Origin: Dehalogenimonas lykanthroporepellens BL-DC-9
GTDB lineage: Bacteria > Chloroflexota > Dehalococcoidia > Dehalococcoidales > Dehalococcoidaceae
Reading direction: 5' to 3'
DNA length: 64,000 nt
Assembly (NCBI GenBank): GCA_000143165.1
Contig: CP002084.1
Location: 992,001-1,056,000 of the forward strand
The notes beneath the pieces are model-generated. The model searched no databases, had not been told where the DNA came from, and saw nothing but the letters and a program-made list of their open reading frames with translations. This document shows, one piece after another, positions 1 through 64,000 of this stretch; within the stretch, counting starts at the first letter, position 1; each line of letters opens with the position of its first letter. The position numbers were made by a program, and so were the translations under genes.

Positions 1-1
1 A

Positions 2-934
2 CGAGAAGACCCGCTGGAAGAGCACAGCCATTCGGTAGTGCCCGGACTAGTCCACCGGTATCCTGACCGGGCGCTGATGGTACTGACCGACATCTGTCCC
101 ATGCTGTGCCGCCACTGTACCCGCAAGCGGGAGTGGCGAAAAGGCGGCTGGGTACAAAATTCAACCCGGGTCAAGGCCATGGTGGATTACATCGGCCGTA
201 CCCCACAGGTTCGTGATATCATCATCTCCGGCGGCGACCCCCTGACGCTTTCCACCCGCCGTCTGGAGGAAGTCCTCGCCGCCCTGCGCGCTATCCCCCA
301 TGTCGAGATTATCCGCATCGGCACACGTTTACCGGTGGTTCTGCCTCAGCGCATCGATGTCGAGCTGTGCCGCATGCTGTCCAAATACAGTCCCATCTGG
401 GTCAACACCCATTTCAATCATCCTGGGGAAATTACTCCGGAGGCCGCCGCCGCCTGCGACCGGCTTCTTCGCGCCGGCGTCCAGGTCAACAACCAGAGTG
501 TCCTCCTGCGGGGCGTCAACGATACTGTGGCCACCCAGCTCAATCTTTGCCACAGTCTGCTCAGGGCTATGGTGCGCCCTTATTATCTCTTCCAGTGCGA
601 CCAGGTTCGGGGAACGGAACACCTGTGGACGCCGGTAGAAACCGGATTACGCATCATCGAGGGCATGCGCGGCCACACTTCCGGGCTGGCCATCCCCAAT
701 TATGTCATAGACCTGCCCGACGGCCGCGGCAAGATACCGCTCAGCCCCAACTATGTCATCAGCCACACCAAACATGAACTGACCGTTCGCAACTATGAAG
801 GCCACATCAGCCACTTCGCCAACCCCCGGCCGCCCGCGGTGACCCGCCACCGCCCGGTCGCCCCAACTACGAGCGGCGTCATTCCGGTTTCGGAGGAGGT
901 CACCGATGAGAATCGGACTGGCGTACGACCTTAA
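2..934 (+). CDS. KamA-family radical SAM aminomutase (5' end outside window)
   Basis: Radical SAM, PLP-dependent amino acid 2,3-aminomutase, probably acting on lysine. The reading frame is open from the first bases of the window and the residues before the first GTG (38) already match the family (a DPL..E....VPGLVHRYPDR-like stretch), so the true start lies upstream. The CPMLCRHC sequence is the CxxxCxxC SAM-cluster motif. RIGTRLPVVLPQRI matches the carboxylate-binding segment. CDQVRG and IDLPDGRGK supply the two aspartates that hold the lysine side chain in lysine 2,3-aminomutase, and the lysine of the last motif is the PLP lysine. The 3' end overlaps the next gene by 29 bases. Family assignment is firm; the substrate is inferred from the two retained aspartates. 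Confidence 0.9.
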   Translation, partial: REDPLEEHSHSVVPGLVHRYPDRALMVLTDICPMLCRHCTRKREWRKGGWVQNSTRVKAMVDYIGRTPQVRDIIISGGDPLTLSTRRLEEVLAALRAIPHVEIIRIGTRLPVVLPQRIDVELCRMLSKYSPIWVNTHFNHPGEITPEAAAACDRLLRAGVQVNNQSVLLRGVNDTVATQLNLCHSLLRAMVRPYYLFQCDQVRGTEHLWTPVETGLRIIEGMRGHTSGLAIPNYVIDLPDGRGKIPLSPNYVISHTKHELTVRNYEGHISHFANPRPPAVTRHRPVAPTTSGVIPVSEEVTDENRTGVRP

Positions 935-1916
935 GGAAGAATTCGCAGTCAACGCCGCCGCACCGGATGACGCTCTGGAGGAATACGATTCCACCGAAAC
1001 CGTCCGTCTCATTGAGGCGGCAGTGTCCGGCGCCGGTCATACACCGATTCGGCTGGGCGGTGGACGAGAATTCCTGAGACAGGTGCTGGACAACCCGGTT
1101 GACTTCGTCTTCAACATAGCCGAAGGCCGCGGCACCGGCCGGGCGCGGGAAGCCCAGATTCCGGCGGTGTTAGAAATGCTGGGCATCCCTTACTCCGGTG
1201 CCGACCCGCAGACTCTGTCGATGGCACTGGATAAACCGCTGACCAAGCGCCTGGCTGATTTCGCCGGGGTATCCACCCCGGCCTGGCTGGTATTGAACGA
1301 CACCGCTAACCTGGCGGTTGCCGACTGGGCTTCCCTCCACTTCCCGGTGTTCATCAAACCGGCTTTCGAAGGCTCCAGCAAGGGCATCCGCCTGAACTCC
1401 CTTGCCGCTTCCCCGGCCGCGGCCGCCGCTGTCGCCGGCCGTCTGCTCGGTGACTACCGCCAACCGGTGCTGGTGGAGGAATTCATCGACGGCGACGAAA
1501 TCACCTGTGGCCTTATCGGCAATACCGGCCAAGCCGACAACCCAATGGTATTGCCACTGGGAATTCTACCTCATCGCGCTGACGGCCCGTTCATATATTC
1601 GCTGGAGGTCAAGCGGGATTATCGCAATCGGGTAGAATACCAATTCCCGGCCCGTCTGCCAGCGCCGGTGCTGGAGGAACTCACCCGTCAGGCTGTCCGG
1701 GTCTTCGATACCCTGAACTGCCGGGATTTCGCCCGCGCCGATTTCCGCATCGACCGCCGGGGCCGGCCGTGGTTCCTGGAAATTAACCCCCTGCCCGGCC
1801 TGTCGCTGGATTCCGACCTCTACATCATCGCCCGTGGTCTGGGCTGGAGTCACGCTGAACTCATCCAGGCAGTACTCGACGCCGCCCTGAACCGGATATC
1901 CGCATCGTGCGTATAG
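906..1916 (+). CDS. D-alanine-D-alanine ligase-like ATP-grasp enzyme 1
   Basis: ATP-grasp ligase of the Ddl superfamily, 336 residues, expected to join an acyl-phosphate-activated carboxylate to an amine. Ddl-like segments are visible in order: FNIAEGRGTGRAREAQIP (substrate loop), LDKPLTKRL, FPVFIKPAFEGSSKGI (ATP lysine and glycine loop), VEEFIDGDEITCG, and FARADFRIDRRGRPWFLEINPLPG with the metal-binding Glu and Asn. The ATG sits seven bases after a GGAGG and lies inside the previous gene, so translation is probably coupled. It is unlikely to be the cell-wall Ddl because a second divergent paralogue follows at once and both are locked to a KamA enzyme and a GNAT; a peptide- or amide-forming role in a small pathway is inferred. 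Confidence 0.88.
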   Translation: MRIGLAYDLKEEFAVNAAAPDDALEEYDSTETVRLIEAAVSGAGHTPIRLGGGREFLRQVLDNPVDFVFNIAEGRGTGRAREAQIPAVLEMLGIPYSGADPQTLSMALDKPLTKRLADFAGVSTPAWLVLNDTANLAVADWASLHFPVFIKPAFEGSSKGIRLNSLAASPAAAAAVAGRLLGDYRQPVLVEEFIDGDEITCGLIGNTGQADNPMVLPLGILPHRADGPFIYSLEVKRDYRNRVEYQFPARLPAPVLEELTRQAVRVFDTLNCRDFARADFRIDRRGRPWFLEINPLPGLSLDSDLYIIARGLGWSHAELIQAVLDAALNRISASCV

Positions 1917-2899
1917 CCCTGATTCACAATCACCAGCTCCTTCTGCCCAGGGAACTGTCCGGGGAATCGATTGCCGAACTTTCGGTAGCAGATACCGCGA
2001 CCGCCGTAACAGCTATGCTGTCCGAACTCGGCCATCAGGTCGAAGTCGTCCCTTTGTCACCGGACGAATCCATCACCGGCCGCCGGGAGCTTTCGGACGC
2101 CGGGTTTGTCTTCAACCTCTTTGAAGGCTTCGCCGGCCGACCGGAAACCGAGGCCGCTGTCGCCCGGGCGCTGGAAAACACCGGCCTTCCATTTACCGGT
2201 TGCCCGGCCTCGTCGCTGGCATTGACGCTCGACAAACCGGCGACGCACCTGGTACTGGGCTACGCCGGCCTGGCAACTCCCCGTTTCCAACTGCTGGATC
2301 CGGCTGACACCGCCGATTTCGACCTTGACTTTCCCTGCATCGTCAAACCCCCGGCCGACGATGCCTCCCACGCCCTGTCGCCCGAAAGCGTCGCCGCCGG
2401 CCGGGAAGAACTGGCCATAGCCTTGAACCGCATCGCCAAACGCTACCCGGATTCCCCGGCGCTGGTGGAGGAGTTTTTAAACGGCCGCGAATTCAACGTC
2501 ACCGTCCTCGGCAATAACTCACCACGCCTGCTGGCCGTCTCGGAAATCATCTATACCCTGCCTACAGGCTGTCCCCGCCTGCTGACTTTCGCCGCCAAAT
2601 GGTCGCCGGACTCGGCCTACTACCGCCACACCGCTGTCCGGTGTCCCGCTGTCCTGGACAACAGCCTTGCCGCCGAATTGGAACACGCCGCCCTGACCGC
2701 CTTCCGGGCTACCGGTTGCCGGGGTTATGCCCGGATGGATTTCCGGTTGAACGCCGCCGGCCGGCCGGTGATACTGGAAGTAAACGCCAACCCCGATCTA
2801 TCGCCGGAGGCCGGAGTCGCCCGCCAGGCTGAGGCCGCCGGAATGACTTATCGGGAACTTATCGACGCCATCGTAAAACTGGCACTGGAGGCAACATGA
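1907..2899 (+). CDS. D-alanine-D-alanine ligase-like ATP-grasp enzyme 2
   Basis: Second ATP-grasp enzyme, 330 residues, a diverged paralogue of the preceding gene, which it overlaps by 10 bases (GTG start). Visible segments: FVFNLFEGFAGRPETE, LDKPATHLVL, FPCIVKPPADDASHAL, VEEFLNGREFNVTVLGN, and ARMDFRLNAAGRPVILEVNANPDLSPEAG, which keeps the metal-binding Glu/Asn pair. The glycine loop (PADDASH) differs from the first copy, suggesting another substrate or order of condensation. Overlaps on both sides indicate one polycistronic, translationally coupled unit. The chemistry (ATP-dependent carboxylate-amine ligation) is established for the family; the substrates are unknown. Confidence 0.87.
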   Translation: MRIALIHNHQLLLPRELSGESIAELSVADTATAVTAMLSELGHQVEVVPLSPDESITGRRELSDAGFVFNLFEGFAGRPETEAAVARALENTGLPFTGCPASSLALTLDKPATHLVLGYAGLATPRFQLLDPADTADFDLDFPCIVKPPADDASHALSPESVAAGREELAIALNRIAKRYPDSPALVEEFLNGREFNVTVLGNNSPRLLAVSEIIYTLPTGCPRLLTFAAKWSPDSAYYRHTAVRCPAVLDNSLAAELEHAALTAFRATGCRGYARMDFRLNAAGRPVILEVNANPDLSPEAGVARQAEAAGMTYRELIDAIVKLALEAT

Positions 2900-3375
2900 A
2901 GATAACCTGCCGGGCAATCAAACCGGCTGATATGGAACCGTGCCGCCGCATCCTGCGCCGAACTGCCGAATTCAACTCGGAAGAACTGCGGGTGGCCGAA
3001 GAAGTGCTGGATGGTTGTCTCATTGACGCGGCTGTATCCGGTTATAACGGTCTGATAGCGGAGGTGGACAATGTCGTGGCTGGATTCGTCTGTTACGGAC
3101 CGACGCCCCTGACCAGAGGCAACTGGGAAATCTACTGGCTGGCCGTAGACCCGGACTGCCGCCGCGCCGGCATTGGCTCATATCTTTTGAGTACAGCGGA
3201 ATCAGCGGTCAAACGGGAAGGTGGCCGACAGTTGACACTGGAAACCTCATCTCAGCCTAATTATGCCGGCACCCGCCTCTTTTACCAGCGATGCGGTTAT
3301 CATGAAACCGCCCAGGTACCGGATTATTATCGACCGGGCGACGACCTGATCATCTACCTCAAGAAACTGGATTGA
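2896..3375 (+). CDS. GNAT family N-acetyltransferase
   Basis: Single-domain GNAT acyltransferase of 159 residues. The acetyl-CoA pyrophosphate loop is DPDCRRAGIGSYLL (R/Q-x-x-G-x-G/A form), preceded by the beta-4 strand IYWLAV. The C-terminal YAGTRLFYQRCGYHE is the usual motif B. The start codon overlaps the stop of the upstream ATP-grasp gene (ATGA), which places it in the same operon. In archaeal and bacterial osmolyte synthesis a GNAT acetylates beta-lysine made by a lysine 2,3-aminomutase; an analogous acetylation of a beta-amino acid or its ligated product is the best guess here. The gene converges with a minus-strand gene and overlaps it by 17 bases. Confidence 0.88.
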   Translation: MKITCRAIKPADMEPCRRILRRTAEFNSEELRVAEEVLDGCLIDAAVSGYNGLIAEVDNVVAGFVCYGPTPLTRGNWEIYWLAVDPDCRRAGIGSYLLSTAESAVKREGGRQLTLETSSQPNYAGTRLFYQRCGYHETAQVPDYYRPGDDLIIYLKKLD

Positions 3376-3646
3376 TTTTATCGGGCCGACAATAACTGTC
3401 TTTCCCGGGTATGTTGAGCGGACAACCCCGGCAAAGGCATTCCGGAATTTCGCCGACCACACAGTCACCCGGCTCCTGGCTACGGCAGAACAGAGTGGCC
3501 GTCCCCGCTCCGGCCGAATCATCGAAGATATCGGCCATCATCCGTCTCAACCGGCCGCTGTTACAGTCCGGCCCCGGCGCGGCTGTACAATCGGCGCATC
3601 GGCATAACAGAATGTCCGGATTCATGTCGATATTTTCGCCTGTCAT
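3359..3646 (-). CDS. Cys-rich DUF2769-like protein
   Basis: Small cysteine-rich protein (about 95 residues). The spacing C-x-C-x2-C near the start (LLCRCADC), a central LFC, and a C-terminal ECLCRGCPLNIPGKDSYC resemble the DUF2769 family, thought to bind metal or an Fe-S centre. Three in-frame starts exist (TTG 3661, ATG 3646, ATG 3625); none has a clear ribosome site, and the domain itself begins near the last one. No signal peptide or membrane segment is seen. It is convergent with the GNAT gene. Function is unknown; family assignment is by motif spacing only. Confidence 0.55.
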   Translation of the reverse strand: MTGENIDMNPDILLCRCADCTAAPGPDCNSGRLRRMMADIFDDSAGAGTATLFCRSQEPGDCVVGEIPECLCRGCPLNIPGKDSYCRPDKINPVS

Positions 3647-3712
3647 AAAGAAAGCTGACAAAATGATGCCAATAAGCCTTTCATATAGTATAATGCTACC
3701 ATTAAATACGCC

Positions 3713-4936
3713 ATGAACGACAAAAACGCAAAATCACAGGCCGAGCTCATCGCCGAGATAGACCGCCTTCAGGCGACCGCCGACGCCTCTTCGTCACCAG
3801 CCAACTGCGACGCCATCCGGGAGAGCGAGGAAAAGTTCCGCATGCTCTTCCACAACGCCAATGATGCCATTTTTCTGTGGGAGATTCACGACGGATTTCC
3901 GTCCGTCCTGCTGGAAGCCAACCAGGTGGCCGCCAGACGGCTGGGCTACACAATGGATGAGATGCCCCGTTTGCGGACGAGCGATTTTTCTCTGGCCTCC
4001 GAAGAGGAATCCCGAGCCAACGTCGCCAGCCTTCTCCAAAGCCGCCACGGCACCTTCGAGTCCGTACATAAGCGAAAAGACGGCACCACCTTCCCGGTGG
4101 AGATAAGTTCGCACGTATTCGAACTGGGCGAAAAGAAAGTCATCCTGTCCATTGCCCGAGACATTTCCCTGCGCAAGAAATCGGAACAGGAATTGACGGC
4201 ACTATATCACCGGGAAAAAGACCTGCGTCTGGCGCTGGAAACCGAAATCTCCAAGCGAATAGACTTCACCCGCTCGCTGGTGCACGAACTGAAAACACCG
4301 TTGACGCCGATGATCGCCTCCGGTGAAGTCCTGCTGGACATTCTCGAAGGCGAAAACGAACTGCGTCTGGCCGGCAATATCTACCGCGGCGCCATCAACC
4401 TCGAACGACGTATCAACGACCTCCTGGACTTCGCCCGCGGCGAGATGGGGGTACTCAAAGTGACCCGTCAGCCGTTGGACATTTCCCCCATCCTGCTGGA
4501 TCTGGCGGCGGAAGTCTCACCCCAGTTCGACCGTAAACAGCAATCACTGGAATTATGCCTGCCGGACAGACTGCCGGCGGTTTCGGCGGACGAAGACCGT
4601 CTGCGCCAGATTCTGCTTAACCTGCTGACCAACGCCGGCAAATTCACTCCCCGGGGCGGTCAGATAATAATCGGAGCTAAAGTCGATGGTAATATGCTAC
4701 AATTGAGCGTTGCCGATAACGGCCGAGGCATAGGCCAGGCGGAACAGGCCAGTATCTTCGTGCCTTACTACCGCGTTGAAGACGATATCGACCCCAACGA
4801 CGGTATGGGCATCGGCCTGACGTTGTGCAAGATGCTGGTTACCCTGCACGGCGGCGAAATCTGGTTCGAAAGCGAAAAAGGCCAGGGCTCCACCTTCTAT
4901 TTCACTCTGCCCCTGGCGAAAAATATGGGAGAGTAA
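3713..4936 (+). CDS. PAS-domain sensor histidine kinase
   Basis: Cytosolic two-component sensor kinase of 407 residues without transmembrane segments. A short N-terminal helix (1-40) is followed by a PAS domain (about 40-155), a linker helix, a HisKA dimerisation domain with the H-box FTRSLVHELKTP (phosphoacceptor His191), and a HATPase_c domain with the N-box NLLTNAGKFT, the G1 box VADNGRGIG and the G2 box GMGIGLTLC. A TATAAT lies at 3689-3694, 18 bases before the ATG, and there is no Shine-Dalgarno sequence, so the leader is very short. It is followed two bases later by a cognate response regulator. The signal is unknown; a PAS domain without membrane anchors suggests an intracellular ligand or redox state. 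Confidence 0.93.
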   Translation: MNDKNAKSQAELIAEIDRLQATADASSSPANCDAIRESEEKFRMLFHNANDAIFLWEIHDGFPSVLLEANQVAARRLGYTMDEMPRLRTSDFSLASEEESRANVASLLQSRHGTFESVHKRKDGTTFPVEISSHVFELGEKKVILSIARDISLRKKSEQELTALYHREKDLRLALETEISKRIDFTRSLVHELKTPLTPMIASGEVLLDILEGENELRLAGNIYRGAINLERRINDLLDFARGEMGVLKVTRQPLDISPILLDLAAEVSPQFDRKQQSLELCLPDRLPAVSADEDRLRQILLNLLTNAGKFTPRGGQIIIGAKVDGNMLQLSVADNGRGIGQAEQASIFVPYYRVEDDIDPNDGMGIGLTLCKMLVTLHGGEIWFESEKGQGSTFYFTLPLAKNMGE

Positions 4937-4938
4937 TA

Positions 4939-5637
4939 ATGGACAAACCTGAACTGACGGTTGCCCTTATCGAGGACGACAACGAAATCGTCGAAGCGGT
5001 CACCCTGACTTTCAAGATTCGCTGGCCCCAGGCCACTTTCATGTCCAGTCCGTCTGGGGAGGAAGGTATCGCTCTGGTGGAGAAAAACAGCCCGGGTCTG
5101 GTCATTCTTGACCTGGGTCTGCCTGACACCAGTGGTTTCAACGTACTGAAAGAAATCCGGCGTTTCAGCCATGTGCCGGTCATCATCCTGACCGCCCGGG
5201 GCGAGGAAGCCGATATCGTCCGCGGCCTGGAGCTGGGTGCCGATGAATACATCGTCAAACCCTTCCGCCAGATGGAGCTCCTGGCTCGGGTCAAGGCCAT
5301 CATGCGCCGTCACGAGACCTCCGGCGAGGAATTACCGCTGACGGTCGGCGGCATGAGCCTGGGCCCGTCGGTCCGAGACCTGACCCTCAACGGGCGCCGG
5401 GTCAGCCTCACCCGCACCGAAGGCATTGTCCTGTCCCAGTTGATGCGTAACGTCGGCCACCCGGTATCACACGCCACCCTGGCCAAGGCACTGTGGGGCG
5501 AGGAGTATCCCGGCGCCGCCGAAAGCCTCAAGGTGTATGTCCGCCATCTGCGGGAAAAGATAGAGGAAAATCCGTCCGACCCCAAGCTCCTGCTGACCCG
5601 CATCGGCGCCGGCTACCAGCTGGCCAAACCCGGTTAA
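4939..5637 (+). CDS. OmpR/PhoB-family response regulator
   Basis: DNA-binding response regulator of 232 residues. The receiver domain (1-120) has the acidic pocket IEDDNE, the phosphoacceptor Asp58 in VILDLGLPD, the switch residue in VIILTARG and the lysine in YIVKPF. The C-terminal winged helix (about 135-230) ends with the typical LKVYVRHLREKIEENPSDPKLLLTRIGAGYQL. The ATG at 4939 is preferred to upstream in-frame codons because those fall within the kinase gene and the receiver domain begins here. The two genes are separated by two bases and form a classic kinase-regulator operon that ends at a hairpin at 5655-5684. Confidence 0.93.
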   Translation: MDKPELTVALIEDDNEIVEAVTLTFKIRWPQATFMSSPSGEEGIALVEKNSPGLVILDLGLPDTSGFNVLKEIRRFSHVPVIILTARGEEADIVRGLELGADEYIVKPFRQMELLARVKAIMRRHETSGEELPLTVGGMSLGPSVRDLTLNGRRVSLTRTEGIVLSQLMRNVGHPVSHATLAKALWGEEYPGAAESLKVYVRHLREKIEENPSDPKLLLTRIGAGYQLAKPG

Positions 5638-5654
5638 TTCTTATTGAAACCAGA

Positions 5655-5684
5655 CGGCCGGTGTTTTGAAAATAACACCGGCCG
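5655..5684 (+). terminator. terminator-like hairpin after the two-component operon
   Basis: Perfect 11-bp stem (CGGCCGGTGTT with AACACCGGCCG) around an 8-base loop. No run of T follows, so termination efficiency is uncertain; it may also serve as an RNA 3' stabiliser. Confidence 0.5.
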
Positions 5685-5704
5685 AACCTTATCGGAAAGA
5701 ATAC

Positions 5705-6478
5705 ATGAAATCATATCGCGTCGCCCTGTTGCACCTGGCTCCGGAACTGGGAGAAATTGAAAAGAACCGCCGCGCGGTGGAATTCGCTGTCAGGGAATCT
5801 GCCGCCCGCGGCGCCGGCATTGTCGTCACCCCGGAAACCGTCGTGCCCGGCTACCACTTCGCCGAAGCCATCGGCACCGACTGGATCGAACCTCAGCCCG
5901 ACGCCTGGCTCCGCCGCATGGCCGATTCGGCCGGACAGCTCGGCGTCAACCTTTTCCTGAGCTATCAGGAGAGAACGGCGGACAACCGACTGTTCAATAC
6001 CGTATTCTGTCTGGACAATACCGGCCGCGTCGCCGGCACCCACCGCAAGATGGGTATCAGTGCCGGTCACACCGCCGAGGCCTGGGCTGATGCCGGTGAG
6101 CGGGTGGAAGTCATCGAATGCGATGGCCTCAAGGCCGGCATACTGGTTTGCGCCGACACCTGGGGCCCGCACCACGCCGCCACCCTGCGCGCCGCCGGCG
6201 CCGAAGTGCTGATTTCACCGGCCGCCTGGCCGCCCCGCCCCTGTCCGCCGGAGGGTTGCTGGGAAAAGCGGAGTGCCGAAACCGGCTTGCCGGTCTGGGT
6301 CTGCAACCGCACCGGGTTCGAGCCGGGTCTGGATTTCACCTACGGGGAAAGTGTTGTCGCCCTCGACGGCCGCCGCCTGCTGGAATACGCCGAAGCGGCC
6401 CCGGCGATACTGCTGTTTGACTGGGACTTCGACACCCGCCGCCCTCTTCAGGACAGCTTCGAAGTCGTCCCTCTCTGA
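5705..6478 (+). CDS. carbon-nitrogen hydrolase (nitrilase superfamily)
   Basis: Amidase or nitrilase-fold enzyme of 257 residues that hydrolyses a non-peptide C-N bond. The Glu-Lys-Cys triad is visible: Glu44 in VTPETVVPGY, Lys115 in THRKMG, and Cys149 in GILVCADTWGP. The start at 5705 is chosen because it follows a GGAAAG ribosome site and the domain begins directly (YRVALLHLAPE); the 13 codons upstream are part of the hairpin region. It is downstream of the two-component operon but behind a hairpin. The substrate cannot be deduced; omega-amidase or carbamoyl-type amidases are the nearest relatives by motif. Confidence 0.85.
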   Translation: MKSYRVALLHLAPELGEIEKNRRAVEFAVRESAARGAGIVVTPETVVPGYHFAEAIGTDWIEPQPDAWLRRMADSAGQLGVNLFLSYQERTADNRLFNTVFCLDNTGRVAGTHRKMGISAGHTAEAWADAGERVEVIECDGLKAGILVCADTWGPHHAATLRAAGAEVLISPAAWPPRPCPPEGCWEKRSAETGLPVWVCNRTGFEPGLDFTYGESVVALDGRRLLEYAEAAPAILLFDWDFDTRRPLQDSFEVVPL

Positions 6479-6491
6479 ATAACCCCGGACC

Positions 6492-6911
6492 TTACCTGAC
6501 TACCGGATAGCCGGCCGCCTCCCAGGCCACGATGCCGCCGTCCAGATCATATACTTCCATGAAACCCAGGTTCTTCATCAAGTTCACCGCCTGACCGGAA
6601 CGGTTGGAAGTGCGACAGTAAACCAGGTAGCGCTTGTTCTTGTCCAGTTTTTCCGCTTCAGCCTGAAAGTTGCCGGAATTGAAGTCCAGTAGGACGGCCC
6701 CTTCTATATGGCCGGCGGCAAACTCCGACGGTGTCCGCACGTCCAGCAGGACGAAATCCGTCTGTCCCAGATTCTCCTGAATCATCGTCCGGGCTTCGGC
6801 CGGCGACAGGTCAAGGATTATCTGTCCTTCGACCGCCGGCTCGGAAGAGCAGGCTAACGGAATCATGGCCAGTATCGTCGCCAGCGTTATCAGTAATGTT
6901 TTCTTAAACAA
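6492..6911 (-). CDS. rhodanese-domain lipoprotein
   Basis: Exported sulfurtransferase-like protein of 139 residues. The N-terminus is a lipoprotein signal peptide with lipobox PLAC (Cys21). A single rhodanese domain follows: FVLLDVRTPSEFAAGHIEGA and the active-site loop YCRTSNRSG with Cys99. A conserved Cys in a six-residue loop implies persulfide transfer or a related redox role at the outer face of the membrane. It lies downstream of and in the same direction as acs but beyond that gene's terminator. Confidence 0.88.
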   Translation of the reverse strand: MFKKTLLITLATILAMIPLACSSEPAVEGQIILDLSPAEARTMIQENLGQTDFVLLDVRTPSEFAAGHIEGAVLLDFNSGNFQAEAEKLDKNKRYLVYCRTSNRSGQAVNLMKNLGFMEVYDLDGGIVAWEAAGYPVVR

Positions 6912-6976
6912 ACCGTTCTCCTTGAATCATAGCTGTCATCATTATAGCGGCAGACTATCGCCCGCCGGAAAAGCCG

Positions 6977-7007
6977 CCGGGGGGACAGGCCCAACCCATC
7001 CCCCCGG
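6977..7007 (-). terminator. intrinsic terminator downstream of acs
   Basis: Nine-base stem (CCGGGGGGA with TCCCCCCGG). Read on the minus strand it is followed within a few bases by a short T run (CTTTTCC), consistent with the end of the acs transcript. Confidence 0.6.
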
Positions 7008-7027
7008 TATGGTGGCTTCACTCGAAA

Positions 7028-9010
7028 CTAATCACCCTTGATATCGGGTTTTTTCTCGGCGGTCTTGTAGCGCTGTGCGCTGTTTTTGAGTTCGTCGAAG
7101 GCCGCCCTGGCTTCGTCGATGGAAGCGCCGTCATCCAGCGTCGAGGTATCGCCGACGGTCGCTCCGGTAGCCACCGCCTTCAGCAGACGCCGCATGATCT
7201 TGCCGGAACGGGTCTTCGGCAAAAGGTTGACGAAGAATATCTCTTCCGGCGTGGCCAGCGCGCCGATGGTCGCCCGCAGATGACGCGTCAGCTCGGCCTT
7301 GATTTCCGGTGACGGGTCGGTGCCCTTGCGCAACGTCACGAACAGAATGATAGCTTCGCCCTTGACCTCATCAGGCCGGGAACAGGCCGCCGCCTCGGCC
7401 ACCGCGGAGTGGCCAACGATAGAGCTTTCCAGTTCAGCGGTGGAAATCCGATGGCCGGCTACCTTGATGACCTCGTCAGCCCGGCCCAGCAACCACAGGA
7501 AATTGTCCTGGTCCCTCATGCAGAAGTCGCCGGGCAGATAATTACCTGGGAAACGGGACCAATAGGTTTTCTCGTAAAGTTCCTGGTTGTTATAGATGTC
7601 CAGTAACATACCGGGCCACGGCTTCCGGATGACAATAAAGCCGGTCTGGCCGTTAGGCAGTTCCTTGCCGTCGGGATCCAGCACCGCTACATCCACACCG
7701 GGCATCGGTTTGGTGGCCGAACCGGGTTTCAACGGATGAGGCTGGATGCCGGGGGTCGGCGAAATCATGAACCCGCCGGTCTCCGTCTGCCACCAGGTGT
7801 CGGAGATGGGAATCCGTTCGTGGCCGATATTACGGTAGTACCACAACCAGGCTTCCGGGTTGATCGGCTCGCCGACCGAACCCAGCGACTTTAAGCTGGA
7901 CAGGTCATACTTGGCCGGCCATTCCTCACCGTGCCGCATGAACATCCGGATGGCAGTGGGAGAGGTATAGAAAATAGTCACGCCGTATTTGGCAATCAAC
8001 TGCCACCAGCGGTCGATACCCGGATAATCCGGCGCTCCTTCATACATCACCGAAGTCAAACCCAGCTCCAGCGGCGCGAACACCACATAGCTGTGACCGG
8101 TAATCCAGCCGATATCGGCGGTGCACCAGAAGACACTCTCTTTGCCGGGATTGAAGGCCCATTGCAGTGTCTTGGCTATCCATAGGGAATAACCGGCGGT
8201 GCCATGCAGAATACCCTTGGGCTTGCCGGTACTGCCTGAGGTATAAAGGACGAACAGCGGGTCATTGGAATCCATCTCTTCCGGAGCGACATATTCATCG
8301 GTATCGGACAGAATATCGTCCAGCCAGACATCGCGCTTGGGGTCCATTTCGGTATGGTGACCGGTATGCTTGACCACCACGATCTTCTCGACACAGGGAC
8401 ACTTGCCGGCGGCCTCGACCGCGTTATCTTTCAATGGCAGTATCTTGCCGCGGCGATGCATTCCGGAAGCGGTGATAATGACTTTGGCATTCACATCCTC
8501 GACCCGGTCGGCCAGCGCCTGACCGGAGAAGGCGGAGAATACCACGGTAAAAATGGCCCCGATGCGAGCGCAGGCCAGCATGAACACCGGGAGTGCCGGA
8601 ATCATCGGCAGATACAGGGCCACTTTATCGCCCCTGTTCACCCCCAGCCGCTTGAGCGCCGCGGCGTAGTTATTGGTCAATCGGTACATTTCATGGTAGG
8701 TCAGCACCTGGGAATCACCCAGCTCGCCTTCCCAATAGAAAGCTACTTTATTTCTGGTCTCGGTCTTCATATGCCGGTCCAGGCACTGATAGGACAGGTT
8801 CAGTTTGCCACCGACGAACCAGCGGGCATAGGGGGCCTTCCAATCCAGCACCTTCTCCCAGGGCTTGAACCAGTCCAGGCTTTCCGCCTGCTCCGCCCAG
8901 AACCCTTCAGGATCCTCGAGGGAACGACGGTACATTTCGTCGTACTCGCCGGTGGGGTTGTAATAACTGCCGGTGGGTAGATGGGTCACGCGGGAATCTG
9001 TCTGTGTCAT
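7028..9010 (-). CDS. acs: acetyl-CoA synthetase (AMP-forming)
   Basis: Acetate-CoA ligase of 660 residues, full length for the family. It activates acetate to acetyl-CoA via acetyl-AMP, which suits an organism that uses acetate as carbon source. The adenylation P-loop is YTSGSTGKPKG; SDTWWQTETGG is the A5 motif of acetyl-CoA synthetases; the catalytic lysine is in LPKTRSGKIMRR near the C-terminus and is the lysine usually acetylated for control. The ATG follows a GAGAGGA ribosome site. It is 36 bases downstream of the sugar nucleotidyltransferase gene on the same strand, so the two may share a transcript. Confidence 0.95.
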   Translation of the reverse strand: MTQTDSRVTHLPTGSYYNPTGEYDEMYRRSLEDPEGFWAEQAESLDWFKPWEKVLDWKAPYARWFVGGKLNLSYQCLDRHMKTETRNKVAFYWEGELGDSQVLTYHEMYRLTNNYAAALKRLGVNRGDKVALYLPMIPALPVFMLACARIGAIFTVVFSAFSGQALADRVEDVNAKVIITASGMHRRGKILPLKDNAVEAAGKCPCVEKIVVVKHTGHHTEMDPKRDVWLDDILSDTDEYVAPEEMDSNDPLFVLYTSGSTGKPKGILHGTAGYSLWIAKTLQWAFNPGKESVFWCTADIGWITGHSYVVFAPLELGLTSVMYEGAPDYPGIDRWWQLIAKYGVTIFYTSPTAIRMFMRHGEEWPAKYDLSSLKSLGSVGEPINPEAWLWYYRNIGHERIPISDTWWQTETGGFMISPTPGIQPHPLKPGSATKPMPGVDVAVLDPDGKELPNGQTGFIVIRKPWPGMLLDIYNNQELYEKTYWSRFPGNYLPGDFCMRDQDNFLWLLGRADEVIKVAGHRISTAELESSIVGHSAVAEAAACSRPDEVKGEAIILFVTLRKGTDPSPEIKAELTRHLRATIGALATPEEIFFVNLLPKTRSGKIMRRLLKAVATGATVGDTSTLDDGASIDEARAAFDELKNSAQRYKTAEKKPDIKGD

Positions 9011-9046
9011 CTTTTCTTCCTCTCTTCTTTTTGATATATGAAAAAG

Positions 9047-10117
9047 TCAATTATTCAGTATGGTGCCCGGCCAGACTTCGGCCTCGTTCAATGTCCGACC
9101 TTCGTCGACCCAGACGCCGTCGGCCAGTACCGAATCGGCAACGACGGCCTCACTGCCCAGATGACAGCCGGCGGCGACCACCGAACCGGTGACCGCCGCC
9201 CTGTCGCCGATAAAGACGCCGTCCCAGACGATGGAACCTTCCACCCGGGCCCCCCGGCCCAGCCTGGTGCCGTCGCCCAGCGCCGCCGGGCCGCGCACTA
9301 CTGCGCCGGCGCCCAGCCGGCAGTCGTTGCCGATAATCACCGGCCCGGTAATCTCGGCCGTGGCATCCATGACCACATTTCGACCCCAGTTGTTCCGACC
9401 GCCGCCGGCCCCTGCCAGCAGGTCCATGTTGAGCCGGTAATATCGTTCACTGTTGCCCATATCTATCCAGTAACTGCCGGAGATATCGTAACCGTAAAAA
9501 GGCCGCCGTTCGGCCAGCAACTGCTGGAAGGTTTCCCGTTCGATGCTGACCGGCCGGCCGGCGGGAATGTATTCCAGCACCGCCGGTTCCAGCGCGTAAC
9601 AGCCGGCGTTTATCATATCGGTGGTAATCTCATCAGGGGATGGTTTTTCGATGAAACGGGCTATCCGCCCGTCAGCACCGGTCTCCACCAGACCGAAGGC
9701 CGCCGGATTGGCCACCGGCGTCAGCGCGATGGTAGCCGTCGCCCCGCGCCGGCGGTGGTATTCCAGCAAGGCAGTATAATCGATGTCGGCGTAGATGTCG
9801 CCGTTCAATACCAGAAAGGTGCCGTTGCCCAGCAGTCCCTGGCAGTTCCTGACACCGCCAGCGGTTCCCAGCGGCTGTTCTTCATCGACAAACATCACCT
9901 TAACACCAAAAGCACTGCCGTCGCCGAAGTAACTTTCCATGCGGCCAGCCAGGTGGCCCCGGGTGAAGATGACCTCGTTCACCCCGTGTCGCGCCAGACG
10001 TTCGACGACGCGCGCCATGAAAGGCCGGTTGACCACCGGCATCATTGCCTTGGGCATATTGACCGACAGCGGCCGCAACCGCGTCCCCAGTCCGCCTACC
10101 AGAACCAGCGCTTTCAT
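9047..10117 (-). CDS. sugar-1-phosphate nucleotidyltransferase with left-handed beta-helix tail
   Basis: NDP-sugar pyrophosphorylase of 356 residues, similar to mannose-1-phosphate guanylyltransferases and GlmU/RmlA relatives. The N-terminal catalytic domain (1-235) has the signature ALVLVGGLGTRLRPLS and the metal-binding NGDIYADID. The C-terminal part (about 250-350) has hexapeptide repeats (GPVIIGNDCRLGAGAVVRGPAALGDG), forming a left-handed beta-helix. It likely supplies an activated sugar for glycan or compatible-solute synthesis. The only Shine-Dalgarno-like GGAGG is 17 bases upstream of the ATG, which is rather far. The exact sugar and nucleotide cannot be told from sequence alone. Confidence 0.88.
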   Translation of the reverse strand: MKALVLVGGLGTRLRPLSVNMPKAMMPVVNRPFMARVVERLARHGVNEVIFTRGHLAGRMESYFGDGSAFGVKVMFVDEEQPLGTAGGVRNCQGLLGNGTFLVLNGDIYADIDYTALLEYHRRRGATATIALTPVANPAAFGLVETGADGRIARFIEKPSPDEITTDMINAGCYALEPAVLEYIPAGRPVSIERETFQQLLAERRPFYGYDISGSYWIDMGNSERYYRLNMDLLAGAGGGRNNWGRNVVMDATAEITGPVIIGNDCRLGAGAVVRGPAALGDGTRLGRGARVEGSIVWDGVFIGDRAAVTGSVVAAGCHLGSEAVVADSVLADGVWVDEGRTLNEAEVWPGTILNN

Positions 10118-10233
10118 AAAATGACGAGTTTGTCCTCCAATAAGAAATCTACAGACCGGAACAGGTATTGTCAGGTAGAATGCCCTTATCTTATAAGAAC
10201 TAGTCCCCTTAAATCAAGCCCTAAGACCCATAT

Positions 10234-10845
10234 TCAAATATTTTCCGGTAATCTTTCCAACTCCGGCCGAATACGGACAGCCGCCCGGGCCCGATGGGAC
10301 AGAGCGTCCTTTTCCCCCGGCGACAGTTCGGCCATGGTTCGCCGTCTGCCTTCCGGCAGAAACACCGGGTCATAACCGAACCCGCCTTCGCCCCGGGCTT
10401 CCAGGGCGATACGGCCTTCCACAGTACCTTCAACCACCACCGTTTCCCGCCGGGGCGCGGCCAGGGCGATGGCACAGCGGAAACGTGCTGTGCGGCGTTC
10501 TTCCGGCACCCCGGCCAGCCGTCTCAGCACCAGAAGAAACCGCCCGATATCGTCCAGTCCGGCTCCGCCATAGCGGGCGGATTCCACCCCAGGCTGGCCG
10601 CCCAGGGCATCCACTTCCAGCCCGGAATCGTCAGCCAGGGACGGCATACCGGTAGCCTCAGCCAGCGCCTCAGCTTTGATGACGGCATTGTCAGCAAAGG
10701 TCGCGCCGGTTTCTTCGGGCCGGACATCCAGCCCCAGTTCAGCCGGCGTCACGATGCCGAAACCGGTACCGGCCAACAACCGCCGATACTCCCGCACCTT
10801 GCCGGTATTGCCGGTGGCCAGCACCAGCCGCCTGTTCTCCTTCAT
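10234..10845 (-). CDS. rdgB: XTP/dITP diphosphatase (RdgB/HAM1 family)
   Basis: Non-canonical purine NTP pyrophosphatase of 203 residues that removes XTP, ITP and dITP from the nucleotide pool. Family motifs are clear: LATGNTGKVREYRRLL (nucleotide-binding start), SLADDSGLEVDALGGQPGVESARY (catalytic Asp), and GFGYDPVFLPEGRRRTMAEL with the later SHRARA. The ATG at 10845 is chosen because the conserved start of the family follows within six residues; upstream codons overlap the terminator of the fbp transcript. It lies about 100 bases behind that terminator. Confidence 0.93.
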   Translation of the reverse strand: MKENRRLVLATGNTGKVREYRRLLAGTGFGIVTPAELGLDVRPEETGATFADNAVIKAEALAEATGMPSLADDSGLEVDALGGQPGVESARYGGAGLDDIGRFLLVLRRLAGVPEERRTARFRCAIALAAPRRETVVVEGTVEGRIALEARGEGGFGYDPVFLPEGRRRTMAELSPGEKDALSHRARAAVRIRPELERLPENI

Positions 10846-10879
10846 CCCGTCTTCTATCTTTATCCCCCGATTAAAAACC

Positions 10880-10920
10880 AGCCCCCTTCTCTGCGGCAAT
10901 CCCGACGGTAAAAGGGGGCT
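10880..10920 (-). terminator. intrinsic terminator of the cobO-fbp transcript
   Basis: Nine-base stem (AGCCCCCTT with AAGGGGGCT). On the minus strand the hairpin is followed by GGTTTTTAA, a good uridine tract. Confidence 0.75.
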
Positions 10921-10940
10921 GAAAAACGGTCTGTTTTTGA

Positions 10941-12035
10941 TTACTCGATTGGCTCGAAACGCCCTTCCAGTTTACGCGACACCTGGGGCATGGTGGTGTA
11001 TTCCATCTCATCCAGCGGCAACCGGTGCGGTTCGAACGGGCCATGTTCCCGCATCATGTAAGCCATATCGTTGGCCTTCTGGCGAGCCTGATCGTAGGAC
11101 ACGTCAGCAAAGAAATCCCGCGGCCCCACCAGCCGGCCCTCCGCCAGCTGGAAGCCCAGGGCGGTTACCCTTGGCGGCCCGTCGAAACGGGTCGGCAGAC
11201 TGTCGGCAACGCTCACCGGCATCAGCGGGCCGTAATGCGAGCCGCGCATCCAGCCTTCCACCAGGTACGGCTTGGCGAACGGCTCCAGGACTTCGCCGAC
11301 CGCCGGAAAGGAACCCTGACAGCGGACGATGCACACCGGGTCATCCTTGCCGACATACCGGCCGGCCAGAAACGCCAGCTTCTGGGTGGAAGACGAGGCG
11401 GCGATCTCTCCACTCAGGGTATAGACTGACTTGATGGGATAGCGGTTGGCCGCGCCGATAAAGACCAGCATATCGTATATCTCTTCCGGAGTCTTGAAGG
11501 TGATCTTTTTGCTTTCCTTGACGTCATGCACCTCAAACTTGAAACCCTGGTGCATGTTCTCGGCGATTACCAAACCGATGGTATTAAATGGATCGGCAAA
11601 CATCTTGTACAGCGGGAGGTTCCAGGCACCCGATGATGTCTTGTCAGCCATGAACACCACTACCGGCTCGGACGTTCGTTCCTCGAACTCCATTTCGGCC
11701 GCGCCCGGCCCCATGCCTTTGATATTGCCGGAAAAGGCATCGGTCAGCAGGTCCTGGCCGGCGCCATAGAGTTTATGTTTCTTGGCCACTTCGGTGCAGG
11801 CAACGAAGGTATTCCACGCCATCTCGTGGATATCGGCATTGTTCTCTCCCCGCTGATGGGTCATGATAAGTTGCAGATCGTCACCGCACTTGGTGGTGTG
11901 ATAATCTATCAACAGACCACTTTTCTTGGCCTTGGCCAGAGCGTCGTCAGCGGTACAGACGCACTCCGGATGGGCATCCGAATGACCTACATAGCCACCG
12001 ATATCGGCCTTGATTACGCTCAGAGTAATCTTCAT
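10941..12035 (-). CDS. fbp: fructose-1,6-bisphosphate aldolase/phosphatase (FBPA/P)
   Basis: Bifunctional gluconeogenic enzyme of 364 residues (class V FBPase), common in archaea and deep-branching bacteria. It condenses triose phosphates and dephosphorylates the product, making gluconeogenesis one-way. The N-terminus MKITLSVIKADIGGYVGHS and the metal-binding aspartates in GDDLQLIMTH and FMADKTSSGAWN are typical, as is the ISP-type C-terminus. It begins 24 bases after cobO with a GGAGGAG ribosome site, so it is likely co-transcribed. It fits an acetate-assimilating, non-sugar-using lifestyle. Confidence 0.95.
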   Translation of the reverse strand: MKITLSVIKADIGGYVGHSDAHPECVCTADDALAKAKKSGLLIDYHTTKCGDDLQLIMTHQRGENNADIHEMAWNTFVACTEVAKKHKLYGAGQDLLTDAFSGNIKGMGPGAAEMEFEERTSEPVVVFMADKTSSGAWNLPLYKMFADPFNTIGLVIAENMHQGFKFEVHDVKESKKITFKTPEEIYDMLVFIGAANRYPIKSVYTLSGEIAASSSTQKLAFLAGRYVGKDDPVCIVRCQGSFPAVGEVLEPFAKPYLVEGWMRGSHYGPLMPVSVADSLPTRFDGPPRVTALGFQLAEGRLVGPRDFFADVSYDQARQKANDMAYMMREHGPFEPHRLPLDEMEYTTMPQVSRKLEGRFEPIE

Positions 12036-12059
12036 TGAGTTTCTCCTCCGAAAATACGG

Positions 12060-12623
12060 TTAATAATCAATGCCCTTGCGGGCGCGGATTCCTTCGTTGA
12101 TGGGGTGCTTGATCATCAGCACCTCGGATACCAGGTCGGCCATCTGCACCAGTCGGGGGTCGGCGTAACGCCCGGTCAGCACAAGCTCGACCTGAGGAGG
12201 CTTGTTCTCGATCAAATTGACTACTTCTTCGATGTCCACCAGGCTGGAAGCGATAGCGCCGTTAACCTCATCCAGCACGATGACGTCATAGTCACCGCTG
12301 TTCATGGCCGCTTTGGCGGAGTCCAGTGCCTTCTGCGCCTGCTCCCGATGTTCCGGCTGAACGTTGCCCCGCTTGGCCCAGCCCCGCTGGCCGAAAGTGT
12401 CGATGGTAACATTGGGCAGGGCCTTGAGCACCTTGAATTCGCCATGTTCGAAAGCCTCGTTAGCCTTCATCATGAACACCATATAGACCCGCAGACCGTG
12501 CCCGGCGGCGCGAACCGCAGTACCGATGGCCGCTGAGGTTTTTCCCTTGCCGTGGCCGGTGAAGATATTCACCAGTCCGCGTTCCAGTTTGTAACCGTTG
12601 TCCGATGCAGTATGTTCGGTCAA
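12060..12623 (-). CDS. cobO: cob(I)yrinic acid a,c-diamide adenosyltransferase
   Basis: ATP:corrinoid adenosyltransferase of the CobO/BtuR type, 187 residues, acting in cobalamin synthesis or salvage; organohalide respirers depend on corrinoids for RdhA. The P-loop is FTGHGKGKTSAAIGTAVRAAGHG, and DVIVLDEVNGA plus VLTGRYADPRL are family motifs. The TTG at 12623 is preferred over TTG 12695 because a GGAGGT lies just upstream (3-4 bases, a little close) and because a TTGACA-17-TTAAAC promoter (12687-12715) covers the upstream candidate. No cobalamin riboswitch signature was seen in the leader. Confidence 0.9.
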   Translation of the reverse strand: MTEHTASDNGYKLERGLVNIFTGHGKGKTSAAIGTAVRAAGHGLRVYMVFMMKANEAFEHGEFKVLKALPNVTIDTFGQRGWAKRGNVQPEHREQAQKALDSAKAAMNSGDYDVIVLDEVNGAIASSLVDIEEVVNLIENKPPQVELVLTGRYADPRLVQMADLVSEVLMIKHPINEGIRARKGIDY

Positions 12624-12686
12624 AATACCTCCGGGAATAGTTTGTATGATAAGCGGGGGCTTACCTCGGATGGTAAAACCTTCCAA

Positions 12687-12715
12687 GTTTAACAAGCTCA
12701 GTCTCCGAGTGTCAA
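12687..12715 (-). promoter_or_regulatory. promoter of cobO-fbp
   Basis: TTGACA at 12710-12715, 17-base spacer, TTAAAC at 12687-12692 on the minus strand. Predicted start near 12680 gives a leader of about 57 bases. Confidence 0.55.
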
Positions 12716-12889
12716 CTGAAAATATGTCCGGTTATTTCTATAATTCCGGTTATTTTTCCATTATCCCAGCTTCGGACAACGTATTGGCGGTGACAAAAAT
12801 CAGCTCCTCGGAGGAAATCCGGGCTGTTTCTGAGATTGCGCATCACCAGGTGTTCACTATAACCGGGCACATATAGATTCCACCGAGCT

Positions 12890-13651
12890 TCAATCCACCC
12901 TTGTTACATAGTTGCGAAGGGTGCCGATATTTTCAATGCGCACTTCCACTGTGTCCCCCGGTTCCATCGAGCCGATGCCGGAAGGCGTCCCTGTTGTGAC
13001 CATATCTCCCGGCAACAGCGTCATTACGTGGGTAATGAAATGAATCAGATAGTCGATATGAAAGATAAGGTCGGCGGTATTGCCGTGTTGACGGCGTTCG
13101 CCGTTGAGGTAGGTTTCCACCGTCAGTGAAGAAGGGTCGACGCCCGTCGAAATCCACGGCCCGACGGCGGCAAAAGTATTGAAGCCTTTGGCCCGCGTCC
13201 ACTGGCCGTCCAGCTTCTGCAAATCCCGGGCGGTGACGTCGTTGAAACAGGTATAACCCAGGATATAATCCCCGGCGTCAGCCCTGGCTACCCGCCAGGC
13301 GGGTTTTTTGATCACCAGCGCCAGTTCAGCCTCGTAATCCACCCGGTGCGAAGCCTCCGGATACACTATATCCGCCTCGGGGCCGATGACCGCCGTGGAC
13401 GGCTTGAGAAAGATGAGAGGAGCGTCAGGCAGTTCATGTTTCATTTCGCGGGCGTGTCCGTGATAGTTAACCCCCAGGCAGACAATCTTGCTCGGCTGGC
13501 AGGGCGCCAGCAGTTCAGTGCCTTCCAGGGGATACTCCTGCCCGGTAAAATCCATTTCCTTCCAGGGAGCACTACGCAGTTCCCGGATGGAGCCGTCGGC
13601 GGCCACGCCGTAACGCGCCTCGCCGTGGCGGTTGAATCTGACGATGTTCAT
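12890..13651 (-). CDS. fumarylacetoacetate hydrolase family protein
   Basis: FAH-superfamily enzyme of 253 residues (2-hydroxyhepta-2,4-diene-1,7-dioate isomerase or acylpyruvase type). Signature segments: KIVCLGVNYHGHA, FLKPSTAVIGP, VDYEAELALVI with the metal-ligand Glu, and the C-terminal GDMVTTGTPSGIGSMEPGD. Metal-dependent C-C bond hydrolysis or oxaloacetate decarboxylation is established for relatives; the substrate here is unknown. The ATG lies six bases after a TACAAT box, so the mRNA is probably leaderless. It is divergent from the ComM-like gene. Confidence 0.9.
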   Translation of the reverse strand: MNIVRFNRHGEARYGVAADGSIRELRSAPWKEMDFTGQEYPLEGTELLAPCQPSKIVCLGVNYHGHAREMKHELPDAPLIFLKPSTAVIGPEADIVYPEASHRVDYEAELALVIKKPAWRVARADAGDYILGYTCFNDVTARDLQKLDGQWTRAKGFNTFAAVGPWISTGVDPSSLTVETYLNGERRQHGNTADLIFHIDYLIHFITHVMTLLPGDMVTTGTPSGIGSMEPGDTVEVRIENIGTLRNYVTRVD

Positions 13652-13657
13652 CGCAGA

Positions 13658-13686
13658 ATTGTAGCCGGAATGACCGCCGGGTACAA
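13658..13686 (-). promoter_or_regulatory. leaderless promoter of the FAH-family gene
   Basis: TTGTAC (13681-13686), 17-base spacer, TACAAT (13658-13663). Only six bases separate the -10 box from the ATG at 13651, so transcription should begin at or next to the start codon. Confidence 0.6.
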
Positions 13687-13702
13687 GCCGGTCTAGACCC
13701 GT

Positions 13703-13731
13703 TTGACACCCCGCCTCCGGCTGGCTAACAT
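13703..13731 (+). promoter_or_regulatory. promoter of the ComM-like gene
   Basis: TTGACA (13703-13708), 17-base spacer, TAACAT (13726-13731). Nine bases separate the -10 box from the ATG at 13741 and no Shine-Dalgarno sequence is present. Confidence 0.65.
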
Positions 13732-13740
13732 AAGGCCCAC

Positions 13741-15258
13741 ATGCTCGCCAAAACCACTACCTGTGCCCTGCTCGGTCTCGACGGCACCATCGTCGAAGTT
13801 GAGGTCGATATCGCCCCCGGTCTGCCGTCCTTCACCGTAGTCGGCCTGCCCGATGCCGCCATTCAGGAATCACGGGAGAGGGTGCGGGCCGCCGTTCGTA
13901 ACTCGGGTTTCTATTTCCCCATGAAAAGGGTCGTCGCCGGTCTGGCGCCGGCTGATTTCAAGAAGACCGGCCCCGCCTATGACCTGCCCATCGCTCTGGG
14001 CATCCTGCTCAGTTCCGGCCAGCTCCAGGCCAAAGTCGATGACCTCATCTTCCTGGGCGAACTGTCACTGGAAGGTAAACTGCGCCACACCTCCGGCATC
14101 CTGCCCATGGTCTCGCTGGCGCGTCAGAACGGCTTCCGCAGGGTAGTCGTCCCCGCTGAAGATGCCGCCGAGGCGGCGCTGGTTGACGGTATGGAAATCA
14201 TCCCGCTGGACAGTCTGGCCGGGCTGGCCTCTTTCCTGTCCGGTGAAACCGCCGCCCCGACACTGCCGGCTCCGCCGCCGGCGGTTGATGACGAGGCCGA
14301 AACCGCCTTCGACCTGACTCATATCAAGGGTCAGGAGCATGTCAAACGCGCCCTGGAAGTAGCCGCGGCCGGGGCCCATAACATCGTCATGTCCGGGCCG
14401 CCCGGCTCCGGCAAGACTATGCTGGCGCGGGCGCTGACCACTATTCTGCCGCCGCTGACCAACGATGAAGCGCTGGAGGTCACCAAGATTTATTCCGTCT
14501 CCGGCAAACTCCCGCCGGGGACGCCGCTGGTGCGCCGGCGTCCCTTCCGCAGTCCGCATTACACCACTTCCGCCGCCGGATTGGTCGGCGGCGGTCATCA
14601 GCCGCGTCCGGGAGAAATAACCCTGTCCCACCGCGGCGTGCTGTTTCTGGATGAACTGCCGGAATTCGGCCATAACATGCTGGAAGTCCTGCGTCAGCCG
14701 CTGGAAGACCGGGTGGTGACCATCAGCCGCTCCCAGGGTACCGTCACCTTCCCGGCTAACTTCATGCTGGTCGGCGCCATGAATCCCTGCCCCTGTGGTT
14801 ACTACGGCGACCAGCTCAAGGAATGCCGTTGCGCCGCCTCCCAGATTACCCGCTATCAGAACCGCCTTTCGGGGCCGTTTCTGGACCGGGTGGATATCTT
14901 CGTCGAAGTGCCGCGCGTGGATTATGACAAGCTGTCGGGCGACCACCGGGGGGAAACATCCACCACCGTAGCGGCGCGGGTAACCGAAGCCCGCCACCGT
15001 CAGACCGCCCGTTTCCAAAACACCCGGCTGACCGCCAACAACGACATGACCGCCGCCGACATCAAGAAGTACTGCCGGCTGGAAGCACCGGCGGAAAGCC
15101 TGCTCCGCACCGCCATGCGTCAATTGTCTTTATCCGCCCGTGCCTTTCACCGTACGCTCAAGCTCTCCCGCACCATCGCCGACCTGGACGGCGCGGACAC
15201 CATCAAGACCCATCACCTGGCCGAGGCCCTGCAGTACCGTCCCCGACTGGGCATTTAA
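13741..15258 (+). CDS. comM: YifB/ComM-family Mg-chelatase-like AAA+ ATPase
   Basis: AAA+ ATPase of 505 residues; ComM is a branch-migration helicase that helps integrate DNA taken up in natural transformation. The N-terminal Lon-protease-like (ChlI) domain (1-170) is followed by an Mg-chelatase domain with Walker A GPPGSGKTMLARAL, Walker B GVLFLDELPEF and NPCPCGYYGD, and a C-terminal helical domain (about 400-505). Length is normal. The promoter places the ATG within about three bases of the predicted transcript start. It converges with the Na+-symporter gene. Confidence 0.93.
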   Translation: MLAKTTTCALLGLDGTIVEVEVDIAPGLPSFTVVGLPDAAIQESRERVRAAVRNSGFYFPMKRVVAGLAPADFKKTGPAYDLPIALGILLSSGQLQAKVDDLIFLGELSLEGKLRHTSGILPMVSLARQNGFRRVVVPAEDAAEAALVDGMEIIPLDSLAGLASFLSGETAAPTLPAPPPAVDDEAETAFDLTHIKGQEHVKRALEVAAAGAHNIVMSGPPGSGKTMLARALTTILPPLTNDEALEVTKIYSVSGKLPPGTPLVRRRPFRSPHYTTSAAGLVGGGHQPRPGEITLSHRGVLFLDELPEFGHNMLEVLRQPLEDRVVTISRSQGTVTFPANFMLVGAMNPCPCGYYGDQLKECRCAASQITRYQNRLSGPFLDRVDIFVEVPRVDYDKLSGDHRGETSTTVAARVTEARHRQTARFQNTRLTANNDMTAADIKKYCRLEAPAESLLRTAMRQLSLSARAFHRTLKLSRTIADLDGADTIKTHHLAEALQYRPRLGI

Positions 15259-15289
15259 CCGGTAAAGTTTGGCGCGAGAGCCGTCAGGG

Positions 15290-16663
15290 TCACAGAAGCC
15301 ACATGATGATTACCAGCAGAACGGCCGCTACCGGCAGATAACGGCCGAGAGTGATTATCCAGTCGGCGGAAAAGACCATCGGCCCCAGCTTTTTATCAGG
15401 TGAGTTGATGGATTCGATAAGGCTTTTTCGGGGCAACAGCCAGGTAATGAAGGCCGCCCCGGCGATGCCGGCTACTACGATCACCCCGGAACCGGTAAGC
15501 TGATCCACCACGTCCAGAAAGGGCTTGCCGCCGATGGATAATTCGAGTGGCGTAAAGCTCAAAGCCGACGGTATGCCCAGAACAGTCACCAGAACCACCA
15601 CAACCAGAGCGGCTTTCCGTTTGGTCATATGGAATTCATCCTGCAACGGAGCCATGGCCACCGCGATACCGCCCACGCATGAAGTGAAGGCCGCCAAAGC
15701 CAGCAAAACGTAAAAAGCAATCCCGATAAAAAACCCGCCGGAAATTTCCGGGAACAGATTGGGCAGTGCCGTGAAAGAAAGCTGACTGCCCGCATCGGGC
15801 GCGATACCGAAAGTAAAAACAATGGGAAACATCATCAGTCCGGCCATGATGGATATGCCGGCGTTGGTCAAGGCAACGGCGGCGGACGTATTAATGATGT
15901 TGAATTTCCGGGGTACGTAACTACCGTAGGCGATAAGAAAGCCCATGCCCACCGCCAGTGAATAAAACGCCTGACCCGCCGCCATCTGCCAGGTGCGGAT
16001 ATCCAGGAACCGGTCCAGTTCGAAATTGAAATAAAACTCTCTCGCCTGACTGCCGCCGGACAGAGTCTGGGTGTAAACGGCCAGCCCGCCGATGATCAAC
16101 ACCAGAAGCGGGAGCAGGAACCGGCTCATCTGCTCCAGCCCCTGAAGGCCTTTGGACAGTATCCAGAAAGTGGGCACGGCGATAATCAGAAGAAGCCACA
16201 ACGACGCGTATCCGGAGGTAAATTCCTCGAACGATTTCAGGTCCCCCCTGACGGCATCAACAGCATAGCCCAGCGTCCAACCGCTGATTACCAGGTAATA
16301 ACTCATGATGGCTATGGTAATCAGAATCAGAAAACGACCGAACCAGGGCCCCCATCGGGCGTTGACTTTCCGAAAGGTGCCGATAGGGCCTCGTCCAGCC
16401 AGCTTGCCCGCCGAGGCTTCGATCACATACAGCGGCAAGCCCATCGTCAGCATACAGATGACATAGACCGCCACGAAGGTGCCGCCGCCGTTTTCGCCGA
16501 CCATGTAGGGGAACCGCCACAGATTGCCCAGGCCGACGACCCCGGCTACCGAGGCCAGGATATACGCCTTTTGAGACGTCCAGACCGAGCGCGGTGGTAC
16601 GATATCGGCAACCGGGTCATCGCCGGTAGACATTACGGATTGGTGTCGCTTGAAAAATTTCAT
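15290..16663 (-). CDS. sodium-dependent transporter (NSS/SLC6 family)
   Basis: LeuT-like Na+:amino-acid symporter of 457 residues with about 11-12 transmembrane helices. The start of helix 1, VAGVVGLGNLWRFPYMVGENGGGTFVAVY, is the family hallmark containing the unwound substrate and Na+ site; the helix-6 region AFYSLAVGMGFLIAYGSY is also typical. A cytosolic N-terminal tail of about 30 residues precedes helix 1. The substrate (an amino acid or related amine) is not predictable. It is monocistronic between two convergent/divergent neighbours. Confidence 0.93.
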   Translation of the reverse strand: MKFFKRHQSVMSTGDDPVADIVPPRSVWTSQKAYILASVAGVVGLGNLWRFPYMVGENGGGTFVAVYVICMLTMGLPLYVIEASAGKLAGRGPIGTFRKVNARWGPWFGRFLILITIAIMSYYLVISGWTLGYAVDAVRGDLKSFEEFTSGYASLWLLLIIAVPTFWILSKGLQGLEQMSRFLLPLLVLIIGGLAVYTQTLSGGSQAREFYFNFELDRFLDIRTWQMAAGQAFYSLAVGMGFLIAYGSYVPRKFNIINTSAAVALTNAGISIMAGLMMFPIVFTFGIAPDAGSQLSFTALPNLFPEISGGFFIGIAFYVLLALAAFTSCVGGIAVAMAPLQDEFHMTKRKAALVVVVLVTVLGIPSALSFTPLELSIGGKPFLDVVDQLTGSGVIVVAGIAGAAFITWLLPRKSLIESINSPDKKLGPMVFSADWIITLGRYLPVAAVLLVIIMWLL

Positions 16664-16819
16664 ACTGGTATTTGTCTCGTTTCTTCCCCGCAGTCAACAG
16701 ATAATATTGATTCAAACATGCCGAAGGCTCACCCGAATTCAGGTCATTGTATAATCTTGAACAGTGCCGGTTCAATGAAAATGAGGGCTTCAAGACCTGG
16801 CGGCGCCCCGATCCGGCTG

Positions 16820-16848
16820 TTTAACTGCCGCAGGAAATCGGGTATTAT
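16820..16848 (+). promoter_or_regulatory. promoter of the DUF502 gene
   Basis: TTTAAC (16820-16825), 17-base spacer, TATTAT (16843-16848). Nine bases remain before the ATG at 16858 and there is no ribosome site, so the transcript is probably leaderless. Confidence 0.5.
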
Positions 16849-16857
16849 TAGAAGATA

Positions 16858-17601
16858 ATGTCCAAACAAGACATCGCCTCACCCGACCCGGTTGAAAAGA
16901 CAGACTCGCGCCAGCCCTGGCTGGTGCGCAACATGCGCCGTAATTTCATCACCGGCCTGCTGGTTACCATTCCCGCGGCGCTGGTCATACTGGCCCTCCT
17001 GTGGTTCTTCAACACCATTGACAACATCCTCCAGCCTATCATCCGGACGATATTCGACCATCGAATAACAGGGTTGGGATTTCTCATCACTATCATTCTC
17101 ATCTACCTGGCCGGCATCCTGGCTTCCAACATTGTCGGCAAGCGTCTCATCCAGTTCACCGAAGCCGTCGTCGACCGCCTGCCGATTTCCCGCCAGATAT
17201 ACAACGCCGCCAAACAGGCCTTGACTTCCATATCAGGGCTCAACAAGAATCGAGCCGCTTTTCGTGAAGTGGTCATGGTAGAGTTTCCCCGCCGGGGAAT
17301 GTGGACGGTGGCCTTCATCACCAACGAACTTCATGACTCAGCTGGCAACAAACTGATTTCCATTTATGTGCCGACCGCTCCGGTGCCGACTTCGGGCTAT
17401 TTTGCCCTGGTGGCAGAAGAGGAAATCAGACGGACGGATATATCGGTGGACGCGGCAATGAAGATGGTCATTTCCTCCGGCATCGTCTCAACGGAAGACA
17501 TCGGTGTCAACCTGACCGGTATGCTTCTACACGATCAGCAACCCAGCGATCAGAACCACAGCTCCGATCACCAGGGTAATCCAGCCACCGGTACGCAGTG
17601 A
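16858..17601 (+). CDS. DUF502 membrane protein
   Basis: Membrane protein of 247 residues of the DUF502 family (function unknown). Two transmembrane helices lie at about 27-52 (FITGLLVTIPAALVILALLWFF) and 65-90 (GLGFLITIILIYLAGILASNIVG). The family motif RLPISRQIYNAAKQ and the later VEFPRRGMWTVAFITNE and FVPTAPVPTSGY-like stretch (YVPTAPVPTSGY) are present. The last 25 codons are antisense to a small convergent membrane-protein gene, so the hydrophilic C-terminal tail may be an accident of that overlap. Confidence 0.9.
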   Translation: MSKQDIASPDPVEKTDSRQPWLVRNMRRNFITGLLVTIPAALVILALLWFFNTIDNILQPIIRTIFDHRITGLGFLITIILIYLAGILASNIVGKRLIQFTEAVVDRLPISRQIYNAAKQALTSISGLNKNRAAFREVVMVEFPRRGMWTVAFITNELHDSAGNKLISIYVPTAPVPTSGYFALVAEEEIRRTDISVDAAMKMVISSGIVSTEDIGVNLTGMLLHDQQPSDQNHSSDHQGNPATGTQ

Positions 17602-17772
17602 GCCAGGTTCGGCCCGTTCCGGATTATGAGTGACGAACTCCCGCAGGTCACGTTTCCCGGACAGGGCGTCATAGTAGTCCTTTTCCTCACGGGAACCGAT
17701 TAACAGCATCACCAGCCCGGCCAGCAGAAAAAAGCCGCCCAGCGCCAGTATAGCCCCGGTTTCTCCTGACAT
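17527..17772 (-). CDS. small two-helix membrane protein
   Basis: Predicted 81-residue protein with two transmembrane helices (about 5-27 and 58-80) joined by a charged loop (SREEKDYYDALSGKRDLREFVTHNPERAEP). The ATG at 17772 has a near-perfect GGAGG six bases upstream, which decides the start against longer in-frame versions. The gene overlaps the 3' end of the DUF502 gene tail to tail by 75 bases. No family was recognised. Confidence 0.7.
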   Translation of the reverse strand: MSGETGAILALGGFFLLAGLVMLLIGSREEKDYYDALSGKRDLREFVTHNPERAEPGSLRTGGWITLVIGAVVLIAGLLIV

Positions 17773-17865
17773 GGGAAACCTCCTTCGCCCCATTATCGTT
17801 CCCGGCCGAATTATAGTTTTTCCCCTGGCCCATAGCAAGGAGTTTAATCCCGATCCCATCTGTAG

Positions 17866-18350
17866 GGGCCGGGCTCAGACCGGCCCGCCCCGAGAAACCG
17901 AACACCGACAGTTGAATCCTGTCAGCTTCGTTCTTCCACGTCTCTGCGAGCGGCGCCGTCCGCGAAGCAGTCCCGGTACCCCATCCCCAATCGTCGTTAC
18001 GAAGGCGCGTCAGCGCCTGTGTCAATCTCGGTACCCATAGCTGAAAGCTGTCTGCTGTTAGCTTCGTTCTTCCCCGTCTCTGCGAGCGGCACCGTCCGCG
18101 AAGCAGTCCCGGTACCCCATCCCCAATCGTCGTTGTGAAGGCGCGAAGCGCCTGTGGTAATCTCGGTACCCATAGCTGACAGCTATAAATACCGCGTCGT
18201 TGCGAGTCTGTGGCGAAGCAATCTCGGTACCCCGGTCCCCGTTTCGGTCATTTAATATTGTTGTTTCGATATTGTTTGTAATTTGGTATTTGAGATATGG
18301 AATTTCCCGTATATTGGCAGTATTTACCACTTGCTATTAGACATTAGAAT
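17866..18350. repeat. REP-like repeat cluster with 136-bp tandem duplication
   Basis: The stretch between the small membrane protein and the lipoprotein gene has no gene. It holds a 7-bp hairpin (17866-17886, GGGCCGG with CCGGCCC), then two copies of a 136-bp unit (17924-18059 and 18060-18190) and a partial third (18191-18232). Each carries the motif CGAAGCA..CTCGGTACCC. From 18233 to about 18350 there is an AT-rich block related (reverse orientation) to the blocks at 43850-43905 and 47680-47735. Confidence 0.8.
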
Positions 18351-18496
18351 TTCCCGGCTGACTGCTGACAGCTACCCCTCAAAACCCGTAACTCGACCCC
18401 CTCAGCCTCTTGCCCTCATTCCGATCACGCATCCCCAGGACCACTGCCACGAATAACACGCATATAAACAGACCGTAATACTTACGCCATCCCATC

Positions 18497-19585
18497 TTAT
18501 GCCCCCGGCGGCGGTATCTGAATCACTCCGCCCATGGTGGCGTTGCCGTCTGCGGTGATGGTGTACTTATTCTGAGTCGATTCCGTCAGATAGGTGCCCG
18601 GGTCATTGGCGCCCCCGACCTTGCCGCCGGCGGGGATGATTTCGTTGGTATAAGTCACCACCGTGCCTCCCCCTTCGGTCAGCGCCTGAATGGTGGCTAT
18701 CTGTACCGTCAGCAGTTCGTCGTTGAACATCGGGTCGTCCTGGGACGGGTCATAGTAAAACATATCGGTCACATCTTCGGCGTCCTCAGCCGCCTCCGGC
18801 AGGATAATATTCACCGGCTGGCCGATATTGCTGAAAGTCGTCGTCTGTGTCTGGTTCATGGTCACACCGCCGGCAACGGCGCTCCAGTCGATATCCAGGC
18901 TTACCGGAAGGAAAGTAACTGCATCTATCAGGATGATGACTTCCACCTCGTCTAACTGCATCTGGTCGGGATCTTCCATCATCTGAGCTATCTGTTCATC
19001 GGTCGCTCCCAGGAATTCGGCGAACTGCTCCATGGTAACCGTCACTTCCAGACGGTATCTGCCGTCCGCGTCATCGATGGTTACCGATTCTTCACCGATG
19101 TCCTCGAACAAAAGCCCGATCTGACCGGCCTGGTCGTATGACCGCCACATCTGCTCATAATCTTCCGTTTTCAGCGTCACCTTCTGCCACACCCCCGGTA
19201 TCCCGGAGCCTTCACGCTCGGAAAACATGTACATGGTATCGCCGATGACATACATTTCGCTGGATGTCGTACCGAATGCCGGTAACGACATCTCGCTGAC
19301 CATGTTCAAATACAGTTTTTCCCCGCCGGCATCCACCACCGCCGAGGCATCCATGGTGGTCACGTCCGGCTCCCGGTCGTCGGCGGTAATCGTCGCCGTC
19401 ATCTGGATTTCGTATTCGTAGGTGTTCATCCCGGCTGACGCTTCCAGCATCAAAGCCAGTATCTCCGCATTAGTCGGTTCCGATTCGACTTCAAGGTCAT
19501 CCTTATCCGATGCACAACCAGCCAGCATCCCCGCAGTCAGCACCATACTCAGCAATACTGTTGCAAACAATCTAAACCATTTCAT
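18497..19585 (-). CDS. DUF6612-like lipoprotein
   Basis: Secreted lipoprotein of 362 residues. Signal peptide (1-25) ends in lipobox LAGC. The mature part opens with an acidic linker and continues with a LolA/LppX-like fold suggested by NAEILALMLEASAGMNTYEYEIQMTATI and MYVIGDTMYMFS, as in DUF6612 proteins. The ATG at 19585 is chosen because a GGAGG precedes it by six bases; upstream codons lack one. Such proteins are thought to hold lipids or hydrophobic ligands at the membrane face, but no function is proven. Downstream and upstream lie repeat-rich intergenic DNA. Confidence 0.8.
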   Translation of the reverse strand: MKWFRLFATVLLSMVLTAGMLAGCASDKDDLEVESEPTNAEILALMLEASAGMNTYEYEIQMTATITADDREPDVTTMDASAVVDAGGEKLYLNMVSEMSLPAFGTTSSEMYVIGDTMYMFSEREGSGIPGVWQKVTLKTEDYEQMWRSYDQAGQIGLLFEDIGEESVTIDDADGRYRLEVTVTMEQFAEFLGATDEQIAQMMEDPDQMQLDEVEVIILIDAVTFLPVSLDIDWSAVAGGVTMNQTQTTTFSNIGQPVNIILPEAAEDAEDVTDMFYYDPSQDDPMFNDELLTVQIATIQALTEGGGTVVTYTNEIIPAGGKVGGANDPGTYLTESTQNKYTITADGNATMGGVIQIPPPGA

Positions 19586-19751
19586 CACTTGCCTCCGTAA
19601 AATTTTCAATCCGCTCCGGGAGCGTCTGAGAGAGTATAACACCCCAACATGAACGCCAGATGAACGGGGAGGGGTAAAATAATAAGAATTTACTTATTTA
19701 TTATTGCGGGATAATGATTCTGGCAGTCATCCGGAAATTAAATACCAACTG

Positions 19752-20204
19752 CTATCTCCATCCGGTCCTGACACCGGTGGTGATGAGCCTCGTTGCCGCC
19801 GGGAGCATATACATTACCGCTCCCAGGTAAAAGACAGCTATAATCCACGGCTCAATATCCAAATGCCCGCCGAAGTATACTAATGAGCGCTGTCCAACGA
19901 GAGCAATCCCGAAAACCAGGGCAAAGGCACTGCCGTTCAGCGGTGATTTGAAGGCTAAAATCGCCATGTAGCTCAGCAACAGGACAAAAAGGACGCTCGA
20001 AATAATCCAACCCTCACCCATCATCATTCCGCTGACAAACATGATCAGGTTCCCGGTCAGCATTACCGGAAATATCTTATTACGGACAGCCGCCTGCCAG
20101 TCCTGACTCTTCACCTTGGCGTGCCTGTTCAGATAAACAATGACAGCCAGATGAATGGCGATGATTAAAAGGATGATTACCAACTCAACTATGCCGAACC
20201 GCAT
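19752..20204 (-). CDS. predicted membrane protein, four helices
   Basis: 150-residue integral membrane protein with about four to five hydrophobic helices (IVELVIILLIIAIHLAVIVYL, then IFPVMLTGNLIMFVSGMMMG, SVLFVLLLSYMAILAF, ALVFGIALVG, IIAVFYLGAVMYMLPAA). A GGAGA seven bases before ATG 20204 favours this start over ATG 20222. It is the third gene of a minus-strand run of small membrane proteins whose first gene was cut by the IS256 element. No family recognised. Confidence 0.7.
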   Translation of the reverse strand: MRFGIVELVIILLIIAIHLAVIVYLNRHAKVKSQDWQAAVRNKIFPVMLTGNLIMFVSGMMMGEGWIISSVLFVLLLSYMAILAFKSPLNGSAFALVFGIALVGQRSLVYFGGHLDIEPWIIAVFYLGAVMYMLPAATRLITTGVRTGWR

Positions 20205-20312
20205 TGCCTGATCTCCAGCCATTTATCCGTATTGTACCACCCGAAGATGAATGGGAGATGAATAAAAATCCTTTCAGCGACTTTTTCTATATCAAACTTC
20301 CGGTAACGGGTA

Positions 20313-20546
20313 TTATTTTCCCTGTTTATACCCCCGGATCACGTACCTTACCAGAGCATAGAGAATTAATCCGATACCCGCTGTATTGAGAATAATAATG
20401 ACTGGTGTCAACAATGGGTGATTGAAGAGTATCTCGGTGCCGTCATCAAAACCGGACAAACCAAAAACGGTCATACCAATAGTCATTGTTGTTAATAACA
20501 AGACGGATCCGGTTATCCAAATCGTATTTATAGTTGATCGCTTCAT
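20313..20546 (-). CDS. small two-helix membrane protein
   Basis: 77-residue protein with two hydrophobic helices (TIWITGSVLLLTTMTIGMTVF and LLTPVIIILNTAGIGLILYAL) and a basic C-terminal tail (RYVIRGYKQGK). The ATG overlaps the stop of the truncated upstream gene (ATGA), which indicates former translational coupling. With that partner lost its translation may now be weak, since only a weak GAG precedes the start. Possible bacteriocin-immunity or transporter-associated role is speculative. Confidence 0.6.
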   Translation of the reverse strand: MKRSTINTIWITGSVLLLTTMTIGMTVFGLSGFDDGTEILFNHPLLTPVIIILNTAGIGLILYALVRYVIRGYKQGK

Positions 20547-20651
20547 GATCTCAACGTTTTCATATACCAAACCGAAAATAAGATGATCATGCCGGGAATC
20601 AACAGCAATCCCGCGATTAGCATAATCAACGGATTAGTAGAATCCCAATAC
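20543..20651 (-). pseudogene. 3' remnant of a small membrane-protein gene cut by IS256
   Basis: A minus-strand frame running out of the IS end encodes about 36 residues (TTYWDSTNPLIMLIAGLLLI and onward, ending KTLRS) with one clear transmembrane helix. Its stop overlaps the ATG of the next gene. The upstream part is missing, replaced by the transposon. The exact junction depends on where the IS terminal repeat begins. Confidence 0.5.
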
Positions 20652-21994
20652 GTGGTGTAAATTCCTGGAGTTGAAAAAGCAGGCCATTGTGTGGTTTCTT
20701 GAAAGAAAGTAACAACACAAACTTTCAGGAGGTAACCACGACAATGGCCAAAGACAGGATGACACTTTTGGAATTGCTACGCAAGTCAGGAAGTGACAGC
20801 GAGCTTGATTTTCTAAAAGAAGGGGTGAAAATGCTGGCCGAAGCGGTCATGGAGCTTGAGGTTAAGCAGAAGACCGGAGCTGAGAAACATGAGCGCAGTA
20901 ACGGTCGTTTAACCTACCGTAACGGCTACCGGGGGCGTATCTGGGACACCCGGGCCGGCACGATACCCTTGGCGATTCCCCGGTTGCGGGACGGCAGTTA
21001 TTTCCCCAGCTTGCTCGAGCCCCGGCGCCGGGCGGAACAAGCCTTGCTGGCGGTAATCCAGGAAGCCTATGTATTGGGCATCAGCACCCGCAAGGTGGAA
21101 TCTCTGGTTCAGTCACTGGGGCTTAACGGGGTCAGTAAGAGCGAGGTATCGCGAATATGCGGGGCTCTGGACGATGAAGTGGAACGATGGCGCCACCGGC
21201 CTTTGTTATGGCGTTATCCCTATCTGTGGCTGGATGCGACCTACGTCAAGGTCAGGGATTCAGGGCGGGTGGTCAGTCAGGCGGTAATTATCGCCTACGG
21301 AGTCCGTGAAACCGGAGAACGCGAGATCATCGGGCTTGAGGTCGGCCCCAGTGAAGACGGTGTATTCTGGAAAGAGTTTCTGCGGGGGTTGGTCAGCCGT
21401 GGTTTGAGCGGGGTGATGCTGGTAATCAGTGATGCTCATCTGGGACTGAAGGAAGCCATCAGCACGGTACTCACCGGGGTATCGTGGCAACGCTGCCGGG
21501 TGCACTTCATGCGCAATGCGCTGGCCAGAGTGCCGCGGGGCGCCCAGGCTATGGTATCTGCCGCTATCCGGACCATCTTCGCTCAACCTGACCGCGACAG
21601 CGCTTACAGCCAGCTCCGCCGGGTAGCCGATAACCTCAGACTCCGATTCGGTCCTGTGGCCGACCAATTGGAAGAGGCAGAACCGGATATCCTGGCCTAT
21701 ACCGCCTTCCCCCGGGAACACTGGCGGCAACTGTACTCTACCAATCCCCTGGAGAGACTGAACAAGGAAATCAAGCGCCGCAGTAATGTGGTCGGCATCT
21801 TTCCCAACAGCCAATCGGTAATCAGGCTGATTGGGGCGGTGTTAATGGAACAGCAGGACGAGTGGGAGGTCGGACGACGCTACTTTTCTTTGGATTCGAT
21901 GAAGAAAACGCTGGAAGGGGCGCAGGAGGAACCCCTGATCATGGCTTTACCAGCTTGATTATTCGGGAAACCACCAATGATGAATTTACACCAC
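20652..21994 (+). mobile_element. IS256-family insertion sequence
   Basis: About 1.34 kb element. A 13-bp inverted repeat GTGGTGTAAATTC is found at 20652-20664 and, inverted, at 21982-21994, with further similarity inward (TGGTTTC). No direct repeat of the flanks was found at these boundaries: the left flank is CCCAATAC and the right flank TTGACGGG. Either the true ends lie a few bases outside (a TCCC is shared) or the flanks were rearranged after insertion. Confidence 0.85.
20744..21958 (+). CDS. IS256-family (mutator-type) transposase
   Basis: Full-length DDE transposase of 404 residues. Recognisable segments: YRNGYRGRIWDTRAGTIPLAIPRLR, WLDATYVKVRDSG (first catalytic Asp), VISDAHLGLKEA (second Asp), CRVHFMRNAL, and YSTNPLERLNKEIKRRSNVVGIFPN with the catalytic Glu. 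The ATG at 20744 is preceded by AGGAGG at 11 bases. No frameshift or stop interrupts it, so the element may be active. Confidence 0.95.
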   Translation: MAKDRMTLLELLRKSGSDSELDFLKEGVKMLAEAVMELEVKQKTGAEKHERSNGRLTYRNGYRGRIWDTRAGTIPLAIPRLRDGSYFPSLLEPRRRAEQALLAVIQEAYVLGISTRKVESLVQSLGLNGVSKSEVSRICGALDDEVERWRHRPLLWRYPYLWLDATYVKVRDSGRVVSQAVIIAYGVRETGEREIIGLEVGPSEDGVFWKEFLRGLVSRGLSGVMLVISDAHLGLKEAISTVLTGVSWQRCRVHFMRNALARVPRGAQAMVSAAIRTIFAQPDRDSAYSQLRRVADNLRLRFGPVADQLEEAEPDILAYTAFPREHWRQLYSTNPLERLNKEIKRRSNVVGIFPNSQSVIRLIGAVLMEQQDEWEVGRRYFSLDSMKKTLEGAQEEPLIMALPA

Positions 21995-22011
21995 TTGACG
22001 GGACACTACCA

Positions 22012-22620
22012 ACATATATATGCCTTTAAATATAATGACTGTAACAACACTGGCGTGGCATGCCGGGAAACTTTACCGGATTGAATCGGATTGTTTCGTT
22101 GACTCTTTGCTACGTTTGAGGCATCTTTTTTCAAAGCTGAAAATAGGGTATTCGTTTCCTTCGATTTTATCAGCAAAACGAATCAATCACGATGCCCCTA
22201 AATAGCTGGCCGCCATAAATACCCCGTTTCTACGATTCGGCCACAGGCCGCGAAGCAATCTAGGTACCCCGGTCACAGCAATCATTTCACGTCTTTACGA
22301 GGCCGCTGATAAGTGCCGTGGTAATCTCGTTTATATAACCGCACCCCGCAACATCGAAGAAGGATAATCAGCATACTGGTAACTGAAAACTGTGAACTGT
22401 CAACTACCTCCGTCCTTGAAGGACGGTTACGTTCAGAGCATTCACCGACAAAGCTAAAAAGGTATTCGTTTCCTTCGATTTTAGTCAAAAGCGAAAAACC
22501 CCCGGTTCAGGCTACCTGCCGTTGGCAAACAGCCGGCCTATCGATATCCGAATACCGCCTTATCGACTGACAACTGACTGCTGAAAGCTGATGGCTTATA
22601 GCTCGAATTCGTTAGCGGCG
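22012..22620. repeat. mosaic repeat region between IS256 and rpsB
   Basis: No gene is supported here. 22012-22188 is an inverted, near-identical copy of 39940-40100. ATTCGTTTCCTTCG occurs at 22151-22164 and 22464-22477 (and inverted at 39532-39545 and 39955-39968). A REP-like palindrome CGGCCACAGGCCG lies at 22238-22250 next to CGAAGCAATCTAGGTACCCC. A hairpin CCGTCC-TTGAA-GGACGG lies near 22410-22427. Short CTGAAAGCTGA-type strings occur around 22570. A 61-codon ORF in the first block is judged non-coding. Confidence 0.75.
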
Positions 22621-22636
22621 CCTGCTGGCATTGTGT

Positions 22637-22642
22637 TATAAT
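22637..22642 (+). promoter_or_regulatory. extended -10 box of the rpsB operon
   Basis: TGTTATAAT, that is a TATAAT with an upstream TGn extension; a poor TTAGCG lies about 19 bases further up. It gives a leader of about 50 bases before the TTG at 22701. Confidence 0.5.
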
Positions 22643-22700
22643 CCTGTGTTATACTTCCAAATTGGCTAAATACACGTGCCTGAATATAGGAGGAGTTCAC

Positions 22701-23474
22701 TTGCCGACGACAACGACCAATATCAAAGAATTACTGGAATCCGGGGCGCACTTCGGTCATCAGACCAGCCGCTGGCACCCCAAAATGAAGAAATATATCT
22801 TCACCAAGCGCAATGACATCCACATCATCGACCTGGACAAGACAGTAGTGATGCTGGACAAGGCGCTTGACTTTATCGAACAGGTCGTTGCCGAAGGCGG
22901 TAAGATACTGGTTGTCGGTACCAAGAAACAGGCCCAGGAAATCGTCGCCGATGAAAGCAAGCGCGGCGGCATGTACTATATCAATCAGCGCTGGATCGGC
23001 GGCATCCTCACCAACTTCGCCGCCATTCAGAACCGCATAGATTACCTGGTGCGTCTGGAAGACCAGCACGCCCGGGGTGAACTGGCCCGCCTGCCCAAGA
23101 AGGAACAGCTCAAGCTGGCCAAAGAGATGCTTCGCCTGAACAAGATGATGGGCGGTTTCAAGGAAATGACCGCTCTGCCCGACGTCATTTTCATCGTCGA
23201 TCCCACCAAGGAAAAAATCGCTCTGGCCGAAGCTCAGCGCATGGGCATCCCGGTCGTGGCCATCGTGGACACCAACTGCAACCCCGACGGCATCGACTAC
23301 CCCATTCCGGCCAACGACGACGCCATGCGGGCCATCAAGCTCGTTCTGAGCAAGGTGGCCGACACCGTTCTGTCAGCCAACGAACAGCTTACCAAGTTCG
23401 AGGTGGAGCAGGTGGAAACCATCGTGGTCGATGAAGATGAGGCATCAGAAGCGGCCGGAGAATCGGACGAGTAA
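22701..23474 (+). CDS. rpsB: 30S ribosomal protein S2
   Basis: Ribosomal protein S2, 257 residues, full length. Characteristic segments: LLESGAHFGHQTSRWHPKMKKYIF, IHIIDLDKT, GTKKQAQEIV, YINQRWIGGILTNF and PVVAIVDTNCNPDGIDYPIPANDDA. A TTG start at 22701 is chosen because AGGAGG lies eight bases upstream and the conserved N-terminus (TNIKELLESG) follows; an earlier TTG at 22662 lacks a site. It heads the rpsB-tsf-pyrH-frr operon. The C-terminus carries an acidic tail. Confidence 0.96.
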   Translation: MPTTTTNIKELLESGAHFGHQTSRWHPKMKKYIFTKRNDIHIIDLDKTVVMLDKALDFIEQVVAEGGKILVVGTKKQAQEIVADESKRGGMYYINQRWIGGILTNFAAIQNRIDYLVRLEDQHARGELARLPKKEQLKLAKEMLRLNKMMGGFKEMTALPDVIFIVDPTKEKIALAEAQRMGIPVVAIVDTNCNPDGIDYPIPANDDAMRAIKLVLSKVADTVLSANEQLTKFEVEQVETIVVDEDEASEAAGESDE

Positions 23475-23519
23475 TAGCCCCGGGTCGTCAATCATCAGTA
23501 TTATTAAGAGGTTAGTGAA

Positions 23520-24023
23520 TTGCAGATTTCAGCCGAAACAGTCAAGGAATTACGTGATAAATGCGGCGCCGGCGTCATGGACTGCCGGAACGCTTTGATA
23601 GAAGCCGAAGGCAACGTCGACAAAGCTTTCGAAGCCCTTCAGGCCAAGGGTTTCCAGAAGGCGGCCAAGAAGGCCGAGCGGGTCACCGGCCAGGGTGTCA
23701 TTGAGGCTTACGTTCATACCGGCGGCCGGGTCGGTGCTATTATTGAGCTCAACTGCGAAACCGACTTTGTTGCCCGCACCGATGAATTCAAGCAACTGGC
23801 CCATGACGTAGCCATGCAGGTAGCGGCCATGTGCCCGGTGTACCTGTCCGATGACGAGCGACCGGAGGATTGCGAGGAAGAGGCTTCCTCGGTCTGCCTG
23901 CTGTCCCAGCCCTTCATCAAGGACCCGTCCAAGTCGATCTCCGACCTGATTACCGAGGTTATCGCCCGCACCGGCGAAAACATCCGGTTGAAGCGGTTCG
24001 CTCGTTTCGAACTCGGCGGCTAG
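23520..24023 (+). CDS. tsf: elongation factor Ts (short form)
   Basis: Nucleotide-exchange factor for EF-Tu, only 167 residues against about 280 in E. coli. The N-terminal UBA domain (ELRDKCGAGVMDCRNALIEAEGNVDKAFEALQAKG) and the core TDFVARTDEFKQLAHDVAMQ motif are intact; one of the duplicated core subdomains is missing, as in the short EF-Ts of several bacterial lineages. A TTG start follows an AGAGG site. The gene lies 45 bases behind rpsB. Confidence 0.94.
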   Translation: MQISAETVKELRDKCGAGVMDCRNALIEAEGNVDKAFEALQAKGFQKAAKKAERVTGQGVIEAYVHTGGRVGAIIELNCETDFVARTDEFKQLAHDVAMQVAAMCPVYLSDDERPEDCEEEASSVCLLSQPFIKDPSKSISDLITEVIARTGENIRLKRFARFELGG

Positions 24024-24032
24024 AAGCCGTAA

Positions 24033-25456
<1,424 letters not shown>

Positions 25457-25515
25457 ACCCGGCCTGGATAACACAGACTTAATAATGCCTCACTCGGCAC
25501 TTTCGGAGATACTAC

Positions 25516-27189
25516 TTGAACGGACTCCTCGCTGTTAAAACACGCATCATAGATATTATCGGTCAGGCTGTGGCTGAGGCTCAGGCCGCCGGTAGATTGC
25601 CAGCGGTCTCGACGCCCTCTGTCGGAGTCGAACACCCTCAGAATACAGGTCACGGCGATTACGCTTCCTCCCTGCCGCTGAAGATGGCGCGCGCCACCGG
25701 CATGAAACCGCTGGATATCGCCGCGGCCATCGTTGAGTTCATTCCAGAAATACCGGAGATCAAATCCGTGGCCGTGGCGCCGCCCGGTTTCATCAATTTC
25801 ACCCTCTCCGACGGCTGGATCATCGAACAGGTCGAAGCTGTCATCAAAACCGGCGATACCTACGGCTGTATCGACACCGGCGCCGGCCGGACTGTTCAGC
25901 TAGAATATGTTTCAGCCAACCCCACCGGACCCATCCACGTCGGCCACGGCCGGGGCGCCGTCCTGGGAAGTACGCTGGCCAGGGCTTTGCAGGCCGCCGG
26001 CTACAAGGTCCAGCAGGAATTCTACGTCAATGACGCCGGCAACCAGATAGCCTCTTTCAAGCGCTCTCTCCGGGCGCGTTACCTTCAGGCGCTGGGACGG
26101 GACGCCGAGATGCCGGCCGAGGGTTACTTCGGCCGCTATATGACCGACCTGGCCGGAGACATCGCCGCCGAACACGGTGATGCTTTCGCCAACCTGACCG
26201 AAGACGAAGCGCTGGAAAAGCTGGGCGCCATCGGCCTGGAGCGAATGCTGGGAGTTATCCGGGACGACCTGTCAGGCCTGGGCGTTAATTTCGATCGCTG
26301 GTTCTCCGAGCGGAGTCTGTTCGAAAGCGGTGAATACGAAGCCGTCATCGACCGCTTGAAGCAGAGCGGCTATATCACCGAGAAGGAAGGCGCGGTCTGG
26401 TTCGCCTCCACCGCGCTGGGCGAGAACAAAGACAACGTTATTGTCCGCTCCGACGGCACACCGACCTATTTCGCTTCCGATATTGCCTACCATTATGACA
26501 AATTCGTCAAACGCGGCTTCGATAAAGTCATCAATATCTGGGGCGCCGACCACCAGGGTCATGTCTCGCGCATGAAAGCAGTACTCCAGGCACTGGATAT
26601 CGACCCGGAGCGCCTCCACATCATCATCGCTCAGCTGGTGACCCTGCGACGAGGCGAGGAACTGGTGCGGCTGTCCAAGCGCACCGGTGACATGATAACC
26701 CTGCGGGAAGTGCTGGATGAAGTCGGCGCCGATGCCTGCCGCTTCAACTTCCTGGCCCGCGGCGCCGATTCCCAGATGGACTTCGACCTGGAGCTGGCCA
26801 AGAAGCAGTCGGCCGACAATCCGGTATATTATGTCCAGTATGCCCACGCCCGCATCTGTTCCATCATCGAACTGGCGGCCGAACGCGGCATTGACTACCA
26901 CGCCGGCGACGTCACCAGGCTGGTGGAACCGGCTGAGCTGGAACTTCTGCGGAAGATGCTGTTACTGCCGGAAGTCATCGCCCAGGTGACCGAAACGCTG
27001 GAGCCTCACCACCTGGCCTATTACGCCCAGGTGCTGGCCACCGCCTTCCACGCCTTCTACAAGGACTGCCGCGTGGTGTCCGATGACCTCTGTCTGTCGC
27101 AGGCCCGGCTCAAACTGATGTACGCCGCCCGTCGGGTGCTGGCGCGGACGCTGGAGCTGATGGGGATGTCGGCGCCGGATAAAATGTGA
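25516..27189 (+). CDS. argS: arginyl-tRNA synthetase
   Basis: Class I aminoacyl-tRNA synthetase of 557 residues. The HIGH motif appears as [14 protein letters not shown] and the KMSKS-equivalent as [13 protein letters not shown], the usual arginine variant. N-terminal Add1 domain (1-95), catalytic core, and C-terminal DALR anticodon domain (about 440-557) are all present. A TTG start follows GGAG at seven bases. It is close behind frr (59 bases) and may be read from the same transcript. Confidence 0.96.
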
Positions 27190-27288
27190 AAAGAGGCCCA
27201 TTTGTCCATATTATCTTCACATTTTCGTTGTATAATCGCCGGATAGCAGACAGCTCACCCGATTGACACTTTTATAAGGAGCACCCGG

Positions 27289-28146
27289 ATGCAGAAATGG
27301 TTGCTGACTTTCATCATGATTATCCTGGCCGCCGGTACCGTATTCAACGGTTCGCTGTGGATGCAGGCCAATGAAAAACTGACCGATGCCGAAAGCGGCC
27401 TGACTACACTGGAGAGTAGTACCGCCGGCCTGGAAAACAGGCTTGACGACCGCCAGTCCGAAGCCGATGCCCTGGCCTCAGCCATCGCCGCGCTGGAACA
27501 GACGGTCAGCCAGTTATCCGGCGCTCCGGTTCAACCCGGCGGGGTGGATTTCGTCGCCCTGGTTGAGCAGGTAGAGCCGTCGGTGGTCTATGTTCAGACT
27601 TCGGGCCGTTTCGGCTCCGGCACCGGCTCCGGTACCATCATCCGCGCCGACGGCTATGTCCTGACCAACCAGCATGTGGTTGACGGGGCTACTTCGGTTC
27701 AGGTGACACTGATGACCGGAGAGACTTTCAACGCCACCATCGTCACCACCGACATCGACCATGATACCGCCATTCTGAAACTTAACACCAGCCGCACCGA
27801 CCTGCCGGCCATCGTCATCGGTTCGTCGTCGGCCACCCGGGTCGGCGAGCAGATACTGACCGGCGGCTTCCCGCTGGGTTCCGACCTGCCCGGCCCGGCC
27901 ACCTTCACCTCCGGCATCGTTTCCGCCATTCGCACCATGACTTCCTCGAATTCCTTTAACCCGAGTTCCTCCATCGACTACATTCAGATAGATGCCGACA
28001 TCAACCCGGGCAACTCCGGCGGTGGCCTGTTCAATACCCGGGGCGAGCTTATCGGCATCCCGTCTTACGGGTTTGCCGCCGGCATCAATACCGCGGTGCC
28101 GGTTGACGCCATCAAATCCATCATTCAGAGTGCGCTGGACAGTTGA
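27289..28146 (+). CDS. membrane-anchored trypsin-like serine protease (S1C) without PDZ
   Basis: HtrA/DegP-like protease of 285 residues. An uncleaved N-terminal anchor (4-25) is followed by a coiled coil (30-75) and the protease domain. The catalytic triad is complete: His129 in TNQHVVDG, Asp159 in DHDTAILKL, Ser244 in NPGNSGGGLF. No PDZ domain follows. A -10 box TATAAT lies at 27231-27236 and an AAGGAG before the ATG. The next gene is a diverged paralogue, one base after the stop, so the pair may work together on the outer membrane face. Confidence 0.9.
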   Translation: MQKWLLTFIMIILAAGTVFNGSLWMQANEKLTDAESGLTTLESSTAGLENRLDDRQSEADALASAIAALEQTVSQLSGAPVQPGGVDFVALVEQVEPSVVYVQTSGRFGSGTGSGTIIRADGYVLTNQHVVDGATSVQVTLMTGETFNATIVTTDIDHDTAILKLNTSRTDLPAIVIGSSSATRVGEQILTGGFPLGSDLPGPATFTSGIVSAIRTMTSSNSFNPSSSIDYIQIDADINPGNSGGGLFNTRGELIGIPSYGFAAGINTAVPVDAIKSIIQSALDS

Positions 28147-28147
28147 T

Positions 28148-28981
28148 ATGAGTCTCAGAAGCATTTTAACCGCCGCAGTCGTGACCGTCGTCATTGTCGG
28201 CAACGCGGGCATCTTTGCTACCCACGCCGGCATCGACCAGGATATCGCCGCCATTGAAGCAAAAAAGTCGTCCCTGAACGCCACGACCACGTCACTGCAA
28301 TCCGGCATCGAAGCCCTGGAACAACAACTTGGGCCAGCCATGAGCCAGGTAGCCTTGCTGTCGGCCCGGGTATCGGAACTCACTGACGGCAGGCCTGATA
28401 CCGACGCCGGCGCTTTTGCCAATCTCATCGAGTCCATTGACCCGGTGACGGTGCTGGTCAACGCCGTAGGCCCCGGGCTGCGCGGCTATGCCTCCGGTGT
28501 CATCGTCGGCTCTGACGGTTATGTCCTGACCGTACTGCATAACGTCATCAACGCCAACAGCATCAGCGTCACCCTCAATACCGGCGAAACCTACACCGCC
28601 ACCACCGTCCAGATAAACCAGACCGACAACCTGGCTCTTCTCAAGCTGGATACCAGCCGGACTGACCTGCCGGTGGCCATCCTGGGCTCGATGAGCGAAG
28701 TCCGAACCGGGGAAGCGGTCATCGCCGCCGGTTATCCGCTCAATAATGATCTGCCCGGCCCGGCCTCTTTCACCTATGGTATCGTCTCGGCCCTGCGCAC
28801 CAGCCCCGATTTCTATTTCATCCAGAGCGAAGTCCCTATTGCCCAGGGATCGGGTGGCGGCGGGCTTTTCACCATGGAGGGTAAAGTCATCGGGCTGGCC
28901 TCCCTGGCTGAGGCCGTCGGCATTTACCTGTTCGTCCCCGTCGACCTGGCCGACTCCCTGCTGGAACTTATTCCGGCCTAA
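28148..28981 (+). CDS. HtrA-like protease paralogue with displaced serine
   Basis: Paralogue of the preceding protease, 277 residues, with the same architecture (anchor 8-25, coiled coil 33-75, protease fold). His131 (LHNVINA) and Asp160 (QTDNLALLKL) are kept. The nucleophile loop reads IAQGSGGGGLF: aligned on the final LF, the serine sits one position early (Ser235) and glycine occupies the catalytic position (Gly236). It may be a pseudoprotease that regulates or stabilises the active copy, or the loop may have adjusted. The ATG at 28148 follows the upstream stop by one base. Confidence 0.85.
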   Translation: MSLRSILTAAVVTVVIVGNAGIFATHAGIDQDIAAIEAKKSSLNATTTSLQSGIEALEQQLGPAMSQVALLSARVSELTDGRPDTDAGAFANLIESIDPVTVLVNAVGPGLRGYASGVIVGSDGYVLTVLHNVINANSISVTLNTGETYTATTVQINQTDNLALLKLDTSRTDLPVAILGSMSEVRTGEAVIAAGYPLNNDLPGPASFTYGIVSALRTSPDFYFIQSEVPIAQGSGGGGLFTMEGKVIGLASLAEAVGIYLFVPVDLADSLLELIPA

Positions 28982-28989
28982 CGCAAAAA

Positions 28990-29017
28990 GGACAGACAGC
29001 GTTATGGCTGTCTGTCC
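28990..29017 (-). terminator. terminator between protease pair and flavodoxin
   Basis: Perfect 11-bp stem (GGACAGACAGC with GCTGTCTGTCC), 6-base loop. On the minus strand it is followed by CTTTTTG, so it ends the flavodoxin transcript; on the plus strand the T run is weak. Confidence 0.75.
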
Positions 29018-29052
29018 CCTGTTTACGTTATTCAGTTTTCAGTTCAGGTGGA

Positions 29053-29490
29053 TTAGCCGCCCTGGGCTACGGCAATACCGAGCTGGCGGGCGCTGATCTT
29101 GCCCTTTTCCAGTTCCGCCGGTGCCGCCAATACCCAGTCGCCGAATTTCTTCCAGCCCAGGTAGGTGGCGAATTTATCCAGCACCGCGGCGGAATCATCC
29201 GTCTCGTTGGCATGACAGATGACAGCGGCGAAGGTCAGGCCTTTCTTGATCTCTTCCCGGGCCGGCCAGATGTTCTCGAAGAACTTCTTGGTGTCGCCTG
29301 CCAGCGACTGGAACGGCTGAGTAGTTACCAGAATGAAGGCATCGGCATCTGCCAAATCACCGGCACCGGTTTCGGTGATGTTTTTGACCAGGGCTTTACC
29401 CCCGGCCTGGCCGACTCCCTCGGCGGCTGACTCGGCCAGCGCCTTGCAACTGCCGGTGAAGGACTGATAAGAGATTACGATCTTGCCCAT
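29053..29490 (-). CDS. flavodoxin
   Basis: Flavodoxin-fold FMN protein of 145 residues serving as a low-potential electron carrier. The phosphate loop SYQSFTGSCKALAE matches the T/S-x-T-G-x-T family pattern with changes; VTTQPFQSLAGDTKKFFENIW and AVICHANETDDSAA form the FMN-flanking loops. The ATG at 29490 is chosen for its AAGGAGG site. It lies 19 bases behind a MerR regulator gene on the same strand, so it is probably that regulator's target or partner. Confidence 0.85.
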   Translation of the reverse strand: MGKIVISYQSFTGSCKALAESAAEGVGQAGGKALVKNITETGAGDLADADAFILVTTQPFQSLAGDTKKFFENIWPAREEIKKGLTFAAVICHANETDDSAAVLDKFATYLGWKKFGDWVLAAPAELEKGKISARQLGIAVAQGG

Positions 29491-29509
29491 AAATAAAACC
29501 TCCTTAAGA

Positions 29510-29947
29510 TTAAATAATATGATGTTGCGGCGGGCAGGCCGCGGGACAGGCTTCAATATCACAATTAACGCAATTGGCCATCAGGGAAGAGAGTTCTTCT
29601 CTTTCGCGGCTTTCGGCCTGGAGTTCGGCAATCCGTTGACGACTGCGTTCCGCTTCCAGTCTCAGTACTTCCAGAGTATGGTTGACCCGCTCACTGCGGT
29701 CGGCGCCGTCGGCAACCAGCGCGCCCTTGATCTCTTCGAGGTCCAGCCCGACATTCCGCAGGCGTCTGACCAGCCGCACCCGGCTGACATCGCGGCCATC
29801 GTACAGCCGCATCCCCCCGGAGGTCCGTCGGGGCTTTTCCAGCAGGCCTTTTTCATCGTAAAACCGTACCGTACGGACGCTGACACCGGCGCGCCGGGCA
29901 ACTTCACCTACCTGGTAAAGGTCGTTATCAGACTGTGTCTCATCCAT
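29510..29947 (-). CDS. MerR-family regulator with C-terminal cysteine cluster
   Basis: MerR-type activator/repressor of 145 residues. The winged helix is YQVGEVARRAGVSVRTVRFYDEKGLL followed by GMRLYDGRDVSRVRLVRRLRNVGLDLEEIK. A dimerisation coiled coil follows and the C-terminus has four cysteines (NCVNCDIEACPAACPP), likely to bind a metal or a redox-sensitive centre. ATG 29947 is preferred to TTG 29953. A MerR-type dyad lies just upstream (29971-30002), implying autoregulation of the merR-flavodoxin operon. Confidence 0.87.
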   Translation of the reverse strand: MDETQSDNDLYQVGEVARRAGVSVRTVRFYDEKGLLEKPRRTSGGMRLYDGRDVSRVRLVRRLRNVGLDLEEIKGALVADGADRSERVNHTLEVLRLEAERSRQRIAELQAESREREELSSLMANCVNCDIEACPAACPPQHHII

Positions 29948-29970
29948 TACCAACTATTTTATCGCCTGTA

Positions 29971-30002
29971 TGACGTTAGTGTCAACACCTTACGTTACGT
30001 CA
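29971..30002 (-). promoter_or_regulatory. MerR-type operator/promoter
   Basis: Imperfect dyad with outer arms TGACGT and ACGTCA and inner arms GTGT/ACAC. On the minus strand it contains TTGACA with a TAAAAT 18 bases later, so the dyad covers the -35 box and part of a slightly long spacer, the arrangement MerR proteins use. Confidence 0.55.
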
Positions 30003-30071
30003 GGTGCATCATTTGAGGGGGTGTCGTAGCTGTGTTACAATGGCTCTCCGTCAAGGAGAACTTAAATATTG

Positions 30072-31046
30072 ATGAAAAAACGTGTATTTTCCGGCATCCG
30101 CCCTACCGGTCGTATTCACCTGGGCAACTATCTGGGCGCGGTACAGAACTATGTAGCCATGCAGGAAGAGTATGACTGCATCTACTCCGTCGTGGACATT
30201 CACGCCCTTACCACGCTGGAGGATACCCATCTGCTGAAGGATAACGTCCGGGAACAGGTCATCGATTTGCTGGCCGCCGGACTGGACCCTGAAAAGTGCA
30301 TTCTGTTTGTCCAGTCACATGTACCGGAGGTGATGGAGCTTTTCACCCTGCTCGGCATGGCCACTCCGCTGTCCTGGCTTCTCCGGGTGCCCACCTTCAA
30401 GGAGAAGGTGCGTCAGCAACCCCACAACGTCAATTACGGGCTGGTCGGCTACCCGGTGCTGATGACCGCCGATATCGTGCTATATAAAGCCGAAGCCATA
30501 CCCGTCGGCGAAGACCAGTTGCCCCACCTGGAACTGGCTCGCGAAATCGTTCGCCGTTTCAATGACCATTTCGGTCCGGTTTTCCCGGAACCGCAGGGCA
30601 AGCTGACCAACTTCCCGATGGTAGTCGGCCTGGACGGGCGCGACAAGATGAGCAAGTCGCTCAATAACCATATCGAGCTGGCGGCCACCCCTGAAGAAAC
30701 CCTGAAGAAGGTCATGAGCGCGGTGACCGACCCGGCCCGGCGTCTGCGCACCGACCCGGGACACCCCGAAGTCTGCAACGTCTATAAACTGCACCGCCAT
30801 TTCAGCCCGACAACAGTAGATGCTATTGCCGAAGAATGCCGCGCCGCCTCACGGGGCTGTGTGGACTGTAAGAAACAGCTCGGCGGCGCCATTAACGAAT
30901 ATCTGGCACCGCTCCGAGCCCGTCGCGCCGAGATAGCCGCTGATCAGGATTATGTCGACCGGGTCATCGCCGAAGGCGCCGCCAAAGCCCAGGCCATCGC
31001 CCGGGTCACCATCACCGAAGTCAAGGAGAAGATGGGACTGCTGTAA
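30072..31046 (+). CDS. trpS: tryptophanyl-tRNA synthetase
   Basis: Class Ic synthetase of 324 residues. The HIGH-type motif is RPTGRIHLGNYLGA and the KMSKS motif DKMSKSLNN. Length and the C-terminal helical segment (LAPLRARRAEI) are normal. A TTG at 30069 directly precedes the ATG; the AAGGAG site is 10 and 13 bases away respectively, so either may be used. It is followed 18 bases later by purU. Confidence 0.95.
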   Translation: MKKRVFSGIRPTGRIHLGNYLGAVQNYVAMQEEYDCIYSVVDIHALTTLEDTHLLKDNVREQVIDLLAAGLDPEKCILFVQSHVPEVMELFTLLGMATPLSWLLRVPTFKEKVRQQPHNVNYGLVGYPVLMTADIVLYKAEAIPVGEDQLPHLELAREIVRRFNDHFGPVFPEPQGKLTNFPMVVGLDGRDKMSKSLNNHIELAATPEETLKKVMSAVTDPARRLRTDPGHPEVCNVYKLHRHFSPTTVDAIAEECRAASRGCVDCKKQLGGAINEYLAPLRARRAEIAADQDYVDRVIAEGAAKAQAIARVTITEVKEKMGLL

Positions 31047-31064
31047 GGCGGCCTCTTACCGATA

Positions 31065-31919
31065 ATGACCACCGCCATTCTGAAAGTCAGTTGTCAGGAC
31101 CGCCCGGGCATCATCGCCGCTGTTTCCGGCTTCATCTCCGGACATCACGGCAATATCATCACGCTGGATGAGTTCGTTGACCGCCGGTCAGGCACCTTCT
31201 TCATGCGGGTGGAATGGGATATTTCGGCCTTTACCATCGACCGTGACAATATCACCCCCGCTCTCAAAAAACTGGCGGAGGCTGACAGTTTCGGCGGCAC
31301 CTGGGAAGTCTTTTTCACCGATAATCTGCCCCGCATGGGCATCATGGTCTCCAGATTCGACCACTGCCTGTGGGATCTCCTGCTACGCCATCGCGCCGGT
31401 GAACTCTCCTGTCGCATCCCGGTCATCATCAGCAACCACGATGACCTGAGATATATTGCCGATTTCTTCGACATCGACTTCCGTCACATACCGAAGACCG
31501 CCGCCACCAAAACGGCCGCTGAAAAACAGGAAATGGAACTGCTGGCCAGTTTAGATGTCGATTTTGTAGTCATGGCGCGTTATATGCAGGTCTTGAGCCC
31601 GGATTTCCTGAACCGGTATCCCAACCGCATCATCAACATCCACCATTCCTTCCTGCCTGCTTTCGAGGGGGCGCGACCATACCATCAGGCGTTCGAGAGA
31701 GGCGTCAAGATCATCGGGGCAACGGCTCACTTCGCCACCCAGGAACTGGATAAAGGCCCGATCATCCACCAGGCAACCCTGCCCATTTCTCACCAGGATA
31801 CCGTCGATGACCTGATAACCAAAGGCCGGGACATTGAAAAACGGGTGCTATCGGATGGGGTGAAGCTGTATATCGCCAACCGCGTTTTCGTCCACGGCAA
31901 CCGGACAATAATTCTGTAA
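31065..31919 (+). CDS. purU: formyltetrahydrofolate deformylase
   Basis: PurU, 284 residues: hydrolyses 10-formyl-THF to formate and THF. An N-terminal ACT domain (1-85, SCQDRPGIIAAVSGFISGHHGNI) precedes the formyltransferase-like catalytic domain with FDHCLWDLL, VVMARYMQVLS, NIHHSFLPAFEGARPYHQAF and IGATAHF...ELDKGPII. PurU supplies formate for PurT or balances one-carbon pools; relevant here because a ZTP riboswitch lies 2.7 kb away. It converges with an aminotransferase gene, five bases apart. Confidence 0.95.
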   Translation: MTTAILKVSCQDRPGIIAAVSGFISGHHGNIITLDEFVDRRSGTFFMRVEWDISAFTIDRDNITPALKKLAEADSFGGTWEVFFTDNLPRMGIMVSRFDHCLWDLLLRHRAGELSCRIPVIISNHDDLRYIADFFDIDFRHIPKTAATKTAAEKQEMELLASLDVDFVVMARYMQVLSPDFLNRYPNRIINIHHSFLPAFEGARPYHQAFERGVKIIGATAHFATQELDKGPIIHQATLPISHQDTVDDLITKGRDIEKRVLSDGVKLYIANRVFVHGNRTIIL

Positions 31920-31923
31920 CGGT

Positions 31924-33102
31924 TTACAGACGCTTCAGGAAGCGACCGATACGCTCCAGGGCTTCCTCTATCTGACTCAGCGATGTAGCGTAACAGCAAC
32001 GGAGATAACCTTCACCCTGTTGCCCGAACGCGGTGCCGGGTACAGCGGCCACTTTTTCTTCCTTGAGCAGTTTTTCAGCGAAGTCATCCGATGACAGGCC
32101 GGTGCTCTTGACCGAAGGGAAGGCATAAAAAGCCCCTTTGGGTTCGAAGCAGGACAGGCCCAGGGAATTGAAGCCGGAGACCATCACCATGCGGCGACGA
32201 TTGTAGTCCTCAACCATGTTCTGTATATCCTCTTCCCCGTTTTTCAAAGCTTCGATGGCCGCGGCCTGCCCCATTGACGAAGCGCACAGCATGGAATACT
32301 GGTGTATCTTGGTCATCCCCGCGATTATTTCAGCAGGCCCGGCGGCATAACCGATACGCCACCCGGTCATCGAATAACACTTGGAAACGCCGTTAAGGAG
32401 AATGGTGCGGTCTTTCATCCCCGGCATGCTGGCGAAAGAAGCTACGTTGATGCCGTAAGTCAGCCGGTTATATATCTCATCGGAGATGACTATCAGATTA
32501 TGCCGTTCGGCCAGAATGGCAATTTCGGCCAGTTTATCATTCGGCATGACCGCTCCGGTGGGATTGGCCGGATAACCCAGCAGTATCGCCTTGGTCTTGG
32601 GTGTGATGTACCGGGCGACATCGTTCGGATTGAGTTCGAAAGACTGGGCTTCATACGTGGGCACCGGCACCGGCACGCCACCGGCCAGCGTAATGGCGGC
32701 AGAATACGATACATAGCACGGGTCAGGTATGATGACCTCGTCCCCGGGGTCCAAAACAGCCCTGGCCGCCAGATCAAGTCCTTCGCTGACGCCGACAGTG
32801 ACCAGCAGTTCACTCTTCCAGTCATATTCCAGTTCATGGGTTGCGGCCAGGTACCGGGCGATTTCCCGTCGTAGTTCCGGCGTTCCCGAATTGGAGGTGT
32901 ACATGGTACGACCGTGCTCCAGGGCAAAAATAGCCGCTTCACGGATATGCCATGGAGTGGCATAATCCGGTTCGCCGACACCAAGGGAAATGGCGCCTTC
33001 CATGCCCGACAGCAGGTCGAAGAACTTCCGGATGCCGGAAGGCTTGATGGCCCTGACTCTTTCAGAGGTACGGGAGACGGCGGTATCGGCTTCGATAGAC
33101 AT
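31924..33102 (-). CDS. class I/II PLP aminotransferase
   Basis: Fold-type I aminotransferase of 392 residues, close in pattern to aspartate/aromatic or alanine aminotransferases of the 1-gamma type. IPDPCYVSY, GYPANPTGAVM (PLP aspartate region), LNGVSKCYSMTGWRIGY with the PLP lysine, and YLRCCYATS with the carboxylate-binding Arg are visible. Substrates are not certain. It follows an Lrp-family regulator by 12 bases, so it is probably under amino-acid-responsive control. Confidence 0.92.
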   Translation of the reverse strand: MSIEADTAVSRTSERVRAIKPSGIRKFFDLLSGMEGAISLGVGEPDYATPWHIREAAIFALEHGRTMYTSNSGTPELRREIARYLAATHELEYDWKSELLVTVGVSEGLDLAARAVLDPGDEVIIPDPCYVSYSAAITLAGGVPVPVPTYEAQSFELNPNDVARYITPKTKAILLGYPANPTGAVMPNDKLAEIAILAERHNLIVISDEIYNRLTYGINVASFASMPGMKDRTILLNGVSKCYSMTGWRIGYAAGPAEIIAGMTKIHQYSMLCASSMGQAAAIEALKNGEEDIQNMVEDYNRRRMVMVSGFNSLGLSCFEPKGAFYAFPSVKSTGLSSDDFAEKLLKEEKVAAVPGTAFGQQGEGYLRCCYATSLSQIEEALERIGRFLKRL

Positions 33103-33114
33103 ATACTCGATGAC

Positions 33115-33600
33115 TTAGAGGACGACCTGCTGGCGCTGGATTTCTTCACCGCCGACCAGGATTTCCCCGTCCTCCTTATATCTTTTCAGCATGAAATGAG
33201 TGGTGGTGCCGGTCACGCCATCTATTTGCGACAGCTTCTGGGACACAAAATTGGCCACCTGGTGCATCGTCTTGCCGGTCACCAGCACCGCCAGATCATA
33301 GGTGCCGGACATCAGGTAAACGGTTCTGGCCTCAGGAAAACGGTAGATGCGTTCAGCAATGGCATCGAATCCGGTATCCCTTTGCGGAGAAACCCTGACC
33401 TCAATGATTGCCTCAACCCGTTCATTAGATACCTTGTCCCAGTTGACCACGGTCTTATAACGAACGATGGTACCGTCGGCTTCAGCTTCGGCGATTATCT
33501 TGTTTATTTCAGTAACATCACCGCCGGTCATCCGGGCGATACCGTCGGGAGTAGCGCGAGCGTCTGTTTCCAGAATCTTGAGGATTTCCTGCTTGAGCAT
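33115..33600 (-). CDS. Lrp/AsnC-family regulator
   Basis: Leucine-responsive-type regulator of 161 residues. The N-terminal winged helix (1-60) reads LLKQEILKILETDARATPDGIARMTGGDVTEINKIIAEAEADGTIVRYKT; a C-terminal RAM/ACT-like ligand domain follows (75-150). Such proteins sense amino acids and usually regulate adjacent metabolic genes, here the downstream aminotransferase in the same operon. A TATAAT lies about 25 bases upstream and a GGGGGA site precedes the ATG. Confidence 0.92.
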   Translation of the reverse strand: MLKQEILKILETDARATPDGIARMTGGDVTEINKIIAEAEADGTIVRYKTVVNWDKVSNERVEAIIEVRVSPQRDTGFDAIAERIYRFPEARTVYLMSGTYDLAVLVTGKTMHQVANFVSQKLSQIDGVTGTTTHFMLKRYKEDGEILVGGEEIQRQQVVL

Positions 33601-33710
33601 AATCGTCCCCCCGTTACTACTGCGTACGTCATTATACGCATTCGGCCCGAAGGGTGTAAAGAGAACGACAGGTCAGCCAGCAGGTTTTCCCCTCAAGGGG
33701 ACGACCGGCA

Positions 33711-34214
33711 TTAGACGAAACGTTCGAAACGTTCTCTGGGTACCTTGCAGATGGGGCAAATATCGGGCGCCTCAGGCCGGGCGCACAGGTAGCCGCAGAC
33801 CTTGCATCTCCATACCGGCTGTGACAGCCTGACGGTTACGCCGCCCGCTGTTTCTTCTTTCTGTTCCTTCATTTCCCGGCCTCTCCTTTCCGGCACCGCT
33901 TCGGCCTGCCGTTCACCTTTTTTTATGGCCTCGTTGACATACAAACCGCAGAAGCAGGCCCCATACTCAACGACATCCGGATCCCGGTAATCACAGGGAC
34001 AGATGATATCCAGGTCTTCCTCTTTGACCCCCGAAGCCAGCCGACAGGGACAGGCCTGATAGCCATAACGGTCGATATTGACCAGCAGGCCTTCCACCAG
34101 CGACCGGGTGAACTCCCTATCCGGATTCAGGTGATAACCGCCGCTCTCGGCGTCAGCATCCAGTTGCCGATACAGACGGTCGACCGAGGCTTCATCTATA
34201 TTTCCGCCAGTCAT
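33711..34214 (-). CDS. ferredoxin-thioredoxin reductase catalytic domain fused to rubredoxin
   Basis: Fusion protein of 167 residues. Residues 1-95 form an FTR catalytic domain with [12 protein letters not shown] and CFCGLY, supplying the four Fe-S ligands and the redox-active cysteine pair. After a charged linker, residues 125-165 form a rubredoxin-like domain ([31 protein letters not shown]) with two CxxC metal knuckles. The rubredoxin is expected to pass electrons to the Fe-S centre that reduces a disulfide partner. The ATG overlaps the stop of the upstream glutaredoxin-like gene, its probable substrate. Confidence 0.9.
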
Positions 34215-34489
34215 GCCAGCGCCTGTCTGATTTCAGCTTCCTTGAAACCGACGATGCTTTTCTCGTTGTTTATTACCAGTGTCGGAAAGGAAGCGGCCGG
34301 GTTCCAGGCGGTAATTTCCTTGACAGCCGCCGACCTTTCTTCACCTTTGAGCAAATCCACGTCCTCATAGGCATAGGCAACACCCAGTTCATCCAGCAGT
34401 TTCTTGGTCTTGCCACACCATACACAGGTGGACAGTGCGTACAGCATAATGTCTCCTTTGTCAGTACCGGCCACTTTCACTTTCGTCAT
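34211..34489 (-). CDS. glutaredoxin-family protein
   Basis: Thioredoxin-fold protein of 92 residues with active site [10 protein letters not shown] (CxxC), cis-proline loop ASFPTLVIN and a helix [14 protein letters not shown]. The ATG at 34489 has AAGGAG six bases upstream. It overlaps the FTR-rubredoxin gene by four bases (ATGA), so the two form a coupled redox pair in which the reductase probably recycles this protein. Its own targets are unknown. Confidence 0.88.
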
Positions 34490-34557
34490 CGGGTTCTCCT
34501 TCCTCCACTCGGTTATATCCAATTGTCCGACAAGACCGGGGCTGTGTCAAAAAATCG

Positions 34558-34586
34558 TTGACAAGACTTCCCGCCCGCCATATAGT
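34558..34586 (+). promoter_or_regulatory. promoter of the ZTP-riboswitch transcript
   Basis: TTGACA (34558-34563), 17-base spacer, TATAGT (34581-34586); predicted start near 34593, six bases before the aptamer. Confidence 0.75.
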
Positions 34587-34598
34587 GTCTTCATTGAC

Positions 34599-34671
34599 GG
34601 GACCGCGTGACTGGCGGAAGTGGAACTGACCACATGAAGTGCGGCCCGAAGTTCAGCCGACCGCCTGGGCA
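34599..34671 (+). promoter_or_regulatory. ZTP/ZMP riboswitch (pfl motif)
   Basis: Matches the pfl/ZTP aptamer. P1 is GGGACCGC (34599-34606) with GCGGCCC (34641-34647). The conserved GTGACTGGCGG follows at 34607-34617. P2 is GTGG/CCAC (34620-34623, 34630-34633). The 3' domain is CCGCCTGGGCA at 34661-34671, whose CGCC can form the pseudoknot with GGCG. The aptamer senses the purine-pathway intermediate ZMP/ZTP, which builds up when 10-formyl-THF is short. The gene it controls here is not a known folate or purine gene. Confidence 0.88.
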
Positions 34672-34698
34672 TCACCGCTCAGGCGGTTATATATTTTC
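34660..34698 (+). terminator. riboswitch expression-platform terminator
   Basis: ACCGCCTG (34660-34667) pairs with CAGGCGGT (34680-34687) and is followed by TTATATATTTT. The 5' arm is the aptamer's own CCGCCTG, so ligand binding should block the terminator and switch the gene on. Confidence 0.75.
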
Positions 34699-34712
34699 AG
34701 GAGGTTTTCAGG

Positions 34713-35183
34713 ATGTTTTCCAAAGAATGGTTCGTGTATGTCTTCGGGCGCTGGATTCTGCTGTCGGGTATTGCCGGGGCGATAATGCAGGTCATCATCG
34801 CCGACAAGATCGGCATTCCCACCTTTCCGGCCTTTTTACTCAACCAGCTTATCCTGGCTTCGGTATTCTGGTACGTTGACAAGTATATTTTTCAGCGCCA
34901 CTTCAGCGCTGTCAAGGCGATTTTCAAGTTCCCCCGGGTAAGGGGGCATTTCACCCCGGAGCACCAGTTCAACAAGATATCGGAGGAGTACCGGGAGTTC
35001 GCCGCCGCGTATCAGGCCGACCCGGACAACCATGAAAGATGGCTCCACGAGTTCCTGGACCTGGCTCACGCGGTTGAGATGACAGAACGTGTCCTGCGTG
35101 AGAAAGGCGCCGACGTCAACGCCGAATTCTACCGTATCATCCAGAGAAACAAGGCCAAAGGGCTTTACGAAAGTGGCGACTGA
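34713..35183 (+). CDS. membrane-anchored MazG-like protein under ZTP control
   Basis: 156-residue protein. Two hydrophobic helices (about 12-30 and 41-58) are followed by a soluble domain (80-150) resembling MazG-type nucleotide pyrophosphohydrolases: EEYRE (Glu91, Glu92, Glu95) and, 18 residues on, EFLD (Glu113, Asp116), which fits EExxE...ExxD; NKAKGLY follows. An AGGAGG precedes the ATG. The upstream ZTP riboswitch links it to folate or purine stress. A nucleotide-hydrolysing role at the membrane is inferred, not shown; no named family was recognised for the whole protein. Confidence 0.75.
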   Translation: MFSKEWFVYVFGRWILLSGIAGAIMQVIIADKIGIPTFPAFLLNQLILASVFWYVDKYIFQRHFSAVKAIFKFPRVRGHFTPEHQFNKISEEYREFAAAYQADPDNHERWLHEFLDLAHAVEMTERVLREKGADVNAEFYRIIQRNKAKGLYESGD

Positions 35184-35250
35184 AATTGCATGAGGTGCGT
35201 TCAAGGTTGACACCACGCGGCTTTAAATGCCATAATTAACACTTGTCTGT

Positions 35251-35325
35251 CGCGGGGTGGAGCAGTGGCAGCTCGTCGGGCTCATAACCCGAAGGTCGTT
35301 GGTTCGAATCCAACCCCCGCTACCA
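35251..35325 (+). tRNA. initiator tRNA-fMet (CAT)
   Basis: A 75-base cloverleaf with encoded CCA. The anticodon loop is CTCATAA on a stem with three G-C pairs (GGG/CCC), the hallmark of initiator tRNA, and position 1:72 is an unpaired C-U. T-arm GTTGG-TTCGAAT-CCAAC and D-stem GAGC/GCTC pair fully; the D-loop is short. A terminator follows. Confidence 0.95.
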
Positions 35326-35336
35326 AAGCCCTTTCA

Positions 35337-35364
35337 AGCCCGGTTTTACCGGGCTTTTTCTTTT
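35337..35364 (+). terminator. intrinsic terminator of the initiator tRNA
   Basis: Stem AGCCCGG/CCGGGCT with a 5-base loop followed by TTTTTCTTTT. Confidence 0.9.
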
Positions 35365-35389
35365 ACCGGATTTGGTCGTCCGGCGGGCA

Positions 35390-35980
35390 TCACAGGTCGC
35401 CGAAGACCTTCGGGGCTTCAGCTTTCATAATCTCCCTGATAGCGGCGGCTACCGCCCGCATCTCCGGCAAGGCCGCCGGACCGGAACGCAACTTGACGAT
35501 ATGCCGGATTTCCCGGAAGTTCCAGGTGCAGATTATCTCGGTGGAGCAGGCGTTGGGCAGAACGTACCGGGCGATTTCCGGTTTGACCCCGGAGTGCAAT
35601 AAATCACGATAAGCCTGCCAGGCGGCGTCCATCGCCTGTTCATAGACAGCACCGGCCCCCTCGAATTCGGCCAGTTCGGGCGGCGTGATATAGTCAGCTG
35701 TCGATTCGCGAACATAGCGCTGGCTCCGCTGGGAGTAACTGGCAATCCGGTGCCGTACCAATTCATGGGTCAAGACCCGGGACGCCCGGATATAAAAAGT
35801 AGCCGAAGCGTGCTCCAGCAGGCTTTCATGCCCCTGTTTGATGCGGGCCTGAAGCCAGTTTTCCTTGGTGCCCTGCTTATCACCGGAAGCGTAACACAAC
35901 CGCCCAGCCTGTTCGGTCAAGGCCTCGCTGTCCGGGGTCAGCGCCAGCAGGCGAACTTCGACATCGTATTTATCAGTCAT
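35390..35980 (-). CDS. thyX: flavin-dependent thymidylate synthase
   Basis: ThyX of 196 residues, converting dUMP to dTMP with FAD and methylene-THF. The ThyX motif is RHRIASYSQRSQRY (RHRxxS-x4-S-x-R type). LLEHASATFYIRASRVLTHELVRHR is the FAD/dUMP region and PNACSTEIICTWNFREIRHIVKLR the C-terminal core. A GAGG site precedes the ATG and an extended -10 (TGCTATAAT) lies upstream. ThyX yields THF rather than DHF, which fits a folate-poor metabolism. Confidence 0.95.
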   Translation of the reverse strand: MTDKYDVEVRLLALTPDSEALTEQAGRLCYASGDKQGTKENWLQARIKQGHESLLEHASATFYIRASRVLTHELVRHRIASYSQRSQRYVRESTADYITPPELAEFEGAGAVYEQAMDAAWQAYRDLLHSGVKPEIARYVLPNACSTEIICTWNFREIRHIVKLRSGPAALPEMRAVAAAIREIMKAEAPKVFGDL

Positions 35981-36003
35981 TATTACCTCTCATCAGTCAC
36001 GGC

Positions 36004-36069
36004 ATTATAGCATCGCCGGCAAAAACGGTCACGAACCCTGCGCCCGAAAGGTGCGGTAAATGCTATAAT
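36004..36069. promoter_or_regulatory. divergent extended -10 promoters (thyX and coiled-coil gene)
   Basis: TGCTATAAT on the minus strand (TATAAT 36004-36009) for thyX and TGCTATAAT on the plus strand (36061-36069) for the gene at 36093. Neither has a good -35 box. Confidence 0.55.
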
Positions 36070-36092
36070 ACCGGAGCGGGAGTACATCAACC

Positions 36093-36311
36093 ATGCCTGA
36101 CTTGAATGACTATAAACTCAAACTGACCCAGGAAGAAAGCCAGTTGCTGGCCCGCCGAAAAAGTGCCCTGAGCCAGAAACTGCTGGTTGACCGGGTATTC
36201 ACCAGCGAAGGTATCCGCCGCCGCAAGGAACTGGAAAAAGAGCTTACCGGTATCGAAGAGCGTATCAGCCAGATACGGGCTATCCTCGGTCAGCAATTCA
36301 ACCCCAACTGA
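36093..36311 (+). CDS. small coiled-coil protein
   Basis: 72-residue, highly charged helical protein; residues 10-65 are predicted coiled coil (QEESQLLARRKSALSQKLL and EGIRRRKELEKELTGIEERI). No family recognised. It starts with ATG behind a GGGAG site and has its own extended -10 promoter. It directly precedes a metallopeptidase-family gene, eight bases away, and is probably co-transcribed with it. Confidence 0.7.
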   Translation: MPDLNDYKLKLTQEESQLLARRKSALSQKLLVDRVFTSEGIRRRKELEKELTGIEERISQIRAILGQQFNPN

Positions 36312-36318
36312 TGTCCTT

Positions 36319-36693
36319 ATGAAGAGAGACCGATTTACCGAGCTGGTAGCCCAGGCCCTGGATAACCTGCCAGACGCCTTTCTGGATCTGCTGGACAATG
36401 TGGAGGTGACGGTGGACGATTACCCGGACCGTCACCAGCTCCAGGGTTCCAATGACCGCATGAGCCTGCTGGGTTTGTACGAAGGGGTACCGCTGACCGA
36501 GCGTGATACCAACTATAACCTGGTACTGCCGGATAAAATCACCATCTTTCAGAAACCCATCGAGTCGATATGCGCCTTCGATGCCGAAATCGTCGACCAG
36601 GTGGAGAAAACGGTCAAGCACGAAATCGCCCACCACTTCGGCCTGAGCGACGAGGAAATGGACCGCATCGAGGCAGAATGGGCAGAGGGCTGA
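36319..36693 (+). CDS. zincin-like metallopeptidase family protein
   Basis: 124-residue protein of the small bacterial metallopeptidase family (DUF1025-like). The zinc motif HEIAHHFGLSDEEM contains HExxH and a downstream acidic ligand. The N-terminal half (LVAQALDNLPDAFLDLLDNVEVTVDDYPD) is the typical family start, which sets ATG 36319. No signal peptide, so it is cytosolic. The substrate is unknown. It lies in a two-gene unit with the coiled-coil protein. Confidence 0.88.
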   Translation: MKRDRFTELVAQALDNLPDAFLDLLDNVEVTVDDYPDRHQLQGSNDRMSLLGLYEGVPLTERDTNYNLVLPDKITIFQKPIESICAFDAEIVDQVEKTVKHEIAHHFGLSDEEMDRIEAEWAEG

Positions 36694-36751
36694 AACCGGC
36701 TTGCCGTTAGTGTTAAAATAGGCCATTAATCTGCCGTTCAAGGAATATCCA

Positions 36752-39394
36752 ATGACTGACAACACGTCCGTAAACGAACTCCCCAAGGCCTATGACCCGG
36801 CCAGTGTCGAGGATAAATGGTACCGCTTCTGGATGGAGCGCGGCTATTTCAAACCCGACACCCGTTCCGATAAACCCCCTTTCACCGTCATCATGCCCCC
36901 ACCCAACGTCACCGGCGAACTGCACCTGGGCCATGCCCTGACCGCGGCCCTGGAAGACATCATGACCCGCTGGCACCGCATGAAGGGCGAACCGGCTCTC
37001 TGGTTGCCCGGCGTCGACCACGCCGGTATCGCCGCCCAGGTGGTGGTCGAACGGATGCTGGCTAAAGAGAACAAGACCAAGTACGACCTGGGTCGGGAAG
37101 CCTTCACCGAGCGGATGTGGCAGTGGGCCAATTCCTGCCGCGATACCATCCGACGCCAGCACATGAAGCTGGGCGCATCCTGCGACTGGGACCGGGAAGT
37201 CTTCACCCTGGACGACGGCCCGTCGCTGGCAGTGCGCACTACTTTTAAAAACCTTTATGACCAGGGACTCATTTACCGCGGGGAACGCATCATCAACTGG
37301 TGTCCCCGCTGTCATACCGCTATTTCCGACCTGGAAGTCGACCACAAAGACCTGGCCGGGCATCTGTGGCACATAAAATACCCCCTGACCGATGAACCCG
37401 GGCGCTTCGTAACCGTGGCCACCACCCGCCCGGAGACGATGCTGGGCGATACGGCAGTGGCCGTCAATCCGAACGACGAGCGTTACCGCGACCTGGTGGG
37501 ACGCACCCTCAGACTGCCGCTGATCGACCGGGAAATACCGATTGTGGCGGACGACATCGTGGACATGACCTTCGGTTCCGGCGCCGTCAAGACCACCCCG
37601 GCCCATGACCAGACCGACTTCGACATTGCTCAGCGGCACAACCTGCCGTCGATAAACATCTTCGACCAGAACGCCGTGCTCAACGCCAACGCCGGGCGCT
37701 TCGCCGGCCTGGACCGCTACGCCGGCCGCAAGGCGGTAGTCGAAGAACTGGAAAAGCTGGGACTGCTGGCGCTGGTGCAGGATTACGCGCATTCCGTGGG
37801 CCACTGCCAGCGCTGTGCCACCGTCGCCGAACCGACGGCTTCCCGTCAATGGTTCGTCAAGATGGAGCCGCTGGCCGCTCCGGCGATTAAAGCCGTCACC
37901 TCCGGCGAAATCAAGATACTGCCCGAACGATTTACCCGGGTCTACCTCAACTGGATGGAAAATATCCGCGACTGGTGTGTCTCCCGACAACTCTGGTGGG
38001 GTCACCGCATACCGGTGTGGTACTGTCAGGCCTGCGGCGAGACCATCGTGGCCATAGAAACGCCGGACAGCTGTCATAAATGCAGTTCCGCCGATATCGA
38101 ACAGGACCCCGACGTCCTGGATACCTGGTTCTCGTCCGGGTTGTGGCCGCATTCCACCCTGGGCTGGCCCAACGACAGCGACGACCTGCGCCGTTTCTAC
38201 CCCACCGGTGTCATGGAAACCGGCTACGATATTCTTTTCTTCTGGGTGGCCCGGATGATTACCATGGGTCTGCATAATACCGGGAAGATACCCTTCCATA
38301 CCGTTTATCTCCACGGCCTCATCCGTGATGAGAAGGGCGAAAAGATGAGCAAGGTCAAGGGTAACGTCCTCAACCCGCTCAAGCTCATCGACCAGTACGG
38401 CACCGATGCCCTGCGTTTCGGCATCACCACCGGCAACTCGCCCGGCAACGATATCAAACTGTCGCTCAACCGCCTGGAGGCCGGGCGCAATTTCGCCAAC
38501 AAACTGTTCAATGCCTCCCGTTTCGTTATCGGCCACCTGAACCGAACGGCTCCCGGTCAATTGAACACCGCTGTCCTGCCCGCCGAAGACCGGTGGATAC
38601 TGTCGCGGCTGAACCGAGTCATCGGGCAGGTGAACGCTTTCATGGAAGAATACCAGTTCGGCGAGGCTGAACGCGCCATCCACGACTTCATCTGGGGGGA
38701 GTTCTGTGACTGGTACATCGAGCTTTCCAAGGTCAGGTTGCAGTCCGGTGACGGCCAGTCCCCCCTGCCGGTTCTGCTCAAGGTTCTCGACACCTCACTG
38801 CGACTGCTTCACCCGTTCATGCCCTTCGTTACGGAAGAAATCTGGCAGTACCTGCGGCCATGCCTGCAGGATGCACCCGAATCCATCATGATTGCCGCCT
38901 ACCCCGAAGCCGACACCACGCTGGTGGATGAAACAGCGGAGGGCTTTGTCGAAGGGTTCATCGAGGTGGTCAAGGCTATCCGCAATGTCCGCGCCGAGCA
39001 CAAGGTAGAAGCCGGCAAATGGATTCCGGCCGAACTGCACGCCGGCGACCTGGCCGGTGAGCTGACCGCTTATCGCCCGATAGTAGAGAGCCTGTCACGG
39101 GCCAGGCCGCTGACCGTCACCGCCGACCGGCTGAAAGCCGAAAGCGATGACGAACGGCTGGTGCTGGTTCTGCGTGACGCCGAACTGGAACTGCCGCTGG
39201 CCGGCATGATTGACCGGGAAGCCGAAACCCAGCGCGCCGCCAGGGAACTGGCCGAGGTGGAATCCCAGGTCGCCCGGCTGAGCGCCATGCTCAACAACGA
39301 GGCCTTTACCGCCAAGGCACCGCCCCAGGTGGTAGCTAAGGAAAGAGCCAAACTGGAAACACTGGAAGATAAGTTGAAAAGGCTGAAAAGCTAG
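36752..39394 (+). CDS. valS: valyl-tRNA synthetase
   Basis: Class I synthetase of 880 residues, full length. HIGH motif in PPPNVTGELHLGHAL, KMSKS in EKGEKMSKVKGNVLNP, the editing (CP1) domain with VATTRPETMLGDTAVAV, the anticodon domain and the C-terminal coiled-coil arm (REAETQRAARELAEVESQVARL) are all present. AAGGAA precedes the ATG. A hairpin lies 35 bases after the stop. Confidence 0.97.
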   Translation: MTDNTSVNELPKAYDPASVEDKWYRFWMERGYFKPDTRSDKPPFTVIMPPPNVTGELHLGHALTAALEDIMTRWHRMKGEPALWLPGVDHAGIAAQVVVERMLAKENKTKYDLGREAFTERMWQWANSCRDTIRRQHMKLGASCDWDREVFTLDDGPSLAVRTTFKNLYDQGLIYRGERIINWCPRCHTAISDLEVDHKDLAGHLWHIKYPLTDEPGRFVTVATTRPETMLGDTAVAVNPNDERYRDLVGRTLRLPLIDREIPIVADDIVDMTFGSGAVKTTPAHDQTDFDIAQRHNLPSINIFDQNAVLNANAGRFAGLDRYAGRKAVVEELEKLGLLALVQDYAHSVGHCQRCATVAEPTASRQWFVKMEPLAAPAIKAVTSGEIKILPERFTRVYLNWMENIRDWCVSRQLWWGHRIPVWYCQACGETIVAIETPDSCHKCSSADIEQDPDVLDTWFSSGLWPHSTLGWPNDSDDLRRFYPTGVMETGYDILFFWVARMITMGLHNTGKIPFHTVYLHGLIRDEKGEKMSKVKGNVLNPLKLIDQYGTDALRFGITTGNSPGNDIKLSLNRLEAGRNFANKLFNASRFVIGHLNRTAPGQLNTAVLPAEDRWILSRLNRVIGQVNAFMEEYQFGEAERAIHDFIWGEFCDWYIELSKVRLQSGDGQSPLPVLLKVLDTSLRLLHPFMPFVTEEIWQYLRPCLQDAPESIMIAAYPEADTTLVDETAEGFVEGFIEVVKAIRNVRAEHKVEAGKWIPAELHAGDLAGELTAYRPIVESLSRARPLTVTADRLKAESDDERLVLVLRDAELELPLAGMIDREAETQRAARELAEVESQVARLSAMLNNEAFTAKAPPQVVAKERAKLETLEDKLKRLKS

Positions 39395-39428
39395 ACGTCA
39401 TCCAGCTTCCTCTACCGATTTGAAGACT

Positions 39429-39447
39429 GCCGGTTGCGGCAACCGGC
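39429..39447 (+). terminator. terminator-like hairpin after valS
   Basis: GCCGGTTG/CAACCGGC with a 3-base loop followed by TTT; a weak T run. Confidence 0.5.
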
Positions 39448-39499
39448 TTTCAGTCCACGGCAAGAAGTGTTCGGGTATTGGGGGGCGGATGGTAGCGGT

Positions 39500-40340
39500 G
39501 TTCTGTTTTTATCGGTATTCCCCGACAAAAACGAAGGAAACGAATCCTTTTTACATTCAGCGGACAGGGCATGGAACAAAATCGAATGATTCGAATCGGT
39601 TCCGGCCAACCGCTTTTCCTGTTGCGTCTTATGATAAATCAGAGTGAAGTCCAACGCGGTTTGGCGTAAATATGTTCTTGTTAAGAAGTCATATAATAAC
39701 GCGACTTTGAACGTATTGTCAATAGAGATATGGCACAGCGCCGGCTTTCTTTCGAAAGCCGGGAAATCCCAAATTACAATGACCAGAATGGGATACCGAG
39801 ACTGCTTCGCGGCCTGTGGCCGGCTCGCAGAGACGGAGCTATTGGACTACAACTTTCAGCCAGCAGTTTTCATCAGGCGGTATACGGATATTTATGTGCC
39901 GGCTGTTTGCTGACAGCCGGGGTTCTGAGGATTGTTTCGCTTTCTGATTAAAAACGAAGGAAACGAATGCCCTTTTTCAGCTTTGAAAAAAGATGCCTCA
40001 AACGTAGCAAAGAGTCAACGAAACAATTCGATTCAATCCCGTAAAGTTTCCCGGCATGCCACGCCAGTGTTGTTACAGTCATCATGTTTGAAGGTAGATA
40101 TATACGTTCTTATATAGACGACTGATTCTAGTGTTCCTATAAACGTATTGTCAATGGGGAAATGGCACACCGCGGCTTTCAGGCGAAAGCCGCGAAAATC
40201 ACAAATAAAAAGCTCCAGATTCCAGACAATTTCAAAATTATCATGACCAAAAAGGGTAAACTAAGATTACCATCACTGGTGAAACCGGGGGCAGGCCTGG
40301 CTTAGCGCTTCATAGTGACAAAGCATGAATAGCAGGACGT
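39500..40340. repeat. mosaic repeat region upstream of IS1182
   Basis: No gene is supported. Elements: CGAAGGAAACGAAT at 39532-39545 and 39955-39968. Two copies of an ACGTATTGTCAAT unit start at 39711 and 40143, each with a long hairpin (9 bp at 39741-39762, 10 bp at 40171-40194). A REP palindrome CGGCCTGTGGCCG lies at 39810-39822. The block 39940-40100 is an inverted near-identical copy of 22012-22188. Short ORFs here are repeat-derived. Confidence 0.75.
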
Positions 40341-40355
40341 GGATTACCCATGTTC

Positions 40356-42015
40356 GAGGCTGTGTCACAAAAGCTGGTGAAAGTGTCTGAATAGCGGGAT
40401 TTATTTAGGTGCACTGATTTAAGGTAAACAAGAATGGGGAAAACAAGAAAAAGGGCAAATACCCCTCTTTATTCTATCCTGTTTCTGCCTGTTCCAGGCG
40501 CCGGAGCAGGCCAGGCACCCCGCCACTTAGCGTAATCATCCGGGCTATGTTGAAGCTACCAGCCAATAATCCCCATTCGGCCTTCACTCCAGCCAGTCCT
40601 TTAAGGAGGAAATTCCCGCAATTGAGATTTCGCTTGATATGTCCGAAGGGTGATTCTACCCGGGCTTTACGTTTCTGGTAGATTTCCTGACCCTCTGCTG
40701 ATGCATACCGCGCTTCCAATGCTTCTCTCAGTTTCTCTTCCTTTAACCGGATGACAGTTCTGCCGCGCTTGGAAATGGTGCATGTTCCCCAGTATCGGCA
40801 CTTCAGGCATAATGCCGGCTTCTCCATCCGGTACAGGTAATTACTCTTCTGTCTTGAATAGTGGGAATATTTCAGCTTCTTACCTTCAGGACATTCATAA
40901 CAGTCAGCTTGTTCATCATAGCGAAACTTGCTCTTGTCAAAGGGTGAGTCCTGAGGGCTGTGAAGGGCTTGCCTTTGCGTCGGTACGATAACGTCAATTT
41001 GTTTTTCAGTTGTCCGTTTCAGATTGTCCATATTCGAATATCCAGCGTCGGCCACCGCTGTTCGGCAGGGCTTACCCAGTGTTATCATCGCCTGTTCGAT
41101 TTGTTGCGAGAATTGATTGCTGTCATTGGCCTCGGCTACTACATCGGCATTAACTATAAGTCCGTGTTGCTCATCTACGGTTATATGCGCACTATAACCG
41201 GCATAAGTACCCTGACGCCCTTTGACGTTTAGACACTCCGGGTCGGTGCTGTTTATCCGGGATAACTTCTCTTTGTCTAACTGCTTTACCAGCCCCTTGA
41301 TCTTGCTTTGTAGTTTTTGACGGTCTTCCAGTTCTTCTTTCATTTCTACCAGATTGCCGGATTCATTCCGGTCTATCTGCTCACACCTGGCAAGCAGTTC
41401 TTCGATAGCTTTGTCCGTTTCGGCCAGCTTCTGTTCCCATGCCTTCCTGGTCAATGTCCGGCTGGTGGCCGCCGCTCCTTTCATCTTGGTGCTATCGGTG
41501 AAGAGACAGTTGCCTTCTATCAGATTCATCTTGAGACAAATGCGAGCAGTCTGTTCAAGAACTTTCCTCAATACCTGCTGGTTACCCCGCCTGAAATTGG
41601 CTATGGTCTTATGGTCGGGTTTGAGTCCTCCCATAAGCCAGATGAATGATAGGTTATGATGACAGGCTCTCTCCAGCTTTCGGGAGCTATGCCAGCCATA
41701 GGAATAGCCATAAACCAGCAGTTTAAGCATGGATTTGGGGTCATAAGCCGGATTGCCGACCAGGGAACGGTCGATGGTCAATCCCATTTGATCGCAGTCC
41801 ATAGCTTCCACTATGGCATCATAAGCTCTGACCGGATCCTTGGGCCCAACATAGTCTTCAATAACCGGTGGTAGCATCGCCATCTGTCGGCGGTCGCCTT
41901 CTCTGTAAGCCATCTTTGCCCTCGAAACGTTCGTATTACCAGCTAATTATTGCCCTATCTCCGATACGTTTCAACTATTTTTTTCGGCTAACAAAAGTAA
42001 TTGTGACACAGCCTC
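40356..42015 (-). mobile_element. IS1182-family insertion sequence
   Basis: 1660-bp element with perfect 15-bp terminal inverted repeats GAGGCTGTGTCACAA (40356-40370) and TTGTGACACAGCCTC (42001-42015). It is flanked by a 4-bp duplication GTTC (40352-40355, 42016-42019). Removing the IS and one copy restores a palindrome ATTACCCAT-GTTC-ATGGGTAAT, so it inserted in the loop of a hairpin. Confidence 0.92.
40474..41913 (-). CDS. IS1182-family transposase
   Basis: Full-length DDE transposase of 479 residues. N-terminal domain VGPKDPVRAYDAIVEAMD and GYSYGWHSSRKLERACHHNLSFIWL are typical; catalytic residues lie in LFTDSTKMKG (Asp), TAVADAGYSNMDN (Asp), and the C-terminal RKARVESPFGHIKRNL (Glu). The Cys cluster YECPEGKKLKY...CLKCRYWGTC is the zinc-ribbon-like insert of the family. 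The frame is intact, so the element could be active. Confidence 0.95.
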   Translation of the reverse strand: MAYREGDRRQMAMLPPVIEDYVGPKDPVRAYDAIVEAMDCDQMGLTIDRSLVGNPAYDPKSMLKLLVYGYSYGWHSSRKLERACHHNLSFIWLMGGLKPDHKTIANFRRGNQQVLRKVLEQTARICLKMNLIEGNCLFTDSTKMKGAAATSRTLTRKAWEQKLAETDKAIEELLARCEQIDRNESGNLVEMKEELEDRQKLQSKIKGLVKQLDKEKLSRINSTDPECLNVKGRQGTYAGYSAHITVDEQHGLIVNADVVAEANDSNQFSQQIEQAMITLGKPCRTAVADAGYSNMDNLKRTTEKQIDVIVPTQRQALHSPQDSPFDKSKFRYDEQADCYECPEGKKLKYSHYSRQKSNYLYRMEKPALCLKCRYWGTCTISKRGRTVIRLKEEKLREALEARYASAEGQEIYQKRKARVESPFGHIKRNLNCGNFLLKGLAGVKAEWGLLAGSFNIARMITLSGGVPGLLRRLEQAETG

Positions 42016-42062
42016 GTTCATGGGTAATGACAGATGAGTAGCGGGTGATAACGGGGGGCGGG

Positions 42063-42116
42063 GGTACCGAGATTGCTTCGCGGCCTGTGGCCGACTCGCA
42101 GAGACGGAGTTATTGG
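42063..42116. repeat. REP-like palindromic repeat next to IS110
   Basis: GGTACCGAGATTGCTTCG followed by the palindrome CGGCCTGTGGCCG (42081-42093) and ACTCGCAGAGACGG. It is nearly identical to 39791-39846; the similarity ends at about 42116, close to the end of the IS110 element. Confidence 0.75.
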
Positions 42117-42141
42117 AAAATTATAGCAACTGTAATGAAAA

Positions 42142-43250
<1,109 letters not shown>

Positions 43251-43279
43251 AGATATTTTACTACTAGTTAAAGATACAA

Positions 43280-43317
43280 GAGATTACCACGTCGCTGAGC
43301 TCCTCGTAATGACGATT
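43280..43317. repeat. REP-like fragment flanking IS110
   Basis: GAGATTACCACGTCGCTGAG followed by CTCCTCGTAATGACGATTG, a typical dispersed REP half, on the far side of the IS110 element. Between it and the gatC promoter (43318-43454) no gene was seen. Confidence 0.55.
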
Positions 43318-43454
43318 GATTGTAGCCGTCGGCTTTCGGCCTTGTTTACCATGGCGGGCGAGGCACGCCTCGCCCCATATATCTTAAGATACTTGCTAAA
43401 AATGGATTGGTGGACTATGCGTATGAGCGTCTCGTCCTCCATGAGTTCGGCACG

Positions 43455-43483
43455 TTGCCCGCTTCGGCTCCTGATGCTATAAT
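43455..43483 (+). promoter_or_regulatory. promoter of gatC
   Basis: TTGCCC (43455-43460), 17-base spacer, TGCTATAAT with TATAAT at 43478-43483. Eight bases remain before the ATG at 43492. Confidence 0.75.
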
Positions 43484-43491
43484 CCGCCGAT

Positions 43492-43779
43492 ATGGAACTA
43501 TCGAGAGAAGAAGTACTGCACATCGCCCGGCTGGCACGGCTGGGCATCGGCGACGAAGAAATCGACCGGCTTCAGGGGGAGCTGTCCGACATCCTGGGCC
43601 ATTTCACTGTGCTCCAGCAGGTGGACACCGAAGGGGTGCCGCCGACCGCCCATACCGTTGCCCAATGCAACGTCCTGGGTTACGACGAATCGGCGCCATC
43701 TTTAACTACCGAAGAAGTGATGGCTAACGCCCCCGACCGGGAAGGGGATTTCATCCGTATACGGGCGGTGCTGGAATAG
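43492..43779 (+). CDS. gatC: Asp/Glu-tRNA amidotransferase subunit C
   Basis: GatC of 95 residues, the small belt subunit of GatCAB that amidates Glu-tRNAGln or Asp-tRNAAsn. Family pattern: LSREEVLHIARLARLGIGDEEIDRLQGELSDILGHFTVLQQVDTEGVPPT and a C-terminal RVLE-type tail (IRAVLE). No Shine-Dalgarno is present and the promoter puts the transcript start at the ATG. gatA follows after about 300 bases of repeat DNA; gatB is not in the window. Confidence 0.93.
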   Translation: MELSREEVLHIARLARLGIGDEEIDRLQGELSDILGHFTVLQQVDTEGVPPTAHTVAQCNVLGYDESAPSLTTEEVMANAPDREGDFIRIRAVLE

Positions 43780-43781
43780 AT

Positions 43782-44040
43782 ACAGCTCTCAGCTCTCAGC
43801 TTTCAGCTGTCAGCATTCAGCAACGGGGGGCGGCGAAAGCCTAAGCCCTAATATCTAAATGCCAAACAATCTTAAAATTACAATATTGAATGACCGAAAC
43901 GGGGGCCGAGTAGGCAGTAGTCAGTGAAAAGAGCAGAGGACGCTTTGCCTGAGGGCGAATACTACCAATACTACAAATAATACCAATATCAAATATACCG
44001 ATGGCGAATACCTGCAATAATAAAACAACACGGCTAGTCC
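43782..44040. repeat. heptamer tandem repeat and AT-rich dispersed repeat between gatC and gatA
   Basis: 43782-43821 is a degenerate 7-bp tandem (AGCTCTC, AGCTTTC, AGCTGTC, AGCATTC). 43850-43905 is an AT-rich block (CCAAACAATCTTAAAATTAC and on to GACCGAAACGGGG) shared, inverted, with 18233-18340. The rest, to 44040, carries CAATA/CCAATA-rich sequence with no gene. Confidence 0.75.
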
Positions 44041-44080
44041 GGACTGGTTCGTCGAGCTGTGGAAATCATGAGGGGTTTAC

Positions 44081-45544
44081 TTGTCTATAAACGTCAGCCA
44101 GTTAACCATCGTCGAAGCCGGAAAAATGCTCCGGGAAAAAGAGGTGTCGGCCGTCGAACTGACCCGGGCTTACCTCGACCGAATCGAGGCCGTGGAACCA
44201 CAGGTTCAGGCGCTGATGACGGTCTGCCGGGAAACCGCCCTGGAGCAGGCGAAATCAGCCGATGAGGCCATCGCTGTGGGTCAGGGAAGCATACTGACCG
44301 GCGTACCGGTCATCCTGAAAGACGTTATCAGCACCAAGGGAATTCGCACCACCTGCTCTTCCAGGATGCTGGAAAACTATGTACCGCCGTATGATGCCGG
44401 TGTGGTGGAACAGCTGAAAGCTCAGGGTGCGGTCATCATCGCCAAGGCCAACATGGACGAGTTCGCCATGGGTTCTTCCACCGAAAACTCCGCCTTCTTC
44501 ACCACCCACAACCCCTGGGACCTGGAAAGGGTGCCCGGCGGTTCCAGCGGCGGTTCGGCCGCGGCCGTGGCCGCCGGCGAAGCTCCGGCGGCGCTGGGTT
44601 CGGACACCGGCGGCAGTATCCGCCAGCCGGCCAGCTTCTGCTCGGTCACCGGCCTCAAACCGACCTACGGGCTGGTCAGCCGTTACGGCCTGATAGCCTT
44701 TGCTTCCTCACTGGACCAGATAGGACCGCTGACGCGGGACGTGGCCGATTCGGCGGTAATGCTCAATGCCATCGCCGGACATGACCCACGGGATTCTACT
44801 TCGGTACCCCAACCGGAGGAAGACTATTACGGCTGTCTGGGCCGAAGCGTCAAGGGCATGAAACTGGGCGTGCCGAAGGAATATTTCGCCCAGGGGGTTT
44901 CCGCCGAAGTGACCGAAGCGGTCAAGGCCGCCCTCAAGGTATATGAAGAACTGGGTTGTTCCATCGAGGAATGCTCACTGCCGACCACCAGCTACGCCCT
45001 GGCCGTTTATTACATCATCGCCCCGTCCGAGGCCTCGGCCAACCTGGCCCGCTACGACGGCGTCAAGTACGGCTTCTCCTACCGGGAAACCGACAGCATG
45101 TGGGAGGCCATGGAAAAGACCCGCGGCCTGGGGTTCGGCCCGGAGGTCAAGCGCCGCATCATGCTGGGTACCTACGCCCTGTCCGCCGGATATTACGACG
45201 CCTGGTACGTCAAGGCGCAGAAAGTGCGCACCGTCATTCGCCGCGAGTTCGATGCCGCCTTCGAGAAATATGACGCCCTGGTCACACCGACGGCGCCGAC
45301 GGTGCCGTTCAAGATAGGGGAAAAAGCGGCCGACCCGTTCTCCATGTACCTGTCGGACATCTGCACCATCCCGATAAACATCGCCGGTCTGCCGGCGCTG
45401 GCCCTGCCGGGCGGCTTCGCCCGGGAACTGCCGATTGGGCTTCAGCTCATCGGTAAACCGTTCAGCGAGAAGACCATTCTCAATCTCGGCCACGCTTATC
45501 AACAGGCGACCGACTGGCATCTGCGCCGCCCGAGCGCCGTCTAA
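44081..45544 (+). CDS. gatA: Asp/Glu-tRNA amidotransferase subunit A
   Basis: GatA of 487 residues, the amidase subunit that releases ammonia from glutamine or asparagine. The amidase signature is complete: [11 protein letters not shown] with the catalytic Lys, [35 protein letters not shown] with the Ser-cisSer pair. A TTG start is supported by GAGGGG five bases upstream and by the N-terminus ([21 protein letters not shown]). It converges with a minus-strand gene that overlaps its last 65 bases. Confidence 0.95.
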
Positions 45545-45743
45545 CCCGTCTTTCCGTCACTTCCAGATCCTTCAGGTGGGTCAGGATATGCCTGGAGACA
45601 ATTTCCAGGTGCTCCTCCGGCGTATAGCTCCGCGACCCTGCCCGGTAAGGAATCAGGGTTACTTTTTCGTCCAGAATATGACGACCGATGATTTCCTGAG
45701 CTGTTCTGAACCGAACCAGCAGTTCCTGTCTGCCGTCAGCCAC
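45480..45743 (-). CDS. hypothetical protein
   Basis: Frame of 87 codons six bases downstream of the next minus-strand gene, starting with GTG. The product is basic and mostly helical ([32 protein letters not shown]). The last 22 codons are antisense to gatA, so the true protein may be functional only to about residue 65. There is no clear ribosome site; translation could be coupled to the upstream gene. No family recognised. Confidence 0.45.
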
Positions 45744-45749
45744 GGCGAC

Positions 45750-46025
45750 TCAACCGAAACTGCGAACGATGGCTTCAGCGTAGAAGCCGGCCCATTCGGC
45801 CTCCGGCGCCCGCAGTTGGCGCTCCTTTTCCAGCAGAGGCAGAAGGCAGGTCAGCTCGTCGGCAGACAGATTCACCGCCAGCTGGTCTGCCAGCTCCGGC
45901 GCCAGGCGCTCGGCATACCAGCGCGCCCAGTCAGGGTCGGCGCCGTTGACCATGATGAAGGCGCGATGATGAGCGTGACCAACGGCCCGCAGGGCTTCGG
46001 CAATTTTATCTTTTTTATTTTCCAT
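45750..46025 (-). CDS. hypothetical helical protein
   Basis: 91-residue acidic helical protein (ALRAVGHAHHRAFIMVNGAD, WARWYAERLAPELAD, LSADELTCLLPLLEKERQLR). A TATAAT lies eight bases before the ATG with a TTGATG 16 bases further up, so the gene has its own promoter and a nearly leaderless transcript; this supports it as real. No family recognised; no signal peptide or membrane segment. Confidence 0.65.
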   Translation of the reverse strand: MENKKDKIAEALRAVGHAHHRAFIMVNGADPDWARWYAERLAPELADQLAVNLSADELTCLLPLLEKERQLRAPEAEWAGFYAEAIVRSFG

Positions 46026-46033
46026 GCCCCCCT

Positions 46034-46061
46034 ATTATAAGACGGCGCGCCCGGTCATCAA
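46034..46061 (-). promoter_or_regulatory. promoter of the 46025 gene
   Basis: TTGATG (46056-46061), 16-base spacer, TATAAT (46034-46039) on the minus strand. Confidence 0.5.
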
Positions 46062-46094
46062 ACTTTATGGTTCCGGAACCCGGTTCCAGTTCTT

Positions 46095-46123
46095 TTGACC
46101 GATGGCCCACGGATGGGTATAAT
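46095..46123 (+). promoter_or_regulatory. strong promoter of the double-cubane operon leader
   Basis: TTGACC (46095-46100), exactly 17 bases, TATAAT (46118-46123). Predicted transcript start near 46130. Confidence 0.8.
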
Positions 46124-46163
46124 GCGGGCGTCCTCACGTAATTCGGGAAGGGAGGTGAAGAGC

Positions 46164-46196
46164 ATGAACAGAGTGCCGTTCCATCGTCGCACCTGA
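46164..46196 (+). CDS. 10-residue leader peptide ORF
   Basis: ATG with GGAGGTG eight bases upstream; the product would be MNRVPFHRRT, rich in Arg with a His. It starts within the stem AAGAGCA/TGCTCTT, so ribosome occupancy would change the fold of the leader and could decide termination at 46298-46322. Confidence 0.5.
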   Translation: MNRVPFHRRT

Positions 46197-46297
46197 CGAA
46201 GCGCTCTTTCGGCGCGGGTACCGCGCCCAGGGATTGCTCTTGCCCCGTTCCCGCCCATTTCGGCCGGCTGACCAGTCGGCGTCCGATGACCCTCCAG

Positions 46298-46322
46298 CGG
46301 CGGCATGAAACCGCCGTTTTTT
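46298..46322 (+). terminator. intrinsic terminator of the leader RNA
   Basis: CGGCGG (46298-46303), 7-base loop, CCGCCG (46311-46316), then six T. It lies 72 bases before the next ATG. Confidence 0.85.
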
Positions 46323-46394
46323 CGTCAGGCAAGCGGTAATCCCCTCGTGTCCGGTTAACAGCGTAATCAAAATTTAGAGAGGAAAACCGCAACA

Positions 46395-47669
46395 ATGACT
46401 TTGACCGCAAACGAACAGATGTGGAAAGAAATGGGTATCGACCTGGAGTCCCACGGCCAACTGATGAACGCTCTGGGCCCCATTTACGGAGAAATCTACC
46501 TCAGCCAGCAGAACCGCCCCCAGGGAATGGGTTTTTATGATTTCGTCGTCGGCGATATCCACGGTATCCGGGTCAAGGAGCTCCGGGAGCATTCCAAAGA
46601 TGGCGGCAAGGTGGTGGCCACCTACTGCGTCTTCGTCCCCGAGGAGTTCTGCTGGGCCGCCGGGGCCATTCCCGTCAGCCTGTGCGCCGGCACCCAGTTT
46701 TCAGTACCGGTTGCCGAAGAAGTACTGCCGCGCAACACCTGCGCCCTGATAAAATCATCCTACGGCTTCAAGCTGGGTCGATTGTGCCCGTACGTCCAGG
46801 CCAGCCATCTCATCGTCGGCGAAACCACCTGCGACGGCAAGAAGAAGATGTTCGAACTCCTGGCGGAACAACAGCCGGTTTATGTCATGGAAGTGCCCAA
46901 CAAGCGCGGTACTGCCGGCCGGGCTTTGTGGCAACAGGAAGTCCGCGATTTCAAAGCCAAAATTGAGGAACTGACCGGCAACGAAATCACCGCCGAAAAC
47001 CTCGGGGAGGCTATCAAAAAGGTCAACGCCCGTCGCCGCGAGTTCCGCCGGCTGTCCGTCCTGCGTTCCGCCGACCCGGCTCCGATATCCGGCAAGGACG
47101 CCCTGCTGGCCACCCAGGTATCGATGTATGACGATGTGGAACGCCAGACGCAGATGATCACCGCCCTCAATGACGAACTGGAAGAGCGGGTGAAAAAGGG
47201 AGAAGGCGTAGCACCCAAAGGCGCCAAACGCATCCTCATTTCCGGTTCACCGATGGCTATTCCCAACTGGAAACTGCATCACATCGCAGAGTCTGCCGGC
47301 GCGGTCATCGTCGGCGAAGAGTCCTGTACCGGTTCCCGTTTCTACAACGAACTGATACCGGAAGGCATCGGCTACCTGGAAGACATGCTGACGGCACTGG
47401 CCGACCGCTATCTGAAGACCAATTGCGCCTGCTTCACGCCCAACACAGAACGGCTGGACGACATCATCAAGATGGCCCGCGACCTGAAGGCCGACGGCGT
47501 CATCCACTACAACCTGCAGTTCTGCCACACCTACGCCAACGAAGCCGTTCAGGTAGACCGGGCGCTGGCCGAAGCCGGCATTCCCCTGCTGAGAGTGGAA
47601 ACCGACTACTCCGATGAGGACGCCGGTCAGCTCAAGACGAGAATCGACGCCTTCCTGGAAATGCTATGA
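46395..47669 (+). CDS. double-cubane-cluster type 2-hydroxyacyl-CoA dehydratase/benzoyl-CoA reductase-like protein
   Basis: 424-residue HgdB/BzdN-family protein of the single-subunit double-cubane cluster protein (DCCP) type. Conserved cysteines occur in VVATYCVFVPEEFCWAAG, RNTCALIKSSYG, VGETTCDGKKK, VGEESCTGSRF, NCACFTPN and HYNLQFCHTY. DCCPs hold a [8Fe-9S] cluster and, once charged by an ATP-driven activator, reduce small molecules at very low potential; the natural substrate is unknown. The activator gene follows. AGAGGA precedes the ATG. Expression depends on read-through of the leader terminator unless an unseen promoter exists. Confidence 0.88.
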   Translation: MTLTANEQMWKEMGIDLESHGQLMNALGPIYGEIYLSQQNRPQGMGFYDFVVGDIHGIRVKELREHSKDGGKVVATYCVFVPEEFCWAAGAIPVSLCAGTQFSVPVAEEVLPRNTCALIKSSYGFKLGRLCPYVQASHLIVGETTCDGKKKMFELLAEQQPVYVMEVPNKRGTAGRALWQQEVRDFKAKIEELTGNEITAENLGEAIKKVNARRREFRRLSVLRSADPAPISGKDALLATQVSMYDDVERQTQMITALNDELEERVKKGEGVAPKGAKRILISGSPMAIPNWKLHHIAESAGAVIVGEESCTGSRFYNELIPEGIGYLEDMLTALADRYLKTNCACFTPNTERLDDIIKMARDLKADGVIHYNLQFCHTYANEAVQVDRALAEAGIPLLRVETDYSDEDAGQLKTRIDAFLEML

Positions 47670-47679
47670 GCTTTCAGCT

Positions 47680-47735
47680 CACAAATTCCAAATCTCAAAT
47701 CCCAAACAATATTAAAGTCTCAAAATATAAAACAC
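47680..47735. repeat. AT-rich dispersed repeat within the DCCP operon
   Basis: ACAAATTCCAAATCTCAAAT followed by CCCAAACAATATTAAAG, same family as blocks at 18233-18350 and 43850-43905. It sits between the reductase and activator genes. Confidence 0.6.
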
Positions 47736-47845
47736 TGAAAGGAAGTTGATACGTCAGTAATGAATTACAGGACGCCGAAAGAGCTTTCCGTTCCAAGGTG
47801 GCTGATATGCGGTTTGGCGTCATTCCGTAACGGAAATTACCAACC

Positions 47846-48607
47846 ATGACCACCGCGGGGCTGGATGTGGGTTCGCGCACCATCAAACTGGTGCTGTTCG
47901 ACAACGGCATCTTATCATCGGCGGTGACCGACAGCGGTTTGAAACCGCTGGAACGCTGTCGCCGTCTGTTGCACAATAAATCTTTCGATAAACTGACGGT
48001 CACCGGTTACGGCCGGGATCTGGTGGCGCCGGAGCTTTCCGGCGCCACCATCTCGGAAATATCCGCCCAGGCGGTGGCCGCCCGTTTCCTGTACCCCGAT
48101 TCTGCCGGCGTCATCGACATCGGCGGCCAGGACTCCAAAGTCATCCGCCTGAACCCCGGTGGCGGGGTATCGAAGTTCGAGATGAACGACCGCTGTGCCG
48201 CCGGCACCGGCAAGTTTCTGGAGATAATGGCACGGGCGCTGGAATTGAGCATCGACGAATTCGCCCAAACAGCGCTGGACGCCGAACGGTCGGTAACGCT
48301 AAACTCACTCTGTACCGTTTTTGCCGAAAGCGAAGTGGTATCACTCATCAACAAGGGTGAAGACGCCCACGCCATCGCCCTGGGACTGCACCAGTCAGTA
48401 ACGACCCGGGTGGCCGGCATGGCGCGCCGGGTTGGAGTAAGCGACAGGCTGGTATTCGCCGGCGGCGGCGCCCGGAATCCGTGCCTGCGCCGTTTGCTGG
48501 AAGAACGGCTGGGATTGAGCGTGACTGTACCTGAAGAACCACAGATTACCGCGGCGCTGGGCGCCGCCATCATCGCCGCCAGCGGCAAGAATCAAGGAGA
48601 ACAGTAA
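47846..48607 (+). CDS. ATP-dependent activator of the double-cubane protein (ASKHA, HgdC/BadF type)
   Basis: 253-residue acyl-CoA dehydratase activase. ASKHA phosphate loops GLDVGSRTIKLVLFD and VIDIGGQDSKVIRL, the adenosine loop FAGGGARNPCLRRLL, and the cluster cysteines in NDRCAAGTGKFLE and SLCTVFAESEVVSLI. A homodimer binds one [4Fe-4S] cluster and uses ATP to push electrons to its partner, here the preceding DCCP. Separated from it by 176 bases containing a dispersed repeat; no good ribosome site precedes the ATG. Confidence 0.92.
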   Translation: MTTAGLDVGSRTIKLVLFDNGILSSAVTDSGLKPLERCRRLLHNKSFDKLTVTGYGRDLVAPELSGATISEISAQAVAARFLYPDSAGVIDIGGQDSKVIRLNPGGGVSKFEMNDRCAAGTGKFLEIMARALELSIDEFAQTALDAERSVTLNSLCTVFAESEVVSLINKGEDAHAIALGLHQSVTTRVAGMARRVGVSDRLVFAGGGARNPCLRRLLEERLGLSVTVPEEPQITAALGAAIIAASGKNQGEQ

Positions 48608-49189
48608 ATGTCCGAAATCATCGACGCCCGGGGCAAGCCCTGCCCCCAGCCGGTACTGCTGACCGGCCAGGCCCTGAAAAAGGCCGATGAAGTATCCATC
48701 ATCGTGGACAACGAGACCGCCCGGCAGAACGTGGCCAAGTTCGCCCGGAGCCGGGGATGCGAAGTAAACGAAACCGCCCGGGAAGACGGCACCACTCTTA
48801 GGCTGACCCGCACCTCGGCCTGCGCGGTTGCCGACACAGCCCATACCGGCGGCAGTACCGTTATTTTCATCGGCGCCGACATCATCGGCCGAGGTGAAAA
48901 CATCGAGCTGGGCAGGCTTTTGATGCAGAGTTTTCTCAATACCCTGCAGTCATTGCCCGACCGGCCGGAGAGCCTCATCTTCATGAACAACGGCGTCAAG
49001 CTGGTGGCCGAGGACTCTCACGTCCTGGGTGAACTGAAGCAACTGGCCGAAGCCGGGGTGGAACTGCTGGCCTGCGGCACCTGCCTGTCCCGCCTGGGGC
49101 TGTCCGACAAGATAGCCATCGGCCAGGTATCCAACATGTTCACCATCGCCGACGTCATGATGAAAGCCGGCAAGGTGGTCAGCCTCTGA
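48608..49189 (+). CDS. yedF: YedF-like sulfurtransferase (TusA + DsrE-like domains)
   Basis: 193-residue two-domain protein. The N-terminal TusA domain (1-70) has the motif DARGKPCPQPVL with the persulfide cysteine (Cys13). The C-terminal half (80-193) is DsrE/DsrF-like with VELLACGTCLSRLGL. Proteins of this layout are annotated as selenium-metabolism YedF, but no selenium genes are near. It begins directly after the activator stop with an AAGGAG site, so it is the third gene of the DCCP operon; a role in sulfur delivery for the cluster is a guess. Confidence 0.88.
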   Translation: MSEIIDARGKPCPQPVLLTGQALKKADEVSIIVDNETARQNVAKFARSRGCEVNETAREDGTTLRLTRTSACAVADTAHTGGSTVIFIGADIIGRGENIELGRLLMQSFLNTLQSLPDRPESLIFMNNGVKLVAEDSHVLGELKQLAEAGVELLACGTCLSRLGLSDKIAIGQVSNMFTIADVMMKAGKVVSL

Positions 49190-49247
49190 GACATCACCCC
49201 TGACCGGGAAGCTCTTTCAGCGAAAATGCTATAATCCGGGAGAATAA

Positions 49248-49273
49248 CCGCTCCGTTTGAGGGTAAGGAGCGG
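49248..49273 (+). promoter_or_regulatory. hairpin masking the ribosome site of the YqhA gene
   Basis: CCGCTCC (49248-49254) pairs perfectly with GGAGCGG (49267-49273), covering the GGAG just before the ATG at 49275. A TGCTATAAT promoter (TATAAT 49230-49235) starts the transcript a few bases upstream of the hairpin. Confidence 0.55.
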
Positions 49274-49274
49274 C

Positions 49275-49732
49275 ATGTTGCAGTCCATACTCGAAAAAGC
49301 AAATACATCACCCTGATTGCGGTGTTTTCCCTGCTGGCGGCGGTACTCATCGCCTTCGCCCTGGGTCTGATACAGTCAGCCAGAATCCTGATAGACCTGT
49401 TTCCCAATTTCAGCATCAACGGCACCGACATCATCCCGTTAATAGAAATCATGGACATATTTCTCATCGCCACCGTCCTGCTGATTTTCGCCTTCGGCCT
49501 TTATGAGCTGTTTATCGGCAGTCTGAAACTGCCGGAATGGCTCATCATCAAGAACCTGCACGACCTGAAAGTTAAACTCAGCAGTATCGTCATCATGGTC
49601 ATGGCTATCATATTCCTGAAACACCTGGTACTGTGGGAGGATCCCCAAGGGACGCTGTTCTTCGGTCTGGCGGTAGCAGTGGTGGCGGCGGTACTCATCG
49701 CCTTCAATACCGTCGGCGATAAGAAAAACTGA
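49275..49732 (+). pseudogene. YqhA/UPF0114 membrane protein with an apparent -1 frameshift
   Basis: The gene starts at ATG 49275 (AAGGAG four bases upstream) with MLQSILEK. It then needs a -1 shift in the run GAAAAAGC (49293-49300) to continue as SKYITLIAVFSLL in the frame that runs to 49732. The shifted product is a normal UPF0114 protein with about four helices. Without the shift, translation stops after 13 codons. A GTG at 49322 gives an N-terminally truncated alternative of 136 residues. Sequencing error, decay or programmed slippage on AAA are all possible. Confidence 0.7.
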
Positions 49733-49738
49733 TAGCCG

Positions 49739-50086
49739 TCAATCCGGACGGTTATTGAAGATGCACTGTATCTGAACGATAAGTTGGGGTAATTCCCCAG
49801 TAACCGTCTGCCATACCAGCGCTGGATTGTAATTGAAATAACCATGAACAAGGCGATTCCTCATCCCGGTTATCTTGTGCCAGGGGACTTCAGGGTGCTG
49901 TTCACGCAATTCAAGCGTTATCTGATTGGTGGCCTCTCCAATAACGACCAGTAACTGGACGAGGGCAAGTTGAAGCATTTCGTCTTTCAAATATTCCGGA
50001 AACACCTTTCCATCGACAAAGCCTACGGCCTTTTCCGATGCTTCAAGAATATGCTGAATACGGGCATTATCATCTGGCCTGGACAA
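49739..50086 (-). CDS. hepT: HepT-like HEPN-domain toxin
   Basis: 115-residue DUF86/HEPN protein, the RNase half of HEPN/MNT toxin-antitoxin pairs. The Rx4H motif is RNRLVHGYF (Arg76, His81) with a following Tyr. The TTG start has GGAGG six bases upstream and lies inside the antitoxin gene (17-base overlap), so synthesis is coupled. Antitoxin MNT proteins AMPylate a tyrosine near this motif in studied pairs; Tyr83 is the candidate here. Confidence 0.9.
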   Translation of the reverse strand: MSRPDDNARIQHILEASEKAVGFVDGKVFPEYLKDEMLQLALVQLLVVIGEATNQITLELREQHPEVPWHKITGMRNRLVHGYFNYNPALVWQTVTGELPQLIVQIQCIFNNRPD

Positions 50087-50693
50087 CGCGAACCTCCGAA
50101 TTGGCCTCTACCTGGCGACGGAAGAGGGGATTTAGCTCAGACGGAGTTCTCAGGTCAACCTTCCTGTCCCCCAGTATCGCAGACAGCTCTGCCTGCAGTT
50201 CCTCCATTTTAAGTAAACCGGGCATATACTCCGGAAAGAACTCCACCAGTACGTCAATGTCAGAATCCGGCCGGAAATCGTCCCTGAGTACGGAGCCGAA
50301 AAAAGCCAGCCTGGAAATATGATTCCGACGGCAAAAGTCTTCTACCGCGTCTTGAGGCACAAAGATATTATTTTTCGTCCGGTAAGAGGCCTTCCCCGGC
50401 ACAGCTGAAATTCCAAAACGATTACCGGCAAACAACTGTCTTAAACCGTCGTACATCGGTGACCCGGTATTAACCCGATAGTCTATGCGACGGTCCTGAT
50501 ACTGCCGGGTAATCAAGCCAGCGGCGACCAGGGCTTTCAACTCCCTCTGTAAAGCCCCAACGGACACACCGGTCAACCGGGCTATCTGGCGTAGATAAAA
50601 TGTTTCTTCCGACCGGGATAACAACAAGCCCAGCACCAGGCGGCGCGTTTTGCCGAAAAGCGTACTCAGTGAATATGAAGAGTTTGTACTCAT
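50070..50693 (-). CDS. mntA: MNT-type antitoxin with N-terminal winged helix
   Basis: 207-residue fusion. Residues 1-85 are an ArsR/MarR-like winged helix (RQIARLTGVSVGALQRELKALVAAGLITRQYQDRRIDYRVN). Residues 105-205 are a minimal nucleotidyltransferase with FFGSVLRDDFRPDSDIDVLVEF, which fits the GSx10DxD MNT motif exactly. The promoter carries two direct repeats that the winged helix may bind. ATG 50693 lies about three bases from the predicted transcript start. It is the first gene of the toxin-antitoxin operon. Confidence 0.9.
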   Translation of the reverse strand: MSTNSSYSLSTLFGKTRRLVLGLLLSRSEETFYLRQIARLTGVSVGALQRELKALVAAGLITRQYQDRRIDYRVNTGSPMYDGLRQLFAGNRFGISAVPGKASYRTKNNIFVPQDAVEDFCRRNHISRLAFFGSVLRDDFRPDSDIDVLVEFFPEYMPGLLKMEELQAELSAILGDRKVDLRTPSELNPLFRRQVEANSEVRVVQAR

Positions 50694-50697
50694 ATTT

Positions 50698-50731
50698 AAT
50701 ACAATTGTACCCTGTTTCAATACATTGTCAA
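50698..50731 (-). promoter_or_regulatory. promoter and candidate operator of mntA-hepT
   Basis: Minus strand: TTGACA (50726-50731), 16 bases, TACAAT (50704-50709). On the plus strand two similar 12-mers AATACAATTGTA (50698-50709) and AATACATTGTCA (50719-50730) are 21 bases apart, overlapping the -10 and -35 boxes. Confidence 0.6.
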
Positions 50732-50810
50732 GTTTTATCGGTGATGCTGGCCAGAACGTCTATTAACTCTTATACTGTCGCCATGATATTTATAGCAGGT
50801 ACTATCACCC

Positions 50811-51596
50811 ATGGGTGAGCCGGTTATCGGTGAAGGCGGGCTGTTACCGGCGATACTGATCGGCCTGGGCTTGCTGACCGGAGTGTACGGGTCACTCATC
50901 GGCATCGGCGGCGCACTGCTCCTGGTGCCGGGCCTGCTGTTGCTGTATCCCGAAGCCGATCCGCTGACGATTACCGCTGTTTCACTGTCCATAATTCTGA
51001 TAAACGCCGTAGCCGCCGCCGCGGCCTATCACCGCCAGGCGCGCACCGATTACCGCGCCGGATTTCTGCTGGCCGGAGCCACCATACCCGGCGTACTGGC
51101 CGGAGTCTGGACATTGCAATTCGTGTCTCGCGCCGATTTCACTCTGATATTCAGTTTGCTGATGATAGCACTATCTTTCCTCCTGATATTCAAGCGGAAT
51201 CCGGCGCCGGCACCGGCAATCTCAGGGCGTCAGCCCTTCAACATTCCCCTGGGACTGGGCCTGAGCGGGAGTGCCGGTTATCTGGCAGGCCTGCTGGGCA
51301 TCGGCGGTGGCATTATCCATGTACCGGCCATGACATACATCCTCCGCTTCCCGGCTCATATCGCGACGGCGACTTCCAGCTTCATCCTGATATTCACCGC
51401 CTTTGCCGGGGTAGTGATGCATATGGTGCAAAATAATTTCGGCGCTGACTGGGGTGTCATCCCGTGGCTGGCGGTCGGCGGGATCGCCGGGGCGCAGATC
51501 GGAAGCCGTTTGTCCCGCCGATTACAAGGCCAGACATTGATACGAATACTGGCGATATCGCTGGCGGCGGCCGGCATCAGGCTGATATTCGGCTAG
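50811..51596 (+). CDS. TauE/SafE-family sulfite/anion exporter
   Basis: 261-residue membrane protein with about eight helices in two repeated halves. The repeat motif is visible as GVYGSLIGIGGALLLVPGLLLL and YLAGLLGIGGGIIHVPAMTYIL. The family exports sulfite, sulfoacetate or other small anions; substrate unknown. The ATG has no good ribosome site, and the toxin-antitoxin promoter lies divergently upstream. Confidence 0.9.
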   Translation: MGEPVIGEGGLLPAILIGLGLLTGVYGSLIGIGGALLLVPGLLLLYPEADPLTITAVSLSIILINAVAAAAAYHRQARTDYRAGFLLAGATIPGVLAGVWTLQFVSRADFTLIFSLLMIALSFLLIFKRNPAPAPAISGRQPFNIPLGLGLSGSAGYLAGLLGIGGGIIHVPAMTYILRFPAHIATATSSFILIFTAFAGVVMHMVQNNFGADWGVIPWLAVGGIAGAQIGSRLSRRLQGQTLIRILAISLAAAGIRLIFG

Positions 51597-51687
51597 GCAG
51601 ACGCCGTTTTGCTCATGGTTTGGTGTCATCCTGCCGGACTTGTGTTAAAATTACCGGACAGAACCATCAGCGGGCGAGGCGTTGACC

Positions 51688-52662
51688 ATGGCCGTTAATC
51701 CGATTAAAAAACCGAATACCAAGAAATCAGTTCCCGCGGCACCGGCGCTCGACATGGAGAGTCTTACCGCGAACGACTTCACCTGGGTCAATATCGAAAG
51801 CCCGAACGAACCGGCTATCACCTGGCTGGCCGAGCATTACCCGTTCCACCCGCTGGACCTGGACGACGTGCTGTCCAAACGCCAGCGTCCCAAGCTGGAC
51901 GAATACCGCGACTATCTGTTCTTCGTCTTCCATTTCCCGGTTTACAACAAGACGGAGCGGGTGCTGATGCAGTCCCAGGTATCGGTCTTCATCGGCCAGG
52001 ATTATCTGATAACCATTCATCCCGGCAACCTGAAACCCCTGTCCAAACTGTTCCGGGAGTGTGAAATAGATGTGGAATCCCGCCAGGAATACTTCGGCCA
52101 CGGGCCGGGCTATCTGCTGTATCGTATTGTCGACCGGCTGGTGGACTACTGCCAGCCCATCGTCAGCAAGATACTGGATAACACCGACGATATCGAGGAT
52201 GAGATATTCGCCAACTGCCGCGACAGCACGGTGCGGGAAATCTCGGCGCTCAGGCGGGATATCATTTCCTTCCGCCGCACCATCTGGCCGATGCGCACCG
52301 TTATCGCCGGGCTGGAGCCGAAACTGCGGAAATACACCGACCAGGATATGAGTGTTTATTTCGGCGATCTGGCCGACCATGTGGACAAAATCTGGGACGG
52401 GCTGGATGAAACCAAGGAAGTCATCGAGGGACTTTCGGCCACCTTCGACTCCATATCCTACAACCGTTACAATTATGGCATCCGGACGCTGACCATCTTC
52501 GCCACTATCACCCTGCCGGCTCTCATCGTGGCCAGCGTCTACGGTATGAACATCGACCTGCCGTTCCAGCATGACGACCATGCCTTTATCATCGTCTCCG
52601 GCATCACCCTGGGGCTGACGGCGCTGACGGCGCTGGTGCTGAGACAACTCAAAATCATTTAA
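51688..52662 (+). CDS. corA: CorA-family Mg2+ transporter
   Basis: 324-residue CorA-like channel. A long cytosolic N-terminal domain (1-265) is followed by two helices; the end of the first carries the YGMN selectivity motif (VASVYGMNIDLPF) and the C-terminus is basic. ATG 51688 is chosen because GAGG lies eight bases upstream; a TTG six bases earlier is too close to it. Transports Mg2+ or another divalent cation. Confidence 0.92.
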   Translation: MAVNPIKKPNTKKSVPAAPALDMESLTANDFTWVNIESPNEPAITWLAEHYPFHPLDLDDVLSKRQRPKLDEYRDYLFFVFHFPVYNKTERVLMQSQVSVFIGQDYLITIHPGNLKPLSKLFRECEIDVESRQEYFGHGPGYLLYRIVDRLVDYCQPIVSKILDNTDDIEDEIFANCRDSTVREISALRRDIISFRRTIWPMRTVIAGLEPKLRKYTDQDMSVYFGDLADHVDKIWDGLDETKEVIEGLSATFDSISYNRYNYGIRTLTIFATITLPALIVASVYGMNIDLPFQHDDHAFIIVSGITLGLTALTALVLRQLKII

Positions 52663-52681
52663 AAAAGAAGGAATCCTTCCC

Positions 52682-53362
52682 TTGAAGATATCTTTCAGAC
52701 TGCTGGTGGTGGCGGCGCTGTTCGTTACGTCGTTAATAACTGCCAACGTCATCGCCGTCAAGCTGATTGCCGTGGGCGGCACCGACATCGTCCTGCCGGC
52801 GGCGATACTGGTGTTCCCGCTGAGCTATATCATCGGCGATATCCTGACAGAGGTGTACGGCTTCGCCTGGGCCAGGCGGGTTATCTGGCTGGGGTTTTTA
52901 TGTAATCTCATCTTCGTATTATTCGTCTGGCTGGGCGGCCTGTTGCCCGGAGCTGATTTCTGGGGCGGACAGGAAGCCTATGAGACTATCCTGGGTTTTA
53001 CGCCCAGATTGCTGGCGGCTTCCTTCTGCGGCTACCTGGTGGGCAGTTTCACCAACGCCGCAGTCATGTCCCGGATGAAGATACTGACCCGGGGCCGTCA
53101 CCTGTGGAGCCGCACCATCGGCTCCACCGTGATCGGCGAAGGACTGGATTCAGCGGCCTTCATCACCATCGCCTTCATCGGCACCCCGGCCTTCGCCCCT
53201 GTTTTCATCCTGTACCACTGGGCGGCCAAAACCGTCATTGAAGTGGTGGCCACACCGGTCACCTATGCGGTAGTCAACTGGTTGAAAGGCGTGGAAAAGA
53301 GCGATGTCTATGACGCCGGCGTCAGCCTGAACCCGTTTTCACTATCAGAGGTAAAAAGATGA
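52682..53362 (+). CDS. VUT-family queuosine precursor transporter
   Basis: 226-residue YhhQ/VUT-family membrane protein with about six helices (LITANVIAVKLIAVGG, VFPLSYIIGDILTEVYGFAWARRVIW, FCGYLVGSFTNAAVMSRMK). Members import queuosine precursors such as preQ0/preQ1. A TTG start follows AAGGAA. The stop overlaps the next ATG (ATGA). The conserved IIGDILTEVYG motif makes family assignment firm. Confidence 0.9.
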   Translation: MKISFRLLVVAALFVTSLITANVIAVKLIAVGGTDIVLPAAILVFPLSYIIGDILTEVYGFAWARRVIWLGFLCNLIFVLFVWLGGLLPGADFWGGQEAYETILGFTPRLLAASFCGYLVGSFTNAAVMSRMKILTRGRHLWSRTIGSTVIGEGLDSAAFITIAFIGTPAFAPVFILYHWAAKTVIEVVATPVTYAVVNWLKGVEKSDVYDAGVSLNPFSLSEVKR

Positions 53363-54135
53363 AAATCCGTTTCCTGGGCTGTCACAACGTGGAAACATCA
53401 GCCACCGGTATGAGCTGTCTGCTGGTGGACGACCGACTGGCGCTGGACGCCGGAGCACTGACCCGGAACATGTCCTCGAGCACAATGTTCAGCCTGGAAG
53501 CGATACTGCTGACTCACGGTCACTTCGACCACATCCGGGATTTGCCGTCGCTGGGCATGAACCTGTATCTGGCCGGTAAAAGCATCGATGTCTACGGCAA
53601 TCAGCAGACGAAGGAAAACCTGACCTACTGCCTGCTGAACGGTACCATGTATTCCCGCTTCCTGGAAAAACCGGCTGAGGCGCCCACCTTCAGGTACCAT
53701 GTCATCGAACCGGACACCGAATTCACCGTGAGCGAATATGAAATACTCACAGCCGCCACCCCCCACTCTCAGCCGTCCCACGGCTATCAGGTGACCGGCG
53801 CCGACGGGAAAAAGTTGTTCTATACCGGGGACACCGGGCCGGGACTGGCAGATTGTTTCCAACGGGTGAGTCCCGACCTGCTGGTGACCGAGGTGACGGC
53901 GCCATCCCGCTTGACCGACTTTTTCGCCTCAAAGGAAGGCCAGCACCTGACACCGGAACTCTTGAAACGGGAACTGCTGGAATTCCGCCGCCTCAAGGGA
54001 TATCTGCCCGAGGTGGCCTGTATCCACATGAGCCCGTCGATAGAAGAAGAGATTTCTGGAGAGATTGCCGAACTGGCCATCGAACTCAATGCCCGGATAT
54101 ACCTGGCACAGGAAGGGATGACGGTTACGGTTTAG
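53359..54135 (+). CDS. MBL-fold metallohydrolase (RNase Z-like)
   Basis: 258-residue metallo-beta-lactamase-fold protein. The metal motif is [11 protein letters not shown] (HxHxDH), followed by [12 protein letters not shown] and [11 protein letters not shown] (Asp ligand) and VACIHMSPS (final His). The pattern resembles cAMP phosphodiesterase/RNase Z-like hydrolases. It is translationally coupled to the VUT transporter. Substrate unknown. It overlaps uvrB tail to tail by 11 bases. Confidence 0.88.
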
Positions 54136-56149
54136 GCGTATCACGCCGGGGCCGGGCTTCCGGCTCCACCAGTTCCCGTTTCAGTTCGATGATACGGTCG
54201 CGCAGTAACGCCGCCCGCTCGAAGTCCATCAGCTTGGCTGATTTCTTCATCTGCGTTTCCAGTTCCCTGATGAGCCGCGCCAGTTCCTCTTTACTCAACG
54301 CCATGGATTTATAGCTATCGGCGTCTGACTCCGCTACCACCGCGCTTTCCGCCGTCCGTACTCTTTCGGTAATATCTTTAATCGCCTTGCGGATACCCTG
54401 CGGCGTGATGCCGTGTTCCTGATTATAGGCTTCCTGTATCTCCCGGCGGCGTTTGACCTCAGCGATAGCCCGCTCCATGCTTCCGGTGATGGTATCGGCA
54501 TACATGATGACCCGGCCGTCCACATGACGGGCGGCGCGGCCCATGGTCTGAATAAGCGCCCACTCCGAACGCAGGAAGCCTTCCTTGTCGGCATCCAGAA
54601 TGGCCACCAGCGACACCTCCGGCAGGTCCAGACCTTCCCGCAGGAGATTGATACCGACGATAACATCATAAACGCCCAGGCGCAGGTCACGCAGTATCTC
54701 TACCCGTTCAAAGGTTTCCACCTCTGAATGGAGGTACTGGGTCTTGACCCCGGCTTCGGTGATGTATTCTGCCAGTTTCTCCGCCAGTTTCTTGGTAAGT
54801 GTGGTTACCAGACAGCGTTCACCGCGTGCCACCCGCAGTTTTATCTGCTCCAGCAGGTCATCGATCTGCCCGGTGGTCGGCTTGACCTCGATAATCGGTT
54901 CCAGCAGACCGGTAGGCCGCACCACCTGCTCCACTGTCTGCGCCGAATGTTCCCTCTCGTAAGGCCCCGGCGTGGCCGAAACATATACGGCCTGACCCAC
55001 CCGCTGTCGGAACTCCGAAAAGTTCAGGGGCCGGTTGTCCAAAGCGGAAGGCAGGCGGAACCCGTAATCCACCAGGGTTTCCTTGCGCGCCCGGTCGCCG
55101 TTGTACATGCCGCGTATCTGGGGCAGGGACATGTGCGATTCATCGACGAAGAGGATGAAATCTTCCGGGAAGTAATCCAGGAGGGTCCACGGCGTGGAGC
55201 CGGCCGGCCTGAGTGCCAAGTGCCGTGAATAATTCTCCACCCCGGAGCAGTAACCCGCGTTCTCCAGCATCTCCAGGTCATAGTTGGTGCGTTGTTCCAG
55301 CCGGGCGGCTTCCAGCAGTTTGCCCTGCTCCTTGAGCATGGCGGTGTGCTGAGCCAGTTCATCCCGGATGCCCTGGAGGGCTTTGGCCAGCTTCTCCGGC
55401 GAAGTAACGAAATGCTTGGCGGGATAGATGTCGATTATCCTGATGTCTTCCAGAAACTCTCCGGTGAGCGGGTCGATACGCAGGATACGTTCTATCTCAT
55501 CACCGAAGAACTCCACCCGGATAGCCGTTTCCTCATAGGCGGGACGCAATTCGAGAGTGTCGCCGCGAAGCCGGAACTTGCCCCGGGTGAAATCCATGTC
55601 ATTGCGTTCATACTGCATATCCACCAGTTTGCGGACGATTTCATCCCGGCGATAACTGACTCCCTTTTCCAGATTGAGGATGAAGCGCATGTATTCTTCC
55701 GGCTCACCCAGGCCGTAGATACAGGAAACCGAAGCGACGATGATGACATCCCGGCGCGACAATAACGCCCTGGTGGCGGCATGACGCAGTTTGTCTATCT
55801 CATCATTGATATCCGATTCCTTTTCGATATACATGTCCCGGGAAGGGACATAGGCTTCCGGCTGGTAATAGTCATAATAGCTGACAAAGTACTCTACGGA
55901 ATTATGCGGGAAAAACTCCCGGAATTCGGCGTAAAGCTGGGCGGCCAGCGTTTTGTTATGGGAAATGACCAGCGCCGGACGCCCGGTGCGGGCGATGATA
56001 TTGGCCATGGTGAAGGTTTTGCCGGAGCCGGTAACGCCCAGAAGCGTCTGATCCCTGAGGCCCTCATCAAGACCACGGGTCAGCGCATCCACCGCCTGGG
56101 GCTGGTCCCCCATCAAACCGAAATCGGATACAAGCTGGAAATCTGTCAC
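54125..56149 (-). CDS. uvrB: excinuclease ABC subunit B
   Basis: UvrB of 674 residues, the damage-verification helicase of nucleotide excision repair. Walker A is [10 protein letters not shown]; the beta-hairpin region [22 protein letters not shown], helicase motifs [15 protein letters not shown] and [18 protein letters not shown], and the C-terminal UVR domain ([20 protein letters not shown]) are intact. The GTG start lies six bases after a TATAAT, so the transcript is predicted to be leaderless. Confidence 0.96.
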
Positions 56150-56155
56150 CCTTTA

Positions 56156-56161
56156 ATTATA
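56156..56161 (-). promoter_or_regulatory. -10 box of uvrB
   Basis: TATAAT on the minus strand, six bases before the GTG start; a weak TTAGCG lies 18 bases upstream. Confidence 0.5.
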
Positions 56162-56213
56162 GGGGAGGCGGCCGATTATCGCTAACACATAGTATCTAAA
56201 CCGGTAATAATAA

Positions 56214-56241
56214 AGCGGGGAGAGGTTGCCCTCTCCCCGCT
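56214..56241 (-). terminator. terminator of rdhAB
   Basis: Twelve-base perfect stem (AGCGGGGAGAGG with CCTCTCCCCGCT) and TTGC loop; on the minus strand a TTATTATTA tract follows. Confidence 0.8.
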
Positions 56242-56261
56242 AAAGACTGCCGTCAGTCAGT

Positions 56262-56546
56262 TCAGGCTTTCTTTGCGGCTACCATCCGCCAACCGGAAAC
56301 GGCCAGCAGAACGACTCCGGGGATGCCCAGTATCAGGGCTCCCATCCAGGCCGCCGTGAAGTAGGTTTCTTCCATGGTGCCGACGTAATGCTGGAAGGCC
56401 ATCAGCACCAGCAGGAGGCCGACAGCGCCGACAAACCAGACCCACCAGGCGGGTTTGATGTCATTGCGTTTCAGCCACGCGAATAACTGAACGAAACCCA
56501 GGGTCAGCAGAACGGCTATCAAAATCCACAAAGGTGTCAGTTCCAT
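56262..56546 (-). CDS. rdhB: reductive dehalogenase membrane anchor
   Basis: 94-residue protein with three hydrophobic helices (LWILIAVLLTLGFVQLFAWL, WWVWFVGAVGLLLVLMAF, AAWMGALILGIPGVVLLAV). Size, helix number and position 39 bases after rdhA identify it as RdhB, which holds RdhA at the outer face of the membrane. A terminator follows. The sequence between helices 2 and 3 (QHYVGTMEETYF) carries the conserved acidic pair of RdhB proteins. Confidence 0.92.
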   Translation of the reverse strand: MELTPLWILIAVLLTLGFVQLFAWLKRNDIKPAWWVWFVGAVGLLLVLMAFQHYVGTMEETYFTAAWMGALILGIPGVVLLAVSGWRMVAAKKA

Positions 56547-56585
56547 TTTATACTCCTTCTAAAGTTTGCGATTATAGTTTCATCT

Positions 56586-58007
56586 TTAGATGAAATAGGG
56601 ATTGATACCATACAGGTATTCCTGGTTATTCCACCATGATTCCGGAGACTTGTTACCGTAATGCATGGACTCTTCCATCTGAGCGAAGAATGAATTGAAG
56701 ATGGGAGTAACGGAAGAGGTTCCGGCCACGAAGTCGTGGATGAAGCTGTACCGACCGGAAGCGTTGAAGGGACAGAAAGCCATGCAGGCGGTACAATTGG
56801 AACAATTGACCGTGTTGAGCCGCCAGCCTTTGAAACCGGTGGGACTGTAAGGCATACCCGTTTCAGCCGGGTCGTGGGTGTCCCAGGTGGGGTCGTCGTT
56901 GGGCAGAGCCTCGAACAGACAGAACTTGGAGCAGGTTTTACAGGTAAGGCAGAACCGGGAAATGCCGGCGTCTATCGGCCTGGTCGGCTCCAGAGGAATG
57001 TCGGTGAGTATACGGCTCATGCCACGAATCATCGACCCTCTTTCCGGTGTTACCAGCACGAAACACATGCGGGCGTGTTCACCGATGCCGGCCAGGGTTC
57101 CGAAAGGATTGGACGGCGCCATTTCACCGCTCCAGGCGTTGATGCCGTGGTAACCCAGGCCGCGAATGAACTCCTGAAGTTGAACGCTGATGAACGGCAA
57201 GCGGCTGTAAGCCAGGTTAGAAGCACTGGAACCGAGATTGGAGGGCTTACGCATATTAAGTTCGGTCGCTTCCTGGTGCGTCCAGGTTATCATGTACTTG
57301 AACCGCGATGGGATACGATACTCGGTATCGGTTTCGGCCAGGGTATCATCATTGACGAAGTTATAGGCTTTACCGTTGGCTTCCTTGGCGAAAATGAGTT
57401 TCTTGGTATTCTCATCCAGAATGGTCACCCCGAAATCGGTGGCGCCGAACAGCTTGAAGGCATGGCGCAACATCCGGGTGTTTTCTTCAGCCGTACCTTC
57501 CCAGCGGGGCATGTTCCGGCTTTCCGGGGTCGGGGCTTTCTGATAACCCATAAACATGGTTTTACCGGCCGGGGTGTAGTAGTTGTAGAATCTCAAAGCG
57601 CCGGTAGCGCCGTTGATGGCCAGGTCACGAACACTGTCACCATTCCATTCAGGATCGGCGTGGCGGACTACTTCCCGCTGTAATTCATCATAATGTTCCC
57701 GATTATAGACAGCCTTGGGGTGCTGGCTGGCGCGGTAAGGGAACGTGGGAATTTGACTGCGGTCAGCCCGTTGCACCTGGCTCCAGTCGATTTCCAGGGT
57801 AGCTGTCTGACCATGATCCAGTTCGGAAACCCACCAGGGGCGTTTCAATTGCCCGCCGGGACCGGAGGTTGAACCGGAAGCGGAAGCCACTTCATCAAGA
57901 TCGTGGAAACCCGGAGCCATAACTGTGGCGGCGCCCAGGCCGGCACCGGTCAGTCCGAGACCTTTCATGAAATCGCGACGTGATACTGTACTGTGAAATT
58001 TAGTCAT
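56586..58007 (-). CDS. rdhA: reductive dehalogenase catalytic subunit
   Basis: Corrinoid and Fe-S reductive dehalogenase of 473 residues, the terminal reductase of organohalide respiration. A Tat signal (SRRDFMK, residues 9-15) precedes a hydrophobic stretch and a likely cleavage near residue 40. Two cluster motifs sit near the C-terminus: CLTCKTCSKFC (353-363) and C402-x2-C405-x2-C408-x3-C412-P. The middle part is the corrinoid-binding domain (LAYSRLPFISVQLQEFIRGL and GINAWSGE). It is followed by rdhB and preceded by a coupled 26-codon ORF. No MarR or two-component regulator lies next to it. The halogenated substrate is not predictable. Confidence 0.96.
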   Translation of the reverse strand: MTKFHSTVSRRDFMKGLGLTGAGLGAATVMAPGFHDLDEVASASGSTSGPGGQLKRPWWVSELDHGQTATLEIDWSQVQRADRSQIPTFPYRASQHPKAVYNREHYDELQREVVRHADPEWNGDSVRDLAINGATGALRFYNYYTPAGKTMFMGYQKAPTPESRNMPRWEGTAEENTRMLRHAFKLFGATDFGVTILDENTKKLIFAKEANGKAYNFVNDDTLAETDTEYRIPSRFKYMITWTHQEATELNMRKPSNLGSSASNLAYSRLPFISVQLQEFIRGLGYHGINAWSGEMAPSNPFGTLAGIGEHARMCFVLVTPERGSMIRGMSRILTDIPLEPTRPIDAGISRFCLTCKTCSKFCLFEALPNDDPTWDTHDPAETGMPYSPTGFKGWRLNTVNCSNCTACMAFCPFNASGRYSFIHDFVAGTSSVTPIFNSFFAQMEESMHYGNKSPESWWNNQEYLYGINPYFI

Positions 58008-58084
58008 GTGGCAGATTCCTTTTTAAGATTTATTTCTATCGCGGTCTTCCCCGCCGCCATCCGGTCTCTCCCGAAGGTCAGCAT
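58004..58084 (-). CDS. 26-codon ORF translationally coupled to rdhA
   Basis: ATG at 58084 has AAGGAGG with seven bases between GGAGG and the start. The peptide begins MLTFGRDRMAAGKTAIE and its TGA overlaps the rdhA ATG (ATGA). An overlapping ATG at 58088 opens a 21-residue alternative that stops 15 bases before rdhA, but its ribosome spacing is poorer. rdhA has only a GGAA of its own, so this micro-ORF may be the entry point for ribosomes. No homology recognised. Confidence 0.55.
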   Translation of the reverse strand: MLTFGRDRMAAGKTAIEINLKKESAT

Positions 58085-58308
58085 CCATCGCCCTCCTTGA
58101 GAGTATTATTATTACTCTTCGGTATTTTATCATTACCCATAACGTTATTTATAATACCTTATTCAGTTGTTTTACGCATCGTCTAAAAGGACTACCCGGA
58201 CTAAGCATTTCGTATATAGTCTATAGTGTTTTATTTACACTACTTTTGTATATTTTTGGTTCCAAATGCTTGAATCAAGCCTGGCAGGCGGAGGCCGAAA
58301 GCCTTTGC

Positions 58309-58314
58309 TATAAT
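58309..58314 (+). promoter_or_regulatory. extended -10 box of the methyltransferase gene
   Basis: TTGCTATAAT-type extended -10 (TATAAT at 58309-58314). It lies inside the longer in-frame ORF, which argues for a start downstream at 58336. The 220 bases upstream are AT-rich and include the rdhA control region. Confidence 0.5.
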
Positions 58315-58335
58315 GTTTTGGATAGCGAGAACGTT

Positions 58336-59076
58336 TTGAACGATTATCCTTTTCCCCCTGACAGAATCCGAGTTTATGTGAGTTATCTCCCATCCTACCC
58401 TGTCACGTACATCGAGTACCTGGCACGGAGTGCTGAACTAAACTGTAACTCCATCGTCGCCGATATCGGCGCCGGCGCCGGTATCCTATCCAAACTGCTG
58501 GGGCCTCATGCCAAACAGATTATGGCCATCGAACCGGATGCCAAGATGCGGCAAACCGCCGAACAACACTTGAGAGATGCCGCCAACGTCAGCATAATCT
58601 CCGGAAGCGCCGAAGCCACCGGGCTGGAAAAAGAAAGCATCGACCTGATTACCGCCGGGCAAGCCTTCCACTACTTCGACATCGACCAGGCCAAAAAGGA
58701 ATTCCGGCGCATCCTGAAACCCGGCGGTATGGTAGCCCTGTCGTGGCATATCCGGGAAACCGCATATCCTTTCGGCGCCGAATACGAGGCGTTGTTGAAG
58801 CGAAGGTGTCCGGGATATACCGGCAACTCCGGCGCGACATGGTCGGCGGACGCTTTTTTCCAAAAAGGCTTCGAACACAGGGTCTTCGACAACTACCGAC
58901 ATATTGACCTGGAAACGCTCATCGGATACTCTTTAGCCATGCCTTTCTCCCCGGTCAGGGGTGAACCCGGATTCCGGGACTTCATCGATGACCTGACTGA
59001 ATTGTATCGGCGATATTCCGCCGGCGACGGGCTGGAACTGAGAAGCCGGCTAGACAGCTACCTGGGGGAAATATGA
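58336..59076 (+). CDS. class I SAM-dependent methyltransferase
   Basis: 246-residue methyltransferase. SAM motif I is VADIGAGAGILSKLL, motif II/III IEPDAKMR and IISGSAEATGL, and the post-motif LITAGQAFHYFD. The TTG at 58336 is preferred because a promoter lies at 58309-58314 and a GCGAG precedes it; a frame open from TTG 58246 covers that promoter. Substrate unknown. Divergent from rdhA and directly followed by mtnA (16 bases). Confidence 0.85.
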   Translation: MNDYPFPPDRIRVYVSYLPSYPVTYIEYLARSAELNCNSIVADIGAGAGILSKLLGPHAKQIMAIEPDAKMRQTAEQHLRDAANVSIISGSAEATGLEKESIDLITAGQAFHYFDIDQAKKEFRRILKPGGMVALSWHIRETAYPFGAEYEALLKRRCPGYTGNSGATWSADAFFQKGFEHRVFDNYRHIDLETLIGYSLAMPFSPVRGEPGFRDFIDDLTELYRRYSAGDGLELRSRLDSYLGEI

Positions 59077-59092
59077 AGAGCGAGACGGCGAC

Positions 59093-60097
59093 ATGACCGG
59101 AAATTACAAGACGGTGGAATGGCTGGGAGACCGCCTGCTCATCATTGACCAGACCCGCCTGCCCCAGCATGAAACCTACCTGGAACTGGCCGACCATCAC
59201 CAGGTAGCCGAGGCTATCCGCCAGCTCCGGGTGCGGGGCGCCCCGGCCATCGGTGTGGCCGCCGCTTACGGCATGGTGCTGGGCAGTCAGCGGATAGCAT
59301 CCCACGACCGGGATGAGTTTCTGCGGCAGTTCCGCTCCGTGACCGCCGAAATAGCTTCCACCAGGCCGACCGCCCGCAACCTGTTCATGGCGGTGGAACG
59401 GCTGAACACGGTAGCCGATACAGCCGGAGACGACCTTTCGGCCCGTGAAGCCATTACCGCCGAAGCGGTCAGAATCCACCAGGACGAAATAGAGGCGACC
59501 CGGCGTATCGCCGAAGCCGGCGCGGAACTGATAAATGACGGCGACACCATCATGACCCACTGCAATACCGGACCGCTGGCTACCACCGGTCACGGCACGG
59601 CGCTGGGAGCCATCATAGAAGCCCATCGGCAGGGCAAACGGATACAGGTGCTGGCGACCGAGACCCGACCGCTGTGCCAGGGAGCTAGGCTGACGGCCTG
59701 GGAACTGAAGAAATCACATATGCCCTTCCGCCTGATTACCGATTCCATGGCCGGCTATTTTCTGAAGGAAGCCCGGGTGAATATGGTTATTACCGGCGCC
59801 GACCGCATCGCCCGCAACGGCGATACCGCCAACAAGATAGGCACCTACACGCTGGCGGTGCTGGCCAGGGAAAACGGCGTTCCCTTTTATGTGGCCGCGC
59901 CTTCCAGCACCTTCGACCCTGACCTGCCGACCGGGGACGATATCGTCATCGAAGAGCGCTCCCCGGAGGAGGTGACGCATCAGGGCGGCCGCCGGGTAGC
60001 GCCCGAAGGCATCGAAGTGTGCAACCCGGCTTTCGACGTGACCCCGGGACGGTACATCACCGGGTTCATTACCGAAAACGGCGTCAACAAGCCTTAA
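59093..60097 (+). CDS. mtnA: S-methyl-5-thioribose-1-phosphate isomerase
   Basis: MtnA of 334 residues; converts methylthioribose-1-phosphate to methylthioribulose-1-phosphate in methionine salvage. The catalytic Cys is in IMTHCNTGPLATTG and the catalytic Asp in ITGADRIARNGD; RLRVRGAPAIGVAAAYG-like N-terminal (QLRVRGAPAIGVAAAYG) is the eIF2B-family pattern. Followed 19 bases later by mtnP. Confidence 0.95.
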   Translation: MTGNYKTVEWLGDRLLIIDQTRLPQHETYLELADHHQVAEAIRQLRVRGAPAIGVAAAYGMVLGSQRIASHDRDEFLRQFRSVTAEIASTRPTARNLFMAVERLNTVADTAGDDLSAREAITAEAVRIHQDEIEATRRIAEAGAELINDGDTIMTHCNTGPLATTGHGTALGAIIEAHRQGKRIQVLATETRPLCQGARLTAWELKKSHMPFRLITDSMAGYFLKEARVNMVITGADRIARNGDTANKIGTYTLAVLARENGVPFYVAAPSSTFDPDLPTGDDIVIEERSPEEVTHQGGRRVAPEGIEVCNPAFDVTPGRYITGFITENGVNKP

Positions 60098-60116
60098 AAT
60101 AAAAAGGAGTAAAGCA

Positions 60117-60980
60117 TTGAAACCGATACAACTGGCCGTTATCGGCGGCACCGGACTGTATGACATCGAAGGCATGTCCGACATAGAGCAAATTGATGTA
60201 GAAACGCCTTACGGCAAGCCGAGCGACACCATCACCGCCGGCACCCTGAACGGCGTGGGCATTGCTTTCCTGCCGCGTCACGGACGCGGCCACCGCATCC
60301 AGCCGACCGACATACCGGTACGGGCCAATATCTGGGCGCTGAAGAGTCTGGGCGTAGAAAGGGTGATTGCCATCAACTCGGTGGGCAGTTTCAAGAAGAA
60401 AGTAGCGCCGGGACACCTGCTGATACCGGATCAGCTCATCGATAAGACCAGCCGGAGAGTCAACACCTTCTTCGGTGACGGCGTGGTGGCCCATATCGCC
60501 TTCGCCGAACCGTTCTGCCCCGAGATGCGACAACTGCTGTTGCATTGTGCCGGAGAGGCCGGGGCGACGGTGCATGACGGCGGCACTTATGTGGTGATGG
60601 AAGGGCCGGCTTTTTCCACCCGGGCCGAATCCCGGTTGCATAAGAGCTGGGGGGCCGATGTCATCGGCATGACGGCTCTGCCGGAGGCCAAGCTGGCGCG
60701 CGAGGCCGAGCTGTGCTACGGGTTGATAGCCTGTTCCACCGATTATGACTCCTGGCACGAAGAGGAGACGCCGGTGACAGTGGACACGATCATAGCTACG
60801 CTGAAAGCCAACATGGAGTTGTCCAAACGCATCATCGCCCTGGCCGCCAATCGGCTGGGAGAGAGAAACTGCGGTTGCGGCCAGGCCCTGGCCGGAGCCA
60901 TCGTCACCGACCCGAAGACGATTGCCGAAGAACGCCGCCTGGAACTGGAACTCATTGCCGGAAAGTATCTGACCAGCTGA
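60117..60980 (+). CDS. mtnP: S-methyl-5'-thioadenosine phosphorylase
   Basis: MTAP of 287 residues, cleaving methylthioadenosine to adenine and methylthioribose-1-phosphate, the substrate of MtnA. PNP/MTAP motifs: AVIGGTGLYDIEG, FLPRHGRGHRIQPTDIPVRANIWAL, INSVGSF, VVMEGPAFSTRAESR and GMTALPEAKLAREAELCYG. The TTG start has AAGGAG seven bases upstream. Confidence 0.95.
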   Translation: MKPIQLAVIGGTGLYDIEGMSDIEQIDVETPYGKPSDTITAGTLNGVGIAFLPRHGRGHRIQPTDIPVRANIWALKSLGVERVIAINSVGSFKKKVAPGHLLIPDQLIDKTSRRVNTFFGDGVVAHIAFAEPFCPEMRQLLLHCAGEAGATVHDGGTYVVMEGPAFSTRAESRLHKSWGADVIGMTALPEAKLAREAELCYGLIACSTDYDSWHEEETPVTVDTIIATLKANMELSKRIIALAANRLGERNCGCGQALAGAIVTDPKTIAEERRLELELIAGKYLTS

Positions 60981-61054
60981 TACCGAACCGGCCGGTTTTC
61001 CCCGCCTGCCCCTTTTGTGGTTAAATAAGGACAGTATTAAGACTCGGAGCATAA

Positions 61055-62083
61055 ATGGCTGATACCGAATTCAATCTGGCGCCCACTATGATCGGCAGTA
61101 TGCCGCATAAAGACCCGGCCGTGGCCTGCCGTCTGATTGCCAAATACCTGACCGAACTGCCCACCTGGCCGCAGTTGCCCCAGCGTTCCAGCCGGGAACT
61201 GATGACGGCCCAATTCGCCGAAGGTTTCCCCGGACTGAAACTGACCGAGGAAGAAGCGGTGATGAACCGGCCGTCCATCGACTGGGACAAGGAACTTGAA
61301 AACCTGTACGGAGCATATATAGTCAGTGACACCGAAAAATACGGCATAAGCCCGGACGCGGCGGCCGGGTTCCATACCTTCATGGACATCCACCCGCCGT
61401 CGCCGCGGGGCGTCAAGGGGCAGATCGAAGGCCCGGTCAGCTGGGGACTGTCCATCAAGGACGAGACCGGCGGCCTGTTGATTTACGACGACGTGCTGGC
61501 CGAAGCCGGCGCCAAACTACTGGCGCTCAAGATAGCCTGGCAGGAGGAGAGGCTGAAGAATATTTCAACGCGAACGGTGATGTTTCTGGATGAACCGGCG
61601 CTGACGGCTTATGGCTCAGCCTATCTGCCGTTGTCCAAGGAGCGCATCCAGCAGATACTGACCGAGGTGCTGGGAGAAATCAAGGGACTGAAGGGTGTTC
61701 ACTGCTGTGGCAATACCGACTGGACTTTGCTCACCGGCATCACTCTGGATATCATCAGCTTCGACGCCTATAATTATGCCGGTTCACTGGCCCTGTACCC
61801 GAAGGAGATTCTTCAGTTCCTGGGGCGGGGCGGGGCGGTTGCCTGGGGCATCGTCCCCAATACCGACCTGGGGGTAACCGAGGAAACGCCGGCCAGTCTG
61901 CAGGATAGATTGGAAGAAGCCATGGCGCCATTCACCCGTCAGGGAGCAGATTTCCGGCAGATGCTGAAACACGCCCTGATAACGCCTTCCTGCGGCATGG
62001 CCTACATGAGTGAAGACGGCGCCGAGAAGGCGCTGGAGCTGGCGGCGGCCACTTCCAACCGACTGCGGAGCCGCTATCTTTAA
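61055..62083 (+). CDS. core methionine synthase (MetE-like, N-terminal domain absent)
   Basis: 342-residue UROD/MetE-like protein equal to the C-terminal half of cobalamin-independent methionine synthase. IGSMPHKDP, FLDEPALT and the zinc-type motif VHCCGNTDWTLL are visible. Dehalococcoides mccartyi has a characterised core-MetE of this kind that takes the methyl group from a methylated corrinoid rather than methyl-THF-triglutamate; this is the likely role here. It closes the methionine cycle next to mtnA and mtnP. Confidence 0.85.
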   Translation: MADTEFNLAPTMIGSMPHKDPAVACRLIAKYLTELPTWPQLPQRSSRELMTAQFAEGFPGLKLTEEEAVMNRPSIDWDKELENLYGAYIVSDTEKYGISPDAAAGFHTFMDIHPPSPRGVKGQIEGPVSWGLSIKDETGGLLIYDDVLAEAGAKLLALKIAWQEERLKNISTRTVMFLDEPALTAYGSAYLPLSKERIQQILTEVLGEIKGLKGVHCCGNTDWTLLTGITLDIISFDAYNYAGSLALYPKEILQFLGRGGAVAWGIVPNTDLGVTEETPASLQDRLEEAMAPFTRQGADFRQMLKHALITPSCGMAYMSEDGAEKALELAAATSNRLRSRYL

Positions 62084-62121
62084 ATAATCAAGCCAAAACA
62101 AGACAGAGGGAGAGACTTCAG

Positions 62122-62568
62122 ATGAACAAAAAGTCGCGCAACGCTCAACTCAAGCACAAAAAGCGCAAGGCGGTACTCAAGGAACGCGAAAGGGCGCTCC
62201 GGCTGGCCGAATCCGGCGGACGGGTCACCCCCACCGCACCCAAGGTCCGAAAATATGAATTAGAGGAAACCGAAGCGCCGGTAGTGGAAGCCAAACCCAA
62301 GGCGACGCCAAAGAAGAAAACCGAAACCGCCGCCGAGGCTAAACCAAAGGCGACCAAGACGGCAACCAAAGCCGGTGCCGAAACCAAGGCTGAAGCCAAA
62401 CCGAAGACGGCTAAAGCCCCTGCCAAAGCCAAAGCCGAGGCGGAGACCAAACCGAAGACCGAAACCAAAACGAAGACTGCCAAAGCCAAGGCCGAGGCTG
62501 ACGAATCCACGGCGGAAAAACCGAAAAAAACGGTGAAAAAGTCCGCCAAGACTGCGGAAACGGAATAA
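62122..62568 (+). CDS. Lys/Ala-rich histone H1-like low-complexity protein
   Basis: 148-residue protein. Residues 1-45 are basic and ordered in appearance (KKSRNAQLKHKKRKAVLKER); residues 50-148 are a KAKAE/KTAKA-type repeat, like bacterial H1 tails. It probably binds DNA or RNA and stays disordered. A GGGAGAG precedes the ATG. Codon use in the tail is dominated by AAA/AAG/GCC, as expected. No catalytic domain. Confidence 0.75.
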   Translation: MNKKSRNAQLKHKKRKAVLKERERALRLAESGGRVTPTAPKVRKYELEETEAPVVEAKPKATPKKKTETAAEAKPKATKTATKAGAETKAEAKPKTAKAPAKAKAEAETKPKTETKTKTAKAKAEADESTAEKPKKTVKKSAKTAETE

Positions 62569-62580
62569 TCAGTCGTCAGC

Positions 62581-64000
62581 ATGAGCCGACTGCCTGAAGT
62601 CATTACTGCCCTGCTGGACCCGGCGCAATATCCGAACGAAAATCCGTCCCGGGTGGAACTGCTCCAGACGCAGATGTCCTTCGTGTTACTGACTGACCGG
62701 TACGCCTATAAAATCAGAAAACCGGTCAACCTGGGTTACGTGGATTATTCCAGCCTGGAAAAGCGACGCCATTTCAGCCGGAAGGAACTGGATCTCAACC
62801 GGCGGCTGTGTCCGGACGGCTATCTGGACATGGTGGCCGTCACCCGCGACCACGGTAAAATCGTACTGGGGGGCGACGGGGAAATCATCGATTATGCCGT
62901 CAGGATGAAACGCCTGCCCCAGGACGGCATGATGGACCGGTTGCTGGCCGAGGATGGGCTGACGTCCGATATGATTACGGCGGTAGCCCGCAAGATGGCC
63001 GAGTTCCACCAGGGGGCGGCCACCGGCGGCGATATCGACGAGTTCGGTTCGCTGGAAACCATCCGGGGCAATGTGGCGGAGAACTTCGAGCAGAGCCGGC
63101 CGTATATCGGGCGGGCTTTGAGCCAGGCTCATTTCGACGCTTTGAAAGCCTACTTCGACCGGTTCCTGGAGACCGGGGCGCCGTTGTTCGCCCGGCGGGT
63201 GGCCGAAGGCCGCATCCGGGACTGCCACGGCGATTTGCACTCCGCGCACGTCAATTTCAACGGCGACGAAATCTGCATCTACGACTGCATCGAGTTCAAT
63301 GACCGGTTCCGTTACGGCGATACCGCTTCTGAAATCGCCTTTCTGGCGATGGACCTGGACCGCCACGGGCGTAGTGACCTGAAACAGGCCTTTGTGGCCG
63401 AATACGCCCGCCACGCCAACGACCGGGGATTATACAGGCTGTTGAAATTCTACCAGGCCTACCGGGCGCATATCCGGGCCAAGGTGGCCTGCTTCAAACT
63501 GGACGACCCGTTCGTACCCGAAGAAGAGAAGACAGCCGAACTGTCCAAAGCCAGGGGGTATTTCGACCTGGCGCTGGCCTATACGCTGTCATCCCCCCTG
63601 TTGTTCATCACCAGCGGGCCGACCGGATGCGGCAAGTCCACCCTGGCCGGCACACTGACCCGTCACCTGGGCCTGCGGCATATCTCATCCGATATCACCC
63701 GAAAAAAACTGGCCGGCATCGAACCCGGTACGCCGGCGAGCGCCGCTTACACCGAAGGCCTCTACAGCCCGGAGATGACCCAAAGAACCTATGTCGCCAT
63801 GCTGGATTCAGCCGAAAAGGTGCTGGCCGGCGGTGGTTCGGTCATACTGGACGCCACTTTCCTGAAGAAGACCGACCGGGACCGGGCGCTCGGACTGGCG
63901 AAACGTTACAGCGCCCGGCCGGTCATCATCGAATGCCGGCTGGATGAAGCCGAAGCCAGACAGCGCTTGGAAAGACGGGCGACCGAGCCGGGCAATGTAT
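62581..64000 (+). CDS. aminoglycoside phosphotransferase-like/P-loop kinase fusion (3' end outside window)
   Basis: Open frame from ATG 62581 to the end of the window (at least 473 codons). The N-terminal domain (1-330) is APH-like: CHGDLHSAHVNF (HGD catalytic loop) and IYDCIEFNDRFRYGDTASEIAFLAMDLD. The C-terminal domain is a P-loop kinase with Walker A FITSGPTGCGKSTLAG and VILDATFLKKTDRDRAL. Such fusions are annotated as bifunctional aminoglycoside phosphotransferase/ATP-binding proteins of unknown substrate. It starts 12 bases after the Lys-rich gene. Confidence 0.88.
   Translation, partial: MSRLPEVITALLDPAQYPNENPSRVELLQTQMSFVLLTDRYAYKIRKPVNLGYVDYSSLEKRRHFSRKELDLNRRLCPDGYLDMVAVTRDHGKIVLGGDGEIIDYAVRMKRLPQDGMMDRLLAEDGLTSDMITAVARKMAEFHQGAATGGDIDEFGSLETIRGNVAENFEQSRPYIGRALSQAHFDALKAYFDRFLETGAPLFARRVAEGRIRDCHGDLHSAHVNFNGDEICIYDCIEFNDRFRYGDTASEIAFLAMDLDRHGRSDLKQAFVAEYARHANDRGLYRLLKFYQAYRAHIRAKVACFKLDDPFVPEEEKTAELSKARGYFDLALAYTLSSPLLFITSGPTGCGKSTLAGTLTRHLGLRHISSDITRKKLAGIEPGTPASAAYTEGLYSPEMTQRTYVAMLDSAEKVLAGGGSVILDATFLKKTDRDRALGLAKRYSARPVIIECRLDEAEARQRLERRATEPGNV

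Follow-up and report, generated by a model that had tools for sequence, protein, structure and literature searches.

Ribosome-mediated transcription attenuation of the trp/his type combines a translated short ORF, tandem control codons, alternative pairings of the leader RNA and a terminator, and in the classical attenuators that respond to starvation the tandem control codons stand before genes of the same element. A different kind of leader element was reportedly described by Thanbichler and Boeck in 2002, a SECIS-like element before E. coli selA that was proposed as a SelB target and is said to act by translational repression with no leader ORF. The bacterial SECIS itself is characterized in PMC1088965 as a hairpin just 3' of the UGA with a small apical loop containing G. 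The leader analyzed here, which precedes a double-cubane-cluster reductase operon in Dehalogenimonas, shares features with all of these systems, and judging from its sequence and that of its relatives we consider it likely to be a ribosome-mediated transcription attenuator whose control codon is a selenocysteine UGA.

The leader and the operon in the window

The window, a stretch of 64,000 nucleotides, comes from a genome whose 1,686,510 bases form one contig. A sequence-only reading of this stretch had placed upstream of an HgdB-like gene a consensus promoter, a short ORF of 10 codons with an ideal ribosome site, long-range pairings involving the ORF start and a T6 terminator, and all of these parts were recovered (Table 1), the ribosome site being a strong one. 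Transcription would start near 46130. The leader ORF (46164-46196, stop included) has GGGAGGTGA immediately 5' and encodes MNRVPFHRRT followed by UGA. The ORF is present as described; the earlier reading missed that its UGA is probably a selenocysteine codon and that the ORF may extend to 46271. Similarly, a reductase gene does lie behind the leader, but the relation of the regulated genes to selenium had been overlooked.

Table 1. Coordinates of the leader parts and of the genes that follow, in window positions
Feature	Position	Strand	Remarks
Sigma-70-type promoter TTGACC-17-TATAAT	46095-46123	+	consensus match 11/12
Region 1: leader ribosome site and ORF start, 5' strand of helix P1	46144-46164	+	
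10 codons MNRVPFHRRT	46164-46193	+	
UGA, proposed selenocysteine control codon	46194-46196	+	decoding presumed
ORF continuation upon UGA readthrough	46197-46271	+	second stop UGA 46269-46271
SECIS-like hairpin GGCGCG-GGUAC-CGCGCC	46211-46227	+	loop 20 nt 3' of UGA
Region 2: 3' strand of P1, possible alternative pairing with the terminator	46235-46253	+	antiterminator unsupported in window copy
Intrinsic terminator	46296-46322	+	stem 46296-46318, T6 46317-46322
Double-cubane-cluster reductase (HgdB-like), first controlled gene	46395-47669	+	NF040772, 500 bits
Activase (TIGR00241), reductase partner	47846-48607	+	family match
YedF, selenium-metabolism protein (TIGR03527)	48608-49189	+	family match

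The segment 46127-46327 folds with -86.7 kcal/mol (z -2.50), a stability equaled by 3 of 200 shuffles. Region 2 is bound in this fold to the ribosome site and start codon (about 46144-46164), which gives the P1 duplex (z -3.0); none of 200 shuffles of its 3' strand paired as strongly. A pattern consisting of ribosome site, short ORF, UGA and a hairpin with an RGU loop, which was written after the leaders had been seen, matched both strands of the 64-kb window only at this leader, and found nothing in 20 shuffles of the plus strand. The leader had not been recognized as a known riboswitch, and the Rfam scan returned no family at gathering score and, at E<=5, only a chance match to mir-9014 on the opposite strand. 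A known riboswitch or 6S RNA was rejected on this absence of a match, and the hit to a known RNA family that would have refuted the sequence-only reading did not occur. Elsewhere in the window there are a ZMP/ZTP riboswitch (34597-34677, 57.8 bits) and, on the minus strand (42142-43095), a 317-residue ORF which, judged by eye, we take to be IS110-type transposase-like.

Distribution and conserved parts of the leader

The leader is present in all eight genomes of the genus Dehalogenimonas. DNA searches detected it in six of the seven genomes other than that of the window, and the seventh copy (G005) was located via its reductase. Three further leaders came from other genera of the order and three from the wider class, and a covariance model was built from 14 leaders, with reductase leaders only as training. 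Against 393 genomes of the class this model gave 23 matches with E<1e-8 in 22 genomes, nine of which were new, i.e. absent from model training, while the weaker matches among 57 class genomes (E<=0.05) are probably for the most part due to chance. Among 400 genomes of the phylum there were matches in 11, two of them new. In addition, the pattern scan of 80 distant loci carrying reductase relatives detected the leader in three (L064, L100 and L074); the first two are copies of leaders already known, and L074 belongs to a MAG of unassigned phylum. Inspection by eye revealed no leader at six loci where the reductase is present (L019, L020, L021, L023, L026 and L027), and in the three genomes of a sister genus neither leader, reductase, SelB nor tRNA-Sec was found.

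Several other elements resemble the leader. Apparently decayed second copies occur in L175 (1276-1450) and, at the same place on the reverse strand, in L176; these precede a Fe-S protein (HdrC-like, CCG domain) and have a single UGA and an altered loop, and no terminator was seen in either. In L166 (G249, 1500-1600) the genes for a DUF3798 protein and an ABC transporter are preceded by a weak model match (E 3e-4) made up of a hairpin and the ORF MLILNRRT-UGA; this match may represent an RRT-UGA subtype. About 500 bases 5' of the reductase of L024, on the reverse strand, a short ORF (MKRRT-UGA) with ribosome site and hairpin precedes what appears by eye to be a YedE-like gene, and is possibly another, terminator-less member. 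These four elements were excluded from the set of 27 leaders considered below, which is made up of L074, the eight Dehalogenimonas leaders and 18 from elsewhere in the phylum.

The first stop of the leader ORF is UGA in all 27 leaders, and the ORF is exactly 10 codons long in 21. Fifteen leaders carry a tandem UGA-NNN-UGA, with the second UGA 18 nt from the hairpin loop in eight, 20-21 nt in six and 26 nt in one. Among the 12 leaders with a single UGA the distance to the loop is 18-21 nt in nine (the genus, including the window copy, and L074) and 32 nt in L157, L161 and L164. The first UGA is 32 nt from the loop in the three leaders before YedE and the one before an OsmC-like gene, and the terminator search found none in these four; a terminator was assigned in 22 of 27. 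The loop, GGUAC in the window, starts with RGU in all leaders except L015 and L165 (25/27). Downstream of the UGA the frame is open for 23-33 codons in 27 of 27, and the other two frames reach 23 open codons or more in 12 and 14 leaders. The stop that closes the extended frame is UAG in 18 leaders, UAA in five and UGA in four. Because two post-UGA frames are in use between groups, the frame itself is not strictly kept. The peptide sequence differs between genera, FHRRT being kept within Dehalogenimonas with synonymous changes, and protein sequence conserved on both sides of the UGA, as expected of a selenoprotein gene, is not seen across the 27 leaders.

Conservation and covariation in related leaders had been named as checks on the sequence-only reading; ORF and stems are kept, so the outcome that was to refute it did not occur, and both P1 and the hairpin covary. 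Across the 18 leaders that do not belong to the genus, 90.9% of the pairs of P1 and hairpin taken together are standard; eight pairs have both partners changed, no shuffle reached the covariation score, and sliding the partners lowers pairing to 52% or less. Taken singly, P1 is stronger than shuffles in most leaders, with L016, L160, L165 and L074 missing p 0.05. P1 has -23.1 kcal/mol with its own region 2 versus -19.7 kcal/mol with that of other leaders, a small advantage which is expected since the ribosome sites are alike.

In most leaders region 2 is also complementary to the 5' side or the loop of its own terminator, in a sequence that varies from leader to leader, as with GAAGAACCUC and GAGGUUCUUC in L160 and L162, or CAGAAGCU and AGCUUCUG in L163. 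The mean energy is -20.6 kcal/mol with the own terminator versus -16.6 kcal/mol with foreign ones (n=22, terminators hand-set in 12). This pairing is no better than shuffles in the window copy (z +0.4), is unsupported in L165 and L174 and is not significant singly in several other leaders; the sequences thus support an antiterminator across the set, not in the window's own copy. When ribosomes were represented by masking, the window copy was predicted to form mainly P1 if free or with one ribosome at the UGA, and masking start and UGA together was predicted to yield antiterminator pairing (at least four expected pairs) in 20 of 22 leaders, the window included. Some antiterminator pairing is predicted in 15 of 22 leaders even when free, and therefore the contrast is clear in part of the set only; with region 2 masked the antiterminator disappears, which is true by construction.

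Another pairing was noticed in the genus, where GGGAUUGC (46230-46237 in the window) can pair with GGUAAUCCC (about 46334-46345), 3' of the terminator, and the other seven members can pair GGGACUGC with CAGUCCC or CAGUUCC after the terminator. This GGGACUGC-type pairing occupies the same place in all eight members, with both sides changed in the window. It reaches p<0.05 in one of eight, and hiding of the reductase ribosome site in none of the eight; a second, translational level of control is not claimed.

Selenium-linked genes and selenocysteine machinery

The genes behind the 27 leaders encode 18 double-cubane reductases, three YedE proteins, five permeases and one OsmC-like protein. YedE, a putative selenium transporter, was recognized by TIGR04112 with 472-479 bits (cut-off 200). 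The five permeases are all SaoE-like, at 39-71 bits, far under the cut-off of 325, and that of L159 matches ArsP_1. For the reductases of L016-L018, L022, L025 and L028 and of the remaining genus members, the assignment is based on 67-97% identity to the window protein instead of a family scan. In L163 (784-1362, reverse strand) the reductase behind the leader ends after 192 residues, reflecting either a split gene or an assembly error.

The covariance model matched not only more reductase leaders but also those before the three YedE genes and the five ArsP/SaoE-like permeases. Because no YedE leader had gone into its training, which used reductase leaders alone, the appearance of YedE behind new matches points independently to a selenium theme. 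According to PMC5322559, YedE is reported from selenium-using organisms only, and one of the species studied has selenium genes linked to those for the reductase and the activase. The proposed control codon fits the pathway of the genes behind, with UGA, tandem in 15 of 27, and a SECIS-like hairpin before selenium-linked genes.

The formate dehydrogenase genes of leader-bearing genomes have one in-frame UGA each. By eye, this UGA is followed after 18 nt by a GC-rich stem with the loop GGUCU or AGUUU at 15 of 15 loci, which fall into two homologous groups and hence do not count as 15 independent cases. All eight Dehalogenimonas genomes, that of the window (G000) included, have a SelB scoring above cut-off and a clear tRNA-Sec, and papers on this genus describe Sec machinery together with a Sec formate dehydrogenase (PMC4918011, PMC13390414). 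tRNA-Sec was detected in 21 of the 22 class genomes with a strong leader match versus 235 of 371 without a match, a co-occurrence weakened by kinship and shared genes. In G352 (88% complete) the leader is present and tRNA-Sec was not found. The window leader agrees with a bacterial SECIS in hairpin position and loop, and its genome has the Sec machinery; we infer that the leader UGA is decoded as selenocysteine.

Proposed attenuation by selenocysteine supply and its alternatives

We postulate that a ribosome starting on the leader would reach the UGA after about 10 codons, and in many relatives would meet two UGAs with one codon between them. Aided by the SECIS-like hairpin, SelB and Sec-tRNA would compete with release factor and decode UGA as selenocysteine. 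Given ample Sec-tRNA, the ribosome would pass the hairpin and region 2 up to the second stop, and while over region 2 would render it inactive, such that the terminator forms (OFF). If Sec-tRNA is scarce, ribosomes would pause or finish at the UGA and a second ribosome, queued one footprint back at the start codon, would cover region 1; region 2 would then be available to the 5' side of the terminator, and transcription would run on into the selenium-linked genes (ON). With no translation, regions 1 and 2 would pair and the terminator would form (OFF). The queue is proposed because P1 survives one ribosome at the UGA in the predicted folds, so that the ON state needs a second one; given the size of a ribosome footprint, a 10-codon ORF puts the ribosome at the UGA about one footprint ahead of that at the start codon, and P1 would stay open. 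We lean towards this direction of control, ON when selenocysteine is scarce. It also seems fairly probable that the leaders form a regulon of attenuators gauging the 21st amino acid via one or two recoded UGAs and a SECIS hairpin, in which the 10-codon length of the leader ORF fits one ribosome queued behind another, and that enzymes, transporters and permeases with a link to selenium are under their control in Chloroflexota and perhaps in other phyla.

The same parts could work with reverse polarity, UGA decoding opening P1 when selenium is plentiful (ON) and release at the UGA re-forming it (OFF). The predicted formation of P1 with one ribosome at the UGA agrees with this, and the reductase, YedF and permeases could be needed only during selenium use; however, a ribosome that reads on would mask region 2, which the antiterminator requires, and tandem control codons in front of genes for one and the same element are like the classical starvation attenuators, which makes this polarity possible but rather doubtful. 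Repression in the style of the E. coli selA leader, by SelB and Sec-tRNA bound to the hairpin and with no UGA decoding, would suit the SECIS-like hairpin and genomes that encode SelB, but is unlikely as it leaves the UGA-ended short ORF, the tandem UGA, the open frame and the terminator unexplained. That the leader senses its nascent peptide or a translation inhibitor, P1 being opened by a ribosome otherwise stalled in the ORF, is a quite improbable reading: it is the UGA, the hairpin and the selenium-linked genes that are kept from genus to genus, not the peptide, even if FHRRT is kept in the genus with synonymous changes and P1 hides the ribosome site. We give very little credence to a functional micro-selenoprotein of about 35 residues, considering that, although all 27 leaders have an open frame containing U or UxU, no protein sequence is conserved between the groups, that conservation after the UGA falls where RNA pairing constrains it, and that a terminator then follows in 22 of 27.

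A riboswitch would give no reason for the UGA being invariant, for the hairpin spacing or for the open frame beyond the UGA, and a free small RNA leaves these features and the terminator position unexplained. From the three options of the sequence-only reading only the leader-peptide attenuator is supported, the ORF and ribosome-site pairing, though not the peptide, recurring across genera and the terminator in 22 of 27.

If attenuation by selenocysteine supply is correct, selenocysteine would join the amino acids gauged in this manner, with a stop codon as the gauge. It would offer a direct handle on bacterial selenium sensing and a natural reporter for selenocysteine decoding, and would connect a selenium signal with the genes for the double-cubane reductase, YedF, YedE and the ArsP/SaoE-like proteins, which are poorly understood. 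In open-licence papers and reviews we found no report of a SECIS/selenocysteine leader attenuator.

The proposed attenuator resembles the trp/his type in its short translated ORF, the tandem control codons of many copies, the 1:2 pairing, the putative 2:terminator pairing seen over the set and the intrinsic terminator, and differs in having as control codon a recoded stop, UGA, which is accompanied by a SECIS-like hairpin within the leader and occurs only once in the window copy. With the SECIS of the Sec formate dehydrogenases of the same genomes it has in common the UGA, the spacing of about 18 nt, the GC-rich stem and the RGU pentaloop, whereas no selenoprotein lies 3' of the leader hairpin and the leader mostly ends in a terminator. 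Like the E. coli selA element, it is a SECIS-like hairpin, a proposed SelB target, in the 5' leader of a selenium gene, but the leaders described here have in addition a UGA-ended ORF, a terminator and helices that may alternate. Both attenuation and the SECIS are established separately, and no report combining the two was found among open-licence papers.
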